The translations under genes were made by a program, and so were the position numbers. DNA of 64,000 nt from Spongiibacteraceae bacterium. Lineage in GTDB: Bacteria; Pseudomonadota; Gammaproteobacteria; Pseudomonadales; Dasaniaceae. Below are positions 1-64,000 of this stretch, one piece after another. The notes beneath the pieces are model-generated. The model was not told where the DNA came from. It made no database searches and was given only the letters and a program-made list of their open reading frames with translations. The stretch is taken from positions 1 through 64,000 of the forward strand of contig JAUXHA010000002.1 in assembly GCA_030621845.1 (NCBI GenBank), in the 5' to 3' direction. How positions within the stretch are numbered: the stretch's first letter is position 1; the number at the start of each line of letters is the position of its first letter.

Positions 1-233
1 CTTATTATTAAATGGACTATGCAGCTTAGCTTCCGAGGCAACAAAAAGCTACCGCGCATAAACCTGCATCCTCCCACAATTTCGGGAAGTTTACACGACA
101 GTGCCAGATCGAGAGGACGGAAAGAACTTAACAGACAGGATATGACTAGTGCCGGGGCGAGGACACGGGGCGAGGACAGGCACAGCTCACGCGCTGCATA
201 AACACCCACCACAAGCCCACCGCACAGAGCCAG
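1..233. other. Intergenic stretch left of the inverted-repeat element, no gene seen
   Basis: I see no convincing gene here. The open frames are short, lack a ribosome binding site and resemble no family I know. A small direct repeat built on GGGGCGAGGACA lies near 155-180. The stretch continues beyond the left window edge, so a truncated neighbour's upstream region cannot be excluded. Confidence 0.5.
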
Positions 234-393
234 CACTGGCAGGGGGTTCAGCTTGAGGTCATTCAGGGAGCGTTTAAGTTTGTCAGGTTTTCTGGCGTTT
301 TTAAGCGAGGAATGTCTGAGCGAAGCGAGTTCCGCAGCCGCCAGAAAGCCTGACAAACTTGCTACCGGCCGCAAGCTGAACCCCCTGCCAGTG
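234..393. repeat. Nested inverted-repeat element (MITE/REP-like)
   Basis: An outer perfect 22-bp inverted repeat pairs 234-255 with 372-393. Inside it a second 22-bp inverted repeat pairs 276-297 with 339-360, with one mismatch. A smaller palindromic stretch (GGAA...GAGCGAAGCGAG...TTCC) sits in the centre near 310-333. The whole 160 bp could fold into one long cruciform or hairpin. There is no coding potential beyond a chance frame across it. The architecture suits a mobile non-autonomous or REP-type element, or a structured RNA. I cannot tell which without finding other copies. Confidence 0.7.
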
Positions 394-438
394 CGAATCA
401 ACCACCGACTTGGTACAGTGCCGGTGCGGGACAGGCAC

Positions 439-470
439 AAAAAAGGCAGCCACTGGCTGCCTTTTTATTC
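439..470. terminator. Bidirectional intrinsic terminator after rpoS
   Basis: A 7-bp GC-rich stem (GGCAGCC at 445-451 with GGCTGCC at 455-461) is flanked by an A run on the left and a T run on the right. It can therefore terminate on either strand. It lies just beyond the rpoS stop codon at 481. Confidence 0.85.
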
Positions 471-480
471 CGGGTGCAAC

Positions 481-1491
481 TTAGCTAAAAATAGACTCGC
501 TGCTCAAACCCTGTTTCTCAAGAATATCCCGCAGGCGTTTTAGCGCTTCTACCTGAATCTGGCGTACCCGCTCACGGGTCAGGCCAATCTCGCGGCCGAC
601 TTCTTCCAGGGTGCTGGTCTCGTAGCCCCTGAGGCCAAAACGCCGCGCAACAACTTCCCGCTGCTTTTCGGTCAATTCGCCCAGCCAGCCACAGATGCTT
701 GAACGCATGTCGTCGTCCTGGAGCATTTCAGCGGGATCTGAGACATGTATGTCGGGAATCGTGTCGAGTAGGGATTTATCGGAATCAACGCCGAGAGGGG
801 TGTCTACGGAGGCGACACGCTCATTCAAGCCCAGCATCTTCTTCACGTCCTGTACCGGACGATCCAGCAAATCAGCAATCTCTTCAGCGGAGGGCTCGTG
901 ATCCAGCTTCTGGGTCAGTTCACGGGCCGCTCGCAGATAAACATTAAGCTCCTTCACCACATGGATGGGCAGGCGGATAGTCCGCGTCTGGTTCATGATA
1001 GCCCGTTCAATGGTCTGGCGAATCCACCAGGTGGCGTAGGTTGAGAAACGGAAGCCGCGCTCGGGATCAAACTTCTCAACCGCCCGGATCAAACCCAGGT
1101 TACCTTCTTCAATCAAGTCCAGCAGTGACAGGCCGCGGTTAACGTAACGGCGGGCGATTTTCACTACCAGGCGTAAATTACTTTCGATCATGCGCTTGCG
1201 GCCAGCATCTTCACCACGCTGGGCCATACGCGCAAAATGCACTTCTTCTTCAGGGGTTAACAACGGTGAAAAGCCAATTTCATTCAGGTAAAGCTGAGTC
1301 GCATCCAGGGTTTTCTGGAAACGATCGCCTTTCATCTTCGGCGTGGTCGGTTTCCTGCCCGTTGCTTTTACGTGCTCTTCAATTTCCCGCTCAAGCTCCA
1401 ATGCTTCCAATGCCTCTGGATCGAGGGTCTGGGCGCCAACGACGCTCTCGGTCTCTTGCTTAGCCTGTTTTTTTTCTACTTGAACTTCCAT
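481..1491 (-). CDS. rpoS: RNA polymerase sigma factor RpoS (sigma-38)
   Basis: This is the stationary-phase and general stress sigma factor, which directs RNA polymerase to stress promoters. The 336-residue product has the group-2 sigma70 layout: region 1.2 ([11 protein letters not shown]), region 2 with the core-binding and -10 recognition segment ([20 protein letters not shown], then [15 protein letters not shown]), region 3, and a region 4 helix-turn-helix ([20 protein letters not shown]). The ATG at 1491 is preferred. It has AAGGG about 8 nt upstream, while the in-frame GTG at 1500 would overlap that site. It is the last gene of the nlpD-rpoS pair, and a terminator follows. In relatives the main rpoS promoter lies inside nlpD. 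Confidence 0.97.
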
Positions 1492-1584
1492 TGATCGCAC
1501 CCTTATTTTTGTTGGAAGACACTGCCAGTTGCTCGTGTAAGCTACTATTCTGACCTTTATTCAGGCTTTCCCTCAAGCCAACTG

Positions 1585-2361
1585 CTATTTTCTCGGCAAC
1601 AGCTTAAGAGGATCAATCGGCTTACCATCACGCCTGATTTCAAAATGAAGTTTGACTTCATTGGTGCCTGTATCCCCTATTTTGGCAATTTGTTGACCGC
1701 TCTTGACCTTTTGCCCCTCCTTGACCAACAACTCGCTGTTGTGACCATAGGCGCTAAGGTAATACGCATTATGTTTTACAATCAATAAATTACCGTACCC
1801 CTTCAAACCACCACCGGCATAAACAACAATTCCGCTGTTGGCTGCATACACAGGCTCGCCCAATTTGCCTTGAAGATCAATACCCTTATGGACAGCACCT
1901 CGGGCACTGTAACCGCGAAGCAACTTTCCCTTAGCCGGCCATTGCCAACGATAAGGGTACTGATTCTTGTCCAGCGCAGGCATCGAGCTGCGCGGCTTGG
2001 CCGTCGTAGCGGAAGCCGTCTTTTCAGTGCTCGACTTGCGCTTGGCTGGACTGCCTTTGGCACCACCAGCGGCGGCGTTTTTAACGCCGGCAGCGCTGCT
2101 TTTCCCGCGGCCGTCCAACTGCAAAACCTGACCGGGGTAAATGGTGTAGGGCGGATTAATTCTGTTGGTGGACGCTAACTGTTTAAAGTCTATGTTACGG
2201 CTCCACGCGATGGAAAACAGGGTTTCACCGCGACTAACAACATAGCTTTTTTCATCCACTGAAACGCCGTTTTCAAGCTCTTCAACAGGGGCATAATTAC
2301 GCCCGGAGCCGCAGGCCGTGAGCAGCATAAAAGTAATAAAAAGCAAGCCGCGTAAGATCAT
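1585..2361 (-). CDS. nlpD: Murein hydrolase activator lipoprotein NlpD
   Basis: This lipoprotein activates the AmiC-type amidase that splits septal peptidoglycan during daughter-cell separation. A signal peptide ends in the lipobox LLTAC (Cys17). A LysM domain follows at about residues 40-85 (YVVSRGETLFSIAW to YPGQVLQL), then a Lys/Ala/Ser-rich linker, then a C-terminal LytM/M23 domain at about 155-255. The M23 zinc site is only partly kept: HKGID is present, but the HxH motif reads KLH. This agrees with a non-catalytic activator rather than an endopeptidase. It lies directly upstream of rpoS, as in most gammaproteobacteria. Confidence 0.95.
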   Translation of the reverse strand: MILRGLLFITFMLLTACGSGRNYAPVEELENGVSVDEKSYVVSRGETLFSIAWSRNIDFKQLASTNRINPPYTIYPGQVLQLDGRGKSSAAGVKNAAAGGAKGSPAKRKSSTEKTASATTAKPRSSMPALDKNQYPYRWQWPAKGKLLRGYSARGAVHKGIDLQGKLGEPVYAANSGIVVYAGGGLKGYGNLLIVKHNAYYLSAYGHNSELLVKEGQKVKSGQQIAKIGDTGTNEVKLHFEIRRDGKPIDPLKLLPRK

Positions 2362-2591
2362 CCAAAACTGAGCCTTGCAGAGGGATTTTGGACATAAATC
2401 AACCAGCTCGTATAGTGGTTAATACTCATTCCTTTATTAGCTTTAGGTCTTAATACCATGATTTTGTTTAAAAAAATTATAAAAGGATTTTTAAAAATTC
2501 AATGAAAAGCGTGTTTTTTAAAAACTAAAAAGCATAAAAAAATAATTTTAAATGCGAATGAGTCTAAACAATTAGGAAAAAATTTCCTTTT

Positions 2592-3527
2592 TTACTGTGT
2601 TTTTTCTGGCTTAGCGCCAAAAAACTCTAAAAGTAGTACCGCAAAAACGCCAAAAAAAGCTGCAACCAGGCAATATAAGGTCTGCGGATCGCTCGCTGTA
2701 AGCTCCAGAAAGCTACCCGGCAATACATTTTCCCGGGTCAGCGCCATCAATTCACCGTGGCTGTTTTCATAATAGCTCAGGGTATGCTTCCAGGGCCAAA
2801 CCAGGTAAAGCGAGCCGATCAGAAAGCCGGTCAACAGTGCCAGGGTCATGTCCTGGAAACGGCCAAAGAGCCATGACAGCAGGCTGGCAAAACTGAGTAA
2901 ACCGATGCCACAGCCCGCTGTAAAACAGGCCAACAACAATAAATCCAGCTGTTTAACCGCCGCCAGGATATGTGCATACATCCCCAGCAACAGTAGAATA
3001 AAGCTGCCCGATATCCCGGGCAATATCATTGCACAGATGGCTATGGCACCGCTGCCAAATACCAGTAAGGGAGTGGGTGGCAGCTCCGCGGGCTTCAGCA
3101 CCGAGACCGTATAGGCAATCAGCACGCCAAACACAATTGCCAGCACCACCCGGCCATTCCACTGTGTAAGCTGCCGGGCCATGTGCAGTGAAGAGGCCGC
3201 GATCAAGCCAAAAAAGAACGACCATATCAGTACCGGATACTGCTCTAACAAGAAACTAATAACCCTGGCCAGGGAAAAAATACTGGTGAGAATCCCCAGC
3301 ATCAACAACAGCAAAAAGTTGCCATTGATATGCCGCCAAGCCACCAGGGGACCCTCAGTGATCAGCGTCTTCAGCGCACCGACATTTATTGACCGAATAC
3401 TATTGAGCAATTCCTGGTAAATCCCGGTGATAAAAGCCACAGTACCGCCAGACACACCCGGCACCACATCTGCTGCGCCCATCGCCAGACCCCGTAAGTA
3501 GACCCCCAGTGGCGTTATTTTATTCAT
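2592..3527 (-). CDS. DUF368 polytopic membrane protein
   Basis: This is a 311-residue inner-membrane protein of the DUF368 family. It has eight or more predicted hydrophobic segments and the family N-terminal signature GAADVVPGVSGGTVAFITG at about residues 17-35. A related motif (ILPGISGSFILLLLG) recurs near residue 165, suggesting an internal duplication. Family members have been linked to polyprenyl-phosphate lipid transport; I infer no more than that here. It starts one base after the pcm stop codon, so it is likely co-translated with pcm. DUF368 between pcm and nlpD is not the E. coli arrangement. Confidence 0.85.
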   Translation of the reverse strand: MNKITPLGVYLRGLAMGAADVVPGVSGGTVAFITGIYQELLNSIRSINVGALKTLITEGPLVAWRHINGNFLLLLMLGILTSIFSLARVISFLLEQYPVLIWSFFFGLIAASSLHMARQLTQWNGRVVLAIVFGVLIAYTVSVLKPAELPPTPLLVFGSGAIAICAMILPGISGSFILLLLGMYAHILAAVKQLDLLLLACFTAGCGIGLLSFASLLSWLFGRFQDMTLALLTGFLIGSLYLVWPWKHTLSYYENSHGELMALTRENVLPGSFLELTASDPQTLYCLVAAFFGVFAVLLLEFFGAKPEKTQ

Positions 3528-3528
3528 T

Positions 3529-4194
3529 TTATTTCACCAGACCTGATTTCAACGGGACAAAAAACGCCGGTTCAACCACCGTCAGTTCAATTTCATTATC
3601 AATATTCGTCACCAGCATCAGGTCCTGGCGATTGTCATCACCCACGGGAATCACCAAACGACCACCGGGAGCCAGTTGATCGATCAATTCCTGCGGCACT
3701 TGCTGCGGCGCGGCGGTTGAGATAATGCCGTCAAAGGGGCCTTTTTGAGGCCAGCCAAAGCCCCCGTCAGCGTGTTTCAAGTGCACATTGTGCGCGCCGA
3801 GGAGTTGCAGACGCTGCCGGGCTTTGTCCTGTAAGGGTTTGATCCGCTCAACGCTGTACACCCGGTCGACCATCTGAGCCAGCACCGTGGTCTGGAAGCC
3901 CGACCCGGTACCGACTTCCAACACGCGTTTTAACGGGCCACCGGCCAGTAACAACTCCGTCATTCGGGCAACAATATAGGGCTGGGAAAGTGTCTGTTGA
4001 AAACCAATGGGCAGCGCACTGTCTTCATAGGCCCGGTGTGACAACGCTTCATCGAGAAAAATATGCCGCGGCGTGGTTCTCATCACTTCCAACACATCGA
4101 TATTTTGGATGCCCTGTTCAATTAAACGATGAATCAGGCGGTCACGGGTTCGCTGGGAGGTCATACCAATACCGGCGAGGTTTAACTTACTCAC
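3529..4194 (-). CDS. pcm: Protein-L-isoaspartate O-methyltransferase
   Basis: It repairs damaged proteins by methylating L-isoaspartyl residues from S-adenosylmethionine. The 221-residue product has the SAM-binding motif [16 protein letters not shown], the family N-terminal segment ([21 protein letters not shown]) and the [10 protein letters not shown] loop. The start is GTG, with AGGAG 7 nt upstream. It follows truD by 27 nt in the same direction. In most gammaproteobacteria surE lies between truD and pcm, but here there is no room for it. Confidence 0.95.
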
Positions 4195-4221
4195 TTATCA
4201 CTCCTGACTACTCTGGCCCTG

Positions 4222-5277
4222 TTATTGTTTTCTATCAACGACCCGCTCGGTATCGGCAACACGATAATCCAGTAATTCTCGCATAAGCACCGTGGCGAAA
4301 CACCCTGTAGGCAAGGAGAATGTTATTTCTACCGTTTGTTCGGGAACTGTCTTCCAAAGGAGGTTGTGTGGAATCATCCGAAGTGGTCTGCGCTCAGCCT
4401 TTAAACCCGCCTGTTCGAGCCCTGCCAACAGCTCACTATGGGGCTTAAGTATAGACGTTTCCAGTGCGGCAACGGCCTTTTCGCAGACTAATGTACCGTT
4501 TTTTCCATACAGTGGCCCGGTGGGGTGAACATCACCCGCCAGCAGCCGCTGCTGCAAGGCATCGTCTTCATTATGGGCAAAGACACTGTGACTCCCCTGC
4601 AACGCAACCAGCTCGCCGGGCAACAACTGTTGCCAGCTACCGTCACTGACACGCTGCGCTAACACTTGATTAAACAACCAGCCGCGAACCGCAGACAAAT
4701 AAATACCTCGCAAATGCCGACCCGGTTTCAACTCGCCCGCGAACCAACGCCTCGCGTTATCGAGATTGGCACCATCATGACCAAAACGCTGCTCACCAAA
4801 ATAGTTAGGCACCCCCTGCAGCTGTATTTTTTCGACACGCGCAATAAAATCATCGTGATCACCCAGCCAATCCCTGACCCGAAGCGTAAATCGGTTGCCG
4901 CGGTGAGTGCCCCGGCGCAGCTTTTTCCTGTGCAGGGTGGCTGCCAACAGTGATAATGCCGGGCTGTTGAGTTGTGACCAATCGATTGTTTTCTTGCCCG
5001 GAAGATGCACACTGAACCATTGACGGGTCAGCGCATGACGATCTTTCATTCCGCAATAGCTGATCTGGCGTATTGGCAGCTGGGCAATTTGGGCTATCCG
5101 CCTGGCAACTTGCTCAGTATTGAGCCCCGCTTTTTCAATCCATAAAAAGTGGTGTTCACCCTCGCCGCTGGGTTCAAAGGCCAATTGTTCCTCGACCATA
5201 AAATCAGCAGCTTCGGTGCGCAATACACCACGCATCAGCGGCTTGCCATAGGCATAGGGTAAGTCAATTACTGGCAT
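4222..5277 (-). CDS. truD: tRNA pseudouridine(13) synthase TruD
   Basis: It converts uridine 13 of tRNA(Glu) to pseudouridine. The 351-residue product carries the TruD signature around the catalytic aspartate (YCGMKDRHALTRQWFSV, about residues 75-91) and the FGEQRFGHDGANL segment. The protein is of normal length and appears intact. Its ATG directly follows the ispF stop codon, so the two genes are probably translationally coupled. Confidence 0.95.
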   Translation of the reverse strand: MPVIDLPYAYGKPLMRGVLRTEAADFMVEEQLAFEPSGEGEHHFLWIEKAGLNTEQVARRIAQIAQLPIRQISYCGMKDRHALTRQWFSVHLPGKKTIDWSQLNSPALSLLAATLHRKKLRRGTHRGNRFTLRVRDWLGDHDDFIARVEKIQLQGVPNYFGEQRFGHDGANLDNARRWFAGELKPGRHLRGIYLSAVRGWLFNQVLAQRVSDGSWQQLLPGELVALQGSHSVFAHNEDDALQQRLLAGDVHPTGPLYGKNGTLVCEKAVAALETSILKPHSELLAGLEQAGLKAERRPLRMIPHNLLWKTVPEQTVEITFSLPTGCFATVLMRELLDYRVADTERVVDRKQ

Positions 5278-5751
5278 TTAACGGCTGACTAATAAGACCA
5301 CGGCATACACAGCAATACCTTCTTCGCGGCCGGTAAAACCCAGCCCCTCGGTGGTAGTCGCCTTGACGTTGATCTGTTGGATTGATGACTGCAGGTCACT
5401 GGCAATATGGCTGCATATGCTGTCGCAATGGGGTGAAAGTTTGGGCGCCTGGGCGACCACGGTAATATCGGCATTGCCCAAGGTCAAGCCCTCTGCCAAC
5501 ACCAGCGCGTAAACCCGGCGCAAAAGTTCCCGGCTATCGGCACCGGCATATTGTGGGTCGCTATCGGGAAAATGACGCCCGATATCTCCCAACCCACAGG
5601 CTCCTAATAGCGCATCACAGAGCGCATGCAAGAGTACATCACCATCAGAATGTGCGACCAGGCCATAGGGGTAAGGAATGCTTACGCCACCCAAAATGAC
5701 ACAGTCACCCTCACCGAAGCGATGCACATCATAGCCGTGACCTATCCGCAT
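5278..5751 (-). CDS. ispF: 2-C-methyl-D-erythritol 2,4-cyclodiphosphate synthase
   Basis: This MEP-pathway enzyme cyclises CDP-methylerythritol 2-phosphate to methylerythritol cyclodiphosphate for isoprenoid synthesis. The 157-residue product has the metal-binding GYDVHRF motif at the N terminus, the [19 protein letters not shown] segment and the C-terminal [15 protein letters not shown] motif. It lies 12 nt downstream of ispD, so two consecutive MEP steps are made from one transcript. Confidence 0.97.
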
Positions 5752-5763
5752 AGCCTACCCTCG

Positions 5764-6459
5764 TTATTGCCTGGTTAAATAAAATTCTGCCAACGCCAGG
5801 TCTTCCGGGCTGGTGACTTTTAAATTACGTCGTGAACCTTCGACCACTTTCACCGCGAAACCGGCACGCTCAACCGCCGCCGCCTCATCGGTGGTATCTT
5901 GCCCCTGCTCAACCGCCGCCGCCAATGCATCGTGCAATAAACCGTAACGAAACATCTGTGGCGTCTGCGCTTGCCACAGCCGGGTGCGATCCAGGGTCGC
6001 CGTTACCCGGTGCTGGCTATCAACCTGTTTGATGGTATCGGTGACGGGCAGTGCTAACAGCCCACCCACTTTATCCGCTGACAAGGTTTGCAGCAGGCGC
6101 TGAATGTCCGCTAATTGAATACAGGGCCTGGCAATATCATGTACCAGCACCCAGTCATCGGCTTGACTGTGCTGCTGCAAACACTTCAAACCATTGAGAA
6201 CTGAATGGCAGCGTTGCTGACCACCCTCGGCCACTACCAGGCGAGGGTTCTCAAATACCGGTAATTCACACCAGCGCTTATCATCGGCATCCAGCACCAC
6301 CACCAGCTGCTGCAAGCCAGGCACTTCCAGTAACGTATCGAGGGTATGCTCCAGTATTGTTTTTCCCGCAATCGACAAATACTGTTTGGGACAGTCTTCT
6401 CCCATACGACGGCCGATACCAGCGGCAGGAATCACAGCAAAACAGGCAGCCTCAGCCAT
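5764..6459 (-). CDS. ispD: 2-C-methyl-D-erythritol 4-phosphate cytidylyltransferase
   Basis: It transfers CMP to methylerythritol 4-phosphate, the third MEP-pathway step. The nucleotide-binding motif IPAAGIGRRMG followed by CPKQY lies at the N terminus, and VLVHDIARPC and LPVTDTIKQV appear later. I chose the ATG at 6459 (231 residues). A longer TTG-initiated frame from 6480 would overlap ftsB and has no better ribosome binding site. The gene starts 5 nt after the ftsB stop. Confidence 0.95.
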   Translation of the reverse strand: MAEAACFAVIPAAGIGRRMGEDCPKQYLSIAGKTILEHTLDTLLEVPGLQQLVVVLDADDKRWCELPVFENPRLVVAEGGQQRCHSVLNGLKCLQQHSQADDWVLVHDIARPCIQLADIQRLLQTLSADKVGGLLALPVTDTIKQVDSQHRVTATLDRTRLWQAQTPQMFRYGLLHDALAAAVEQGQDTTDEAAAVERAGFAVKVVEGSRRNLKVTSPEDLALAEFYLTRQ

Positions 6460-6463
6460 AGTG

Positions 6464-6742
6464 TTATTTGTCGTCCTCAACCATTAGGTAGAATGTTTCC
6501 CCTTTTTTTATCAGCCCCAGGTCGCGACGGGCGCGTTCTTCAACGCCACTTAAACCGATTTTTAAATCCTTGATTTCTTTTTCCAGCACTTCATTGCGAT
6601 CACGCAGGCGCTCATTCTGTGCCAGCTGTTCAACCAGATCACGCTCCAGTGCAACGATTTCTGCCCAACTGCCCTGACCTATCCAGAGGCGGTATTGCAG
6701 ACCGGCAAGCATGATCAGTAAGAGAGTAAGTATCCAGCGCAT
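6464..6742 (-). CDS. ftsB: Cell division protein FtsB
   Basis: This bitopic septal-ring protein joins FtsL and FtsQ in the divisome and helps activate septal peptidoglycan synthesis. The 92-residue product has one N-terminal membrane segment (WILTLLLIMLAGLQYRLWIG). A coiled coil rich in Leu, Glu and Arg follows at about residues 28-62, then the conserved EERARRDLGLIKKGETFY tail. It lies between eno and ispD, the standard gammaproteobacterial position. Confidence 0.95.
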   Translation of the reverse strand: MRWILTLLLIMLAGLQYRLWIGQGSWAEIVALERDLVEQLAQNERLRDRNEVLEKEIKDLKIGLSGVEERARRDLGLIKKGETFYLMVEDDK

Positions 6743-6850
6743 GTTGATCTAAGTATTTATTAGCAAAACAATACGCTAGCATAATTTGCAAAAGGGATAC
6801 AGAAAGGAATGGGGCAGGCCACGCCCACCCCGCCATTATTCAGAGCTGCC

Positions 6851-8143
<1,293 letters not shown>

Positions 8144-8186
8144 CTAATTACTCCATCATTAACAGGACGCTATATGCGAGAAAATA

Positions 8187-10741
<2,555 letters not shown>

Positions 10742-10877
10742 TCAGATTGAATTCCTGTCCTGAGATGGGGGGTCAGCTTAACAGAAAGCACTGCCCGGCT
10801 CAATCACCCGTCCGGCTCAATAAGGGTGAACTTACAATACACCTGACGCCACTCATGCTCACAGACCCTTAGACCCA

Positions 10878-12197
10878 TCAAGGTAAAGTCCAATGAATAG
10901 TAATCCCTTCATCACCTTCTCCAGCCGCAAAATCTTTACACACCCAGTAACCCCCCACGGCTGCCAACGCATCGCCGACATAAATCAACGGCACTCGATC
11001 CCGCAGCCAGGGCGGAACCGCATATTCCTGGAATAGTTTTTTCAGCGTTTGAGAGGCGACCCGGTTCAGCGGCTGGCAGCGCTCACCCCCTCGGCGAAAA
11101 CGTACATTGAATTCCCGGTTATTTTTTAAACCCTGGCCGATCACTGCTTCTGAGCATAAGCTGCCATTGCCGGCAAGTAGCAGACGCTGCCGATGATCCC
11201 AGGCATAACATTGCTCGCGGTCAAATTCGGCTAGCAGCGGTAGAATATACAAATGGCCACGAAAACGGCGCGCCGCTATGCCCGCCCATGTCACCAGCGG
11301 TTCAGCATCTTCGTCAGCGGCGACCAACTGCTCCAGTATTGCCTGTAATTGTGCGGCGCTGGGCAACGGTAAATCACGCTGTCTTATCCAGTATCGCAGC
11401 AGGTTTTTTTGCCGTGGCCGGTCCAGGCTCAGCAACGATTCCAGCGCCAACTTCTGCTCCGAGGGATTTACCCCCAGCTGGCGACAATCGATCTCCGCCA
11501 ATGCTGTATTCAGTTCACTGGCCTCCTGGCTCAGTTTTATTGCTCGCGTCATGCTCTGGCGATATTGCGGCCAGCGGTGCTCGATCACTGGCAAGACATC
11601 ATGACGGAGGTAATTTCGAGAAAAATCCTTATCACGGTTACTGGAGTCTTCTGCCCATTGCAGCCCCTCATTCTCGGCATAAGCAACGATTTGCTGGCGC
11701 GGGATAGCCAGCAGCGGGCGTAATAAATGGCCGCGCCCCAGCTTGCGCTGCCCGGCCATCGCCCCCAGTCCAAGCACGCCACTGCCGCGCAATAATCGCA
11801 GCAAGCCGGTTTCCAGTTGATCATCCAGATGATGCGCCAGTAACAGGCAATCACCCGCCTGCAGCTGTTTTTCAAAGGCTTGATAGCGGGCCACGCGGGC
11901 CTGGGCTTCGAGGCTTTCGCCACCGCTGCGCGCCACCTCGACCGTTTCGGTCAGCAGCGGAATATTCAGCGCCTTACACACCGCCTGGCAGTGCTGCGCC
12001 CAGTCAAAGGACTGCGCTTGCAACTGGTGGTTGATGTGAATTGCCAGTAATTCTGGCACGCTATCCGGTGACTGCTCACGCAGCTGCGCCAGCAAGTGCA
12101 ACAGCACATGAGAATCGACACCGCCACTGTAAGCAACTAGCCAGCGGGGAGCTGATTGCCAGCGGCTAAGATTTAAATCGGCAGCGGATAGTTTCAT
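10878..12197 (-). CDS. tilS: tRNA(Ile)-lysidine synthase
   Basis: It attaches lysine to C34 of the tRNA(Ile) CAU anticodon so that AUA is read as isoleucine. The 439-residue product has the PP-loop VAYSGGVDSHVLLHLLA near the N terminus, LLAHHLDDQLET, and EDSSNRDKDFSRNYLRH. The TilS substrate-binding and C-terminal domains follow (RFRRGGERCQPLNR). It lies between accA and pyrG, as in many relatives. Confidence 0.95.
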   Translation of the reverse strand: MKLSAADLNLSRWQSAPRWLVAYSGGVDSHVLLHLLAQLREQSPDSVPELLAIHINHQLQAQSFDWAQHCQAVCKALNIPLLTETVEVARSGGESLEAQARVARYQAFEKQLQAGDCLLLAHHLDDQLETGLLRLLRGSGVLGLGAMAGQRKLGRGHLLRPLLAIPRQQIVAYAENEGLQWAEDSSNRDKDFSRNYLRHDVLPVIEHRWPQYRQSMTRAIKLSQEASELNTALAEIDCRQLGVNPSEQKLALESLLSLDRPRQKNLLRYWIRQRDLPLPSAAQLQAILEQLVAADEDAEPLVTWAGIAARRFRGHLYILPLLAEFDREQCYAWDHRQRLLLAGNGSLCSEAVIGQGLKNNREFNVRFRRGGERCQPLNRVASQTLKKLFQEYAVPPWLRDRVPLIYVGDALAAVGGYWVCKDFAAGEGDEGITIHWTLP

Positions 12198-12250
12198 GGG
12201 CGGGATTTAACCGGACCGAGAGGGACGGAAAGCGGGGAATTATTAGTCGA

Positions 12251-12294
12251 TCCCCGCCTGCGCGGGGATGACGGGGATGACGGGGATGACGGGG
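12251..12294. repeat. Short hairpin plus GGGGATGAC tandem repeat
   Basis: Between accA and tilS a small palindrome (TCCCCGCCTGCGCGGGGA, 12251-12268) runs into three tandem copies of GGGGATGAC from 12264. It resembles the widespread intergenic repeats containing a GCGGGGATGACGG core. No function can be read from it. Confidence 0.6.
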
Positions 12295-12326
12295 CCGACT
12301 CGTCCGGGAGTGGTTTTGTTGCTCTT

Positions 12327-13277
12327 TTAATCACTTCCGTATGACATCAATTTGTCATACCGCTTTGCCAGCAAATCATCCAGCGGCAACTTCTTCAATT
12401 CAGCCAGTTGGTTAACCAGATGAAGTTTGATCCGCTCGGCCATCAAATCAATATCGCGATGAGCGCCACCAGAGGGTTCCTCAATGGTGTCATCGACAAT
12501 ACCCAAGCCTTGCAAAATGGTTGAGGTGAGACCCATTGCCTCGGCGGCATCAGGTGCCTTTTCCGATGTTTTCCAGATAATGTTGGCACAGCCTTCCGGC
12601 GAGATAACAAAGTAAGTGGCATACTGCAACATAGCCAGGTGATCACCGACACCGATACCCAGCGCACCCCCGGAGCTGCCCTCGCCAATGACCACCGAGA
12701 TAATCGGTGTTCTCAGGTGGGACATTACCGCCAGGTTGCGAGCAATGGCTTCACTGATGCCCCGCTCTTCGCTGTCGATGCCCGGATAGGCTCCCGGGGT
12801 ATCAATCAAGGTAATAACCGGTAATTTAAAGCGCTCAGCCATTTCCATCAGGCGCATTGCCTTGCGGTAGCCTTCAGGCTTGGGCATACCAAAATTGCGC
12901 CTCACTTTTTCCTGTACACCACGGCCTTTTTCCTGGCCAATCACCATCACCGGCTCACCATCCAGACGGGCAAGACCACCTACGATGGCATTGTCATCGG
13001 CAAAGTGGCGATCGCCGTGTAGTTCATCGAAGTCAGTAAACACCCGTGGAATGTAATCGAGGGTATAGGGGCGCAGTGGGTGGCGAGCAACTTTTACAAT
13101 ATCCCAGGGACTGAGATTACTGTAGATTTTTTCAGTGAGCTTTTTGTTCTTATCGCGCAGTTTGCCAACTTCTTCGCCGATATTGATATCGTTATCGGAA
13201 CCCACTAACTGCAGCTCTTCGATTTTCACCTCAAGCTCGGCAATCGGTTGTTCAAAATCAAGATAATTTGGATTCAT
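12327..13277 (-). CDS. accA: Acetyl-CoA carboxylase carboxyltransferase subunit alpha
   Basis: This is the alpha subunit of the carboxyltransferase that moves the carboxyl group from biotin to acetyl-CoA, giving malonyl-CoA for fatty acid synthesis. The 316-residue product matches the family throughout: [48 protein letters not shown] and [17 protein letters not shown]. It lies directly downstream of dnaE, the conserved gammaproteobacterial order. Confidence 0.97.
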
Positions 13278-13377
13278 AGGTTCTTATACACTTCGGGTGG
13301 CCATCTAAATAGCCATACAATGCCCGATCAGCCCCTGTAATTGATAGAATAGCCGCCATTCTACCCTATCATGGCGG

Positions 13378-16300
13378 CTACTCGCCATAACTAAGCTCAA
13401 CCCGGTCGTCGCCGAAGCGATCGCGCAAGCCCTGAAGCAGCTCATCACTAGGCTGCACTCGCCAATCCTGCCCCAGTAGTAATTGGCCGCGAGCATCACC
13501 ACGCTGGTAGTCCACCACGATGGGACATTCACCATCGCGACAGGGTTCCAGCAGTGCTTTAAAGCGGGCACTAAAATCTGCGCTAAAATCTGCTGCCAGT
13601 AGCGTCAACCTAAGCTGTTTGACATGACTTTGACGAGCCTCCAGTAAACTCCGTACGTTTTTGCCACGCACTTTCAGGCCACCGGAATAATCATCGTAAC
13701 TGACAACCCCCTCGACAACTAAAATCGCATCCTTGCTCAGCTTTTCCCGGCAGGCTTCGAATTCAGCGGAATACAACGATACTTCAATTCTTGCGCTGCG
13801 ATCATCCAGCACCATAATCGCCATGGTGTCGCCGCGCTTGGTTTTCATCGTGCGCATACTGACGACCAGGCCGGCTATACTCTGTACCTTGCTGTCTGCT
13901 TTCAACTCAACAATACGATTGCGAACAAACTGCCTGATTTCTCCCTCATACTCATCAATCGGATGACCGGTAACATACAGCCCCAGAGTGTCTTTCTCAC
14001 CCCCCAGTTTCTCTTTCGGGGTTTGCGCCCGCACCCGGCGAAAATCGGCATAAACATCACCCTCCCCCGCCGCTGGTACTACGTCACCAAATAAATCGGC
14101 CATACCGGCATCCCGGTTCGATGCCGATTGCTCAGCGGCCTTGATCGCCTCCGGCATACTCGCCAGCAAGATAGCGCGATCCACCCCCATATTATCAAAA
14201 GAACCCGAGCGAATTAAGGCATCAATCGCCCGCTTATTTACCTTGCGGGAATCGGTGCGCTCGCAAAAATCAAACAGGCTGGTAAACGGCCCACCGCTAT
14301 CGCGAGCCACAATCATATTTTCGATCGGCCCTTCACCCAGACCCTTAATAGCACCCAGGCCATAGACAATCGCACCCGCCTTGTTAACGGTGAACATATA
14401 TTCACCTTCATTGACATCCGGAAGCCGATAATCGAGCTTCATCGCCCGGCACTCTTCAATAAAGATGACAATCTTATCGGTGTTCTGCAATTCCGAACTC
14501 AGGGTAGCAGCCATAAATTCAGCGGGATAGTTGGTCTTTAACCAGGCCGTCTGGTAGGACACCAGGGCATAGGCGGCTGAGTGCGATTTGCTAAAACCGT
14601 AACCGGCAAATTACTCCACCAGGTCAAAAATTTTCATTGCCAGGCTTGCATCAACACCCTTGCCAATCGCGCCCTGTTCAAATAACACCCGCTGCTTAGC
14701 CATTTCCTCGGGTTTCTTCTTACCCATCGCCCTGCGTAACATATCCGCCCCGCCCAGGGTATAACCTGCCAGCTCCTGGGCAATTTGCATAACCTGTTCC
14801 TGATAAACAATAACCCCGTAGGTCGGCTCAAGAATTGGCTTCAACCACTCGTGCTGGTAAGTCGCATCGGGATAAGCGACTTCGGCACGGCCATGCTTTC
14901 GATTAACAAAGTCGTCAACCATGCCCGAATCCAGAGGCCCAGGGCGAAACAACGCCACCAGGGCGATAATGTCTTCGAGATTATCGGGCTGCAGCCGTTT
15001 GATCAGGTCTTTCATGCCGCGAGATTCCAGCTGGAATACCGCCGTCGTCTCAGCCCGTTGCAACAATTGGTAGGTCGCCGGGTCGTCGAGGGGAATATCC
15101 TCAATGCGCAGAGGCTGCTGATCATCGCTGCCATTGGGGCGATTAATCATCTTCACCGCCCAGTCTATAATGGTCAGGGTGCGCAGACCCAGAAAGTCAA
15201 ATTTAACCAGACCGGCCTCTTCCACATCATTTTTATCAAACTGGGTAACCAGGCCGCCACCGGTTTCATCGCAGTACACCGGCGCAAAGTCAGTGAGTTT
15301 GGACGGTGCGATAACAACGCCCCCCGCGTGCTTGCCAACATTGCGGGTAATGCCCTCCAATTGCAGCGCCATCTCCCAGATTTCTCCGGCCTGTTCATCG
15401 CTGTCGAGAAAATCCCGCAGGGGCGCTTCCGCTTCGCGGGCCTTGGTCAGCGTCATGCCCAGCTCAAAGGGAATCATCTTGGATAGTTTGTCCGCCAGGC
15501 CATAGGCCTTGCCCTGCACCCGCGCCACATCGCGCACCACGGCTTTAGCCGCCATGGTACCAAAGGTAATAATCTGGCTAACCGCATCACGGCCATAGTG
15601 CTCGGCCACATAATTAATCACCTTGTCGCGGTTTTCCATACAAAAATCGATATCGAAATCCGGCATCGAGACCCGCTCCGGATTGAGGAAACGCTCGAAC
15701 AGTAAATCGTACTCAAGGGGATCGAGATCAGTAATATAAAGTGAGTAAGCCACCAGCGAGCCCGCACCCGAACCCCGCCCTGGCCCCACTGGAATATCGT
15801 GATCCCGGGCCCATTTAATAAAATCCATTACGATCAGGAAGTAACCGGGAAAACCCATCTCAAGGATAATATTGAGTTCAAAATCCAGCCGTTTACGGTA
15901 ATCTGCCTCGATCCCGGCAAAATTCCCGGCGCTGCTGTCGTACAGAGAATCCAGCCGCTGGTTCAAGCCATCGTGTGAGACCTTGCGAAAGAAGGCATCC
16001 TGGGTCAGCCCTTCGGGGATAGGATATTCAGGCAGGTAATAAGTCCCCAGTTCGATCTCCACATTACAGCGCCTGGCAATTTCTACGGTATTTTGCAGGG
16101 CTTCGGGAATATCGGCGAACAATTCAAGCATTTCCTCGGGGGAGCGTAAATACTGTTGCTCACTGTGGCGGCGAACACGACGAGGATCGTCCAGGGTGCG
16201 ACCCTCACCAATACAAACCCGTGCCTCATGGGCTTCAAATTCTTCGCTACTCAGGAAGCACACTTCATTGCTTGCCACCACCGGGCAATCAGCCTGAGTC

Positions 16301-16863
16301 GCCAGCTCAACCGCCGCATGCACGTAGTCCTCTTCATATTCCCGGCCAGTACGCTGTAACTCCAGGTAAAAACGCTTGGGAAACAGTGCCATCCAGTAGG
16401 CCAGCCGCTCAGTGGCCACCGCTGTTTTACCCGCCAACAGCGCCTGGCCGACATCGCCCTCCCTGCCACCGGAAAGAACAATAATGCCTTCGGCGTATTC
16501 GGCCAGCCAGGAACGCTTGATAAACACTTGCCCGAGTCGCTGCCCCTGCTGGTAAGCCCGGGAGATTAATTCGGTCAGGTTGCGATAGCCCTGTTTATTC
16601 TGGGCCAGTAAACAGAGTTTACTCACCTGGCTGTCGTCTTCATCTTCCACTAATAAAAAATCGCTGCCAATAATCGGCTTAATGCCCGCAGCCATGGCGG
16701 CTTTATAGAATTTCACCAGGGCAAAAAAATTGGTGTGGTCAGTCAGCGCCACGGCGGGCATACCCAGCGCTGCCACCCGCTGCATCAGCGGCTTGATACG
16801 CACCAGGCCGTCGATCAGGGAGAATTCACTGTGGAGGCGAAGGTGAATGAAAGAGGCAGTCAT
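13378..16863 (-). pseudogene. dnaE: DNA polymerase III subunit alpha, interrupted by one in-frame stop codon
   Basis: This is the catalytic subunit of the replicative polymerase. If the stop is ignored the frame encodes 1161 residues, the normal length. Visible parts are the N-terminal PHP domain ([15 protein letters not shown]), [14 protein letters not shown], the catalytic PDFDIDF aspartates, [11 protein letters not shown], and the C-terminal OB-fold region. Codon 751 (minus strand, 14611-14613) is TAA. It falls in AMKIFDLVE-stop-FAGYGFSKSHSAAYALVSYQ, where the family has lysine. Both sides are in the same frame and are well conserved, so this is one base change and not a frameshift. The gene is essential, so a sequencing or assembly error, or a mixed population, is the likeliest cause. 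The pieces would run 16863-14611 and 14562-13378. Confidence 0.93.
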
Positions 16864-16968
16864 AAATACGCTGGCATTAGTGAAGTGTGTTTGATGGCTG
16901 GCAGTTTATCGGATATTTGGGATGGGGGGAAATGCTGCCGTCGCAGCACAGCCTACACCTTGAAATAG

Positions 16969-18510
16969 TTAGCTGTCACCGGCAATCACATACTCATCAC
17001 GCACCTTCACCGCCGGAAACACCTCGCTCATCGCCTCCGGCAAGCCGCGCTCATTAATCAACTGCGCATGCTTGCGCTGCAACGCACGGCCATGCTTAAC
17101 CCCGCAGGAATTGGCCAGCATATTGACCTCGTAGACCAGATTATTGACATAGTTGGCCACCCTTTTTGCCTTATCTTCCGGCACCAGGCCTTTTTGTAAA
17201 TCTTTATTGTGGGTGGTGATACCCGTTGGACAGGTATTTTTGTTGCACTGCAAGGCTTGTATACAGCCAAGGGAAAACATAAAACCCCTGGCACTGACGA
17301 CAAAATCGGCGCCCATACACAGCGCCCAGGCCACACCGGAGGGAGTAATCAGCTTGCCGGAAGCAATCACCTTGACGCGCTCTCGCAAACCGTACTCGCA
17401 GAGTTTGTCGACCATCAGCGGCAGGCTCCGCTTAATCGGCAGGCCGACAAAGTCCATCAGGCTTTGCGGGGCTGCACCGGTACCACCGTCCGCGCTGTCG
17501 ATGGTGATAAAATCCGGTGCCGAAGCAATACCACGGAGATGAATGGCTGCCAGCAAGTCATCAATCCATTCCACATCTCCGATAACTACTTTAAAACCTA
17601 CCGGCTTGCCCGTTACCTCACGCACACGGGTGATCAAATCGAGTAAATCTTCCACCGATTTAACCTCCGCATGACCATTGGGACTGATCGACTCGCTACC
17701 CTCGGGAATACCACGAATGGCGGCAATTTCTGCGGTCACTTTAACCGCCGGCAAGAGACCGCCCTTGCCCGGCTTGGCCCCCTGGCTCATCTTGATCTCA
17801 AACATTTTGACTTGTTGGTGGGCGGCAATCTGCTTTAATTTCTCTTCGCATAGCTGGCCCTGTTCATTGCGCACCCCGTATTTGGCGGTGCCGATCTGGA
17901 ACACGATATCGCAACCACCCTCCAGGTGACAAGGAGACAAGCCACCCTCGCCGGTATTCAGCCAGATGCCCGCAGCCTTTGCCCCCCGGGACAGCGAGCG
18001 CACCGCCGGTGCCGAAATAGCGCCGTAACTCATAGCGGAAATATTTACCAGCGCAGCGGTGGTATAGGGTTGCCTCGCCCCTGCCGCACCTATCGTCAGC
18101 ACACCATTGGGCCTGGCATCTGCTTTTAATACCGGGAAAAAAGCATTCAGGAAGATAACGTCCCCGGGCTGGTTCAACGGCCGGGTAGAGCCAAAGGCAA
18201 CGGTACTGTCGATATTTTTTGAGGCCCGGTAGACCCAGGATCGAAGTGCGCGGTTAAAGGGCAGCTCCTCGCGGTCCTGGGCAAAAAAATACTGCCGAAA
18301 AAACTCCCCCATATGTTCAAAAAGATAACGGAAGCGGCCAATAACCGGATAATTACGCCTCACCGTCTGCTGAGTTTGGGTAACATCGCTAATATACATG
18401 CGAATCACCACCAGCGCCCCCAGCAAAAACAACAGAAACACCGCAATCGCCGTATACTCAATAATGATCACTGCTATCTGGCGTATCCAATCCACATGTT
18501 CCATGTTCAT
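16969..18510 (-). CDS. FMN-binding glutamate synthase family protein (GltB-domain-2-like)
   Basis: This 513-residue protein has one N-terminal membrane segment (about residues 15-38) followed by a glutamate-synthase-type FMN barrel. Family motifs are NISAMSYGAISAPAVRSLSRGA, LNTGEGGLSPCHLEGG, KMSQGAKPGKGGLLP, TIDSADGGTGAAP and LGCIQALQCNKNTCPTGI; the last has the Cys residues typical of the 3Fe-4S cluster region. It lacks the glutaminase domain, so it is not a complete glutamate synthase. Stand-alone members are common and their substrate is generally unknown. The ATG at 18510 has GGAGAG upstream. It stands alone, 105 nt from dnaE. Confidence 0.88.
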   Translation of the reverse strand: MNMEHVDWIRQIAVIIIEYTAIAVFLLFLLGALVVIRMYISDVTQTQQTVRRNYPVIGRFRYLFEHMGEFFRQYFFAQDREELPFNRALRSWVYRASKNIDSTVAFGSTRPLNQPGDVIFLNAFFPVLKADARPNGVLTIGAAGARQPYTTAALVNISAMSYGAISAPAVRSLSRGAKAAGIWLNTGEGGLSPCHLEGGCDIVFQIGTAKYGVRNEQGQLCEEKLKQIAAHQQVKMFEIKMSQGAKPGKGGLLPAVKVTAEIAAIRGIPEGSESISPNGHAEVKSVEDLLDLITRVREVTGKPVGFKVVIGDVEWIDDLLAAIHLRGIASAPDFITIDSADGGTGAAPQSLMDFVGLPIKRSLPLMVDKLCEYGLRERVKVIASGKLITPSGVAWALCMGADFVVSARGFMFSLGCIQALQCNKNTCPTGITTHNKDLQKGLVPEDKAKRVANYVNNLVYEVNMLANSCGVKHGRALQRKHAQLINERGLPEAMSEVFPAVKVRDEYVIAGDS

Positions 18511-18639
18511 ATTTTTCTCTCCGGCGATCTCTGTTAAAGTGTCTCTCTATAGTCGGCTGACAAGCCCCGGCGAAGCATAAATGATTCATCTCAGCTTCCC
18601 CCTTTAGCCCAAGTGGGCCGTTCATCTGGACATTAAGAC

Positions 18640-19293
18640 ATGATCAAAGCAATAATTATCCCTTTCTTTTTACTCGTTTTTGCTGCCGACAGCCTGGCGC
18701 AACAATACTATGACTTCAACAAGCGCAGTGGCAAATGGGAAGTCATTTTTATCCTGCAGGAAAACGGTGACCAGGACCTGGACTTCAGCAATAACGTCTC
18801 CCTGGATGTTGAGGAACAAATCGGCTGGGGCTTCCAGCTTGGCTACAATCTGGACCAACACTGGAATCTGTCCTTCGCCTTCGATGTTTCCCAGCCCGAC
18901 TACAAAACCCGGGGCGTAGTCGATGAAGATGGTAATCCTGCCAACTTCAACCATGAACTGGATGCTTTTACCGGGCAATTCAATGCCACCTACCACTTTA
19001 TGAGCGGCCGTTTCACCCCTTTTATTGAAGCCGGTCTGGGCTGGACCTACCTGGACTCCAACGTCTCCAATGGTCGCTACTATTACAGCTGCGGCTTCTA
19101 TTATTGTCGCTATTACAGCGATTCCTATGACGATTCCAGCTTCTCCTACCATACCGGAGCGGGACTGCGCTACGAATTTGACAATAAGGTGTTTATCAAG
19201 GGTAGCTATGCCCGGCGCTGGATCGATATCAACAAGGCCTCCGGCACCCCCGATATCGATTACATACGATTTGAACTTGGTTTCTTGATGTAA
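18640..19293 (+). CDS. Small outer-membrane beta-barrel protein
   Basis: The 217-residue product has a clear signal peptide (MIKAIIIPFFLLVFAADSLA, cleavage before QQ). An OmpX/OmpW-like eight-strand barrel pattern of alternating hydrophobic and polar residues follows (WGFQLGYNLDQHWNLSFAFD, FNATYHFMSGRFTPFIEAGL). A Tyr/Cys/Ser/Asp-rich extracellular-loop-like insert lies at about residues 146-168, with YYYSCGFYYCRYYSDSYDD. The chain ends ...ELGFLM, so an aromatic residue stands two positions before a final methionine rather than at the very end. The ligand is unknown. Confidence 0.8.
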   Translation: MIKAIIIPFFLLVFAADSLAQQYYDFNKRSGKWEVIFILQENGDQDLDFSNNVSLDVEEQIGWGFQLGYNLDQHWNLSFAFDVSQPDYKTRGVVDEDGNPANFNHELDAFTGQFNATYHFMSGRFTPFIEAGLGWTYLDSNVSNGRYYYSCGFYYCRYYSDSYDDSSFSYHTGAGLRYEFDNKVFIKGSYARRWIDINKASGTPDIDYIRFELGFLM

Positions 19294-19355
19294 TACCCCC
19301 CGGGAGATTACAATCGCCCCCCGTTTCCAGCCACCGCTTATAATGAGTTTCGACG

Positions 19356-19640
19356 ATGTACGTTTTCTCTGCCAATGCCAAAACCCGCGATGCGCTGGAT
19401 GATTTTCCCGCAGGCGCCCAGGTGCCTTTTATTGTTTATATCAATTTCAAGGATTTGTACGGTGCCGAGCAACTGTGCCAACTGTATTTAATGAAAAACG
19501 GTTTCTATGATGCGGTTATCGCCAAGCGTAAGCTGATTGAAAATCGTTTTCTCAGCGATCCAAAATTGATTGCCGCCGACCCCTCGCTGCAGGAAGCTAT
19601 TAACAGCGGCTATGCCATCCAGATTTTCAACGCCCATTAA
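19356..19640 (+). CDS. Hypothetical 94-residue protein
   Basis: I do not recognise a named family. The protein is soluble, with no signal peptide or membrane segment, and is rich in aromatic and hydrophobic residues (AQVPFIVYINFKDLYGAEQL). It lies 63 nt after the OMP gene and 17 nt before yejK on the same strand, so it may be co-transcribed with yejK. Codon use resembles its neighbours, which supports it as a real gene. Confidence 0.65.
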   Translation: MYVFSANAKTRDALDDFPAGAQVPFIVYINFKDLYGAEQLCQLYLMKNGFYDAVIAKRKLIENRFLSDPKLIAADPSLQEAINSGYAIQIFNAH

Positions 19641-19656
19641 TTGACGACAAACAACC

Positions 19657-20664
19657 ATGCCCCTCAAACATTGCATACTACATAAAATTGAACGCCCGGT
19701 TCCCGGTGCCGACATCAAGACAACGCTCAGGGAACAGGAAAACAACGGTGACGGTGCCATCTACTCCCTGTTTGAGCAACTTAAGCAAACGTATTTGCGC
19801 TCGAGCCAAAAGCAATACGGTTTTTTTGATAACACGCTCGAAGATTCCCCACTGCCGCAATGGCTCAAGGAGCAGATCGAAGGGAAATCTGCCTTTGACA
19901 GCTTCAGCCGGCGGGCAATGTCACATTTATTACAATTGCTGGAAAACACCGATGAGGTTTTTTCTGCTCACTTGTTATTTGCAGTTGAAACGATTCTCGA
20001 ACAAGACCAATTTTATATTTTCTGGATTAACCATAGTGAGGCCCTGAACATCAACACTGAACTTGACGTGGCAATGAACCAGTATATTGACACGGCAAAA
20101 TTACACTATGCCGCGAAGGTGCAACTGGAAGAATGGTTGCAACAGGACTCACCGAAATACCTCTCGCTGATGTCAACCCGAGGCAACAAAGCCCTCAGTG
20201 ATGCCTTTGGCCGCTTTACCGGGTTTACCGCCGGCATCGACCTGGTAGAGCAAACCAGTGAATTTCTTGGCATCGTCGATGCCTATGCTGACACCCTGGA
20301 AGCTGATAAGGTCAGCGACTATAAAAATCAGGTCATTGATTACTGCGTACAACAGGATCGCCAGGGTGCGCCGGTGGTATTTGATGAGCTGTCCAACCAG
20401 CTCAACGAAAATGCACCCAAGCACTTTTCAAGCTTTGTCAGTGAGCAACAGCAGGACAACAAGCAGGAAATTCATACTGATCGCAGCAGTCTGAAACGCT
20501 ATATCCGCTTCTTTGGCCGCGACAACAGCATGAGTATCAGCTTCGCAGCCGATAAATTTGGCAGCGACATTTGCTATGACCCACAAACCGGGGAACTGCT
20601 AATCAAGAACATTCCAAAATCCCTGAAACAACAATTAGCACGGCATCTAAGAGCGCCGGAATAA
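19657..20664 (+). CDS. yejK: Nucleoid-associated protein YejK (NdpA family)
   Basis: This is a 335-residue member of the 37-kDa nucleoid-associated protein family. Members bind DNA and spread over the nucleoid; their exact role is not settled. Family features seen are the N-terminal LKHCILHKIERP segment, the central ALSDAFGRFTGFTAGIDLVEQT motif and the C-terminal ISFAADKFGSDICYDPQTGELLIKNIP segment. Its last 18 nt overlap the convergent gene on the other strand. Confidence 0.9.
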   Translation: MPLKHCILHKIERPVPGADIKTTLREQENNGDGAIYSLFEQLKQTYLRSSQKQYGFFDNTLEDSPLPQWLKEQIEGKSAFDSFSRRAMSHLLQLLENTDEVFSAHLLFAVETILEQDQFYIFWINHSEALNINTELDVAMNQYIDTAKLHYAAKVQLEEWLQQDSPKYLSLMSTRGNKALSDAFGRFTGFTAGIDLVEQTSEFLGIVDAYADTLEADKVSDYKNQVIDYCVQQDRQGAPVVFDELSNQLNENAPKHFSSFVSEQQQDNKQEIHTDRSSLKRYIRFFGRDNSMSISFAADKFGSDICYDPQTGELLIKNIPKSLKQQLARHLRAPE

Positions 20665-20901
20665 ATCGGCCAGATACACCCGTGTTTTACCCCATGCCTG
20701 CTGACACCATGCAATCGCTTCCTTACCCAACAGGGGTATTGCCAGCCACCAGGTGATCTCAGCAAACACAAATACACCGGTGCCCCAGCCCAGCAATTGC
20801 TCGTTTTCATAGGGGAGAAAGGGAATCACTGGCAGCACTGCCCAGGCAAGACAGGAAATCACCAGCAAGCTATAAGCGATTGGCTTTCGATATTTTTTCA
20901 T
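20647..20901 (-). CDS. Small membrane protein, 'transporter suffix' domain type
   Basis: The 84-residue protein has two hydrophobic helices (AYSLLVISCLAWAVLPVIPFL and GVFVFAEITWWLAIPLLG) and a basic C-terminal tail ending in LADLFRRS. The pattern matches small proteins named after a transporter suffix domain; no function is established. I chose the ATG at 20901 with GAAG upstream; a GTG at 20907 is also in frame. It is convergent with yejK and overlaps its 3' end. Confidence 0.75.
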   Translation of the reverse strand: MKKYRKPIAYSLLVISCLAWAVLPVIPFLPYENEQLLGWGTGVFVFAEITWWLAIPLLGKEAIAWCQQAWGKTRVYLADLFRRS

Positions 20902-21005
20902 GCACACACTTCAATTGCGACTGCAAACAGCCTAACATTAGCCGTCATAACAATCGATAGCCGCCGTATGCAGATGCCACATAATAAACAACCCAGACTC
21001 TCTCG

Positions 21006-21944
21006 ATGAACGATATCGCAACACAAATGCAGTCACTGTATTCACAATACGGCGAACTGGCAGGAATCAGTATTGAGCTGCATAAAGAACTGATTGCAAT
21101 AACAGTAGAAAACCAGGCGGCTACGGCCTGCGTGTTTTTACAGGGCGCGCAAATTAGTCATTATAGCCACAGCGATCAGCCAGCCATACTGTGGTTAAGC
21201 CCGTGCTGTGATTACCGTGCCGGACAGCCACTGCGTGGCGGTATTCCGATCTGCTGGCCCTGGTTCGGCGAACTGGATAAAAACCCCGCCCCTGTCCGTC
21301 AGCAAATTAACAGTGACAACACGCCCGCCCATGGTTTTGTACGCAACCGTGATTGGCAACTGGCTGATGTCAGTATCATCAATCCTGCGTTGACCCGACT
21401 GTGCCTCAAACTCGATATCGCCGCCGGGGAGGAAGCGCTGTGGCCCTTTGCCACTCAACTGCAACTGAACATCGAGATAGGAAACCAGCTCAAGATCAGC
21501 CTGGAGATCACCAACCGTGACTCGCGCTCATTTCATTTCAGTGCAGCACTGCATAGTTACTTCGCCCTCAGTGACATCACCGCCATCCACATTGATGGCC
21601 TCGATGACAAACCCTTTGTCGACAGCCTCGATCACTGGCAGCAAAAACAGCAGCAGGGTCCGATCACCTTTACCGGCGAGGTCGATAGAATTTACCAACA
21701 GCTGGAAGATCCTATTACGCTCATTGATCCAGACCAGCAAACAACCATCACGGTGCAGGCCGAGGGCAGCAACAGTGCGGTGATCTGGAATCCCTGGTGC
21801 GACAAGGCCAAAACCCTGAGCCAATTCACCGATGATGCCTATCGACAGATGGTGTGTATAGAAACCGCCAACGCACTCGATGATTGTATTGAACTCGCTC
21901 CCGGCAACAGTCATTGTCTTGGCGCCAATATTTCCATTAGCTGA
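21006..21944 (+). CDS. D-hexose-6-phosphate mutarotase (YeaD family)
   Basis: This is a 312-residue aldose-1-epimerase-fold enzyme expected to interconvert the alpha and beta anomers of hexose 6-phosphates. Family features are FLQGAQISHY, LRGGIPICWPWFGE, the HGFVRNRDW segment with its histidine, LHSYFALSDI with a second conserved histidine, and VIWNPWCDKAK. It is followed after 8 nt by the DUF3820 gene. Confidence 0.9.
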   Translation: MNDIATQMQSLYSQYGELAGISIELHKELIAITVENQAATACVFLQGAQISHYSHSDQPAILWLSPCCDYRAGQPLRGGIPICWPWFGELDKNPAPVRQQINSDNTPAHGFVRNRDWQLADVSIINPALTRLCLKLDIAAGEEALWPFATQLQLNIEIGNQLKISLEITNRDSRSFHFSAALHSYFALSDITAIHIDGLDDKPFVDSLDHWQQKQQQGPITFTGEVDRIYQQLEDPITLIDPDQQTTITVQAEGSNSAVIWNPWCDKAKTLSQFTDDAYRQMVCIETANALDDCIELAPGNSHCLGANISIS

Positions 21945-21952
21945 CACTCACC

Positions 21953-22174
21953 ATGATTGAAAAAGAACATCTATTGAAACTGGCTAACACCGCAATGCCC
22001 TTTGGAAAATACCAGGGTCGCCTGCTAATTGATTTGCCGGAAGACTATTTACTGTGGTTTGCCAATAAGGGCTGGCCCGAGGGAAAACTGGGCTTACTGT
22101 TGCAACTCAGCCTGGAAATTAAAATCAATGGACTGGAAGATATCATTGAACCACTAAAAAAACGTGATTATTGA
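21953..22174 (+). CDS. DUF3820 family protein
   Basis: The 73-residue protein has the DUF3820 pattern: MPFGKYQGRLLIDLPEDYLLWFANKGWP. Its function is unknown, although related modules occur near nucleases and helicases in some proteins. It sits between the mutarotase and the HD-GYP gene on the same strand. Confidence 0.88.
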   Translation: MIEKEHLLKLANTAMPFGKYQGRLLIDLPEDYLLWFANKGWPEGKLGLLLQLSLEIKINGLEDIIEPLKKRDY

Positions 22175-22221
22175 GGGCAAGGCTGTAATACTTAAAAGCA
22201 GCCTTGAGGATTTACAGAATA

Positions 22222-25170
22222 ATGCCCATAAAAAAGCAAAAATATCACTTCCCTCTCCATATCCATATTGGCGCGCTGTTTATTATCCTGATTATTGCCG
22301 TGGGCTCAGCATTGGCCTGGACCAGCTATAAGCAAATTACCCGCCTGACCTTCGAGGCCACCGAAACACTCTTTACCCATACCGCCAAGGAATTACAACT
22401 CCAGTTCCAGAAAGAATACCGGCCTATTGCTACATCAGTACGCCTGCTGGCCAGTGCCGCAATAACGGAAACCAGCTCGCTGCAGGAACGCATCAAGTAC
22501 ATGCCGATCCTGGCCGAGGTTATCCGAGAGGAACCACAGGTAACCGGTTTTCAGTTAGGTTATGACAACGGCGATTATTTTATTTTGCGCTCCCTGAACA
22601 CCGATTATAAGCGTAAAATTTTTGCCGCACCTGATTACGCCAGCTACATGATTGATCATATCAGCCATAATGAGAGCGGAGACAATGTGCAGCTTCGCTT
22701 ATTCCTCAATGAGCAATTAAAAATTAAGGGCGAGATTGAACAGAGCACCAGCCCATACGACCCAAGAAATAGACCCTGGTATACCAATGCAGAAGGTGTA
22801 ACGGGCAACCATATTACCTCTCCTTACTTATTCTTTTTTGAAAAAAAAATCGGCATCACCTTGTCAAGAAAGGCACTGGAAGGAAACAGTATTGTCGCGG
22901 CCGACATCACTCTGGGCAGCCTGACCAAAACACTGGACATCAACCGTATCAGTCCATCGTCAATCAGCCTTATCTACAATCAAAAAGAAGAAATACTGGC
23001 TCACAGCTTGGGCAACAATAGCAGCTTATTGCAGAACAACAGTGACCAGCAGATTCCGACGCTCAGTGCCTTGAGCGATACGATGATAGACAATGTGCAT
23101 TTCCTCGAGCAGCAGCAGTCACAGGTTATTTCCTTTATGCGCGCTGACCAGCGCTGGTTTGGCACTGTCCGTGACATAAGTCTGCACCAGCAATTACAGG
23201 TTAAGCTGCTGGTCGCCGCGCCGGAAAAAGAATTACTCGCCGCCGCGTTTGAAATGCGTAAAACCAGCCTGCTGGTTACCATCGCTGTGGTTTTACTCTC
23301 ACTGCCCATCGCCTGGATTTCTGCCAATAAAATTTCCCGGCCCATGCGGTTGCTGGCCAGGGAAGCCAAGGCAATATCCGGTTTCAATTTTGAGGAAGAC
23401 TTCAATACCACCTCCTCAGTCCAGGAAGTCGATCAACTGGGCAGTTCGATGGACTTGATGCGAGTAACGATCAGTAACTTCCTCAACCTGATCACCTCGC
23501 TGTCCGGCGAATCGAATATCGAGCGCCTACTGGAACGCGTCACCGATGAAACCATGAAGGCCAGTGGTGCCGATGCCGCCGTCATTTATCTTTTATCCGA
23601 TGACGAAACACAGCTGGAGGCCCAGGCGCCCAGACTGGCCAACGGCCAGGTACTTGAAGAGCATGACTTGCCGGCTCAATCGGTGCTTGAAAACGAGAAT
23701 AACAACCCGCTACTGGAAAAATACCTGCTGAAGGAAGTGGGGATTGAAACCATTGAAAAATCCCAGCCCAATACGACATATCTTTTACCGATCTTCAAAG
23801 CCCTTAAAGCAGAGCAAATTACCGTTATTCTACTGCCCTTGAGCAACCGGGATAACGACTCCACCGGTGCCCTTTGCCTGATTTACGCCGAGCACAATAA
23901 AGGGCTGGAAGATGCACTCAAACCCGAACGTATCGGTTTTGCCCAGGCCCTGTCCGGCTTTGCCGCCGTATCCATGGAAAGCCGCCAGTTAATAAAAATG
24001 CAAAAGACCCTATTGCAATCGTTTATCGAATTAATTGCCAGCGCCATTGATGCCAAATCACCCTATACCGGCGGCCACTGCCAGCGGGTACCCGAGATTA
24101 CCAAAATGTTAGCCCGGGCCGCCTGTGACAGCCACGACCCTCGCTTTGAAGACTTTTCACTGAACGATGACCAGTGGGAAGAACTCCATATTGCCGCCTG
24201 GTTGCACGATTGCGGAAAAATGACCACACCGGAGTACGTGGTCGACAAGTCGACAAAGCTGGAAACCATTTATGATCGCATCCATGAAATACGCATGCGT
24301 TTCGAAGTCTTAAAGCGTGATGCCGAATTGGACTACTGGCAACAACTGAGCAATGGTGGCGATCAGCAGGCATTAGCATCCGAGCTGAACGATACTTTGA
24401 ATAAACTGGACGATGACTTTGCCTTTGTTGCCGAGTGCAATGAAGGCGGTGAATTCATGGCACCGGAAAAAATCGACCGAATCAATCAAATCGCCGAGCG
24501 CACCTGGCGCCGAACCCTCAGCGACCGACTCGGTATTTCCTGGGAAGAAAATCAACGCAAACAACGCACACCGGCGCCATCACTACCGACCCAGGAACCG
24601 CTGCTTGCCGACAAGGAAGATCAAATATTCTATCGCCAAGCCGGTGACGTCATCCCCGATGACAACCCCTGGGGTTTCAAAATTGATACGCCCGCCTATA
24701 CCTATAATCGTGGCGAGCTCTACAATCTGTCGATTAGCCGTGGAACGCTGGCGGAAGAGGAACGATTCAAGATAAATGACCATATGGTACAAACCATTAT
24801 CATGCTCAACCAGCTGCCCTATCCAAAACATTTACGCAATGTACCGGCTATCGCCGGGGGCCATCATGAAACCATGATCGGCACCGGTTATCCGAAAAGA
24901 CTGCGCAAGGAAGACATGCCCCTCACTGCAAGAATGATGGCCATTGCCGATATTTTCGAAGCACTCACCGCTGCCGACCGGCCCTATAAAAAAGCCAAAC
25001 CACTCAGTGAGTCGATAAGAATTATGGCCAAAATGCGCGACAATCAACATATCGATGCCGATTTATTTGATCTATTCCTGCAATCGGGCGTTTACCTGGA
25101 TTACGCCAAACAGTTCCTGGCCGCAGAACAGATTGATGCCGTAGATATCAGCCAGCACTTAAGCGCTTGA
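22222..25170 (+). CDS. Membrane-bound HD-GYP phosphodiesterase-like sensor with cache, HAMP and GAF-like regions
   Basis: The 982-residue protein is a probable cyclic-di-GMP phosphodiesterase or related signalling hydrolase. A first membrane helix (about 15-35) leads to a large periplasmic cache-type sensor region (about 40-345), which contains YDPRNRPWY. A second helix (about 350-370) and a HAMP linker (ISRPMRLLAREAKAI) follow, then a GAF-like region (about 447-590), then the HD-GYP domain from about 600. The HD part has GGHCQRV and AAWLHDCGKM; the GYP part has GGHHETMIGTGYP, with metal-binding residues kept. About 150 residues are inserted between HD and GYP parts, more than usual. The ATG at 22222 has GAGG 12 nt upstream; a TTG 18 nt earlier is less likely. 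Confidence 0.9.
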   Translation: MPIKKQKYHFPLHIHIGALFIILIIAVGSALAWTSYKQITRLTFEATETLFTHTAKELQLQFQKEYRPIATSVRLLASAAITETSSLQERIKYMPILAEVIREEPQVTGFQLGYDNGDYFILRSLNTDYKRKIFAAPDYASYMIDHISHNESGDNVQLRLFLNEQLKIKGEIEQSTSPYDPRNRPWYTNAEGVTGNHITSPYLFFFEKKIGITLSRKALEGNSIVAADITLGSLTKTLDINRISPSSISLIYNQKEEILAHSLGNNSSLLQNNSDQQIPTLSALSDTMIDNVHFLEQQQSQVISFMRADQRWFGTVRDISLHQQLQVKLLVAAPEKELLAAAFEMRKTSLLVTIAVVLLSLPIAWISANKISRPMRLLAREAKAISGFNFEEDFNTTSSVQEVDQLGSSMDLMRVTISNFLNLITSLSGESNIERLLERVTDETMKASGADAAVIYLLSDDETQLEAQAPRLANGQVLEEHDLPAQSVLENENNNPLLEKYLLKEVGIETIEKSQPNTTYLLPIFKALKAEQITVILLPLSNRDNDSTGALCLIYAEHNKGLEDALKPERIGFAQALSGFAAVSMESRQLIKMQKTLLQSFIELIASAIDAKSPYTGGHCQRVPEITKMLARAACDSHDPRFEDFSLNDDQWEELHIAAWLHDCGKMTTPEYVVDKSTKLETIYDRIHEIRMRFEVLKRDAELDYWQQLSNGGDQQALASELNDTLNKLDDDFAFVAECNEGGEFMAPEKIDRINQIAERTWRRTLSDRLGISWEENQRKQRTPAPSLPTQEPLLADKEDQIFYRQAGDVIPDDNPWGFKIDTPAYTYNRGELYNLSISRGTLAEEERFKINDHMVQTIIMLNQLPYPKHLRNVPAIAGGHHETMIGTGYPKRLRKEDMPLTARMMAIADIFEALTAADRPYKKAKPLSESIRIMAKMRDNQHIDADLFDLFLQSGVYLDYAKQFLAAEQIDAVDISQHLSA

Positions 25171-25221
25171 ATTCGACGCCACAGGACGGCATTGCACGAT
25201 ACTGGAAATAGCGAGCAGGAA

Positions 25222-26790
25222 TTAACCCGCCATACCCCGCTTCAGCTCATCCTTATCAACCTGATTATTATCACTCTGCACCAGTGGCAGCGTTTTTTTA
25301 TACACCACTTTTCCAGGTATCATATAAGAAGCAAGGTGCTTTTTAAGCTCAAACAGTATTTCTTTCTCGCTGATTTCACTGGGCGCTGTATAGACCAGTA
25401 CAATTTCTTCTTCGATCAACTCGTTGTCAATAGCGAAGACCGCACACTGCTCGATCTGGGGAATATTTTTCGCCACCACTGACTCGATTTCAAAAGGGGA
25501 AACTCTAAAACCCCGCGTTTTAATCATGTCATCTTGTCGCGAGACAAAGTAAAGGTAACCTTCTTCGTCTTTATAGACATAATCACCTGAGGCAACAACA
25601 ATTTCATCGGTGAGCTGTCCCTCCAGATTGAGCACATCTTTTAAAATCTGCACAGATTTAAAGCGCTGCGCGTTTTCCTCTGGCGCATTCCAGAAACCGC
25701 GGTAAATATAGCCGCCTCGATGAATCAATTCGCCCACCTCACGCGCAGCACATTCCCTACCCTCTTCGTTGATGACATAAAGCTCAACATCATCAATGGG
25801 CTTTCCGATAGAATCCGGCCTGATTTTCACCTGTGAAGGCTCCAGATAAGTTGAGCGAAAAGCTTCCGTTAGACCGTGCATAGAGTAAAAATCAGCCCGC
25901 TGGAAAGTTTTCTTACAATCTCCGATCATTTTTTCTGTAACATTCCCACCCGATGAAGTAATGGTTTTAACGCCGTCAAAAAGCTCCGCACTGGGAATTC
26001 TTTGTTCATCATCATTAAACATCTGGGAAATATTGACGGGCATCAGCGGCAACACAGTGACCTTGTCATTGATCAGGTGGTCAAAAAAACTTTCGGGGAG
26101 AATGAACCGATGTAGCGCCAGCGTTGCCTGCTTAAACAGCGTGCAAAATATTTGATTCAAACCATAATCGAGATTAAAAAATAACAGGCCTGAAATGACA
26201 TCCTCATACTCCAACTTCAAATACTGAGAAACTACACGCGCCGAGTCAATCAGGTTACGATGCGAAATAACAATACCCTTGGGCGTACCTGACAGGCCAA
26301 AAGAGTAAGTAATGACAGCATTGCTATGACCACCAATGGCACAACTGTATGACTTATTATAATATTTGTAAATTTCTTCAAATGAGGCTATTTCCTTGCA
26401 GACTGTCTGGTAGGAAATTATATGGCCATCAAAATTTATTTCTTCAATACCCTCCAATTCAACTTTGTCAGAGATAATACACTGGATAGCGCAGTCGCCA
26501 ATGATGTACTCAACCTGCTCTGGCTTTAACATTTTGGTCAGTGGCACCAATAGATAATCGGTAGACAAAATGGCCAACACAGCAACAACTTGCTCGATAC
26601 CCTTGTTGGAATAGATACCAATTCGAGAACCTTTGGCGAGATCCAATTCGCTTAGATAAGAAGCGACCTGGTTGACCCGGGAAAACAATTCACCGTAGGA
26701 CATAGTCTTTTCATTAAAGATCAAGGCTGTTTTATCAGCGTGACCCTGCGCCGCATCTTCGAGAAGTGTTCTTATACAGTTTATTGACAT
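25222..26790 (-). CDS. AMP-forming acyl/amino-acid ligase-like protein of the glutamate mutase operon
   Basis: This 522-residue protein has the adenylate-forming enzyme fold. Motif A3 reads YSFGLSGTPKG, a variant of the usual TSG(S/T)TGxPKG. A5 is YSMHGLTEA, A7 is ASGDYVYKDEEGY, A8 is SRQDDMIKTRGFRVSPFEIE. The A10 region reads DNNQVDKDELK, where the catalytic lysine of the NGK triplet would be glutamine. The substrate is unknown. No carrier protein or condensation domain is attached or nearby. The ATG at 26790 has AAGGA upstream and overlaps the previous gene by 10 nt, so it is the fourth gene of a translationally coupled operon. Base composition is AT-richer than the flanks. Confidence 0.85.
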   Translation of the reverse strand: MSINCIRTLLEDAAQGHADKTALIFNEKTMSYGELFSRVNQVASYLSELDLAKGSRIGIYSNKGIEQVVAVLAILSTDYLLVPLTKMLKPEQVEYIIGDCAIQCIISDKVELEGIEEINFDGHIISYQTVCKEIASFEEIYKYYNKSYSCAIGGHSNAVITYSFGLSGTPKGIVISHRNLIDSARVVSQYLKLEYEDVISGLLFFNLDYGLNQIFCTLFKQATLALHRFILPESFFDHLINDKVTVLPLMPVNISQMFNDDEQRIPSAELFDGVKTITSSGGNVTEKMIGDCKKTFQRADFYSMHGLTEAFRSTYLEPSQVKIRPDSIGKPIDDVELYVINEEGRECAAREVGELIHRGGYIYRGFWNAPEENAQRFKSVQILKDVLNLEGQLTDEIVVASGDYVYKDEEGYLYFVSRQDDMIKTRGFRVSPFEIESVVAKNIPQIEQCAVFAIDNELIEEEIVLVYTAPSEISEKEILFELKKHLASYMIPGKVVYKKTLPLVQSDNNQVDKDELKRGMAG

Positions 26791-27983
26791 AATTCTTTTT
26801 CCTTTGCTCCAAGCGTCCAAATGTCATAGTTGCTATCAAGAATGGTCGCAGGGCTGTGATCCGAGGTAAGGATTTTTTTATAGAAAAACGAGATGATATT
26901 TTCAATTTCATCAATATTAAGTACTTTGGTAATTCCACCAGTTAGCACAATGGAGTTAATCGCCAGTAGCTTCAAGTTGATATAGGCTTTTTTATAATGC
27001 GACATTTTACAAAGCACCAGAAAGATGGCGAGCTGCATTAATATTTTTGTCGCTTTTTCACTTTCTTCGTCGAATATATTTTCGGTTACCTTTAAATGCA
27101 TCAACAATTCATAGACAAACTCATTTTCTTTAGCAGCAAAAATCAGTGACTGCCTGGATTTGTAGACACCCAGCTTTTTAAAAACTAGCCTGTCATATTC
27201 ATTTTCGGTCACTATATTGTCGTCAACCAAATCTTTTGAGTAGTGAATATCCGTAGTGGCTCCGCCAATATCCAACAGGATAAACGGATTTACCACAGAG
27301 AACCTGGCATCAATAAAGGGCAGCGCCTTATTGACAATATAGGGCGTTGAAAATATTTGATTGGCGGTAATATCATACAGGTGCTTGATATCTTCCTTGC
27401 CTTCTATATCTTGCTGGTAAAGGTTGGTTAGAAACTCTTTTAGATATTTTTCTACGATATGCAGCCTGTCATCAATGATATTGGGCAAGATAACAACATT
27501 TTCAATATTATCTTTTATCGCGGGAACCTCTTTCTCGCTACCCACAAAAACAATATTTGAGTAATTCAAGCTCGCCAAATACTGATACAGACTGGCAGAA
27601 AAAATATTATCATGGCTATTGATTCCACCCACCACAATAACAACATCAATAAGATCGCTGGGCGGCGTGTATTCTTCTATATTTTGATAGAGAACGGTAT
27701 CGATAATATTAATGCCTGAGTTAAAGGCAATATTGGCGGCATATTTTAATGAAAATGACTGACTAATACCGATAATCAACGCACTTAAACCACCGTTGGC
27801 GGATGAACAGATGTGCACGTCATTTTTGTCGAAGCGCTTAATAATATTACCGCACTTATGTGTTAAATCATCCAGAATGTCTTTATTGAAATTCCTAAAA
27901 TGCTGCTCAAGGTGTTCAGATGTGCTGAGTTTGAAATAGGTGCTGCCTATGTCAATGAAGAGCTTTTCATTTTCCCGGCTCAT
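26781..27983 (-). CDS. glmL: Glutamate mutase accessory protein, GlmL/MutL family
   Basis: This is a 400-residue ASKHA-fold ATPase-like protein of the MutL family that accompanies B12-dependent glutamate mutase. It probably serves as a reactivase or assembly factor. The phosphate-binding motif LFIDIGSTYFKLS lies at the N terminus, and a second one, FILLDIGGATTDIHYS, near residue 232; the latter is diagnostic of GlmL. A third glycine-rich element is VLTGGITKVLN. The protein is shorter than the longest family members. It overlaps glmE by 4 nt (ATGA) and the ligase gene by 10 nt. Confidence 0.85.
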   Translation of the reverse strand: MSRENEKLFIDIGSTYFKLSTSEHLEQHFRNFNKDILDDLTHKCGNIIKRFDKNDVHICSSANGGLSALIIGISQSFSLKYAANIAFNSGINIIDTVLYQNIEEYTPPSDLIDVVIVVGGINSHDNIFSASLYQYLASLNYSNIVFVGSEKEVPAIKDNIENVVILPNIIDDRLHIVEKYLKEFLTNLYQQDIEGKEDIKHLYDITANQIFSTPYIVNKALPFIDARFSVVNPFILLDIGGATTDIHYSKDLVDDNIVTENEYDRLVFKKLGVYKSRQSLIFAAKENEFVYELLMHLKVTENIFDEESEKATKILMQLAIFLVLCKMSHYKKAYINLKLLAINSIVLTGGITKVLNIDEIENIISFFYKKILTSDHSPATILDSNYDIWTLGAKEKELCQ

Positions 27984-29353
27984 TGCATTATCCCTATATC
28001 ATGGATAATGTCATCGACAATACCCGTGGTACTTTTGTTTAAATCACATTGTGCTTTTTCGTATTCAAAGCAGCGATCGGGTATAGGAACGCCACCTCTT
28101 TTTATAATCCGGATATTTTTATTGGCATCCCTGATGGTGATCATTTCATTATGGTTAATTATATGCGGGGAGAAAGGTACATCGATAATGCCGTTTTTAA
28201 TCGAATTAAAGACTTTCCGCCATAAGGTGTCTGCCGGGTCATTAAACACCGCCTCCATAATGGCATTAACCTCCTCGGTCAATACCTCTTCTTCCTGTTC
28301 ATCGACTACATTGGGCAAGCCGTTTAAGATACCCAGGGTATACTGCGTGTCGGCCACTGTTTTTGCATTGGCTTCCTTGGTTGGGATGCCAGTAGCCTCT
28401 TCACGTGTTTTAGTAATAATTTTATCTGCGCCCACCATGGAGGCAATTACTGTTGACAGATTAATCAACTGCTCGGCAAAATCCTTATTAGCTGGAAAGG
28501 CACCCATCCACTGATGATAGACAAGGTGTATCGCGGCATCACCGCAGTCAATTTGCTGCGCATAATATTTGGCCAACTTCTTGATCACAGCCCCTGTCAC
28601 AATATCCTGATTCATTGAACCTTGCTGGGAAAAGGAAACAGAAAATGATTTCACGCCCTCTTCCAGTGACAATAACATCTCCAACAACTGAATGACTATG
28701 GTAATGGACGGCGGCACCAGGGTGGCTGTTAACGGGCCAAAGGATTCTCTATTGATGGGCTCATTGAGTTTTGAATAATTGGCGCATACGCGCTCTACAT
28801 ACTTCCAGTACAAGAAGGCCTTGTCTAAAGGGAAGTTTTTAGAATAGGGCAACAGGTAGGTAATCGGCCCACCTTCTATTTCAAAAATTCCCGACGCAAT
28901 AGCCGTTTCGATTAGCAATCGGGCGTCGGGTGTGCCATGCCGTAAACTCACAGGCTTATCAAAGTGCGTGATCATCTTACGCGTGGTCCGATATCCATGC
29001 GTCACCAATGGGTAACCATTGAGCATATCCATATCATTTTCTTCGCTCAGGCGAAGCATTTTCTTTGCTGTGGCGTAGTCGTTTAGCCGAGTATTTGAAT
29101 CAATTGTTAACGGCAATACATCGACATTAGCCTCAACAAAAAATTCATACAAGGCAAATTGTTGCTTGTAGGTAGGGAAACCACCTCTGGGCTGAACCAG
29201 CATTTTATTTTTTTTCTTAAAATGGTGAGAGATAAACAATTCTTTACTGGCATTTTTCACGAAAGCCTCAACTTCAGAAAAATCAAAAGTATCAACATAC
29301 TCATTGCCAAGAATGATTTCTCTTTCTTCCTGTAGCAAACTCATTATTGACAT
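27980..29353 (-). CDS. glmE: Glutamate mutase (methylaspartate mutase) epsilon-type catalytic subunit
   Basis: This is the barrel subunit that rearranges L-glutamate and (2S,3S)-3-methylaspartate by adenosylcobalamin radical chemistry. The 457-residue product keeps the substrate-binding set known from the clostridial enzyme: arginines in TIDSNTRLNDY and SLRHGTPDARLL, the Glu and Tyr residues in EGGPITYLLPYSK, and the Lys and Glu of GIPTKEANA. The asparagine usually found in the ITYN position is Leu. FGPLTATLVPPSI and YHQWMGAFP are also family-typical. It overlaps glmS by 10 nt; an ATG at 29344 is an alternative start. Confidence 0.92.
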   Translation of the reverse strand: MSIMSLLQEEREIILGNEYVDTFDFSEVEAFVKNASKELFISHHFKKKNKMLVQPRGGFPTYKQQFALYEFFVEANVDVLPLTIDSNTRLNDYATAKKMLRLSEENDMDMLNGYPLVTHGYRTTRKMITHFDKPVSLRHGTPDARLLIETAIASGIFEIEGGPITYLLPYSKNFPLDKAFLYWKYVERVCANYSKLNEPINRESFGPLTATLVPPSITIVIQLLEMLLSLEEGVKSFSVSFSQQGSMNQDIVTGAVIKKLAKYYAQQIDCGDAAIHLVYHQWMGAFPANKDFAEQLINLSTVIASMVGADKIITKTREEATGIPTKEANAKTVADTQYTLGILNGLPNVVDEQEEEVLTEEVNAIMEAVFNDPADTLWRKVFNSIKNGIIDVPFSPHIINHNEMITIRDANKNIRIIKRGGVPIPDRCFEYEKAQCDLNKSTTGIVDDIIHDIGIMQ

Positions 29354-29769
29354 CTCTCTTTGATCTTTCCATCGTTGATAAAGGCTTCCAGTGAGTCAAG
29401 CCCGGTGTTTAGGTCCACCTGGTGACAAACCAGATCGAAGCCATAATTTTTGTAACGGGAGACAATGTCCTCGGTATTGCCGCTGCCGACCACTAAATTG
29501 CCACCAATCATCATAATAAGCTCATCTAATTGCTTATATTTTGCCTTCAGCAGCTTAACCTCGCGAGCCCAGCCCTCGGCCTCACCGTTGAGGGACGATA
29601 TCATCAGCACCTCCGCCCCCGTTTCCACTGCTGCATCAAAAAACTCTTCCAGGTAAGTGTTAACGCCTAAATTAAACACTTCATACCCTCTAGCTTGCAG
29701 AGAAAGGTCAATAAGTCGATTGGCAACTACATGAATATCGTTGCCAACAACGCCTGTTATTACTTTCAT
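29344..29769 (-). CDS. glmS: Glutamate mutase sigma-type cobalamin-binding subunit
   Basis: This 141-residue Rossmann-like domain should bind the cobalamin of glutamate mutase. It aligns with GlmS along its length: KVITGVVGNDIHVVANRLID, VLMISSLNGEAEGW, MIGGNLVVGSGNTEDI and KNYGFDLVCHQ. The axial-ligand motif is DIHVVA, so the Asp and His of DxHxxG are kept but the final Gly is Ala. It is the first gene of the four-gene operon glmS-glmE-glmL-ligase, all overlapping. The 108-nt divergent region upstream is shared with the RraA-like gene. I saw no cobalamin riboswitch there. Confidence 0.9.
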   Translation of the reverse strand: MKVITGVVGNDIHVVANRLIDLSLQARGYEVFNLGVNTYLEEFFDAAVETGAEVLMISSLNGEAEGWAREVKLLKAKYKQLDELIMMIGGNLVVGSGNTEDIVSRYKNYGFDLVCHQVDLNTGLDSLEAFINDGKIKERCQ

Positions 29770-29877
29770 AGATCAATATACCCACTGTATTTATGGCGCC
29801 ATGATAGCAAAAGTTGATGCAAAAAACGGTTATCCGATGCTAGAATTACCGGCTAATATGACCAACAGGAAGTATTC

Positions 29878-30357
29878 ATGACATTTTTTACCGCAGATAT
29901 CTGTGATATGCACAGCGATAAGGTATTTGTACTGGGAGCAGGCTACAAAAGCTATGGCGGTGCAGACAAGTGCCAGGGGGAAATCGTCACAGTAAAACTG
30001 GATAAAAACAATACCGAGCTAATAAGTTTGCTAAGAGACGAAGATGGCTCGGGAAAAATTGTCGTAGTCGATGTAGATCAAGCCTATTATGCTGTGGTGG
30101 GAGAAAACCTGATGAAATTCGCCCAACAGAATAACTACGCAGGCATCATCGTCAATGGCTATATCCGGGATACCTTCCAGATTAGGGATATTCCTGTCGC
30201 TTTATACGCACTGGGCACCTGCTCACGAAAGTATATCCCAGTAACACAGGGCGAAAGAAACACCCCCTTATCTTTTGGTGGCCTCGATTTTAACAGCGGT
30301 GACTATCTGTATGCCGATACCGATGGCGTAATCGTCAGCGCTGATAAAATTGTTTAG
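29878..30357 (+). CDS. RraA-family protein, possible class II aldolase or oxaloacetate decarboxylase-like enzyme
   Basis: This 159-residue protein has the RraA fold. It aligns end to end with E. coli RraA: TADICDMHSDKV, GYKSYGGADKCQGEIVTVK, GKIVVVDVDQAYYAVVGEN, GIIVNGYIRDTFQIRDIPVAL and the C-terminal SGDYLYADTDGVIVS. The family holds RNase E inhibitors and metal-dependent aldolases or decarboxylases acting on oxaloacetate-like acids. The enzymes carry a Gly...Arg-Asp pattern, and an Arg-Asp pair is present here (GYIRD). It is divergent from glmS, which hints at a role with the mutase. The start has AGGAAG 5 nt upstream. Confidence 0.8.
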   Translation: MTFFTADICDMHSDKVFVLGAGYKSYGGADKCQGEIVTVKLDKNNTELISLLRDEDGSGKIVVVDVDQAYYAVVGENLMKFAQQNNYAGIIVNGYIRDTFQIRDIPVALYALGTCSRKYIPVTQGERNTPLSFGGLDFNSGDYLYADTDGVIVSADKIV

Positions 30358-30377
30358 TGCAGCGTTTTCACCCTGCA

Positions 30378-31565
30378 TTAAAGCACTTTAGCGATCGATT
30401 GCGTCAGGTAATCCACATTAGCAGGCGAAATCGCAGCAACGCTGATACGACTGGAGCCTACAATATAAATACTAAACTCGTCCTGCAAGCGCTGCACCTG
30501 ATGTTGGTCAATGCCTAAAAACGAGAACATGCCTTTTTGAGTGGTAATAAAGCTGAAATCGCGCGTTATGCCATTGGCCAACAACTTTTCAACCAATAGT
30601 TGGCGCATACCGGCAATGCGATCGCGCATTACCTTTAATTCGCCATGCCACTGCTGGCTAAGCTCGGTAGAGTTTAAAATGGCTTCTACAATGGCCGCGC
30701 CATGGGCTGGAGGCATGGAGTAATTAACCCGCACTACCGACAGCAATACCGAGTAAATAATATCTGCGGCGCTGGCGCTGGTCGCAATCACCGAGCAAGC
30801 ACCGATACGTTCGCGGTATAAGCCGAAGTTTTTCGAGCAGGAACTGCAGACAATCATTTGTTCAACGCTGTCCGCCATCAACCTCAGGCCATAGGCATCT
30901 TCGTCCAGGCCCTCACCAAAGCCCTGATAGGCGATATCAACAAGCGGCATGAAACCAATTTGGCTGGCGATTTCAGCCACCTGCTGCCATTGCTGCGGAT
31001 TTAAATCCATACCACTGGGGTTATGGCAGCAGGCGTGCAACAACACCACATCGTCCCCGGGTATTCGTTTTAAGGCTTCAAGCATCCCGGAAAAATCCAG
31101 GCATTTATTTTCATAGTCATAATAGGGGTAGGTTTTTACCTTCAAACCAGCCGCGGTAAAAACGCCCTGATGGTTTGCCCAGGTAGGGTTGCTGACCCAG
31201 ATGGTGGCGCCTGGGGTACATTTATTAATCAATTCACCCGCAACACGCAAAGCGCCTGTGCCACCAGGAGTCGATAGGGTACGAATACGATTTTCGCCAA
31301 TCACCTTATGATCGCCAAGCAGAAGTCGGGTAATTTGCTCATTAAAAGACACCGAGCCAGCAGAACCCAAATAGGTTTTGCTGGTTTCCTTATCGAGCCG
31401 AAATTGTTCAGCGACTTTGACGCAGGCGAGAACGGGTGTATGACCCGAATCATCTTTGTAAATACCCGGCCCCAGATCAATTTTTCGGGGATTATTATCG
31501 GCCTTGAACTTCACCGACAAGCCCAAAATAGGATCTGCAGGCATTGCTTTTAACTGCGAAAACAT
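30378..31565 (-). CDS. Aspartate/aromatic amino acid aminotransferase (class I)
   Basis: This is a 395-residue PLP enzyme of the AspC/TyrB subgroup. It transfers the amino group between aspartate, aromatic or similar amino acids and 2-oxoglutarate. The lysine for PLP is in SSCSKNFGLYRERIG. Other family motifs are IDLGPGIYKDDSGHTPVL, TPGGTGALRVAGEL, LLHACCHNPSGMDL and DIAYQGFGEGLDEDA. It is convergent with the RraA-like gene (20-nt gap). It may be an ordinary housekeeping gene or may act on 3-methylaspartate from the neighbouring mutase. Confidence 0.92.
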   Translation of the reverse strand: MFSQLKAMPADPILGLSVKFKADNNPRKIDLGPGIYKDDSGHTPVLACVKVAEQFRLDKETSKTYLGSAGSVSFNEQITRLLLGDHKVIGENRIRTLSTPGGTGALRVAGELINKCTPGATIWVSNPTWANHQGVFTAAGLKVKTYPYYDYENKCLDFSGMLEALKRIPGDDVVLLHACCHNPSGMDLNPQQWQQVAEIASQIGFMPLVDIAYQGFGEGLDEDAYGLRLMADSVEQMIVCSSCSKNFGLYRERIGACSVIATSASAADIIYSVLLSVVRVNYSMPPAHGAAIVEAILNSTELSQQWHGELKVMRDRIAGMRQLLVEKLLANGITRDFSFITTQKGMFSFLGIDQHQVQRLQDEFSIYIVGSSRISVAAISPANVDYLTQSIAKVL

Positions 31566-31806
31566 AAACTTTACTACCTTAATTCAAACGCTGTATTTGC
31601 TGTGGATGCCTATTGGAGATAAACAAAAAACCCTTGCTGACCGCGCTGTTAATAACCGGCCGGCGATTATACCTTATGCGAGACTAGAGGCGAACAGCCG
31701 CATCTATTTACCCCAACACATTTGACCCAGCAACAGCCAGCCCGCTGCCAATAAACCAGCGGAAGCCCCTAAAGCGTTTAGTTAAAAACTATAGCAAATT
31801 GCGGAC
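31566..31806. other. Intergenic region, aminotransferase promoter side
   Basis: This region must hold the aminotransferase promoter and the end of the reductase transcript, since both genes lie on the minus strand. I saw no clear terminator hairpin, operator palindrome or small gene. Confidence 0.4.
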
Positions 31807-33771
31807 TTAGTAATGCACACCCTTCATCAGCGAAGCCAGTGCCACTTGCTCACTGGAAGGCTCACCGGCTCCCGATTTACCTTCACTAAACATCCGGAAA
31901 GGAATGTTCATCACCGTAGCAGCCAACTTGGGCGCAAGCAGGTTAAGAATCTGGAACATCTTACCCATGCCCGTAGTTATCCGACTGGGGCGGTGAATCA
32001 CCGCCTCCACCACCAAATCGGCCGCCTCTTCCGGACTCAGGGTCGGCGCATAATCATAAGCTTTCGTCGGTCCAATCATTGGCGTGCGTACCAGCGGCAT
32101 ATTGATATTGGTAAAGGCAATATTGCGATCACAGAACTCGGCCTCGGCGCAGTGACTCCACCCTTCGAGTGCCGATTTGGAGGCAATATAAGCCGAGAAT
32201 CGTGCCGGCGGCCCCACCACACCCATCGAGGAAATATTGATAATCTGGCCACACTTGCGCTCACTCATGCTCGGCAACACGCGCAGGGCAAGTCGCAGCG
32301 CGCCAAAGTAATTTAATTGCATAGTGCGTTCAAAATCATGGAAGCGGTCATAAGAGTCTTCCACCGCACGGCGAATAGAGCGCCCGGCATTATTCACCAG
32401 AATATCCACTGGCCCAAGATCGGCCTCTACCTGGTCAATAAACTGGTCACAGGCGTCCATATCGGTGAAATCACAACTGTATGCAGCCACCTTGCCACCC
32501 ACTGCCTCAATTTCAAGCTTGGCTTTTTCGAGTGTCTCCATAGTGCGACCGGCAATCACCAATTGAGCGCCCGCCTCACCAAGACGTATCGCGGAGGCTA
32601 AACCGATACCGGAACCGGCCCCGGTAACCACCACCACCTTGCCTTCAATATTGCCCCTCAAACTACGATCGATAAACAGATCGGGATCGAGATTACGCTC
32701 CCAGTAATCCCACAGCTTATCGGCATAGCTGGCCAGCTTGGGCACTTCGATACCACTGCCACGCAGCGCCCTTTCAGTATCACGGTTATCAAAGCGAGTA
32801 TTCCAGCTGAAGAAAACTGCCGCGGCCTCGGGCATACCGAAACTTTCAAAAAACGCCGACAAAAGTCTTTTCACTGGTGCCATTTTACCCAGCATGGAAA
32901 CCATACCCGCGGGCACAAAAGAAAAAATCCTGGTATCGAGGCGCAGGGTAAAGCGCGGAGCATGGCCGGCATCGGCGATGATGTTCATCAACTCACCGGA
33001 AGAGTAATGATCGGGGTTAGTCAGATGAAAACATTCGCCGTCCAAACCGCCCTTATGAGCAATATGATCCATCGCATCGACCACGTAATCGACCGGCACC
33101 ACATTAAAACACCCGGCATCAATGCCGATTAAAGGAAACCACGGTGGCAGCGCCTTGCGGATTTTTTGCAAAACTTTAAAGCTGTAGTATGGGCCGTCAA
33201 TTTTATCAATTTCACCGGTTTGCGAGTGCCCTACCACTGAAGCCGGGCGGTACACACGCCAGGGAATCGAACATTCTTTGCGTACCAGGGCTTCGGACAG
33301 GTGCTTGGTCTGGAAATAAGCGTGCGGCATATCGCCGGCTTCTTCAAACATATCCTCGCGGAAGGTGCCGATAAATTTACCGGCTACGGCAATGGAGCTG
33401 ACATGATGAAAACAACCGGCCTGCATTGCCTCTGCGCCCTGAACCGCATTGCGAGTACCATCGACATTGGCAATTTGCTGACTCTCCTCAGAAGCATTGA
33501 GATCATAGATAGCAGCGATATGAAAAAAGTGATCGACCTTAGTCGTCAGGGTTTTCATGTCCTGATCAGAAATACCCATGCAGGGCTCGGCAAGATCGCC
33601 ATAAACAGGGATTAGCCGTTTACCGGCAGAGGGAAAGCGCTGCTGCAAGGCTTCCAGCTTATGGGCCGATGCCTTGCGCGCCAGCAAGTAGATGTCCCCT
33701 TCACGCTGCAATAGTTTCTCAATAAAAAATTTGCCGATAAATCCTGTTGCGCCGGTTACAAAATAACTCAT
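31807..33771 (-). CDS. Two-domain SDR fatty acyl-CoA reductase, Marinobacter type
   Basis: This 654-residue protein joins two NAD(P)-binding domains. The N-terminal extended SDR (1-370) has VTGATGFIGKFFIEKLL, HHVSSIAVAG and a YxxxK site in YFQTKHLSEALV. The C-terminal classical SDR (from about 385) has VVVTGAGSGIGLASA, NISSMGVV and SAYIASKSAL. The layout and linker (LWDYWERNLDPDLFIDRSL) match the Marinobacter reductases that take fatty acyl-CoA through the aldehyde to fatty alcohol, as used for wax esters. I infer the same reaction; no wax ester synthase is in the window. The ATG at 33771 has AGGAGAG just upstream. The frame stays open upstream into an AraC remnant. Confidence 0.85.
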   Translation of the reverse strand: MSYFVTGATGFIGKFFIEKLLQREGDIYLLARKASAHKLEALQQRFPSAGKRLIPVYGDLAEPCMGISDQDMKTLTTKVDHFFHIAAIYDLNASEESQQIANVDGTRNAVQGAEAMQAGCFHHVSSIAVAGKFIGTFREDMFEEAGDMPHAYFQTKHLSEALVRKECSIPWRVYRPASVVGHSQTGEIDKIDGPYYSFKVLQKIRKALPPWFPLIGIDAGCFNVVPVDYVVDAMDHIAHKGGLDGECFHLTNPDHYSSGELMNIIADAGHAPRFTLRLDTRIFSFVPAGMVSMLGKMAPVKRLLSAFFESFGMPEAAAVFFSWNTRFDNRDTERALRGSGIEVPKLASYADKLWDYWERNLDPDLFIDRSLRGNIEGKVVVVTGAGSGIGLASAIRLGEAGAQLVIAGRTMETLEKAKLEIEAVGGKVAAYSCDFTDMDACDQFIDQVEADLGPVDILVNNAGRSIRRAVEDSYDRFHDFERTMQLNYFGALRLALRVLPSMSERKCGQIINISSMGVVGPPARFSAYIASKSALEGWSHCAEAEFCDRNIAFTNINMPLVRTPMIGPTKAYDYAPTLSPEEAADLVVEAVIHRPSRITTGMGKMFQILNLLAPKLAATVMNIPFRMFSEGKSGAGEPSSEQVALASLMKGVHY

Positions 33772-33966
33772 ATGTTCTCTCCTGGTCGGTAAACTCTGCG
33801 GGGTCTTACCCGCACACTTCTTAAAGACACGGTAAAAGATACTGGCATCGGAAAAGCCAGGGTATTCAGCAATCACATTACCGCTGTATTGTTTTAAACA
33901 CAATAACCTGATCGCCGTGTCACGGCGGCAAGCATCGTTGATTTTCTGAAAGGACGCACCCTCCCA
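33772..33966 (-). pseudogene. C-terminal remnant of an AraC-family regulator
   Basis: Translating the minus strand from just after a TAA at 33967-33969 gives 65 residues that match the DNA-binding end of AraC regulators: EGASFQKINDACRRDTAIRL, then IAEYPGFSDASIFYRVFKKC and AGKTPQSLPTRRE. The first recognition helix and the whole sensor domain are missing, and no other frame nearby supplies them. The remnant has no stop codon of its own. It runs in frame into the reductase ATG, and its last codons form that gene's AGGAGAG ribosome binding site. A deletion probably removed most of a regulator that once adjoined the reductase gene. Confidence 0.8.
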
Positions 33967-34106
33967 TTACTACCCTGACATAACAAACCCCGCGCTTTAC
34001 CGCCAAATAAAGGCGATATGTCGTTTCATTGTCATAAGTTATTGTTAAACTAGGCGATTATTCTACCCTTGAGTCAACCCAATACGCTCAGCCCGCAGGA
34101 AAGTTA

Positions 34107-35540
34107 ATGATCAGAAGAACTAAAATTGTCGCCACCCTGGGCCCCGCTTCCAGCAGCGCAGAGGTCATCAGCCAGCTTATCGATAGTGGCGTTAATGTTT
34201 TCCGGCTTAACTTTTCCCACGGCAGCCAGGACGGACATAGGCAAACCGCTGCCTTGATCCGTGAAATTTCCAGCCAAAAACAAGGCTATGTAGGCATCCT
34301 CGGCGACCTGCAAGGCCCTAAAATTCGCGTGGGAGAGATTCCCAATGAATCGATGCAACTGGACCGGGATCAGCTACTTACCCTGACCACAGACCTCAGC
34401 AAAACGGTAGACGCGACTACCGTACATGTTCGCTTCCCTCCTCTACCCGAGTCGGTCGGTAGCGGTGATACCTTGTTACTGGATGACGGTTTAATACGTC
34501 TCACCGTATTGGAGGTTGAAGATAAGGACGTGCACTGCAAGGTGTTACTGGGTGGCGAACTGAAATCACGCAAGGGTTTGAACCGGCTAGGCGGTGGTTT
34601 ATCCGCACCGGCCATTACCGAAAAGGACTACAAGGACATTGAACTGGCCGCTGAACTACAACTGGATTTTCTTGCTGTCTCATTCCCCAGCAGTGCCGAT
34701 GATTTGATTCCGGTTCGGCAAGAACTGGCCAGGCTGAATTACCCGGCGCAGGTTGTTGCTAAAATCGAACGCGCCGAAGCCGTTGCCAACGACGCGGTAC
34801 TCGATGAATTAATTCTCGCCGCCGATGTGGTCATGGTAGCCCGCGGTGATCTCGGCGTTGAAATTGGTGACGCCCGGTTAATGGGTATCCAGAAAAAAAT
34901 TATCCGCCGGTCACAGCGCCTGAACCGACCGGTAATCACTGCGACCCAGATGATGGAATCCATGATTCACGCGCCGGTACCTACCCGGGCCGAGGTCTTT
35001 GATGTCGCCAATGCCGTGCTTGATGGTACCGATGCGGTGATGCTCTCAGCGGAGACCGCCACGGGCAGTTTCCCTGTACGTGCGGTAACAGCAATGGCCG
35101 ACACCTGTGTCGGTGCCGAACAACACCCCGACAGCCAGCAATCACAACAGCGCATCGATCGAAACTTTGACAATATCGAAGAAAACATTGCCATGTCAGC
35201 TATTTATGCTGCTAACCACATGGATAATATTGGCGCAATTATCTGTGTTACCGAGTCGGGCACCACCGCCAGACTGATGTCGAAATTCAATTCCCGGCTA
35301 CCGATTTACGCCATCTCCAGAAATATCGAAACCTGTTATCGAATGACGCTTTACCGCGGCGTCATCCCTATTTATTTCGATGTCACGCAATCCCCTGGCG
35401 ACGTTTACCAGGCCGCCCTGAACCGCGTGGCCAAAACAGGCTCCCTCACCCCTGGCCAGCGTTTTACTATTACCAGTGGCGATATCACCGGTTCAGGCGG
35501 CACCGCCAACACCCTCAAGATACTCGAATATACTGCTTGA
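34107..35540 (+). CDS. pyk: Pyruvate kinase
   Basis: It catalyses phosphoenolpyruvate plus ADP to pyruvate plus ATP. The 477-residue product starts RRTKIVATLGPASSS, has FRLNFSHGSQDGH, the catalytic-lysine segment VVAKIERAEAV, metal-ligand region VMVARGDLGVEIG, and ATQMMESMIHAPVPTRAEV. The length and C-terminal domain fit bacterial pyruvate kinases. AGGAAA precedes the ATG. It is divergent from the reductase gene and stands alone. Confidence 0.96.
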   Translation: MIRRTKIVATLGPASSSAEVISQLIDSGVNVFRLNFSHGSQDGHRQTAALIREISSQKQGYVGILGDLQGPKIRVGEIPNESMQLDRDQLLTLTTDLSKTVDATTVHVRFPPLPESVGSGDTLLLDDGLIRLTVLEVEDKDVHCKVLLGGELKSRKGLNRLGGGLSAPAITEKDYKDIELAAELQLDFLAVSFPSSADDLIPVRQELARLNYPAQVVAKIERAEAVANDAVLDELILAADVVMVARGDLGVEIGDARLMGIQKKIIRRSQRLNRPVITATQMMESMIHAPVPTRAEVFDVANAVLDGTDAVMLSAETATGSFPVRAVTAMADTCVGAEQHPDSQQSQQRIDRNFDNIEENIAMSAIYAANHMDNIGAIICVTESGTTARLMSKFNSRLPIYAISRNIETCYRMTLYRGVIPIYFDVTQSPGDVYQAALNRVAKTGSLTPGQRFTITSGDITGSGGTANTLKILEYTA

Positions 35541-35605
35541 GCGAAAAACAAAACTACTGAATAAATTTACAGTAAAAACTTGCACTGCCTGAAATCCCAC
35601 CTAGA

Positions 35606-35621
35606 CTGTATAGTTATACAG
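35606..35621 (+). promoter_or_regulatory. LexA-type SOS box upstream of the 77-residue gene
   Basis: The sequence CTG-TATAGTTATA-CAG fits the gammaproteobacterial LexA operator CTG-N10-CAG, with an AT-rich alternating core and flanking A/TA bases. It ends 24 nt before the ATG at 35646, in a position to block a promoter. The same type of box precedes dinB in this window. Confidence 0.85.
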
Positions 35622-35645
35622 TATGGATAAAGGTACAGGTGATTT

Positions 35646-35879
35646 ATGCAAAATCGTGTTTTTACTCAGGTTAACTATCGTCAATTCCGTCAATACCTCG
35701 CAACCATTGCCACCCACAGGGTAAAAGGCAAAGGTTATGAAACCGCCATTTATGATAAGTGGGGGGATATTCAGGCGATCATGCATGCGGCTTCTATGGA
35801 TGAAAAAGGCCGCTGTTATCCAGCGGAGTATTATATCCGCTCGGAAGCCTCGCAACAGGGCCTACCCCAGGCGGCGTAA
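35646..35879 (+). CDS. Uncharacterised 77-residue protein, probably SOS-regulated
   Basis: I do not recognise this protein. It is soluble, basic and rich in Tyr, Gln and Arg (VFTQVNYRQFRQYLATIATH, GYETAIYDKWGDIQAIMH). It has no signal peptide, membrane helix or Cys pair. A LexA box stands just upstream, and the ATG is preceded by AGGT. The gene is monocistronic: the next gene is convergent. A LexA-controlled protein this small could be a division inhibitor, a toxin or a DNA repair accessory, but nothing in the sequence chooses between these. Confidence 0.75.
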   Translation: MQNRVFTQVNYRQFRQYLATIATHRVKGKGYETAIYDKWGDIQAIMHAASMDEKGRCYPAEYYIRSEASQQGLPQAA

Positions 35880-35898
35880 CCAGGGTCATAACAGGGCT

Positions 35899-36219
35899 CT
35901 AATGAAGCCGGTAAGGATCGAGCTGTACGGTTTCCACATGACGCCCTAACAGAATAATCCTGCCGCCGTAGCGCTGTTCACCGGTTGAAGTGAATTCAAA
36001 TAAATAGGATCGCCATACCCGCAACATACCGGTGCGATCCTTTTTAAGCCAGAATCCCCGCAGTACGATGCCATCATCCAGCAACTGCACCTCCATTTCC
36101 TGGCAATGGGATTTCACTGCCTGCAACGCCTGTTGTTTAATGCCCTGGGCCTGCCACCAGTAACCACAAGCGGCGAGGAAAAAGCCCAGCCATAAGACGT
36201 CGCTCAGTTCAACATACAC
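35899..36219 (-). CDS. DUF3301 family membrane-anchored protein
   Basis: The 106-residue protein has one N-terminal membrane segment (VLWLGFFLAACGYWWQAQGI). The conserved DUF3301 cytoplasmic part follows: KQQALQAVKSHCQEMEVQLLDDG, WRSYLFEFTSTGEQRYGGRI and VETVQLDPYRL. Function is unknown. It starts at a GTG that overlaps the MATE-gene stop codon, so the two are translationally coupled. Confidence 0.88.
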   Translation of the reverse strand: MYVELSDVLWLGFFLAACGYWWQAQGIKQQALQAVKSHCQEMEVQLLDDGIVLRGFWLKKDRTGMLRVWRSYLFEFTSTGEQRYGGRIILLGRHVETVQLDPYRLH

Positions 36220-37655
36220 TATTCAACATCCCACCGAACTGTTTTCTGTCCCAATTGGCTTTGCTGGGAACTAAAGGGCAACGGTGGATTATCACCAATA
36301 TTTTCTTCTGGCAGACAATGCACCCGCTTGTGTTCTCTATCCAACTCTCTCACCTGCCATAACACCATAGCAAAGGCGATGATGCCAAAAATTACAGCAC
36401 CCAGTACCTCCCCCGCCAGCACGCCCGGAGCCCCATACCAGTGAGAAAAAAGAAAAACCAGCGGAATGGTACCCAGAAACGAGCGGCCAAAATTAAACAC
36501 CGTGGCGAGATGCGCTTTTTCCAGATTATTAAAACTGGCATTGGCCACAAACAACATACCGCCAAAGATAAAACCACCCGCCAACCACTTGCAATAAAAA
36601 GCAATCAGGTAAGCCGCCTCGTCGCTAGCCTCAAAAACCGCAATAATGGTATCCGTCATCGAGTACAGTAACAGCCAAACCAACAGGCTGTAGACCATAT
36701 TACTGATTGTGGCGTTCAGCAATGTGCTGCGAACCCGGTCATAACGCCCGGCACCGGCATTTTGGCCGATGATCGGGCCAATGGCTCCGGACAAGGCAAA
36801 CAATGCAGCAAACGCGACCGGTGCCACCCGACCTAAAATGGCCGCCCCTGCCACAGCACTATCGCCATAGCCAGACATGGTCTTAAGTACCACGCTACTG
36901 CCAATAGGTGTCGCCAGATTGGTCAACATGGCGGGGCCCGCTACCTTGATGATAACCGGTAAATCCTCTCGCAATTGTCGCCACTGAAAACGCTGGGGTA
37001 GATGGTGCCGACCAATCAAGGCTCCCATGGCTATACCGAGCAGGGCAAACCGAGCCACCAGTGACGCCAATGCCGCCCCTTCAATACCCAGGCCGGCAGT
37101 AAAAATAAACAGCGGATCCAGTGCCGCATTCACCAACGCCGCACCAATGGTAGCGTACATAGAGCGACGGGCATCGCCAATCGCCCGCAGCGCCGCCGCA
37201 CAGCACATACCCACCGCCAACAAGGGCGTTGCAGGCAACAGGATATTGCAATAGCTCTCGGCCAGTGCCAGGGTATTGCCACTGGCACCTAGCAAACTCA
37301 GCAACTCGGATAGATAAAACCAGACGGGCAAACAGACCGCGGTTGAAAACAACGCACTGAATACCAGTAAATTACTGGAATAGCGACTGGCACCGGCTCT
37401 ATTTCTGGAGCCTTCGGCACGCGATACCAGCGCACCCATTGAAATTTGTAAACCGATACTCACCGAAGTGAGGAAAAAAAGCAGGGTACCCGAGTAACCG
37501 ATCGCTGCCGCCAACTCCTCATGCCCCAACAGGCTGAGAAAATACATATCGACCAGATCTACCGTAAACAGGGTAATCAAGCCCACCGCATTAGCGCCAG
37601 TCATGACAATAATATGTTTCAGGGTGGAACCTTGGGTAAAAACAGCCTTGGGCAT
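36219..37655 (-). CDS. MATE family efflux transporter
   Basis: This 478-residue inner-membrane protein has about twelve hydrophobic segments in two similar halves, the pattern of Na+- or H+-driven multidrug and toxin extrusion carriers. The N-terminal region (MTGANAVGLITLFTVDLVDM) and GAIGPIIGQNAGAGRYDR in the second half are typical. The substrate cannot be predicted. The short hydrophilic C-terminal tail of about 25 residues follows the last helix. Confidence 0.9.
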   Translation of the reverse strand: MPKAVFTQGSTLKHIIVMTGANAVGLITLFTVDLVDMYFLSLLGHEELAAAIGYSGTLLFFLTSVSIGLQISMGALVSRAEGSRNRAGASRYSSNLLVFSALFSTAVCLPVWFYLSELLSLLGASGNTLALAESYCNILLPATPLLAVGMCCAAALRAIGDARRSMYATIGAALVNAALDPLFIFTAGLGIEGAALASLVARFALLGIAMGALIGRHHLPQRFQWRQLREDLPVIIKVAGPAMLTNLATPIGSSVVLKTMSGYGDSAVAGAAILGRVAPVAFAALFALSGAIGPIIGQNAGAGRYDRVRSTLLNATISNMVYSLLVWLLLYSMTDTIIAVFEASDEAAYLIAFYCKWLAGGFIFGGMLFVANASFNNLEKAHLATVFNFGRSFLGTIPLVFLFSHWYGAPGVLAGEVLGAVIFGIIAFAMVLWQVRELDREHKRVHCLPEENIGDNPPLPFSSQQSQLGQKTVRWDVE

Positions 37656-38004
37656 AAAACAGTGTCTACAATCGCTAGTTTAAAAAAGCATTCATACTAA
37701 TGCTTATAAACTGATACCTCTAGCTTATGCGATTAAATACCGGGCACTTGGCTTATTTAGGCACACAATCGCAGAATTATTGCTTATCTATACCAAAATC
37801 ATCTAGAAAAAACCCGCCAGAACAGGGCAGACTAAAGGACGAAAGGCATATTTTGGACTAAAGTTACTGGACTAGGAATGCGTTATGCGCATGGCAGGGT
37901 GGTTTTTTTCGAAGCATCTTATCCCAGCCGATTATTTTTTAAACAATGACTTATGGACCAAGCATCACCTTAAAGCTTTTGCAGTAGACAACGGGAACAA
38001 TATT
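37656..38004. other. Intergenic region between the MATE gene and the PilH-like gene
   Basis: This 349-nt divergent region has no convincing gene. The response-regulator frame stays open upstream to 37885, but those 40 residues do not resemble any receiver domain. The region should hold both divergent promoters. I cannot mark either with confidence. Confidence 0.5.
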
Positions 38005-38367
38005 ATGGCAAATATACTCATCGTGGACGACTCAGTCACAGACCAGAAAGAAATAAAAAAAATTCTGGAGAAAAACGGCCACACAGTCGTCACCAGCGAT
38101 AGCGGCGACGAAGCCATCAAACTTTCAAAAACTGAAAAGCCAGACCTGATCCTGATGGATGTGGTGATGCCCGGCCTGAACGGTTTTCAGGCCACACGGC
38201 AAATCACCAAGAATCCGGATACGGGGCACATCCCGGTCATCCTCATCTCCAGTAAAAACCAGGAGACCGACCGACAATGGGGTATGCGACAGGGTGCCAG
38301 GGATTATCTGGTAAAACCCATTGCCGACCTTCAGCTGATACAGACGATAAACGGCTACCTTAATTAG
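38005..38367 (+). CDS. Single-domain response regulator, PilH-like
   Basis: The 120-residue product is a stand-alone CheY-fold receiver. It keeps the acidic pair (IVDDS), the phospho-acceptor aspartate in LILMDVVMPGLNGFQATRQ, the Ser/Thr position in ILISSKNQETD and the lysine in YLVKP. The sequence GLNGFQATRQ...QETDRQWGMRQGARDYLVKP is very close to PilH of the twitching-motility chemosensory system. No pil or che gene lies nearby, so it is an orphan here. The ATG at 38005 has GGGA upstream. An intrinsic terminator follows. Confidence 0.88.
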   Translation: MANILIVDDSVTDQKEIKKILEKNGHTVVTSDSGDEAIKLSKTEKPDLILMDVVMPGLNGFQATRQITKNPDTGHIPVILISSKNQETDRQWGMRQGARDYLVKPIADLQLIQTINGYLN

Positions 38368-38381
38368 ACACATAAAATAAA

Positions 38382-38412
38382 AAATGGGCAGCCTAGGCTG
38401 CCCTTTTTTTAT
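38382..38412 (+). terminator. Intrinsic terminator after the PilH-like gene
   Basis: An 8-bp stem (GGGCAGCC at 38386-38393 with GGCTGCCC at 38396-38403) is followed by a run of seven T residues. A run of A residues precedes it, so it could also serve the convergent DUF748 gene. Confidence 0.9.
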
Positions 38413-38447
38413 TTTCCCGCCGCAGCATAATTTTTCAATGAATTCCC

Positions 38448-40796
38448 CTACAGTGAAATCCGAACACCGGCAAATTCCTCATCATTAATCTTTGGCTTAC
38501 AAAGCGTCAAGCGTTTACCGTTAATTCCATGCTCGACAAGATACCGTTTTACCACCACCTCCCGATCTTTAGCCAGGGAATTCAACCGGGCGTCATCAAT
38601 CGGACTGGCAGGTGCCGTCATATTCGACAGCGCAGTATGATCCTCGACCGAAGCCACGCCACAGAGCTTTATTCTAAGATCTTTTTTATCGGCCAGTAAA
38701 CCACTCAACTTATCCATATACGGCATTTCAGCGGCTGTTAATTGCTCGCTTCCCGACTCAAAAACAATGGGTTTCAAATCCAGGGAGTCCCACTGTTTAT
38801 CGAGAAACTCCCCCGTTGCCACCAAAACCCCATAGGGCTGGATGGCCAACTTCAATAATTTCACCGAGGCGTTTCCCAACGCCTTGCCCATGGATTTTGC
38901 AATCAAGCTGTTAACATCAAAATCAGGGGCGTCGAGCTGGCCGTCAATCGGCACATTCATTTGAATCGTGTCATCACTATCACGCAACAGGCTTAAGCCC
39001 AGGCCCAGGGGCACACCCATGCTCTCCGACAGGGATTCCGATTTATCGGCATCGGTTTCTTCAATTTCAAAGTGACGCAACTTGAGTTGATTGTGCATAT
39101 CCATCTGTTCATCCCGAATCTCCATATCAAAATTGAGATCGAGGTGACCTGTGGCTATGTGGTAACCCACCGCGGCCTCGCTGTAGGGGGAGAACGGCGG
39201 TAAGTCAATCGCCTCCAGCTCACCCTTAAGGGACAGGTCACGTCCGCTGGAAAAAGGCTTTAGCCAACCGTCCAGGCGTATTTTAGAAAATTCATCCAGG
39301 TGCGCCGCCAGGCTTAACAGCGTTTTGCTATCCTTTTTATTCGAGGAAAGTGCTTTCATCGACAAGCTATCAATAGTAAACCTGGTGGTGACTGCCGGCG
39401 TGAACTGACCATCCTGGAAGGCAACATAGCTGTTATCCAGCATTTGAAATTGGCCCAGGCTGAAATTAAAAGGTGACGCCTCTTTTTCCATCGGTTCTGC
39501 AGGAGCGGCCTCACTGTCTGTTGATGCTGGCATTAACTCATTTATGATCGTCTCGAGATGCAACTGCCCATCGGCATCCGTAGCAAGCAGGTATTGCCCA
39601 CCTTTAATAGTGACCCCCGCAATATCCAATTGTTTAAACTCAGACAGGGAAACCTTATCGATAGTCAGCGCAGCCGTGCGCAACCAACCCTGCTTATTTT
39701 TCACTGGCCGGAATAAATCGAGCTGTTTGAAGTGCAATTGTTCAAGCTGCAGTGTCTGCTGTTCATCGATGAGCAGGCCAGAGAGGGTCAGCTTTTCCAA
39801 AGCGGCAATTTCAAGCGCCTTGCCGCGTTGCATAACCGTTAAGGAATGCCCTGTTATATCAGCCTTATGCTTGAATCGCTCCAGCGTCTCTAAAAAATCC
39901 ACTGCCACCGATCCCTGCCACTGAATCGCCTCTAGATTTGCTGCAAATTGTTGGTATTCAAGCCCCAACTGCTTAATATCCAGAGCCCCATCAAGCAGCA
40001 CCGTGTACTTTCCCTTCGGTGTTCTAATGGCATTAACCGTCAGCTTTGCTGCCGCCTCACCTTGCAGATTCTTGAGTTGATCCGCTATCAGGGGTAAAAA
40101 TTCCGTCAGTTTAAAACGATCGAGAGTAATTTCACCCTTGAGGGTACGATTTTTACCGGCAAACGCTGCGGTCAAATCAACATTGATCGGCGCCCCATTC
40201 CAGGATCCGACAATTTTCAGAAAAGACGGCTCCTCGCTGTAGGTAGAAAGACGCTGTAAATCCAGCGAGTCTATTTTTAAAATACCATTGAGCGTCTGGC
40301 TGCGGAGCTCAAATTCAACATTGTGGAAACTGATCTGATTGGCAAACAGCTTCGGTAATTCTATCTCCTGTGTCTCCAGGCCCGAGTTATCCCCGCTACC
40401 ATCCGTAGTCGCTGTGGTCGTCAACGGCACGATAACATTCCAGTCCCCCTGATCATCCTGATGAATGACCAGACGACTATCCCACAGGTCTAATTCCTGC
40501 AGTTCAAACTCACTCAAGCCATGACCAAACCAGCCATAGTTCAATAACAACCGCCCAATCACCAGCGTTATTTCCCGGTTCTGGTCCAGCTCAAAGTTTT
40601 CCAACTCGAGGGTACCGGCAAAGAGGTTCAGATCGACATCGGCAATATGAGCTTGCCCAAGACCAGAGTTATCAATCCAATAACGCAGCGAGAATTGCAA
40701 CATCACCGGCAACATAATGAGCAGCAGTAACAGCAGCGACAATGCCAATAGCAATTTTCCCTTCATCCCTGATAACCAATCCCGCAGCGTCGTCAT
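38448..40796 (-). CDS. DUF748 family protein (AsmA/TamB-like envelope protein)
   Basis: The 782-residue protein has one N-terminal membrane helix (about 14-36) and a long periplasmic region of amphipathic beta-strands. This is typical of DUF748 and related AsmA-like proteins thought to bridge the envelope or handle lipids. The family signature VGYHIATGHLDLNFDMEI lies in the second half. The last 150 residues are OmpA-like (EQLTAAEMPYMDKLSGLLAD, LAKDREVVVKRYLVEHGI). It lies 30 nt downstream of the FKBP gene on the same strand. Confidence 0.88.
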   Translation of the reverse strand: MTTLRDWLSGMKGKLLLALSLLLLLLIMLPVMLQFSLRYWIDNSGLGQAHIADVDLNLFAGTLELENFELDQNREITLVIGRLLLNYGWFGHGLSEFELQELDLWDSRLVIHQDDQGDWNVIVPLTTTATTDGSGDNSGLETQEIELPKLFANQISFHNVEFELRSQTLNGILKIDSLDLQRLSTYSEEPSFLKIVGSWNGAPINVDLTAAFAGKNRTLKGEITLDRFKLTEFLPLIADQLKNLQGEAAAKLTVNAIRTPKGKYTVLLDGALDIKQLGLEYQQFAANLEAIQWQGSVAVDFLETLERFKHKADITGHSLTVMQRGKALEIAALEKLTLSGLLIDEQQTLQLEQLHFKQLDLFRPVKNKQGWLRTAALTIDKVSLSEFKQLDIAGVTIKGGQYLLATDADGQLHLETIINELMPASTDSEAAPAEPMEKEASPFNFSLGQFQMLDNSYVAFQDGQFTPAVTTRFTIDSLSMKALSSNKKDSKTLLSLAAHLDEFSKIRLDGWLKPFSSGRDLSLKGELEAIDLPPFSPYSEAAVGYHIATGHLDLNFDMEIRDEQMDMHNQLKLRHFEIEETDADKSESLSESMGVPLGLGLSLLRDSDDTIQMNVPIDGQLDAPDFDVNSLIAKSMGKALGNASVKLLKLAIQPYGVLVATGEFLDKQWDSLDLKPIVFESGSEQLTAAEMPYMDKLSGLLADKKDLRIKLCGVASVEDHTALSNMTAPASPIDDARLNSLAKDREVVVKRYLVEHGINGKRLTLCKPKINDEEFAGVRISL

Positions 40797-40826
40797 TTTA
40801 ATTAACCTTGAATTAACAGCTCGCGA

Positions 40827-41444
40827 TCAGCTAAGGATTTCCAATAACTCGACATCAAAAACCAGCGCGGCATAGGGACCAATAGCACCGCCGGCACCGC
40901 CTTCACCATAGGCCAACTGGTAGGGCAAGTAGAGTCGCCACTTGGAACCCACCGCCATCAATTGCAGTGCTTCCGTCCAACCGGCAATAACGCCATTAAC
41001 CGGGAATTCAGCCGGTTCACCGCGATCAACCGAACTATCGAAAACGGTGCCATCAATAAGCGTACCATGGTAATGGGTTTTAACTGTTGAGGCGCTGGTA
41101 GGTTTAGCACCCTCTCCCGCAGTAAGAATTTCATACTGCAAACCAGAGGCCGTGGTGGTAATTCCGTCGCGGCTGGCATTTTCAGCCAGGAAGCGTTCAC
41201 CATCGGCGGCCTGGACTGTGCCTTGTTCCGACTGCTTGGCCTGGATACGTTGGTTGATCTGGTTAAAGGCCTGTTCCAGTATCTTTTTTTCAATCGCCGG
41301 CGGCTCACCCTTAAGGGAAGCTGAAACCCCGTCAAGTACGGCATTGACATCAACATCAAAGGGCTGGCTGGCCAACTGTTCACCCATTTGCCGGCCGATA
41401 CCATAACTGACCTGCTGCTCTACCGAAGAATATTTTTCAGACAT
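40827..41444 (-). CDS. FKBP-type peptidyl-prolyl cis-trans isomerase (FklB-like)
   Basis: The 205-residue protein catalyses proline isomerisation in protein folding. It has the N-terminal dimerisation region (VSYGIGRQMGEQLASQPFDV) and a C-terminal FKBP domain. Key FKBP features are VKTHYHGTLIDGTVFDSSVDRGEPAEFPV, kept in order, and WRLYLPYQLAYGEGG. There is no signal peptide, so it is cytoplasmic like FklB rather than periplasmic like FkpA. It probably forms an operon with the downstream DUF748 gene. Confidence 0.92.
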   Translation of the reverse strand: MSEKYSSVEQQVSYGIGRQMGEQLASQPFDVDVNAVLDGVSASLKGEPPAIEKKILEQAFNQINQRIQAKQSEQGTVQAADGERFLAENASRDGITTTASGLQYEILTAGEGAKPTSASTVKTHYHGTLIDGTVFDSSVDRGEPAEFPVNGVIAGWTEALQLMAVGSKWRLYLPYQLAYGEGGAGGAIGPYAALVFDVELLEILS

Positions 41445-41610
41445 ACGACACTCTATAACATTAAAAAAAGGATGCGCATTGTAACAATTATTATCGACGA
41501 ATAGGCAGCACCCGAAAAAGAAAGGGGGAACTTATTGTTTCTGCGATCATCCACACATGCCAGAAGGCATAGACATGCTATATTAGACAATATTCTACAT
41601 GGAGTTTTTA

Positions 41611-42987
41611 ATGCGCTACCCCCTTTTTATCCTGATTGTTTTTTCTCTATCCGCCTTCGCCGTCAATGCCAGTGAAGACGAGGACAAGCTCTCGGAAACC
41701 CCCGCCGAACTGGGTTTTAACAAGAAGGGAAAACCTGTCGAAGTGGTCGACCTTGGCCCTGAACAAAAACCGCTAGCCAGCCCCGCACCAGTTACGCCCC
41801 CTGCCGCGTCACTACCCAAGGCCAAGAGTGTTGACCTCGGTGAACCCGTACCCGTTGTCGATACTAGCGAAGCTGTCCCCACTGAGCCTCAGCCAGCACC
41901 CATCACCGCACCCGCACCACCTGAAACGACAGCAGCGGAAACAACACCGCCGTTTGTACTGCTCAATACCGCTGTCGAGCCAGGCACCTCCACACGCCTG
42001 CTGTGGTCACTGAGCAAATCTTATGATGGTATTGCGGCACCCACCCCGATACTGATTGTGAATGGCGCCAGCCCCGGACCTACGCTCTGCCTGACCGCCG
42101 CCATACATGGCGATGAATTGAACGGCATCGAAATTGTGCGGCGGGTGCTTTACAACATCGATGCGCAAGCGCTCTCAGGCACGGTAATTGGTGTTCCTAT
42201 CGTCAACCTGCAGGGCTTTCATCGCGGCTCGCGTTATTTAAGTGACCGTCGCGATCTCAATCGTTTTTTTCCCGGTAATACCACCGGCAGCTCAGCCGCG
42301 CGTATCGCCTATTCTTTTTTCAAGGAAATCATCAGCCATTGTGATGCCCTGGTCGATTTACATACCGGCTCCTTCTATCGCACCAACCTGCCTCAGTTGA
42401 GAGCCGATGTTAGCAAGGAAAATGTAGTGAAACTCACCCAGGGCTTTGGTGCGACGGTCATTTTGCACAGTAAGGGCGCCATCGGCACGCTCAGGGCTGC
42501 AGCCGTAGCCGCGGGCATTCCTGCAGTTACCCTGGAAGCCGGCGAGCCCATGCGTCTGGATGAAGATGCCGTAGCCCATGGCGTCAAGGGTGTCCGCACC
42601 CTGCTCAATCAAATGGGCATGGTGAAAAAAATCAGTTTGTGGGGTGAACCTGAGCCGGTTTATCACAATTCCATCTGGATCCGCGTTAATCAGGGCGGTA
42701 TTCTTTTTAGCCAGGTTGAATTAGGTGAACGTGTCAGCGAAGGCGATTTACTCGGCACCGTGACCGACCCCATCACCAATGTTCGATCCGATATATCCTC
42801 CTCATTTGACGGCCGAATTATTGGTATGGCCCTTAACCAGGTAGTGATGCCCGGCTTTGCCGCCTTTCATATCGCCACTCACGCCGAAGAGATGCCCAGT
42901 GCCAGTACCTCCCCCCCCGAACAAACATTGCCTGCTGATCCCGAGTCGCCGACAGTACTGCTGGAGGATGATCTCGAGGTCAATTAA
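41611..42987 (+). CDS. Succinylglutamate desuccinylase/aspartoacylase family protein, exported
   Basis: The 458-residue protein belongs to the M14-like AstE/AspA zinc hydrolase family, which removes acyl groups from amino acids. A signal peptide (MRYPLFILIVFSLSAFAVNA) precedes a Pro/Thr/Glu-rich linker of roughly 100 residues, then the catalytic domain. The zinc site is visible as AAIHGDELNGIEI and LVDLHTGSF. The end has the usual beta-barrel-like domain plus an acidic, Pro-rich tail. I chose the ATG at 41611 because GGAG lies 6 nt before it; an ATG 12 nt upstream is less likely. The substrate is unknown. A periplasmic site is inferred. Confidence 0.87.
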   Translation: MRYPLFILIVFSLSAFAVNASEDEDKLSETPAELGFNKKGKPVEVVDLGPEQKPLASPAPVTPPAASLPKAKSVDLGEPVPVVDTSEAVPTEPQPAPITAPAPPETTAAETTPPFVLLNTAVEPGTSTRLLWSLSKSYDGIAAPTPILIVNGASPGPTLCLTAAIHGDELNGIEIVRRVLYNIDAQALSGTVIGVPIVNLQGFHRGSRYLSDRRDLNRFFPGNTTGSSAARIAYSFFKEIISHCDALVDLHTGSFYRTNLPQLRADVSKENVVKLTQGFGATVILHSKGAIGTLRAAAVAAGIPAVTLEAGEPMRLDEDAVAHGVKGVRTLLNQMGMVKKISLWGEPEPVYHNSIWIRVNQGGILFSQVELGERVSEGDLLGTVTDPITNVRSDISSSFDGRIIGMALNQVVMPGFAAFHIATHAEEMPSASTSPPEQTLPADPESPTVLLEDDLEVN

Positions 42988-43133
42988 TGCGCTACGCACT
43001 ATGATTAACTCTTCTGTCTTCAACACTTTTGGCCCCCTCAAGCCCTCAGCCACACCCGGTTTGAAAGAATTTATCCTGCCCCGGCCCGAGCAATCTGCTA
43101 TTATCGACCAGTATTCACCAACACCGGTAAGCT

Positions 43134-43457
43134 GTGAAAAAACCGATTAGCAAAGCCGTTATCCGCAACCAACTTAATCAGCAGATCGATAAGTTCCTGA
43201 ATCAGGGTGGCGAGGTGGTGCAGATTGAAAGAGGCTTAAGTGGCAGGGAAAATCCCAACGGCCCATTGAAACCCAATGGAATCAATTTCGACCAGGCAAA
43301 AACACCACGCACCTACGTGCCGGAAGTGGTTGCCGCCCTTGAGGCACGACGTAATAGCAAGCCAGGAAAAACAGTAAAAACAAAGAAAAAAAGCCGTAAG
43401 AAAATCATCTATGACGATTTCGGCGAAGCACTGCGCTGGGAATGGGTTGACGACTGA
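43134..43457 (+). CDS. Small basic protein with a SutA-like FLxxGGxVxxIE motif
   Basis: The 107-residue protein starts at a GTG with only a weak upstream ribosome binding site. The segment QQIDKFLNQGGEVVQIERGL recalls a short motif near the C terminus of SutA, the RNA-polymerase-binding protein of Pseudomonas. The acidic N terminus of SutA is absent, and here a Lys-rich stretch and the tail FGEALRWEWVDD follow. Function is not established. Its last 49 nt overlap the convergent RND permease gene. Confidence 0.65.
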   Translation: MKKPISKAVIRNQLNQQIDKFLNQGGEVVQIERGLSGRENPNGPLKPNGINFDQAKTPRTYVPEVVAALEARRNSKPGKTVKTKKKSRKKIIYDDFGEALRWEWVDD

Positions 43458-46400
43458 GCGACTGGCCATACTGCCTGCTTCAGCCTGTTCAAACCCTGCT
43501 GGCCATCCCGGGCGATAAAGTACAGTACCGGCACCAATAGCAAGGTAACAAAGGTAGAGAACAGTACCCCGAAAGCAATTGAAATCGCCATCGGTTTCAG
43601 GAACTGTGCCTGTATTGATGTTTCAAGCTGAATCGGCAGCAAGCCCATAAAGGTAGTGGCAGAGGTCAAAATGACCGCGCGAAAACGTCGCTCCCCTGCC
43701 GCCAATACCGCCGCCGCCCAGTCCTGCCCCGTGCGCATACGCTGGTTGATATAATCAACCAATACCAGGCTGTCGTTAATCACCACGCCCGACAATGCCA
43801 CCATACCGATAATTGAAATAATACTGATATCCTTACCCATTAACAGATGGCCGACCAGCGCACCGACAACACCGAAGGGAATCACCGACATAATCAACAG
43901 CGGCTGGGTATAGGATTTCAGTGGAATGGCCAGTGCCGCATAGACCATCATGATCATAATTAAACCGGTCAGCAACAAGGATTCAGTGGTGTCTGCCTGC
44001 TCCTCTGCCTCACCGGTAAAACGGTAATTGACGTTAGGGTAATCGGCTAACACCGCCGGAATAATTTCCTGCTCCAGCACCGTCAACACCTGCCCGGGTT
44101 CCAGCAGGGACTTATTCACATCGGCCTGTACATTCACCACCCGCCGTCGATCAATACGATTAATGACGCTGATACCTGTTCGTTCATGGATTTCGCCGAC
44201 CACCGTGAAAGGAACTTTATTACCATTGGGTAAATGCACCCACATATTGCGCAGGGTTTGCAAACTGTTCCGCTCCGATGCCGGGAAACGGGCATAGACC
44301 CTGACTTCATGACGCCCACGCTGAACCCGCTGGATTTCAGCACCAAAGAATGCCTGCCTGACCTGGCGGGCCAACTCAACCTGGCCCAGCCCTAATGCCT
44401 GCCCCTCCGCCGTCACCCGGATATCCACTTCGGGACCGCCGGCATCAAAGGTATCGCGCACATCATAGACACCGTTAAACTGCACCAGTGATGTCTTGAT
44501 CGCCTCGGAAGCCAGGCGCAAGTTGTCCAGGTCATCACTCTGCAACTCCACATCAATGGCCACGCTGGCATGCCCGGCGTTGGCATCGATGGTCAGCGCT
44601 TTAACACCGGTTAATTCACCCAGTGCCTCACGCCACCAGCGCGCCAACTCCACCGAGGTAATATCACGCTCGGTGCTGGGAATTAATTCAGCGTAAATAC
44701 TGGCGCTGGTATCGGTGGGCGATGTTGTCATCAGCGCGGCGACAACATCGTGTTCGGCACCGGTCTGCTGGCGATAGCGTTGATTGACCGCCAGCGCAGC
44801 CCGCTCCATCACCAACGCATACTCATGGGTTTTCTGGTAGGGGGTACCCTGGGGCATCTCAAGCTGAACAATAATAATATCGGAGGGAACATTGGGGAAA
44901 AAAACCAATCGCAACCAACCCGCTGGAATCAAATAAAGCGACCAAATAAAGACAGCGACAAAAATCGATAAGGTGACATAACGCCGGCTCACAGCCCGCA
45001 GTAACAGTGGCCGATAACGCTGTTCAATAAAACGATTCAATTTGAGATTAATGGTTTTTTGCAGGCGCTGAAACCCTGCCAACAATGGATTTTTACTCAG
45101 TACATCGCTGTTCAACCTGACATGCCGCAGATGCGCTGGCAGTATCAGCTTCGTTTCAATCAATGAAAACAGCATGCAGATAATCACTACCGGTGCCGCC
45201 ACACTGAACAAGCGCCCTATGCCCTCATCCAGTTGCGTAACCGGCAAGAAGGCAATAATCGTTGTCAGCACACCAAAGGTGGTGGGTATGGCCACTTTTT
45301 TCACCCCGCGAATAATACTGTCCAGCCCCTTACCTTCTATTTCCAGCTGGTTATAGGCGCTTTCCGCCGTGACAATGGCATCATCCACCAGAATACCCAG
45401 CACCAAAATAAAACCGAACAGGGAGACAACATTCACGGATAAATCAAACGGCGCAAGATTCATCACAAACAGCGTACCGAGAAAGCAAAACGGCAAACCC
45501 ATCACCACCCAGAACGCCAGCGACAATTGTAAAAACAGCGCCAGGGTAATCATCACCAGCAGTATTCCCTGCGCGGCACTTTTCAACAGCAGGCTAATAC
45601 GGCTTTTCAGGGTAATCGTGCGATCAGCCCACACCGCCAGCTTTACCCCCTCGGGTAATTGCTGCTGCTTGGTCACGACATAGGCATTAACCTGCTTGCT
45701 AATCGCCAGCACATCCTGACTGCCGACGCGATCGATTAGTAAGTTAATACTGGGGCGACCGTTGAGCCGACTCAGCAGCGGCTGGTCTTCAAAGGCATCG
45801 CGCACCACCGCCACATCGCCCACAGTAATACGTGTGCCATCGGCCCGGGTCAGCAAGGACAGCGCCGAGAACTCGGCAGCGGTATACGCCTGGCCGATGG
45901 AACGGAGCGTTATCGAACCCGCCTCGGTGCGCAAGGTTCCACCCGGCAAATCGCGCGACTGGCTTTTGATGGTATTGACCACATCGTCAAATACCAGGCC
46001 GTATTGGCGCAGGGCAGCATCGGACAACTCAATAGAAATTTCAAAATCCCTGGTACCCGATATTTCGATATGGGTAATACCCGGCATCAGTAAAATTTCA
46101 TCGCGTATTTCATCGGCCAGGTTTTTAAGCTGGCGCTCTTCCAGCTTGCCATAGATAGACAGGTTTAATGTCCGCGAGCGCCGCAAGCGCTCTTCAATAA
46201 TGGGCACTTCAGCATCGAGCGGGAACGAAGTAATACTGTCCACCCGGTTTTTGACTTTGTTGATGACATCCGCCATTTCAGTACCCGGATAAAGTACCAC
46301 AGTGACCACGCCACTCCCTCCTTTGGCAACCGAGCGAATTTCTTTTATGCCGACAATGTCCTGGATTTCTTCTTCGATCTTAATCAGTATCCCCTCTTCC

Positions 46401-46591
46401 ACTTCCTCCGGGGAACTGCCGGGATAGGGTACGGTGATAATGAGTACTTCTGAGGGAAAGCTGGGGAAAACTTCTTTAGTAATGCCGGACAATGCCTGCA
46501 GGCCGGCGATCATCACCACCAGTAGCAACAGGTTGGCCGCCACCGGATTGCGCGCCATCCAGGCGATAATGCCGGATTCCTGCATCTGCAT
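43409..46591 (-). CDS. RND efflux transporter permease subunit (pump A)
   Basis: This 1060-residue proton-driven inner-membrane pump has the RND layout: twelve membrane helices and two large periplasmic loops. The N terminus (GIIAWMARNPVAANLLLLVV) and the two adjacent Asp residues in LVDDAIVTAESAYNQLE, needed for proton transfer, are present. The second half has SIISIIGMVALSGVVINDSLVLVDY. It resembles the MexB-related group of unknown substrate. It lies 4 nt after its adaptor gene. No outer-membrane factor is nearby. Confidence 0.93.
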   Translation of the reverse strand: MQMQESGIIAWMARNPVAANLLLLVVMIAGLQALSGITKEVFPSFPSEVLIITVPYPGSSPEEVEEGILIKIEEEIQDIVGIKEIRSVAKGGSGVVTVVLYPGTEMADVINKVKNRVDSITSFPLDAEVPIIEERLRRSRTLNLSIYGKLEERQLKNLADEIRDEILLMPGITHIEISGTRDFEISIELSDAALRQYGLVFDDVVNTIKSQSRDLPGGTLRTEAGSITLRSIGQAYTAAEFSALSLLTRADGTRITVGDVAVVRDAFEDQPLLSRLNGRPSINLLIDRVGSQDVLAISKQVNAYVVTKQQQLPEGVKLAVWADRTITLKSRISLLLKSAAQGILLVMITLALFLQLSLAFWVVMGLPFCFLGTLFVMNLAPFDLSVNVVSLFGFILVLGILVDDAIVTAESAYNQLEIEGKGLDSIIRGVKKVAIPTTFGVLTTIIAFLPVTQLDEGIGRLFSVAAPVVIICMLFSLIETKLILPAHLRHVRLNSDVLSKNPLLAGFQRLQKTINLKLNRFIEQRYRPLLLRAVSRRYVTLSIFVAVFIWSLYLIPAGWLRLVFFPNVPSDIIIVQLEMPQGTPYQKTHEYALVMERAALAVNQRYRQQTGAEHDVVAALMTTSPTDTSASIYAELIPSTERDITSVELARWWREALGELTGVKALTIDANAGHASVAIDVELQSDDLDNLRLASEAIKTSLVQFNGVYDVRDTFDAGGPEVDIRVTAEGQALGLGQVELARQVRQAFFGAEIQRVQRGRHEVRVYARFPASERNSLQTLRNMWVHLPNGNKVPFTVVGEIHERTGISVINRIDRRRVVNVQADVNKSLLEPGQVLTVLEQEIIPAVLADYPNVNYRFTGEAEEQADTTESLLLTGLIMIMMVYAALAIPLKSYTQPLLIMSVIPFGVVGALVGHLLMGKDISIISIIGMVALSGVVINDSLVLVDYINQRMRTGQDWAAAVLAAGERRFRAVILTSATTFMGLLPIQLETSIQAQFLKPMAISIAFGVLFSTFVTLLLVPVLYFIARDGQQGLNRLKQAVWPVAQSSTHSQRSASPKSS

Positions 46592-46595
46592 GCTG

Positions 46596-47744
46596 TTACT
46601 GGCTCCCGTTATTTTCGACAGGCGTCACCGGCATCCCGTCGACCATCAAATCAAGCCGGGTCAACACCACCTGCTCGCCCGCCAACAGACCGGAGCCAAT
46701 CACCAGCTGGTGAGCATCGCGGTGCAATACCTCGACCTCCCGTTTCTCCAACGTGCCGTCATTAATCACATAAATAAAACGATCGGCATGAAGCGCCGAG
46801 CGCGGTAGCTGACTGGCCTCGGCAACGACTATACCCTCAAGGGAAGCATCGACGAACAAGCCAACAAGCAGCGGTGATTTATCGCTGTGCAAGCCATAGG
46901 GATCATCCACCTCGGCCACCAGGTAATACACCCGCGTCTGCGCATCGACACGCCGCTCAGAACGCACCAAGCTGCCCTGCCAACTCAGCGATCGCCGGCC
47001 AAAACGGGCTCGCAATTCAACCGTGGGCCAGACTCCACTGTCCAATACCGCCGGCGCCACCAGACCGATATCAGCGGCCGTTAACGGTAATCGCACTTCC
47101 GCGGTAGCGGTTCCCAGCAGCGCCATTAACACCGCACCGGTGCTCACATACTGCCCCAGGTCCACTTGCTTATTGTCAATTACCGCATCGAAAGGAGCCT
47201 GCACCCCGGTATTGGCCAGATCCCTTTCTGCCTGGCGCAAGCGTTCTGTCGCGGCATTATATTGCGCTTGTACCTGCTCGAGTTTGGGCTGGCGAAGACT
47301 CTCACTGCTGGCTTGGCGATTATTGACCCGGTACGCCGTACCCCGCTTAAATTCAGATTGTTCCTCTTTGAGTTTCAGGCTGGCCTCGGCAACACCGGCC
47401 TTGGCCTCGGCCACCGCCAATTGATAATCAATTGGGTCTATGCGTAGCAGCGTTTCTCCCGTGCTGACCAGGCCGCCGTTCACCAGGCTGTCGGCAACCC
47501 AGATAATTCGCCCGGTTACCTCACTGACCAGGTCGATGCGTCGCTTGGGCTGTACCGTACCCTGAGATTGAATACTCAGTTGCACCGGGTCGCGCGCCAC
47601 CGCAATCACTTCAACCACCGGTCTGGGTTGCGCTTTTCGCTGCCGTGGCATCTCTTCCCGCAGCGCCACCATCAGCGAGCCACTGACCACAGCCAGCAGT
47701 AAAATAGCGACGGGTAATAAACGTTTAAGCCGGGCCGAAGCCAT
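46596..47744 (-). CDS. RND efflux periplasmic adaptor subunit (pump A)
   Basis: The 382-residue membrane-fusion protein has an N-terminal membrane anchor (about 8-28). The lipoyl/barrel-sandwich half (VQLSIQSQGTVQPKRRIDLV) follows, then an alpha-helical hairpin (VGVAEAS region, RLRQAERDLANTGVQAPFDAVI) and beta-barrel and membrane-proximal domains. It should connect the permease with a TolC-type channel encoded elsewhere. It is upstream of and coupled with the permease gene. Confidence 0.92.
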   Translation of the reverse strand: MASARLKRLLPVAILLLAVVSGSLMVALREEMPRQRKAQPRPVVEVIAVARDPVQLSIQSQGTVQPKRRIDLVSEVTGRIIWVADSLVNGGLVSTGETLLRIDPIDYQLAVAEAKAGVAEASLKLKEEQSEFKRGTAYRVNNRQASSESLRQPKLEQVQAQYNAATERLRQAERDLANTGVQAPFDAVIDNKQVDLGQYVSTGAVLMALLGTATAEVRLPLTAADIGLVAPAVLDSGVWPTVELRARFGRRSLSWQGSLVRSERRVDAQTRVYYLVAEVDDPYGLHSDKSPLLVGLFVDASLEGIVVAEASQLPRSALHADRFIYVINDGTLEKREVEVLHRDAHQLVIGSGLLAGEQVVLTRLDLMVDGMPVTPVENNGSQ

Positions 47745-47836
47745 CCACTTCTCTCTTTTAACAGTTGTATGAAACTAGGCGTTTGATCGACTATAGTAGG
47801 TAGCCAGGCTCTGGATGACAATAGATACTCGCCGCT

Positions 47837-47881
47837 ATGCTTAAACCCCCTATACTTAAACCCCCTATGCTTAATCTTCCC
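47837..47881 (+). repeat. 15-nt tandem repeat at the 5' end of arfB
   Basis: Three 15-nt units, two near-identical (ATGCTTAAACCCCCT, ATACTTAAACCCCCT) and a third diverged (ATGCTTAATCTTCCC), span the start region. Each multiple of 15 keeps the frame, and units one and three each offer an ATG. Copy number changes would alter the N terminus only. Confidence 0.7.
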
Positions 47882-48292
47882 GACAACATCACCATCCCCA
47901 GTGAACAGTTAAACTTCAGTGCTATCCGGGCACAAGGCAGTGGCGGTCAAAACGTAAACAAGGTATCCACGGCCATTCACCTGCGTTTTGATATCCAGCA
48001 ATCAAATTTGCCTGAATCGTGTAAAACGCGCCTGCTGGCCCTCAACGACAGCCGCATCAACAAACAGGGGGTAATCGTAATCAAATCCCAGCAATACCGC
48101 AGCCAGGAAAAAAACAAACAGGCGGCGCTGCAGCGACTGGGAGAATTGCTGGGCAGGGCGCTGCACAAACCCAAAACCCGCCGCGCCACCCAACCGGGGA
48201 AAAATGCGAAAAAAAGGCGTATGGATACTAAAAGCCAGCGCGGAAAAACCAAAAATCTGCGGAAGAAGCCGACAAAACAGGCTTATGAATAA
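47867..48292 (+). CDS. arfB: Alternative ribosome-rescue factor, peptidyl-tRNA hydrolase ArfB
   Basis: ArfB releases ribosomes stalled on mRNA without a stop codon by hydrolysing the peptidyl-tRNA. The catalytic GGQ lies in IRAQGSGGQNVNKVSTAIHLRF. The C-terminal tail is highly basic (KTRRATQPGKNAKKRRMDTK), as needed to enter the empty mRNA channel. I chose the ATG at 47867 (141 residues) because this N terminus aligns with E. coli ArfB (140 residues). The in-frame ATG at 47837 would add ten repeat-encoded residues. Neither start has a good ribosome binding site. Confidence 0.92.
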   Translation: MLNLPDNITIPSEQLNFSAIRAQGSGGQNVNKVSTAIHLRFDIQQSNLPESCKTRLLALNDSRINKQGVIVIKSQQYRSQEKNKQAALQRLGELLGRALHKPKTRRATQPGKNAKKRRMDTKSQRGKTKNLRKKPTKQAYE

Positions 48293-48350
48293 GCCCGACT
48301 GGCGCACCACTTTTGTGCAAAAATACCTTTTCAAGCCAAAAACCGTCGGT

Positions 48351-48394
48351 ACTTTTTACACAACTAAAAAAACAAGCTTTTGTGACTATTTACA
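48351..48394 (+). promoter_or_regulatory. Paired ACT(T/A)TTTACA direct repeats, candidate activator sites
   Basis: Two copies of a 10-mer, ACTTTTTACA (48351-48360) and ACTATTTACA (48385-48394), stand 34 nt apart, close to three helical turns. They lie 75 and 41 nt upstream of the -24 element of a sigma-54-like promoter. Placement and spacing suit binding of an enhancer-type activator. The identity of the activator is inference; PrsR-type regulators are known to control PEP-CTERM genes in some bacteria. Confidence 0.5.
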
Positions 48395-48425
48395 AGCCAC
48401 TGAATCGCATAGGTTTTATACAACT

Positions 48426-48439
48426 GGCTTTATTATTGC
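48426..48439 (+). promoter_or_regulatory. Sigma-54-type -24/-12 promoter upstream of the PEP-CTERM gene
   Basis: The sequence TGGCTTTATTATTGCG contains GG (48426-48427) and GC (48438-48439) exactly ten bases apart, with TGGC and TTGC half-sites. It lies about 130 nt upstream of the ATG at 48568. Sigma-54 promoters are known upstream of many PEP-CTERM genes. Confidence 0.65.
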
Positions 48440-48567
48440 GTTATAAATAGTGCTAATAATAACAATGTCCATTATAACGATTTTCTGGACTGACTTTAGC
48501 AAAAAAAGATAACAATAATCCCGTGCTAAGTACCGGGTAACTCGAGTGATATAAAAGGACATTCATT

Positions 48568-49152
48568 ATGAGCTATAAAATACTACTGGGCGCAGTACTA
48601 AGTATTGCCGCTCTGGGCGCAAACGCCGCCACCTGTACGTCTTCTGGCACTGTTGGTCCCAAAGTGGTCACCGCCTCGCTGGCCTCCACCGTCAGTGATC
48701 TGGTCGGTTCAGCAGCCGGCGATGGCTGTACCGCCATGGCACAAGGTAATCTCGACAATATGGGGCCAATCACCGTATTCGGGGAAACCTGGTACCTGAT
48801 TCAAAGCGACGTTGAAGCCAATGACGGTTCTTCTGGTGCTTTAACCCTGAGCGATACTTCCGGCGACGCTGGTGACAGCAGGAGCGGCACCTGGTCTATT
48901 GATCTGTCACAGACCGGTAGTTACGATACCTTTGTGGTCGGCCTTAAGCCCGATGGCGGCTTTGTCTATTACAATGTCGGTGATGAGACCTCAGGCACTT
49001 ATGGCAGTCTCACTGATGAGGACGACCTCAGCCACGGCCTGTCCCACGCTAACCTTTACGGCATGGTGTCAGAAGTACCGGTTCCCGCTGCGGCCTGGCT
49101 CTTCGGTTCTGCGCTGATTGGATTGGCCGGCCTGACTCGAAAGAGAGCTTAA
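48568..49152 (+). CDS. PEP-CTERM (VPxPAAxWLFGS-type) sorting-signal protein
   Basis: The 194-residue product has a signal peptide (MSYKILLGAVLSIAALGANA) and a Gly/Ser/Thr/Asp-rich body. Its C-terminal sorting tripartite is VPVPAAAWLFGSALIGLAGL followed by TRKRA. That tail directs processing by exosortase/EpsH at the cell envelope, often with exopolysaccharide. The body has two early Cys residues (CTSSGT, GDGCTAM) and a SYDTFVVGLKPDGGFVYYNV segment that I cannot assign. AAAGGA precedes the ATG. It is a single-gene unit with its own promoter and terminator; no exosortase is in the window. Confidence 0.93.
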   Translation: MSYKILLGAVLSIAALGANAATCTSSGTVGPKVVTASLASTVSDLVGSAAGDGCTAMAQGNLDNMGPITVFGETWYLIQSDVEANDGSSGALTLSDTSGDAGDSRSGTWSIDLSQTGSYDTFVVGLKPDGGFVYYNVGDETSGTYGSLTDEDDLSHGLSHANLYGMVSEVPVPAAAWLFGSALIGLAGLTRKRA

Positions 49153-49159
49153 TTGCCCC

Positions 49160-49197
49160 GATGTAAAAAAACCCGCTAATGCGGGTTTTTTTACATC
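49160..49197. terminator. Perfect 17-bp inverted-repeat bidirectional terminator
   Basis: GATGTAAAAAAACCCGC and its exact reverse complement flank a TAAT loop. The GC-rich core (ACCCGC/GCGGGT) is followed by seven T residues on either strand, so it serves both the PEP-CTERM gene and the convergent NTF2-like gene. Confidence 0.92.
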
Positions 49198-49212
49198 ACT
49201 CAATAAGAAAAT

Positions 49213-49671
49213 CTAAGCCTGAACTGGTTTCACCAGTACCTGAATCCGCTCATCGCGCTGTTCCATTTGCTCCAATAGCCTTTTATAGCCGGTATAGGCA
49301 ATCTTCCAGTCACCATCCACTTTGACATAATTATCGTTATAGAGCGCACTACCGCTAATAGTGATGTTCTCTTCCAGATTGATAAAAATATCCTGCAAAT
49401 ACCAGATACCGGTTGCGGTATCACCCTCTACCGTTATTTCAGGGTGGTGCCCGGTGTGCATACCAAATTTAGTGGGGGTAAATGAGTCTTTATAAAACTG
49501 CTCCAGTTCAACCCAGCCATTTAAGGTGAATTCGTAATGCCCCCCCTTAAAATAGGCCTCAGCATCGTCGGTAAATACCGTTTTCAAACCCGCCAGGTCA
49601 CAGGTATCAAGAAAACGAAAATAACGCGCCTTCAACTGCTTGATCAGTTCTATCGCTTCCAGGTCTAACAT
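49213..49671 (-). CDS. NTF2-like/SnoaL-like domain protein
   Basis: The 152-residue protein has the cone-shaped NTF2-like fold pattern: an N-terminal helix with LKARYFRFLDTCDLAGLKTV, FTDDAEAYFKGG, GMHTGHHPEITVEGDTATG IWYLQD and a C-terminal WKIAYTGYKRLLEQ strand. Family members include polyketide cyclases, dehydratases and isomerases as well as proteins of unknown role. It lies 14 nt downstream of rapA on the same strand, so the two may be co-transcribed. Confidence 0.85.
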   Translation of the reverse strand: MLDLEAIELIKQLKARYFRFLDTCDLAGLKTVFTDDAEAYFKGGHYEFTLNGWVELEQFYKDSFTPTKFGMHTGHHPEITVEGDTATGIWYLQDIFINLEENITISGSALYNDNYVKVDGDWKIAYTGYKRLLEQMEQRDERIQVLVKPVQA

Positions 49672-49685
49672 GGCAATACCTCGGT

Positions 49686-52568
49686 TTATTCAGTAATCAC
49701 AGCAAGCCGCACAGCATCGAGTTTAATCTGCGCGACACTTAAATAATGTTTTAACTCGCCCGTTTCAGCCAGTAAATAATCAATTTCCTGCTGGCGTATA
49801 TTCGGATTGACTGCCGCCAGTGCCTGCAATCGCTGACACTCAGCCCGCTGCAGCGCGTCCATTGTTTCAGCCGCCGCCTCGACAATACCCTGCTGCTGCG
49901 CCGCCGCCAAGTGTTCCGCCTGCTCAACCATGGTAACAATTTGCTGGCGGGTATGACGGACAAAATCCTGGGCGCTGCGTTTAGGGGTTTTCTTCCCCAG
50001 CTTACTAAAATGGGCTTCGGTGAGCACCTCACTGAGATTATTAGCCAGGCTATCAACCACCACACGCACAGTGGTCAACGGCAAGTAACGATGTAATTGC
50101 AGGGCCGCGGGTGCGGAGCAACTGACGATAAAAATTGCCTCCAGCAGTATCGTACCCGCTTTTAACGGGGGCAGTTTCATGGTGCAAAAAGCGGTATTAC
50201 CAAAATCGCTACCCAGCACCATATCCATGGCCCCGATTACCATCGGATGCTCCCAGGTGAGATAGTGCATATCCTCCCGGGACAATGCCATATCACGCTG
50301 GTAGGTAGCGGTTATGCCATCTTCCGGCAATGCGGGAAAGCTGTGGCCCAGCATGTGGTCACCGGGGCGCAATACCACACTCACCGCCGTGTGGTGCTCC
50401 TGATCGACGCCATATTGGTCAAATACCTGCTCCATATAAGCGGACAGTGCCTGGCGCTGTTCCTGCTCCAGCATCGCCTCAACGATCTGGTCGGCACGCT
50501 CGGTATCACAGGAATTTAATTCCAGCAAACGATCGCGGCCCCGCTGCAGTTCAGCCACCAATCGCTGCGCACTGCGACGAGTATCGTCCAGTACACGCTC
50601 AAAGGCCGACTGATCACCCGCGTTGTGCAAGCAGGCACTCAAGCTGAGCTCAAATTCCCGATACAGGGTTTGCCCTATGGCACAACTTTGCTCAAAGGCA
50701 TTAACGCCTTCGTGGTACCAGCGCAGTAGCAGCTGCTGGGTACTGCCTTCATAACAGGGCACATGTAGCTGCACTGTGTGGCGCTGGCCAATACGATCAA
50801 GGCGACCAATGCGCTGCTCCAGTAGATCCGGGTTCAAGGGCAAATCAAACAACACCAGCTGGTGGGAAAACTGGAAGTTGCGCCCTTCGCTGCCAATCTC
50901 GGAACAGATTAATACCTGGGCGCCCTCCTCGTCATCGGCAAAATAAGCCGCTGCCCGATCGCGCGCCACCAGCGATAAGCCTTCATGGAATACCGAGGAA
51001 TGAACCCCGTGCTTTAACCGCAACTGCTGCTCCAATGCCAGCGCTGTTGTGGCCAAAGCACATATCACCAGGATTTTATTACCGCGCTGCTGCTTCAGGA
51101 AGTCAGCCAGCCAACGCACCCGCGGATCCTCGGTTAACCACTGCTCACCCAGCAAGCGCTCGGGGTGCAGCAGGTCTTCAATACGGGCTTGCGGGGCGCG
51201 GGCAACATAGGCATCGGGCGCGGGCAAATAATGGGCATGTAATTCACGCTGGGGGAAACCCGCCACCGAGGCGCGCGTATTGCGGAACAATACCCGTCCG
51301 GTGCCATGGCGATCAAGTAACTCGCGAACCAGGCGTTTGAGGGTTGCAGCAGAATCAAGCTCGGCATTGTCGAACTCGGCATTTAATGCCTGCAAAGCCG
51401 GTTCACCCAAAAATGCGCCGAGCTGCTGCTGTACTGATTCCGTTGCTAATTGCGTCAAGGCATCCTCTGCCAGCAGTTGTTGTACCAGTGTATTCACCGG
51501 GGCATAACGAGCCTCTTCGGCACGAAAAGCATCAAAATCAAAATAGCGGGCGGGATCCAGCAAGCGCAGACGCGCAAAGTGACTTTCAATACCCAGTTGC
51601 TCGGGGGTGGCCGTTAATAGCAATAAACCCCTGGCTTGCCGGGACAAGAGATCAATCGCCTGATAGGCCGGGCTGACCTGTTGCTCACTCCACTCCAGAT
51701 GATGCGCTTCATCCACCACCAGCAGATCCCAGTCAGCCGCAACAGCCTGTTCGAGACGCCCCGCCTGCCCACTGAGAAAGGACAGGGTGCACAGTACCAA
51801 TTGGGCGCTCTCAAAAGGATTACCCTCCCCCGATTCCATCAGGGCAATACAGCGCTGTTCATCGAGAATGGTAAAAAACAGATTAAAACGCCGCAACATT
51901 TCCACCAGCCACTGGTGAACCAGGCTGTCGGGTACCACCACCATTACCCGACTGGCGCGACCGCTAATCAGTTGTTGATGGATAATCAGACCCGCTTCAA
52001 TGGTCTTGCCCAGCCCCACTTCATCAGCCAGTAATACCCGCGGCGCATAGCGTCTGGCTGTTTCGCTGGCAATATAAAGCTGATGAGGTAATAGCTGGAT
52101 ACGCGCGCCCAGTAAACCGGCTACCGGTGATTGTTGTTGCTGACGGATATAACGGAGTGTATCACTGCGCAACTGAAACGCGCGATTGTCATCAATTTGG
52201 CCGGCAAACAAGCGCTCCTGTGGCTTGCTGAACTGGACAAAACTGTCCAGCTCCAGCTCGGGCAATACCACCGACTGATCATGGTCATCGCTGCCCAAAT
52301 AGATCAGGCTGCCATTGCGCTCCTCCACTTCAGTAATCAGTATCGACTCACCATCGATATTATTAACCCGCTGGCCCACTTCATAACGCACCCGGCTCAG
52401 GGGCGCGTTGTCAATGGCATAGGTACGCTGTTCACCCGCGGCGGGAAAGCTGATTTCAACCCGGCGACTGGCAATTTCAAGCACAATACCCAGGCCCAGT
52501 TCTGATTCAGTATTGCTGACCCAGCGTTGACCGGGATGAAAAGATAATGCAGCCACAAATACACTCAA
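49686..52568 (-). CDS. rapA: RNA polymerase-associated ATPase RapA
   Basis: RapA is a Swi2/Snf2-type translocase that binds RNA polymerase and recycles it from stalled post-termination complexes. The 960-residue protein has N-terminal Tudor-like regions (GQRWVSNTESELGLG), Walker A in ADEVGLGKT (about 182-189), DEAH in LLVVDEAHHLEW and the second helicase lobe (ICSEIGSEGRNFQF, LEQRIGRLDRIGQRH). The long C-terminal RapA-specific region follows. The open frame begins at a TTG; in-frame GTG codons two and four residues later are alternatives, and none has a clear ribosome binding site. Confidence 0.95.
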   Translation of the reverse strand: MSVFVAALSFHPGQRWVSNTESELGLGIVLEIASRRVEISFPAAGEQRTYAIDNAPLSRVRYEVGQRVNNIDGESILITEVEERNGSLIYLGSDDHDQSVVLPELELDSFVQFSKPQERLFAGQIDDNRAFQLRSDTLRYIRQQQQSPVAGLLGARIQLLPHQLYIASETARRYAPRVLLADEVGLGKTIEAGLIIHQQLISGRASRVMVVVPDSLVHQWLVEMLRRFNLFFTILDEQRCIALMESGEGNPFESAQLVLCTLSFLSGQAGRLEQAVAADWDLLVVDEAHHLEWSEQQVSPAYQAIDLLSRQARGLLLLTATPEQLGIESHFARLRLLDPARYFDFDAFRAEEARYAPVNTLVQQLLAEDALTQLATESVQQQLGAFLGEPALQALNAEFDNAELDSAATLKRLVRELLDRHGTGRVLFRNTRASVAGFPQRELHAHYLPAPDAYVARAPQARIEDLLHPERLLGEQWLTEDPRVRWLADFLKQQRGNKILVICALATTALALEQQLRLKHGVHSSVFHEGLSLVARDRAAAYFADDEEGAQVLICSEIGSEGRNFQFSHQLVLFDLPLNPDLLEQRIGRLDRIGQRHTVQLHVPCYEGSTQQLLLRWYHEGVNAFEQSCAIGQTLYREFELSLSACLHNAGDQSAFERVLDDTRRSAQRLVAELQRGRDRLLELNSCDTERADQIVEAMLEQEQRQALSAYMEQVFDQYGVDQEHHTAVSVVLRPGDHMLGHSFPALPEDGITATYQRDMALSREDMHYLTWEHPMVIGAMDMVLGSDFGNTAFCTMKLPPLKAGTILLEAIFIVSCSAPAALQLHRYLPLTTVRVVVDSLANNLSEVLTEAHFSKLGKKTPKRSAQDFVRHTRQQIVTMVEQAEHLAAAQQQGIVEAAAETMDALQRAECQRLQALAAVNPNIRQQEIDYLLAETGELKHYLSVAQIKLDAVRLAVITE

Positions 52569-52703
52569 TTAATCACAGAGGCGGCGGATAATAAGGGGTT
52601 ATTCACCGGGGAACAAGCGCAATTCACCGACAGCATAGACAGCCCCTGCCTATTCGGTATGATAGGCGCTCAGCACCCCGTGCAACCTGATTAAGGCCGA
52701 ACC

Positions 52704-53864
52704 ATGATCGACAGTATTAAAACGTTTCTGAAGCTGGAAAGTGCCGGGGGGATACTGTTAATTTTTGCCACGGTGCTGGCACTGGTGTTTGCCAACACCG
52801 ATCTTACCGCTGCTTACAAGGCGTTTTTACGCATACCTGTTGAAATCCGCTTCGCCGATTTCGAAATTGCCAAACCCTTACTGCTGTGGGTCAACGATGG
52901 CCTAATGGCAGTTTTCTTTTTCCTGGTTGGATTGGAACTAAAACGGGAACTGATAGACGGTGAATTATCCCAGGCCAATAAACTGATACTGCCCACCGTT
53001 GCCGCCGTTGGCGGCATGGTGGTACCGGCAGCCATTTATATCTGGTTCAATCAGGGAGACGCGGCGGCTATGGACGGATGGGCCATTCCCGCCGCCACCG
53101 ATATCGCCTTTAGCCTGGGTATTCTCTCCCTGCTCGGCACCCGCGTCCCGGCCAGCCTGAAAATCTTCCTGGTATCGCTGGCCATTATTGATGATATCGG
53201 TGCCATCATTATCATTGCGCTGTTCTACACCTCGGACTTATCGGTACTGTCCCTGAGCATTGCCGGTGCCTGCCTGGTGATTTTATTTACGATGAATCGC
53301 CGCGGCGTAGAAAGTTTGCCACCCTATATGCTGGTTGGATTGGTGATGTGGGCCTCGGTGCTGAAATCAGGGGTACACGCCACCCTGGCGGGGGTCGCGC
53401 TGGCATTTTTTATCCCCTATGCCACCCGGGATGGCCGCTCACCGGTAAAAGAACTGGAACACGAACTGCACCCCTCGGTCGCCTTTGTCATCCTGCCACT
53501 GTTTGCCTTTGTTAATGCCGGCGTGGTGCTGGATGAACGCGCCATCAGTAGTATCTTCACATCAATTCCTATCGGTATTGCCGCCGGCTTATTCTTTGGC
53601 AAGCAAATCGGGATTTTCCTGTTTAGCTGGTTGGCGGTAACCTTAAAACTGGCGCCCGCGCCCAATATGCGCTGGAGCGAAGTCTATGGCGTGTCGATTC
53701 TCTGCGGTATTGGTTTTACCATGAGTTTGTTTATCAGCTCACTGGCCTTTGAACAAAACGGTATGGATTATTTGCCGGTAGACCGGCTGGGCATTCTGAT
53801 CGGTTCTTTTGCGGCGGCACTGGTCGGCTATCTGTATTTAAATTTCATCCTGCCAAAGAAATAG
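52704..53864 (+). CDS. nhaA: Na+/H+ antiporter NhaA
   Basis: NhaA exports Na+ in exchange for protons across the inner membrane and controls pH and salt tolerance. The 386-residue product has about twelve membrane segments. The ion-binding aspartate pair is in LAIIDDIGAIIIIALFY, PAATDIAFSLGIL carries a further conserved Asp, and FIPYATRDGRSP is kept. Length matches the family. It ends one base before the convergent lipoprotein gene. Confidence 0.96.
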   Translation: MIDSIKTFLKLESAGGILLIFATVLALVFANTDLTAAYKAFLRIPVEIRFADFEIAKPLLLWVNDGLMAVFFFLVGLELKRELIDGELSQANKLILPTVAAVGGMVVPAAIYIWFNQGDAAAMDGWAIPAATDIAFSLGILSLLGTRVPASLKIFLVSLAIIDDIGAIIIIALFYTSDLSVLSLSIAGACLVILFTMNRRGVESLPPYMLVGLVMWASVLKSGVHATLAGVALAFFIPYATRDGRSPVKELEHELHPSVAFVILPLFAFVNAGVVLDERAISSIFTSIPIGIAAGLFFGKQIGIFLFSWLAVTLKLAPAPNMRWSEVYGVSILCGIGFTMSLFISSLAFEQNGMDYLPVDRLGILIGSFAAALVGYLYLNFILPKK

Positions 53865-53865
53865 C

Positions 53866-54435
53866 TTAATCCCGGTCGGGAAAGCCACGGAACATTTTCC
53901 CGGTAATCCGGGTAAGGCTTTGTCGCAGGGCATTATCGCTGGGTGATTCATCCTCTACCAGCTGTTGCCCCACTGCCCGCCACAGTTTTTTTCCTGCCGG
54001 ATCGGTCAATTCCAGCGCCAGCTTGGCCCTTTGAATATACGGGTTCACCGGGTGATTATAAATCCGTGTGTTATTAACATCGTCGCCAAGATCCCGCGCG
54101 GCAGCGGCCTCATCGGTGGGGGAAATAATTCCGCCCTGATCCGCCTCAAGACTGACCAGGTATTGATAAGCCACCAGAAAATCAGCCTGCTCCCGGCCAG
54201 CCATTTGGTACCCTCGCCTCTGCAACTGTTCATTAACCTGTACGCGCAGTATGGCGTCCACCTTAAAAATCACTTCCTCCCTGCCGGAATTATTCACCAT
54301 AGGCGTATTTTCCCAAGCATAGAACTGGTGCTGGCTGGCATCAAACAGGCTCTTTTCAGCGACCTCTACTTTCATCCCCGTACAAGCTGAAAGTAGCACC
54401 AGTGGTAACAAAATCAGTAATCTCAACACCATCAC
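53866..54435 (-). CDS. DUF4136 family lipoprotein
   Basis: The 189-residue protein has a lipoprotein signal peptide ending in the lipobox LLSAC (Cys18). The next residues are TGMKV, so sorting to the outer membrane is plausible. The DUF4136 domain follows: YAWENTPMVNN, QVNEQLQRRGYQMAGREQADFLVAYQY, and ALELTDPAGKKLWRAVGQQ. Function is unknown. It is convergent with nhaA. Confidence 0.88.
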   Translation of the reverse strand: MMVLRLLILLPLVLLSACTGMKVEVAEKSLFDASQHQFYAWENTPMVNNSGREEVIFKVDAILRVQVNEQLQRRGYQMAGREQADFLVAYQYLVSLEADQGGIISPTDEAAAARDLGDDVNNTRIYNHPVNPYIQRAKLALELTDPAGKKLWRAVGQQLVEDESPSDNALRQSLTRITGKMFRGFPDRD

Positions 54436-54523
54436 TCCGCCGCGAGAAAAATCCCATCATACACGGGCGTAGGGACAATGAGAAATGGCGCTAGACTACC
54501 TGCCCCGGCGCTATCAGAAATCA

Positions 54524-55633
54524 TCAAGCAAACAATGCTAACTGCTCACCGCACTCTCCATTGCGTGCCCCATTGCGCGTCTCATTGCCTTCCCCATTAC
54601 GCTCCTGGAAACGTACCCCCATCCCCAATAAACGCACCGGCAAACCATCCCCCCGACTAATAGACTGCTGGTACAACTGCTGGAACAGGCTGATTCCAGG
54701 TACTCCAGTACTCACACATTCCCGGTGGGTAGACTGGAAATTATTGAATTTAATTTTCACAAATTGCTTGCTGACCCGATAGCCGGCATCAATCGTCTGC
54801 AGACGATGAATCAATCGCTGATACAATTCCGGCAGCTGCAACAAACAGCGATCAAACCCCCGCAGGTCAGCCATATATGTGTGCTCAACACTCAGGGATT
54901 TCCTGCGCCGACCGCTTTTAACTGGCCGATCATCAATGCCGCGGCTCAATTCATAAAGACGCTGGCCAAAACTGCCAAAACGATCCGTCAGCTCAAACAC
55001 TGAGAATGCCCTTAACCCGGCACAGTCCACCACGCCCATGCGCCGAAGTTTTTCCGCCGTCACCCGGCCCACCCCGAACAGTCGCTTAACCGGTAATTGC
55101 TGCACAAAAGCATCTACCCGCTGTGGGGGAATAACACAGAGGCCATTGGGCTTGTTCCAGTCACTGCCGACTTTCGCCAGGAATTTGTTCGGCGCCACTC
55201 CCGCTGACAGGGTAATCCCCACTTCCCGCTCCACCCGTCGGCGAATTTCCCGGGCAATCCCAGTGGCGCTTTCAGCACCGCTGACATCAAGAAAGGCTTC
55301 ATCCAGGGAAAGTGGTTCGAGCAACTCGGTATAGTCCATGAATATTTCGCGAATCTGCTCGGCAGCAAGGCGGTATTGCTCCATCCGGTGAGGAAGCAAT
55401 AACAATTCCGGGCAACGTTTTTGCGCCGTCACCGTTGCCATCGCTGAATGCACACCAAAGGCACGGGCAGGATAATTACAGGTAGCAATGACACCGCGAC
55501 GCGACGCCGCCCCGCCGATGGCAATCGGCCGATTGCGCAAGGAAGGATTGTCTCGCATTTCAACGGCAGCAAAAAAACAATCACAATCGAGATGGATAAT
55601 TTTTCTGGCAGGCTCAATAGCTGCCTGTAACAT
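54524..55633 (-). CDS. dinB: DNA polymerase IV (Y-family, translesion)
   Basis: Pol IV performs error-prone synthesis past damaged bases. The 369-residue product has HLDCDCFFAAVEMRDNPSLR with the first catalytic Asp, the SLDEAFLDVSG motif with the second acidic pair, the FGVGRVTAEKLRRMG helix-hairpin-helix and the little-finger domain. The end (QERNGEGNETRNGARNGECG, then EQLALFA) is a short NG-rich repeat tract finishing in a beta-clamp-like QLALF motif. A LexA box ends the region 15 nt upstream of the ATG at 55633, so the gene is expected to be SOS-induced. Confidence 0.96.
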   Translation of the reverse strand: MLQAAIEPARKIIHLDCDCFFAAVEMRDNPSLRNRPIAIGGAASRRGVIATCNYPARAFGVHSAMATVTAQKRCPELLLLPHRMEQYRLAAEQIREIFMDYTELLEPLSLDEAFLDVSGAESATGIAREIRRRVEREVGITLSAGVAPNKFLAKVGSDWNKPNGLCVIPPQRVDAFVQQLPVKRLFGVGRVTAEKLRRMGVVDCAGLRAFSVFELTDRFGSFGQRLYELSRGIDDRPVKSGRRRKSLSVEHTYMADLRGFDRCLLQLPELYQRLIHRLQTIDAGYRVSKQFVKIKFNNFQSTHRECVSTGVPGISLFQQLYQQSISRGDGLPVRLLGMGVRFQERNGEGNETRNGARNGECGEQLALFA

Positions 55634-55647
55634 TCAAGCACCAATAA

Positions 55648-55663
55648 CTGTATTTTTATACAG
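55648..55663 (-). promoter_or_regulatory. LexA-type SOS box of dinB
   Basis: CTG-TATTTTTATA-CAG matches the CTG-N10-CAG operator and has the flanking A and TAT bases of strong sites. It starts 15 nt upstream of the dinB ATG on the minus strand. dinB is a standard LexA target, which supports using the same motif for the gene at 35646. Confidence 0.9.
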
Positions 55664-55771
55664 TATAAGTGTTTTCCGAAAAATCACCAATTTTACACTC
55701 GCCGCGCTCCGGATGACGGCAAGCTCAAGCACAGGCTATAATAGCTGCCGAGCTTATTTATGGAGAAAACC

Positions 55772-56179
55772 ATGTCATTAGGCAGTTGGGATCCCAACAC
55801 GACAACAGCTGAATCGAATTTTTACATCGATAATAAACAACTGGAGCAGTTTATTGAACTCAGTCATCAGCAGCAACTGGAGCAACTGGCCGCAGGGCTC
55901 TCTCCTGCACAACAACAGGAACAGGCAGGCTTGATGACACAAAGCAAGGAATGCTGGTTTACCGCCGCCGAGCACTTTGACGACGAGCAGATTATCGCCC
56001 TGATGCGCTTCTTTACCCTGGCTGAGCAATTACCTGGCTGGGAAGCAGGCGATAAATCACCGGTTATCTGGCTGGGAAAAGTGTTAAAGAAACGCGGCAG
56101 CGGTATCGATCGGGAGCTAGTATTATGGATTAAAGCCCATAGCAAAAATCAATATTTGCCCCATGGCAGCCTGCTCTAG
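55772..56179 (+). CDS. Hypothetical 135-residue protein
   Basis: I do not recognise a named family. The protein is soluble and rich in Gln and Glu, with helices such as QLEQFIELSHQQQLEQLAAG. Conserved-looking aromatic patches are ECWFTAAEHFDDEQIIALMR, FFTLAEQLPGWEAGDKSPVI and LWIKAHSKNQYLPHGSLL. I chose the ATG at 55772, with GGAG 7 nt upstream, over the ATG at 55760, which lies inside that site. It is divergent from dinB. Confidence 0.72.
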   Translation: MSLGSWDPNTTTAESNFYIDNKQLEQFIELSHQQQLEQLAAGLSPAQQQEQAGLMTQSKECWFTAAEHFDDEQIIALMRFFTLAEQLPGWEAGDKSPVIWLGKVLKKRGSGIDRELVLWIKAHSKNQYLPHGSLL

Positions 56180-56201
56180 GTGTCACTGGCAGTGCCAGTG
56201 A

Positions 56202-56489
56202 CTATTTCCCTTGGTTGAACTTTGCCAGTTGCTCATCGGTGGCTTCACGCTGGTACTTCGATTTCCATTCCGAATAGGACATCCCGTACACCCGCTCGCG
56301 AGCACTGTCATAATCAACATCCACCCCCCGCTCTTCAGCGGCAGCCATATACCATTTGGATAAACAGTTGCGGCAAAAACCCGCTAAATTCATTAACTCA
56401 ATATTCTGGGCATCTTTGCGGCTGTCCAGGTGTTCCAGTAAGCGGCGAAAAACCGCCGCCTCAATTTCAGTGCTAGTGTGGTCTGGCAT
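56202..56489 (-). CDS. DUF1244 family protein
   Basis: The 95-residue protein matches the DUF1244 family: AAVFRRLLEHLDSRKDAQNI, ELMNLAGFCRNCLSKWYMAA and VYGMSYSEWKSKYQREATDE. Two Cys in CRNC could bind metal, but that is not established. I chose the ATG at 56489 with GGGAGAG upstream over a longer frame. It is convergent with the previous gene. Function is unknown. Confidence 0.93.
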   Translation of the reverse strand: MPDHTSTEIEAAVFRRLLEHLDSRKDAQNIELMNLAGFCRNCLSKWYMAAAEERGVDVDYDSARERVYGMSYSEWKSKYQREATDEQLAKFNQGK

Positions 56490-56731
56490 ACGTCTCTCCC
56501 GGTTGCAGAACATCGTCAAAGGTATCGCTTAACGAGTATATTCTAATGAAGCATCCCCGTGGAATTTAAAACAAATTTCAGTAAAAAAGTTTCTCCAGGG
56601 GAAAATGAGAAAACTCTTTTTTCGCGTTACATTTGTATTAGTTGTCTTTATGCCTATCTTTACGTGTCAACGTTCAAAAAGGCGGGTATAATTCGCGCGC
56701 TTTTTATTCAACTCTACTAAGGATTTATTTT

Positions 56732-57217
56732 ATGGCCGCTGCAAAAAAAACTGCAAACCCTATTACGCAATTGGAAAAAGAAATTGTCCAACTCCAGGCA
56801 AAACTAAGCAAAGCGCGCACTAAACTACTGAGCGATGCCAGTAAAGCGGCGATCAAAGCTGGTAAAGACACAGAAAAAGCCAAAAAAGCAGTTGTCGCTA
56901 CACAGAAAAAACTGGCTACTGCCCGCAAGGCAAAAACATCCGCCAGCAGTAAAAAACAGCTTGAAAGCGCCCGTACAGCTCTGGCCAATGCAAAGACCGC
57001 CGAAGTAACGGCCAGGGCTGCTGCAAAAACAGCCAAAGCCGATGTTGCCAGTGCCAAAGCCACTATCAGTAACGCTGCCGCAATAGCTAAAGCCGAAACG
57101 GCGGTATTAAAAGCACAGGCGATTAAAGATACCGCTGCCGCGAAAAACAAGGCAAAAGTAAAAAAGCCCGCGAAAAAAACCAAAGCGCCTGCCAAGAAGA
57201 AGCGCGCTGCCAAGTAA
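56732..57217 (+). CDS. Lys/Ala-rich histone H1-like protein (AlgP-like)
   Basis: The 161-residue protein is almost wholly Ala, Lys, Thr and Ser, with heptad-like coiled-coil repeats (LEKEIVQLQAKLSKARTKLL, AAAKTAKADVASAKATISNA). It ends in a strongly basic tail (KKPAKKTKAPAKKKRAAK). Such proteins bind DNA and resemble the eukaryotic histone H1 tail and AlgP of Pseudomonas. The role may be nucleoid structuring or stationary-phase gene control. AAGGA lies about 9 nt before the ATG at 56732. A long upstream region of about 200 nt is AT-rich. Confidence 0.85.
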   Translation: MAAAKKTANPITQLEKEIVQLQAKLSKARTKLLSDASKAAIKAGKDTEKAKKAVVATQKKLATARKAKTSASSKKQLESARTALANAKTAEVTARAAAKTAKADVASAKATISNAAAIAKAETAVLKAQAIKDTAAAKNKAKVKKPAKKTKAPAKKKRAAK

Positions 57218-57232
57218 ACACCTGCCCCGACT

Positions 57233-57265
57233 AAGCAAGCGCTGTTTTTAAAACAGCGCTTGCTT
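57233..57265. terminator. 16-bp inverted repeat between convergent genes
   Basis: AAGCAAGCGCTGTTTT and its exact reverse complement are separated by one T, giving a 33-nt near-perfect palindrome. It ends at the stop codon of the convergent SDR gene. It lacks a downstream T run, so it is a weaker terminator or a cruciform rather than a classical one. Confidence 0.6.
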
Positions 57266-58052
57266 AATGCGGAATAAATTCACCGCCATTCACATCCAAT
57301 CCAGCACCCGTCACCGCACAGGCATAATCAGATGCCAAAAAGATAACCGCCTTGGCACAATCTGCATCGTCGGGAATTTTTCCCAGTGGGATGTTTTTCT
57401 CCACATCAGCAATCATCGCCTGTTTATCGACACCGCTGTGTTTGGACATCATGTCGAAATAACCCTCGACCGGCGGCCCCCACATCCAACCCATAAAAGT
57501 GGAATTAACGCGAATATTATACTGCCCCAATTCCACCGCCAAATGAGAGGTCGCACTGTGCAAGGCCGCTTTGGAAGCACCATAACCGCCCTGGGTAGCC
57601 AGCGGCTTGCGTGTCACCATGGTGTTAACCATAACAATGGAACCGCCCCCCTGCTGCTTCATATGGGGAATCACCTCCAGCGTCAACGCCATCGTACCAA
57701 ACAGGTTCACCTCCATGGCTTGACGCCAACCATCCAGGTTAGCTTTTTCAATCGGCTCAAATGAACCCGGGTTGTAGGCACTATTGATCAATACATCAAT
57801 GCGACCAAATTGAGCGATCGTCTGCTCCACCAGGTTTTTACACTGCGCGCTATCGCTGATGTCGGTCACCACCTTCAACACCTTGGTTCCCAGGCCGAGC
57901 GCCTCCACCGCCGCTTCTGCATCGTCCAGTTTAGACGCCGTGCGAGCAGCAATCGCCAATTTTGCCCCCTCCCGGGCAGCATGTACGGCTAGGGCTATAC
58001 CCAGCCCAGGGCCAATACCCGAGACAATCACCACTTTATCCTTCAGTAACAT
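57264..58052 (-). CDS. Short-chain dehydrogenase/reductase
   Basis: The 262-residue classical SDR has the dinucleotide motif VIVSGIGPGLGIALAVHAAR, the NSAY strand (INSAYNPGS) and the catalytic YGASK. The residue 13 positions before that tyrosine is Thr (VNTMVTR) rather than the usual Ser. The substrate is unknown. I chose the ATG at 58052 because AGAGAGG lies just upstream; a longer frame from 58115 has no such site. Confidence 0.87.
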   Translation of the reverse strand: MLLKDKVVIVSGIGPGLGIALAVHAAREGAKLAIAARTASKLDDAEAAVEALGLGTKVLKVVTDISDSAQCKNLVEQTIAQFGRIDVLINSAYNPGSFEPIEKANLDGWRQAMEVNLFGTMALTLEVIPHMKQQGGGSIVMVNTMVTRKPLATQGGYGASKAALHSATSHLAVELGQYNIRVNSTFMGWMWGPPVEGYFDMMSKHSGVDKQAMIADVEKNIPLGKIPDDADCAKAVIFLASDYACAVTGAGLDVNGGEFIPH

Positions 58053-58287
58053 ATCAACCTCTCTTAGTCCGCCAGTTGTTTCCAGGGCCTTTAAATTAAC
58101 CGACTTCGCCAGCACTGGCTACAACCAAAACAGGCGAACACTTGATCCCACGCTGTATTAATTCGCTCTTTTTATAACAATTTTCACATAGCAATCAAAC
58201 ATTAATCCTGTGTTAATGCACCCCTGTCAGGACTGTGCTATAAAATGCCCTGGCATACTGGCTATATATCTCTGGAGTACCTCCCCG

Positions 58288-59616
58288 TTGTCCCTGTTGA
58301 AAAAACCCATACTGCTTCCCATCGGCATAATAATGCTTGCCAGTTTAATCGCTGCCGCACTGGTATTGAGCAAGCCTGAACCAAAGCAAGTAATCGTCGA
58401 ACAACAACCGCTACTGGTTAATGCTGCGCAGGCTGTGAAAGAAACCTTGCAAATATCAGTGCGCGCCCAGGGCACCATAACACCCCGCACGTCCACTGCT
58501 ATTATTTCCGAGGTGTCCGGTAAGATCATCGAAGTATCCACGCATCTTAAAGCGGGAGGATTTTTTAACCAGGGCGACATTTTACTGCGAATAGATGATC
58601 GTAATTACCGCGCCGAATTAAAACGCGCCGAAGCGGCAGTTGCCAGCGCCAAAAGCGCACTGGCAACCGAATTGGGAAAAGCTGAAGTCGCCCGTCAGGA
58701 TTGGATCAAATACCGCAGCACCGTCACTCGCTCGCAGACCGCTGAAGACCTCGCTCTGCGCAAACCTCAACTGGCTGATGCCCAGGCCAAACTGGATTAC
58801 ACCAGCGCTGACCTGGACCATGCCCGGGATCAACTCGAAAGGACGGTTATTCGCGCGCCTTATCAGGGGATTGTGCGCAGTAAGCAGGTCGATATCGGGC
58901 AGTATGTTAATGTCGGCAGTCAACTGGCCGACACCTTTGCTGTGGACATTGCAGAATTACGCATGGCCCTGCCTGACAGCAAGTTAAACTACCTGAACCT
59001 TCCCTCCTCTCACCTTGAGCACCAGGCTGATGCCTACCCACAGGTTGATCTCTACGCAGAAATTGGCGGCCAATTACACCAATGGCAGGGCAAGCTAATT
59101 CGAACCGAAGGCGTCTTTGATGAACGCAGTCGCGTCTTATTCGCCGTTGCTGAAATCGATGACCCCTATGGCCTTTCACACTTCCGGGAACAGCCTTTGC
59201 GCATTGGCACCTTTGTCAGCGCCCGCATCGAAGGACGCCAGATCGAGAACCTGGTGGTGCTACCACGGTATATTTTAAGAGCAGGCAACAAGATATGGAT
59301 TATCGATGAGCAACAGCGACTGCAAAATCGACAAATACAGATACTGCGTACCGAAGGGAAAAACATGTATGTCACCGCCGGTCTCAGCGAGGGAGAATTA
59401 ATCTGCCTGTCCAATATCAGTGGCGCCATTCCAGGCACTCTGGTTGCTGTTGCCAATATTACCCCGACCCACGACACTGACCATGAACCGAGCATACCCG
59501 AAGAGGCAGTGCCGGCTGATCACCCCCTTGATATCGCTCCGGCACCGGGTTTAATACCCTCAGACGATGAGCTCAATGTTGCCCCACCAGCGCTGGACAG
59601 GAATCACCCGGCATGA
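58288..59616 (+). CDS. RND efflux periplasmic adaptor subunit (pump B)
   Basis: The membrane-fusion protein has a membrane anchor (LLPIGIIMLASLIAAALVL), lipoyl-type half-motifs (LQISVRAQGTITPRTSTAII, GDILLRIDDRNYRAELKRAE), a helical hairpin and a beta-barrel domain. It also has a Pro/Asp/Glu-rich C-terminal tail of about 50 residues that pump A lacks. No ATG suits the start. I chose the TTG at 58288 with GGAG about 10 nt upstream (442 residues); the frame is open to 58210. It overlaps the permease gene by 4 nt. Confidence 0.88.
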   Translation: MSLLKKPILLPIGIIMLASLIAAALVLSKPEPKQVIVEQQPLLVNAAQAVKETLQISVRAQGTITPRTSTAIISEVSGKIIEVSTHLKAGGFFNQGDILLRIDDRNYRAELKRAEAAVASAKSALATELGKAEVARQDWIKYRSTVTRSQTAEDLALRKPQLADAQAKLDYTSADLDHARDQLERTVIRAPYQGIVRSKQVDIGQYVNVGSQLADTFAVDIAELRMALPDSKLNYLNLPSSHLEHQADAYPQVDLYAEIGGQLHQWQGKLIRTEGVFDERSRVLFAVAEIDDPYGLSHFREQPLRIGTFVSARIEGRQIENLVVLPRYILRAGNKIWIIDEQQRLQNRQIQILRTEGKNMYVTAGLSEGELICLSNISGAIPGTLVAVANITPTHDTDHEPSIPEEAVPADHPLDIAPAPGLIPSDDELNVAPPALDRNHPA

Positions 59617-62600
59617 ATACAAGCACACCCAAGCATAGCGGGATCATTGCCTGGTTTGCCAATAATGCTGTGGCCGCCAATTTATTGATGATAATGATTT
59701 TCGTCGTCGGTGGCTGGTCAGCCTGGAATACCCAACGCGCTTTAAACCCCAAGATTGAAGTCAACATCATTTCAGTCAACATGGTCTATCCCGGCGCCGC
59801 CCCGGACGAAGTGGAAAAGGGCATTATCCTCAAAATTGAAGAGTCCCTGAAGGACATTGAATCCATTCAGCGGGTTGATTCCACGGCCAATGAATCTCTC
59901 GCCACGCTGCGACTGGAAATTTACGACGACTATGATGTACTGGCCGTCATGGACGAAGTCAAAAGCGCCATAGACGCCATCAGCAGCTTCCCAGAACAAA
60001 CAGAAACACCGGTAATCAATCGTATCAAAGTCCGCGAACATGCCTCGCAGCTGCAAATATATGGCAACCTGGACGAGAGAAGCATGAAGAGGCTGGTGGA
60101 AGAGGTCAAGGAAGAGCTGTTACAGGACCCCGATATTGCCTATGCCACTATATGGGGTGACCGTGACTATGAAATTTCCATTGAAGTGCCTGAAGCTACC
60201 CTGCGCAAATACCACCTGACCCTGGAAAAAGTTGCCCTGGCGATCAGGGGCTCCTCTCTGGACTTACCCGGGGGCGCAATTAAAACCGAAAACGGTGAAA
60301 TTATGCTGCGCACCAAGGGCCAGGCTTACCAGCAAAAAGACTTTGAAAAAATTGTCCTGATCAGCAACCCCGATGGCACTCGACTCACCCTGGGTGATAT
60401 TGCCGCTATCGACGATGGCTTTGTCGAACAGGAAGGATATGCCCTGTTCGATAATAAATTCAGTATGGCCGTCACCATATACGCAGTGGGTGACCAGGAT
60501 ATTCTCACCGTGTCGCGCGCCAGCAAAAAATACATGGAAGAAAAACGCAAACAATTACCCCCCGGGGTTTATATCGACCACTGGGCCGACGTCACCTTCT
60601 ATCTGCAGGGTCGTCTGGACATGATGATGAAGAACCTGGCCATGGGTGGCCTGCTGGTATTTTTAGTACTCAGCCTGTTCCTCAATATCAAGCTCGCTTT
60701 CTGGGTAATGGCCGGCCTGCCGGTTTGTTTCCTCGGCGCGTTTATATTAATGCCGCTGGAATCATTCAATGTCACGCTGAATATGATCAGCCTGTTTGGT
60801 TTTATCCTGATTCTCGGCATCGTTGTCGATGACGCCATTATTATTGGCGAGAGTGCCAGCAGCAACTGCGAACAAAAAGGCCACAGCGTTGACAACGTTA
60901 TTGAGGGGGCCTTGCGCGTAGCCACACCGGCAACCTTCGGCGTGCTGACAACCATTATCGCCTTCATGCCGACGCTGTTTACCGAAGGTGTTTTATCCAC
61001 CTTCCCTGAGGCCCTGGGTTGGGTTGTTATCTTTTGCCTGATTTTTTCCCTGATCGAATCGAAATGGATTTTGCCCGCGCACCTGGCTCACAGCAAGCAA
61101 AGTAATGAAGGTATTTGGGGGGAGCTCAACAAAGTACCGGCCTGGACTAATCGCCATCTTGAACATTTTATCCATTATCATTACAAACCCTTTTTACTGA
61201 AATGTATTGCCAATCGCTACACCACCTTTGCCAGCTTTTTTGCCATGCTGATTCTGGTCGGCGGCCTGGTCGGCGGCGGCGTTATCCGCTATGTGTTAAT
61301 TCCATCCATACCCGGTGATTTTTTACAATCGAAACTGGAAATGGTCGAAGGTACTGCCGATGCTAAAACCCGTGATGCACAACAACATATTGCCCGCAGT
61401 CTGGAACAAGTCAATGAGCAGTACAAAATCGACTCCGGTAATGAAGACGGTTTCATCCATCATACGTTTACCTGGGGTTATGAGGGGCGCTTTGCCGACT
61501 CCATGCTGGAACTAACCAAGTCGGAACAGCGCGACATCAGTAGCGATGAAATTATTACTGCCTGGCGTGAACAGGTAGGCGAAATCCCCGGTGCCAAAAT
61601 CATCTCTATCTCCAATCTGCAAGGCATGAGCGGCCCTGGCATTGGTTTTAAATTAGTGGCAAAGGATTTTGATCAACTTAAAGCGGCCGCCGGAGAACTC
61701 GAGGAAAAACTGGCGAGCTACGATGGTATTTTTGATATTCGCAACGGTGCCAGTGCCATCAGGGATGAAATCACCCTGGGCATCAAACCCAGCGCCGAAG
61801 CCCTGGGGCTGTCAGTGGCCGACCTTGGCACACAGGTTAGGCATGCGTTTTATGGCGCCGAGGCCCAGCGCCTGCAACGCAGTACCAATGAAGTCAAGGT
61901 CATGGTTCGCTACCCCAAAGAGGAACGAAAAACCATTGCGGACCTGGAGAACATGTACATTCGCACCAACAGCGGTGACGAGGTACCGTTTAGTTCTGTG
62001 GCCACGATAAAAGTGGCTCCCGGTTACACCCAAACGACTCGTATTAATAGCGAGCGAGCCATCACCGTCTCCGCTGAAGCGAATAAAACACTGGTAGAGC
62101 CCTCTTCTCTGGTGGATGATCTTATCCGTAATTTTATGCCCGACTTAAAACAACGTTATCCCGGTGTTGATTACAAGCTTGATGGCGAGAGTGAAGAATC
62201 CGACAAGATGTTCGACAGTTTATTCTTTGGATTTGGCATTTCCTTATTCGGAATTTATGCCTTGTTAGCCATTCCATTGAAATCCTATCTGCAACCGCTG
62301 ATTATTATGGGGGTCATACCTTTTGGTGTGATCGGCGCACTTATCGGCCATATGTTGCTGGGCATTCCCTTTGATATGTTTTCTTTCTTTGGGGTCATTG
62401 CCCTCTCAGGTGTTGTCGTCAATGACAGCTTGATTATGGTCGACTTCGTGAATAAATCCGTAGCCAATGGCGTTGATAAACACCAGGCGGTGATTGATTC
62501 CGGCAGCAAACGTTTTCGCGCGATACTGCTAACTTCCCTCACCACTTTTTTTGGTTTACTGCCCATGCTGCTGGAACCCAGTTTACAGGCACAGATGGTT

Positions 62601-62774
62601 ATTCCGATGGCGGTATCATTGAGCTTTGGGATTATTTTCGCCACCGTAATCACGCTATTACTGGTGCCTAGTCTCTATATAGTGCTGGATGATTTCGCCA
62701 GACTATTGCCCGGTTACAAAGACCAGAAGACGGCAGCAAAAATCGTGAGCGCAGAAAACGCACAAATCTCTTAA
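59613..62774 (+). CDS. RND efflux transporter permease subunit (pump B)
   Basis: This 1053-residue RND pump belongs to the same subgroup as pump A: the N terminus is GIIAWFANNAVAANLLMIMI and the proton-relay region is GIVVDDAIIIGESASSNCEQ. The second half has FDMFSFFGVIALSGVVVNDS. It lies directly after its adaptor (ATGA overlap). As with pump A there is no outer-membrane factor gene. The substrate is unknown. Its stop overlaps the convergent dgkA by 4 nt. Confidence 0.93.
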   Translation: MNTSTPKHSGIIAWFANNAVAANLLMIMIFVVGGWSAWNTQRALNPKIEVNIISVNMVYPGAAPDEVEKGIILKIEESLKDIESIQRVDSTANESLATLRLEIYDDYDVLAVMDEVKSAIDAISSFPEQTETPVINRIKVREHASQLQIYGNLDERSMKRLVEEVKEELLQDPDIAYATIWGDRDYEISIEVPEATLRKYHLTLEKVALAIRGSSLDLPGGAIKTENGEIMLRTKGQAYQQKDFEKIVLISNPDGTRLTLGDIAAIDDGFVEQEGYALFDNKFSMAVTIYAVGDQDILTVSRASKKYMEEKRKQLPPGVYIDHWADVTFYLQGRLDMMMKNLAMGGLLVFLVLSLFLNIKLAFWVMAGLPVCFLGAFILMPLESFNVTLNMISLFGFILILGIVVDDAIIIGESASSNCEQKGHSVDNVIEGALRVATPATFGVLTTIIAFMPTLFTEGVLSTFPEALGWVVIFCLIFSLIESKWILPAHLAHSKQSNEGIWGELNKVPAWTNRHLEHFIHYHYKPFLLKCIANRYTTFASFFAMLILVGGLVGGGVIRYVLIPSIPGDFLQSKLEMVEGTADAKTRDAQQHIARSLEQVNEQYKIDSGNEDGFIHHTFTWGYEGRFADSMLELTKSEQRDISSDEIITAWREQVGEIPGAKIISISNLQGMSGPGIGFKLVAKDFDQLKAAAGELEEKLASYDGIFDIRNGASAIRDEITLGIKPSAEALGLSVADLGTQVRHAFYGAEAQRLQRSTNEVKVMVRYPKEERKTIADLENMYIRTNSGDEVPFSSVATIKVAPGYTQTTRINSERAITVSAEANKTLVEPSSLVDDLIRNFMPDLKQRYPGVDYKLDGESEESDKMFDSLFFGFGISLFGIYALLAIPLKSYLQPLIIMGVIPFGVIGALIGHMLLGIPFDMFSFFGVIALSGVVVNDSLIMVDFVNKSVANGVDKHQAVIDSGSKRFRAILLTSLTTFFGLLPMLLEPSLQAQMVIPMAVSLSFGIIFATVITLLLVPSLYIVLDDFARLLPGYKDQKTAAKIVSAENAQIS

Positions 62775-63127
62775 AGCAGAAAAATAATAGCGCCAACCAA
62801 CACCGCTGCCATAGCGCAGAACAACACCCCCGCGGCGGCAATATCCTTTGCTTTTTCGATTAGCGGGTGCTGATCGGGAACACAGGCGTCAGCCAAATAC
62901 TCGATGGCCGTATTCAATGCTTCAGCCATAATGACCAGGGCGATGGTTAAAATAATAATTAACCACTCGCTGCGACTGATCTCAAAAACAACGCCCATGG
63001 CTACCACCACCACGGTCGCCAGCAAATGAATTTGTGCATTGTGCTGGCCTGTAAACAACTCGCGGATGCCCTTAAAGGCATAGTGAAAACTCTTTACCCG
63101 TTTGGCCAGGCTAAATTTTTCATTCAT
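62771..63127 (-). CDS. dgkA: Diacylglycerol kinase
   Basis: This 118-residue integral membrane kinase phosphorylates diacylglycerol to phosphatidic acid, recycling lipid released during envelope glycan synthesis. It has three membrane helices and the family motif AEALNTAIEYLADAC, with the N-terminal amphipathic region FHYAFKGIRELFTGQHNAQIH. It overlaps the upstream aminopeptidase gene by 8 nt, so the two are probably co-translated. Confidence 0.93.
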   Translation of the reverse strand: MNEKFSLAKRVKSFHYAFKGIRELFTGQHNAQIHLLATVVVVAMGVVFEISRSEWLIIILTIALVIMAEALNTAIEYLADACVPDQHPLIEKAKDIAAAGVLFCAMAAVLVGAIIFLL

Positions 63128-64000
63128 GCTGTGAGTGATCCTTATTTTTTACCAGTGTAGCAGATGCACGTGATGACAAAAGCTGAAGCTGATGTTGTCT
63201 TTTTTCACGATCATAACGGGAAACAACAGCAACATCCCGGTAAAAATCAGCCATATTGCCCTGGTTATCCGCTATCAATTGCCCAAAAGCACTCAACCAC
63301 TGGTGATAATTAGCCAGCGTTGCCAGTTTTGCATTATTAAAATCCCGGCTCATCCAGCCATCATACTGCGTAGTTCCATCCCAACGCTGCTTAAAGGCCG
63401 CATAATCCTGCCGTTGTATTTGTTCCAGACGCTGCGCTTTTCGCCTGCGTTTTTGTTCATCACTTATTGGCAACTGGTATAAGGTCGCCAGGGAATCCCG
63501 GGCTCGCAACAAAGTGGTGACAAAATCCTGGTGAAGCTGTTGATCCAGAAGATAGTCCGCCATCAAATCATCCCGTTGCTGGTATGCCAGCCAGCGGCGC
63601 ACGCCCTCTATTTCAACTGCCCGGGCAAAACTTTCATTAAACGCTGTATCGCCTTTCAAATAGAGTTGCTGATGCGCCAACTCATGAAAGATCAAGCCTG
63701 CCAAACGCAGCTCATCGCGATCAATAAACGTATTTAATACCGGATCATCAAACCATCCCAGGGTCGAATAGGCGGCCACACCACCGACAAAGTAATCCAG
63801 CTTCTGTTCATCCAGCGATTGAGTAAAATCCAGCGCTTTTTGCTCGTCGAAATAACCCCGGTAAGCCACACAGCCCGCAATGGGAAAGCACCACTCTTTA
63901 GCCTCCACAGAAAATTCTGCAGCCGCATAAACATTCCAGACCGCATAAGGACGGTCCAAATCGACGTAATAACGATAGCTGTCATTGCTCGGGAGAGTGA
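63120..64000 (-). CDS. Predicted zinc aminopeptidase (COG4324 type), 5' end outside the window
   Basis: The frame is open to the right edge, so the N terminus is missing. The coding sequence does not begin at the TTG at 63959; upstream codons (SLPSNDSYRYYVDLDRPYAV) continue the family match. The zinc motif HELAH with a downstream Glu (FHELAHQQLYLKGDTAFNES) and the EGVRRWL segment are diagnostic of this predicted aminopeptidase family. The C-terminal half is helical and rich in Gln and Arg. The full-length protein would probably be a lipoprotein or membrane-anchored enzyme, but that part is not visible. Confidence 0.88.
   Translation of the reverse strand, partial: TLPSNDSYRYYVDLDRPYAVWNVYAAAEFSVEAKEWCFPIAGCVAYRGYFDEQKALDFTQSLDEQKLDYFVGGVAAYSTLGWFDDPVLNTFIDRDELRLAGLIFHELAHQQLYLKGDTAFNESFARAVEIEGVRRWLAYQQRDDLMADYLLDQQLHQDFVTTLLRARDSLATLYQLPISDEQKRRRKAQRLEQIQRQDYAAFKQRWDGTTQYDGWMSRDFNNAKLATLANYHQWLSAFGQLIADNQGNMADFYRDVAVVSRYDREKRQHQLQLLSSRASATLVKNKDHSQHE

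Follow-up and report, generated by a model that had tools for sequence, protein, structure and literature searches.

An ANL-superfamily ligase-like protein of coenzyme-B12 glutamate mutase operons with altered A3 and A10 motifs and a possible loss of its own adenylation

The ligase gene and the glutamate mutase operon

The window, a 64,000-nucleotide stretch of DNA (contig JAUXHA010000002.1, positions 1 to 64,000), was taken from an incomplete assembly (84%) of a Spongiibacteraceae bacterium. The locus comprised the following genes.

25222..26790, minus strand: ANL-superfamily (AMP-binding) ligase-like protein, 522 aa, assigned from Pfam matches and orthologous loci
26781..27983, minus strand: mutL/glmL-like ASKHA ATPase (glutamate mutase accessory protein), 400 aa, Pfam MutL 85.5 bits
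27980..29353, minus strand: mutE/glmE, glutamate mutase epsilon subunit, matching 1cb7/6h9e
29344..29769, minus strand: mutS/glmS, B12-binding sigma subunit, NF002612 144 bits (cut-off 110)
29878..30357, plus strand: divergent RraA-like protein with a catalytic-type Arg-Asp pair, beside mutS in most loci of both phyla
30378..31565, minus strand: aspartate/aromatic-type aminotransferase, NF006719 570 bits

The ligase reading frame runs on the minus strand from an ATG at 26790 to a stop codon ending at 25222 and is preceded by an AAAGGA-like ribosome-binding site. Read leftwards, it is the fourth and last gene of a mutS-mutE-mutL-ligase operon with successive overlaps of 4-10 bp; the ligase start and the mutL end share 10 bp. 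The Pfam AMP-binding and AMP-binding_C models matched the protein at 192.8 and 28.9 bits (gathering scores 29.9 and 24.5, respectively). The fold was confirmed by an AlphaFold model of moderate confidence, the top PDB matches of which were ANL folds; residues 358-419 (hinge region) had a pLDDT below 50 and the domain orientation is unreliable. The best curated family was TIGR03098 (exosortase A system-associated acyl-CoA ligase, AMP-forming) at 415.2 bits. As this falls below the cut-off of 592.35, the ligase is placed by profile score outside TIGR03098.

The glutamate mutase looks catalytic, because ten active-site residues of the Clostridium enzyme are conserved. Relative to 6h9e, residues R66, R100, R149, E171, Y177, Y181, H291, K322, K326 and E330 (Clostridium numbering) are intact in MutE, and they are kept in 83-84 of 84 orthologues. 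R66, R100 and R149 form the arginine claw of GlmE. MutE scored 365.2 bits against TIGR01503, slightly under the cut-off of 390.1. The window proteins resemble clostridial GlmS/GlmE/GlmL in being the same mutase with the ten checked residues intact, but they differ in the other two proteins. The B12-binding motif of MutS is DxHxxA, not DxHxxG (Ala in 79/79 orthologues), and MutL is short (400 aa) and divergent, far under the GlmL cut-off (68 versus 475 bits). The ASKHA-type motifs D-x-G-S-T-Y and D-I-G-G-A-T-T-D of MutL are near-invariant. No ANL protein is known from the classical clostridial glutamate mutase operons.

Orthologues were searched for with peptide patterns of the window protein, which biases the sample to close relatives, and this was partly offset by whole-genome searches. 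Sixty-five orthologous loci from genome contigs, with later additions from Campylobacterales and Gammaproteobacteria, yielded 92 non-redundant sequences, counting the window ligase itself, with 55-82% identity to the window protein. These came from marine Gammaproteobacteria and Campylobacterota; a number are metagenome-assembled, and a few taxon labels (e.g. Rhodothermales, L030) may be binning errors. Twenty-nine ligases, mostly TIGR03098, were used as an outgroup.

Where flanks were long enough, the ligase gene was nearly always found after mutL, mutE and mutS. Among 200 Campylobacterales genomes it was present in 37/37 with this mutE and in 1/163 without a mutE match, the contig in that one genome ending at the mutL edge (Fisher p 1e-39, phylogeny being ignored). 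All four gammaproteobacterial genomes with mutE (274 sampled) also contained the ligase. In genome G317 (L131, L140) the ligase and mutS-mutE lie on separate contigs, with no mutL recognised beside either. In L120 (genome G469) about 4.5 kb parts mutE from mutL-ligase, and mutL and the ligase stay together. Inspection of the conserved neighbourhood in the window and related loci turned up no adenylating partner enzyme, and the operon itself showed no such partner, no carrier protein and no NRPS. Standalone ACP and PLP decarboxylase families gave no match among the window neighbours scanned, and neither was recognised among recurrent neighbours. A search for an upstream cobalamin riboswitch in the corresponding stretch of the window and at seven related loci was negative. 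This mutase-ligase operon was not described in any paper that searches of the open-access literature returned.

The RraA-like neighbour has Arg-Asp in 65/65 sequences where E. coli RraA has Arg-Gln. This pair makes a role as an enzyme, perhaps an oxoacid aldolase or decarboxylase, more probable than one in regulating RNase E. In 22 gammaproteobacterial loci the operon has an aspartate/aromatic-type aminotransferase gene close by. To judge from their families, the two proteins would allow conversion of 3-methylaspartate to 3-methyloxaloacetate and then 2-oxobutanoate. This is the old glutamate-mutase route to isoleucine, which PMC7476758 lists. An isoleucine bypass was rejected as the reason for the operon: each of the 21 host genomes tested has threonine-deaminase-like genes, which exceed the family cut-off in 16, so the mutase route replaces nothing and would be unneeded for isoleucine. 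A catabolic use of the mutase, aminotransferase and RraA-like steps is possible. Elsewhere in the window, a sub-threshold CRISPR-DR8 match (23713-23750, minus strand; 23.2 versus 39 bits) inside an HD-GYP gene is probably due to chance.

The A10 and A3 motifs across the orthologues

Two motifs of the ligase depart from the usual ANL sequences.

25240..25290, minus strand: altered A10 loop, residues 501-517 LPLVQSDNNQVDKDELK, identified from residue 510 counts in 92 members versus the outgroup
26275..26313, minus strand: altered A3 phosphate loop, residues 160-172 ITYSFGLSGTPKG, in which F164 replaces Ser and L166 replaces Ser/Thr

The A10 lysine is described as a strongly conserved residue of aryl-, acyl- and fatty-acyl-CoA ligases (PMC8388817). 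The first-pass annotation had read glutamine at this position (DNNQVDK), and the alignment bears this out: Gln510, encoded by CAG at 25261-25263 on the minus strand, aligns with Lys in 29/29 outgroup ligases. The register was set against the orthologues, the exosortase-associated sister family TIGR03098 and other ligases. No gap falls in the downstream anchor V-D-K-x-x-L, and with this anchor and the helix after the loop, Gln510 takes the A10 lysine position. The loop contains a two-residue insertion, and when it is anchored on the preceding L-P, Asn508 takes the lysine position. By alignment, the ligase is without the A10 lysine in both registers (Gln510 or N508). Relative to the consensus Px4GKxx(R/K) it has Gln510, the two-residue insertion and no Lys at 505-510.

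The orthologue comparison proposed at first pass revealed that the A10 change is family-wide (n=92 non-redundant sequences). Residue 510 was Lys in 47 members, Gln in 22, Arg in 12, Glu in 5, Ser in 3, Leu in 1 and Val in 1, with one gap; the Gln codons, where inspected, were CAG or CAA. Lys was present somewhere in 505-510 in about 78/92 members, most of those without Lys510 carrying it at 508 or 509, and was absent throughout 505-510 in 14/92, the window ligase among them. A relocated loop lysine (508 or 509) is thus possible, on sequence, in many relatives, excepting the window ligase and the 13 others. The length and sequence of the loop vary among orthologues, and one Campylobacterales orthologue set keeps the canonical GK (HFGKINK) with A3 already changed.

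The earlier suggestion that the lysine had shifted to VDK fails as a family rule, because K513 lies three residues downstream, falls on the Arg/Lys that canonically follows GK (GKxxR) and is Ile or Val in eight orthologues. The predicted C-terminal helix of the AlphaFold model begins at 513.

A tree was built by a quick method with the A3 and A10 columns excluded; it has a long outgroup branch and is unrooted for the order of changes. On this tree residue 510 must have changed at least 20 times, with K/non-K switches accounting for at least 10 of these. Sequencing error behind Gln510 was ruled out because 22/92 sequences carry Gln and the tree needs these repeated K/non-K changes. The dN/dS of eight close pairs was 0.014-0.090. 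The ligase is under strong purifying selection, and these values rule out a pseudogene or dying gene.

The A3 text reported at first pass (FGLSGTPKG, here YSFGLSGTPKG) was present, and its change is common to the whole family. The ligase reads S-F-G-L-S-G-T-P-K where the ligase consensus is (S/T)(S/T/G)G(S/T)TGxPK (PMC8388817). Residue 164 is Phe in 90 and Tyr in 2 of the 92 orthologues, versus Ser in 29/29 outgroup sequences. The family pattern is S-(F/Y)-(G/A/S)-(mostly L/M/I/V, some S/A/T)-(mostly T/S)-G, compared with T-S-G-(S/T)-T-G in the outgroup. The P-loop hydroxyl positions S163 and S167 are mostly kept in the family, and PKG is intact in the window ligase. Lys171 is replaced by Arg in 14 and by Asn in 6 of the 92 orthologues; the Arcobacter-group sequences L039, L041, L043, L044, L045, L047 and L070 have PNG for PKG, with the A3 lysine replaced, and another Campylobacterales group has PRG. 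P-loop changes in an aryl-CoA ligase lower activity up to 2,000-fold (PMC8388817). As judged by these alignments, the altered A10 and A3 are a family trait and no oddity of the window protein.

TIGR03098 ligases resemble the window ligase in the A4 aspartate (FDYG/LDYG), A5 (GLTEAFRS) and the A7-A8 layout. They differ in overall sequence (about 33% identity to the ligase, with a long separating branch), in having canonical A3 TSG(S/T)TG and the A10 Lys in all sampled members and, as far as seen, in lying outside mutase operons. Two tandem TIGR03098-like ligases, L103 and L098, were found on one contig of genome G032; both have a canonical A3 and one has NYK for NGK at A10. By the alignment the family has also diverged beyond A3 and A10, since 21/53 strongly conserved outgroup positions (a loose criterion) are changed in the orthologue set.

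Residues retained for AMP, thiolation and substrate

The remaining ANL core motifs were compared with the GrsA adenylation domain.

25480..25593, minus strand: A7-A8, residues 400-437, with D403, R418, hinge D420, thiolation lysine K424 and R429 intact
25852..25890, minus strand: A5, residues 301-313 FYSMHGLTEAFRS, with E309, pocket R312 and His305

Each of these residues is invariant (92/92), and the ligase accordingly retains the A5 Glu, A7 Asp, A8 Arg, hinge Asp and A8 thiolation Lys of ANL enzymes. The adenine-side residue 305 is His throughout the family versus the near-universal A5 aromatic Tyr, present in 28/29 outgroup sequences. In GrsA, the A10 lysine K517 serves adenylation and the A8 lysine K434 serves thiolation, and the R439-E327 salt bridge is the switch into the thiolation state (PMC11253843). 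In the motif alignment, K424 matches K434, R429 matches R439 and E309 matches E327. Since the invariant residues map to thiolation and AMP roles and the A10 lysine maps to adenylation, constraint appears to be separated between the half-reactions, with the thiolation and AMP residues fixed, the adenylation lysine free and the P-loop altered.

D208, the amino-acid anchor, corresponds to GrsA D235, and the basic pocket residue R312 corresponds to the GrsA 330 position. Both are invariant (92/92), which, read through the specificity code, suggests an acidic amino-acid substrate.

Interpretation and relation to known systems

The reading that we favour, at a probability of roughly 0.45, is that the ligase is an ANL enzyme for an acidic amino acid (3-methylaspartate) in which adenylation is lost or badly impaired and the adenylate/thioester machinery is kept. 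As a dedicated ANL-family partner of the coenzyme-B12 glutamate mutase, it would bind an adenylate/AMP group together with an acidic amino acid, either glutamate or the mutase product 3-methylaspartate. Little or nothing would remain of the ATP-dependent adenylation half-reaction. The second half-reaction would be kept in the manner of PtmA2, with an acyl-adenylate supplied from elsewhere and its acyl group passed on as a thioester to CoA or a carrier protein. The first-pass interpretation as a whole is partly supported, and its proposal of an impaired first half-reaction is strengthened: the A10 and A3 changes are family-wide, fall on adenylation elements and leave the thiolation/AMP residues invariant. 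Against a loss of adenylation, Lys510 persists in 47/92 members and the loop could supply a lysine in many relatives, S163/S167 are mostly kept, PKG is intact in the window ligase, and no adenylating partner or carrier was seen in the operon. In broader terms, there is about an even chance that this widely distributed ANL family is a dedicated part of B12 glutamate mutase operons that has given up its own adenylation, acting either as a half-ligase on 3-methylaspartyl adenylate made elsewhere or as an adenylate-binding subunit that serves the mutase/MutL machinery.

Natural precedents exist for parts of this arrangement. The two half-reactions are divided between PtmA1 and PtmA2 in platensimycin biosynthesis (PMC6594144), and the proposed logic of the window ligase, with the second half-reaction kept and the first lost, is that of the non-adenylating acyl-CoA ligase PtmA2. 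PtmA2, however, works with its adenylating partner PtmA1, and none was found for the ligase in the conserved neighbourhood. The module 3 A domain of CysK (cystobactamid) is likewise a natural loss of the A10 catalytic lysine; it is experimentally inactive and does not accept Asn (PMC7966384). That case is a single embedded NRPS domain bypassed in trans, whereas the ligase represents a whole conserved family.

The main alternative, held at a lower probability, is a ligase that still adenylates. It would form the adenylate and thioester of 3-methylaspartate (or glutamate) in spite of its modified A3 and an A10 with Gln, Arg or a relocated loop lysine. Its model is VinN of vicenistatin biosynthesis, which with VinH/VinI forms an established pairing of glutamate mutase and 3-methylaspartate-activating enzyme (PMC11284099). 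VinN shares with the ligase the glutamate mutase partner and the expected acidic amino-acid substrate; it differs in that it adenylates, loads the ACP VinL and is followed by the decarboxylase VinO, whereas no ACP or decarboxylase was seen with the ligase operon and its A10 and A3 are altered. Lys is also the commonest residue at 510, and about 78/92 members could place one in the loop. The equilibrium of glutamate mutase is unfavourable for 3-methylaspartate, and removing the product from it by activation would make sense. The 14 members without a loop lysine, which include the window ligase, the Ser to Phe/Tyr change fixed in A3 and an operon with no visible carrier protein, PLP decarboxylase or NRPS all speak against retained adenylation.

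Less probable again is a non-catalytic ANL pseudo-enzyme acting as an extra mutase component, one that, for example, binds substrate or nucleotide and works with MutL when the B12 enzyme is assembled or reactivated. The ligase gene shares its start with the end of mutL, is not parted from mutL even in L120, co-occurs strictly with mutE and has neither an adenylating partner gene nor a carrier protein in its operon; A10 and A3 are altered and His305 replaces the adenine-side Tyr in 92/92 members. A pure scaffold would nevertheless have no need of the thiolation lysine, hinge, AMP and substrate residues that are kept in 92/92, and the classical glutamate mutase of clostridia is active without any comparable partner. 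A duplicated ligase that simply diverged or decayed, with no functional meaning, would fit the variable length and sequence of the A10 loop and is effectively excluded by the dN/dS of 0.01-0.09, 55-82% identity across two phyla, the many catalytic residues at 92/92 and the conserved operon.

The apparent novelty is that altered A10 and A3 motifs beside retained thiolation residues characterise an entire conserved family, one that is linked in two phyla with a B12 mutase operon. If the favoured reading of lost adenylation is true, a drifting A10 lysine beside a fixed thiolation lysine would be a natural experiment separating the half-reactions. The operon would then represent a new, widely distributed and mostly marine pathway from glutamate via 3-methylaspartate, and the ligase a mutase accessory protein absent from classical glutamate mutases.
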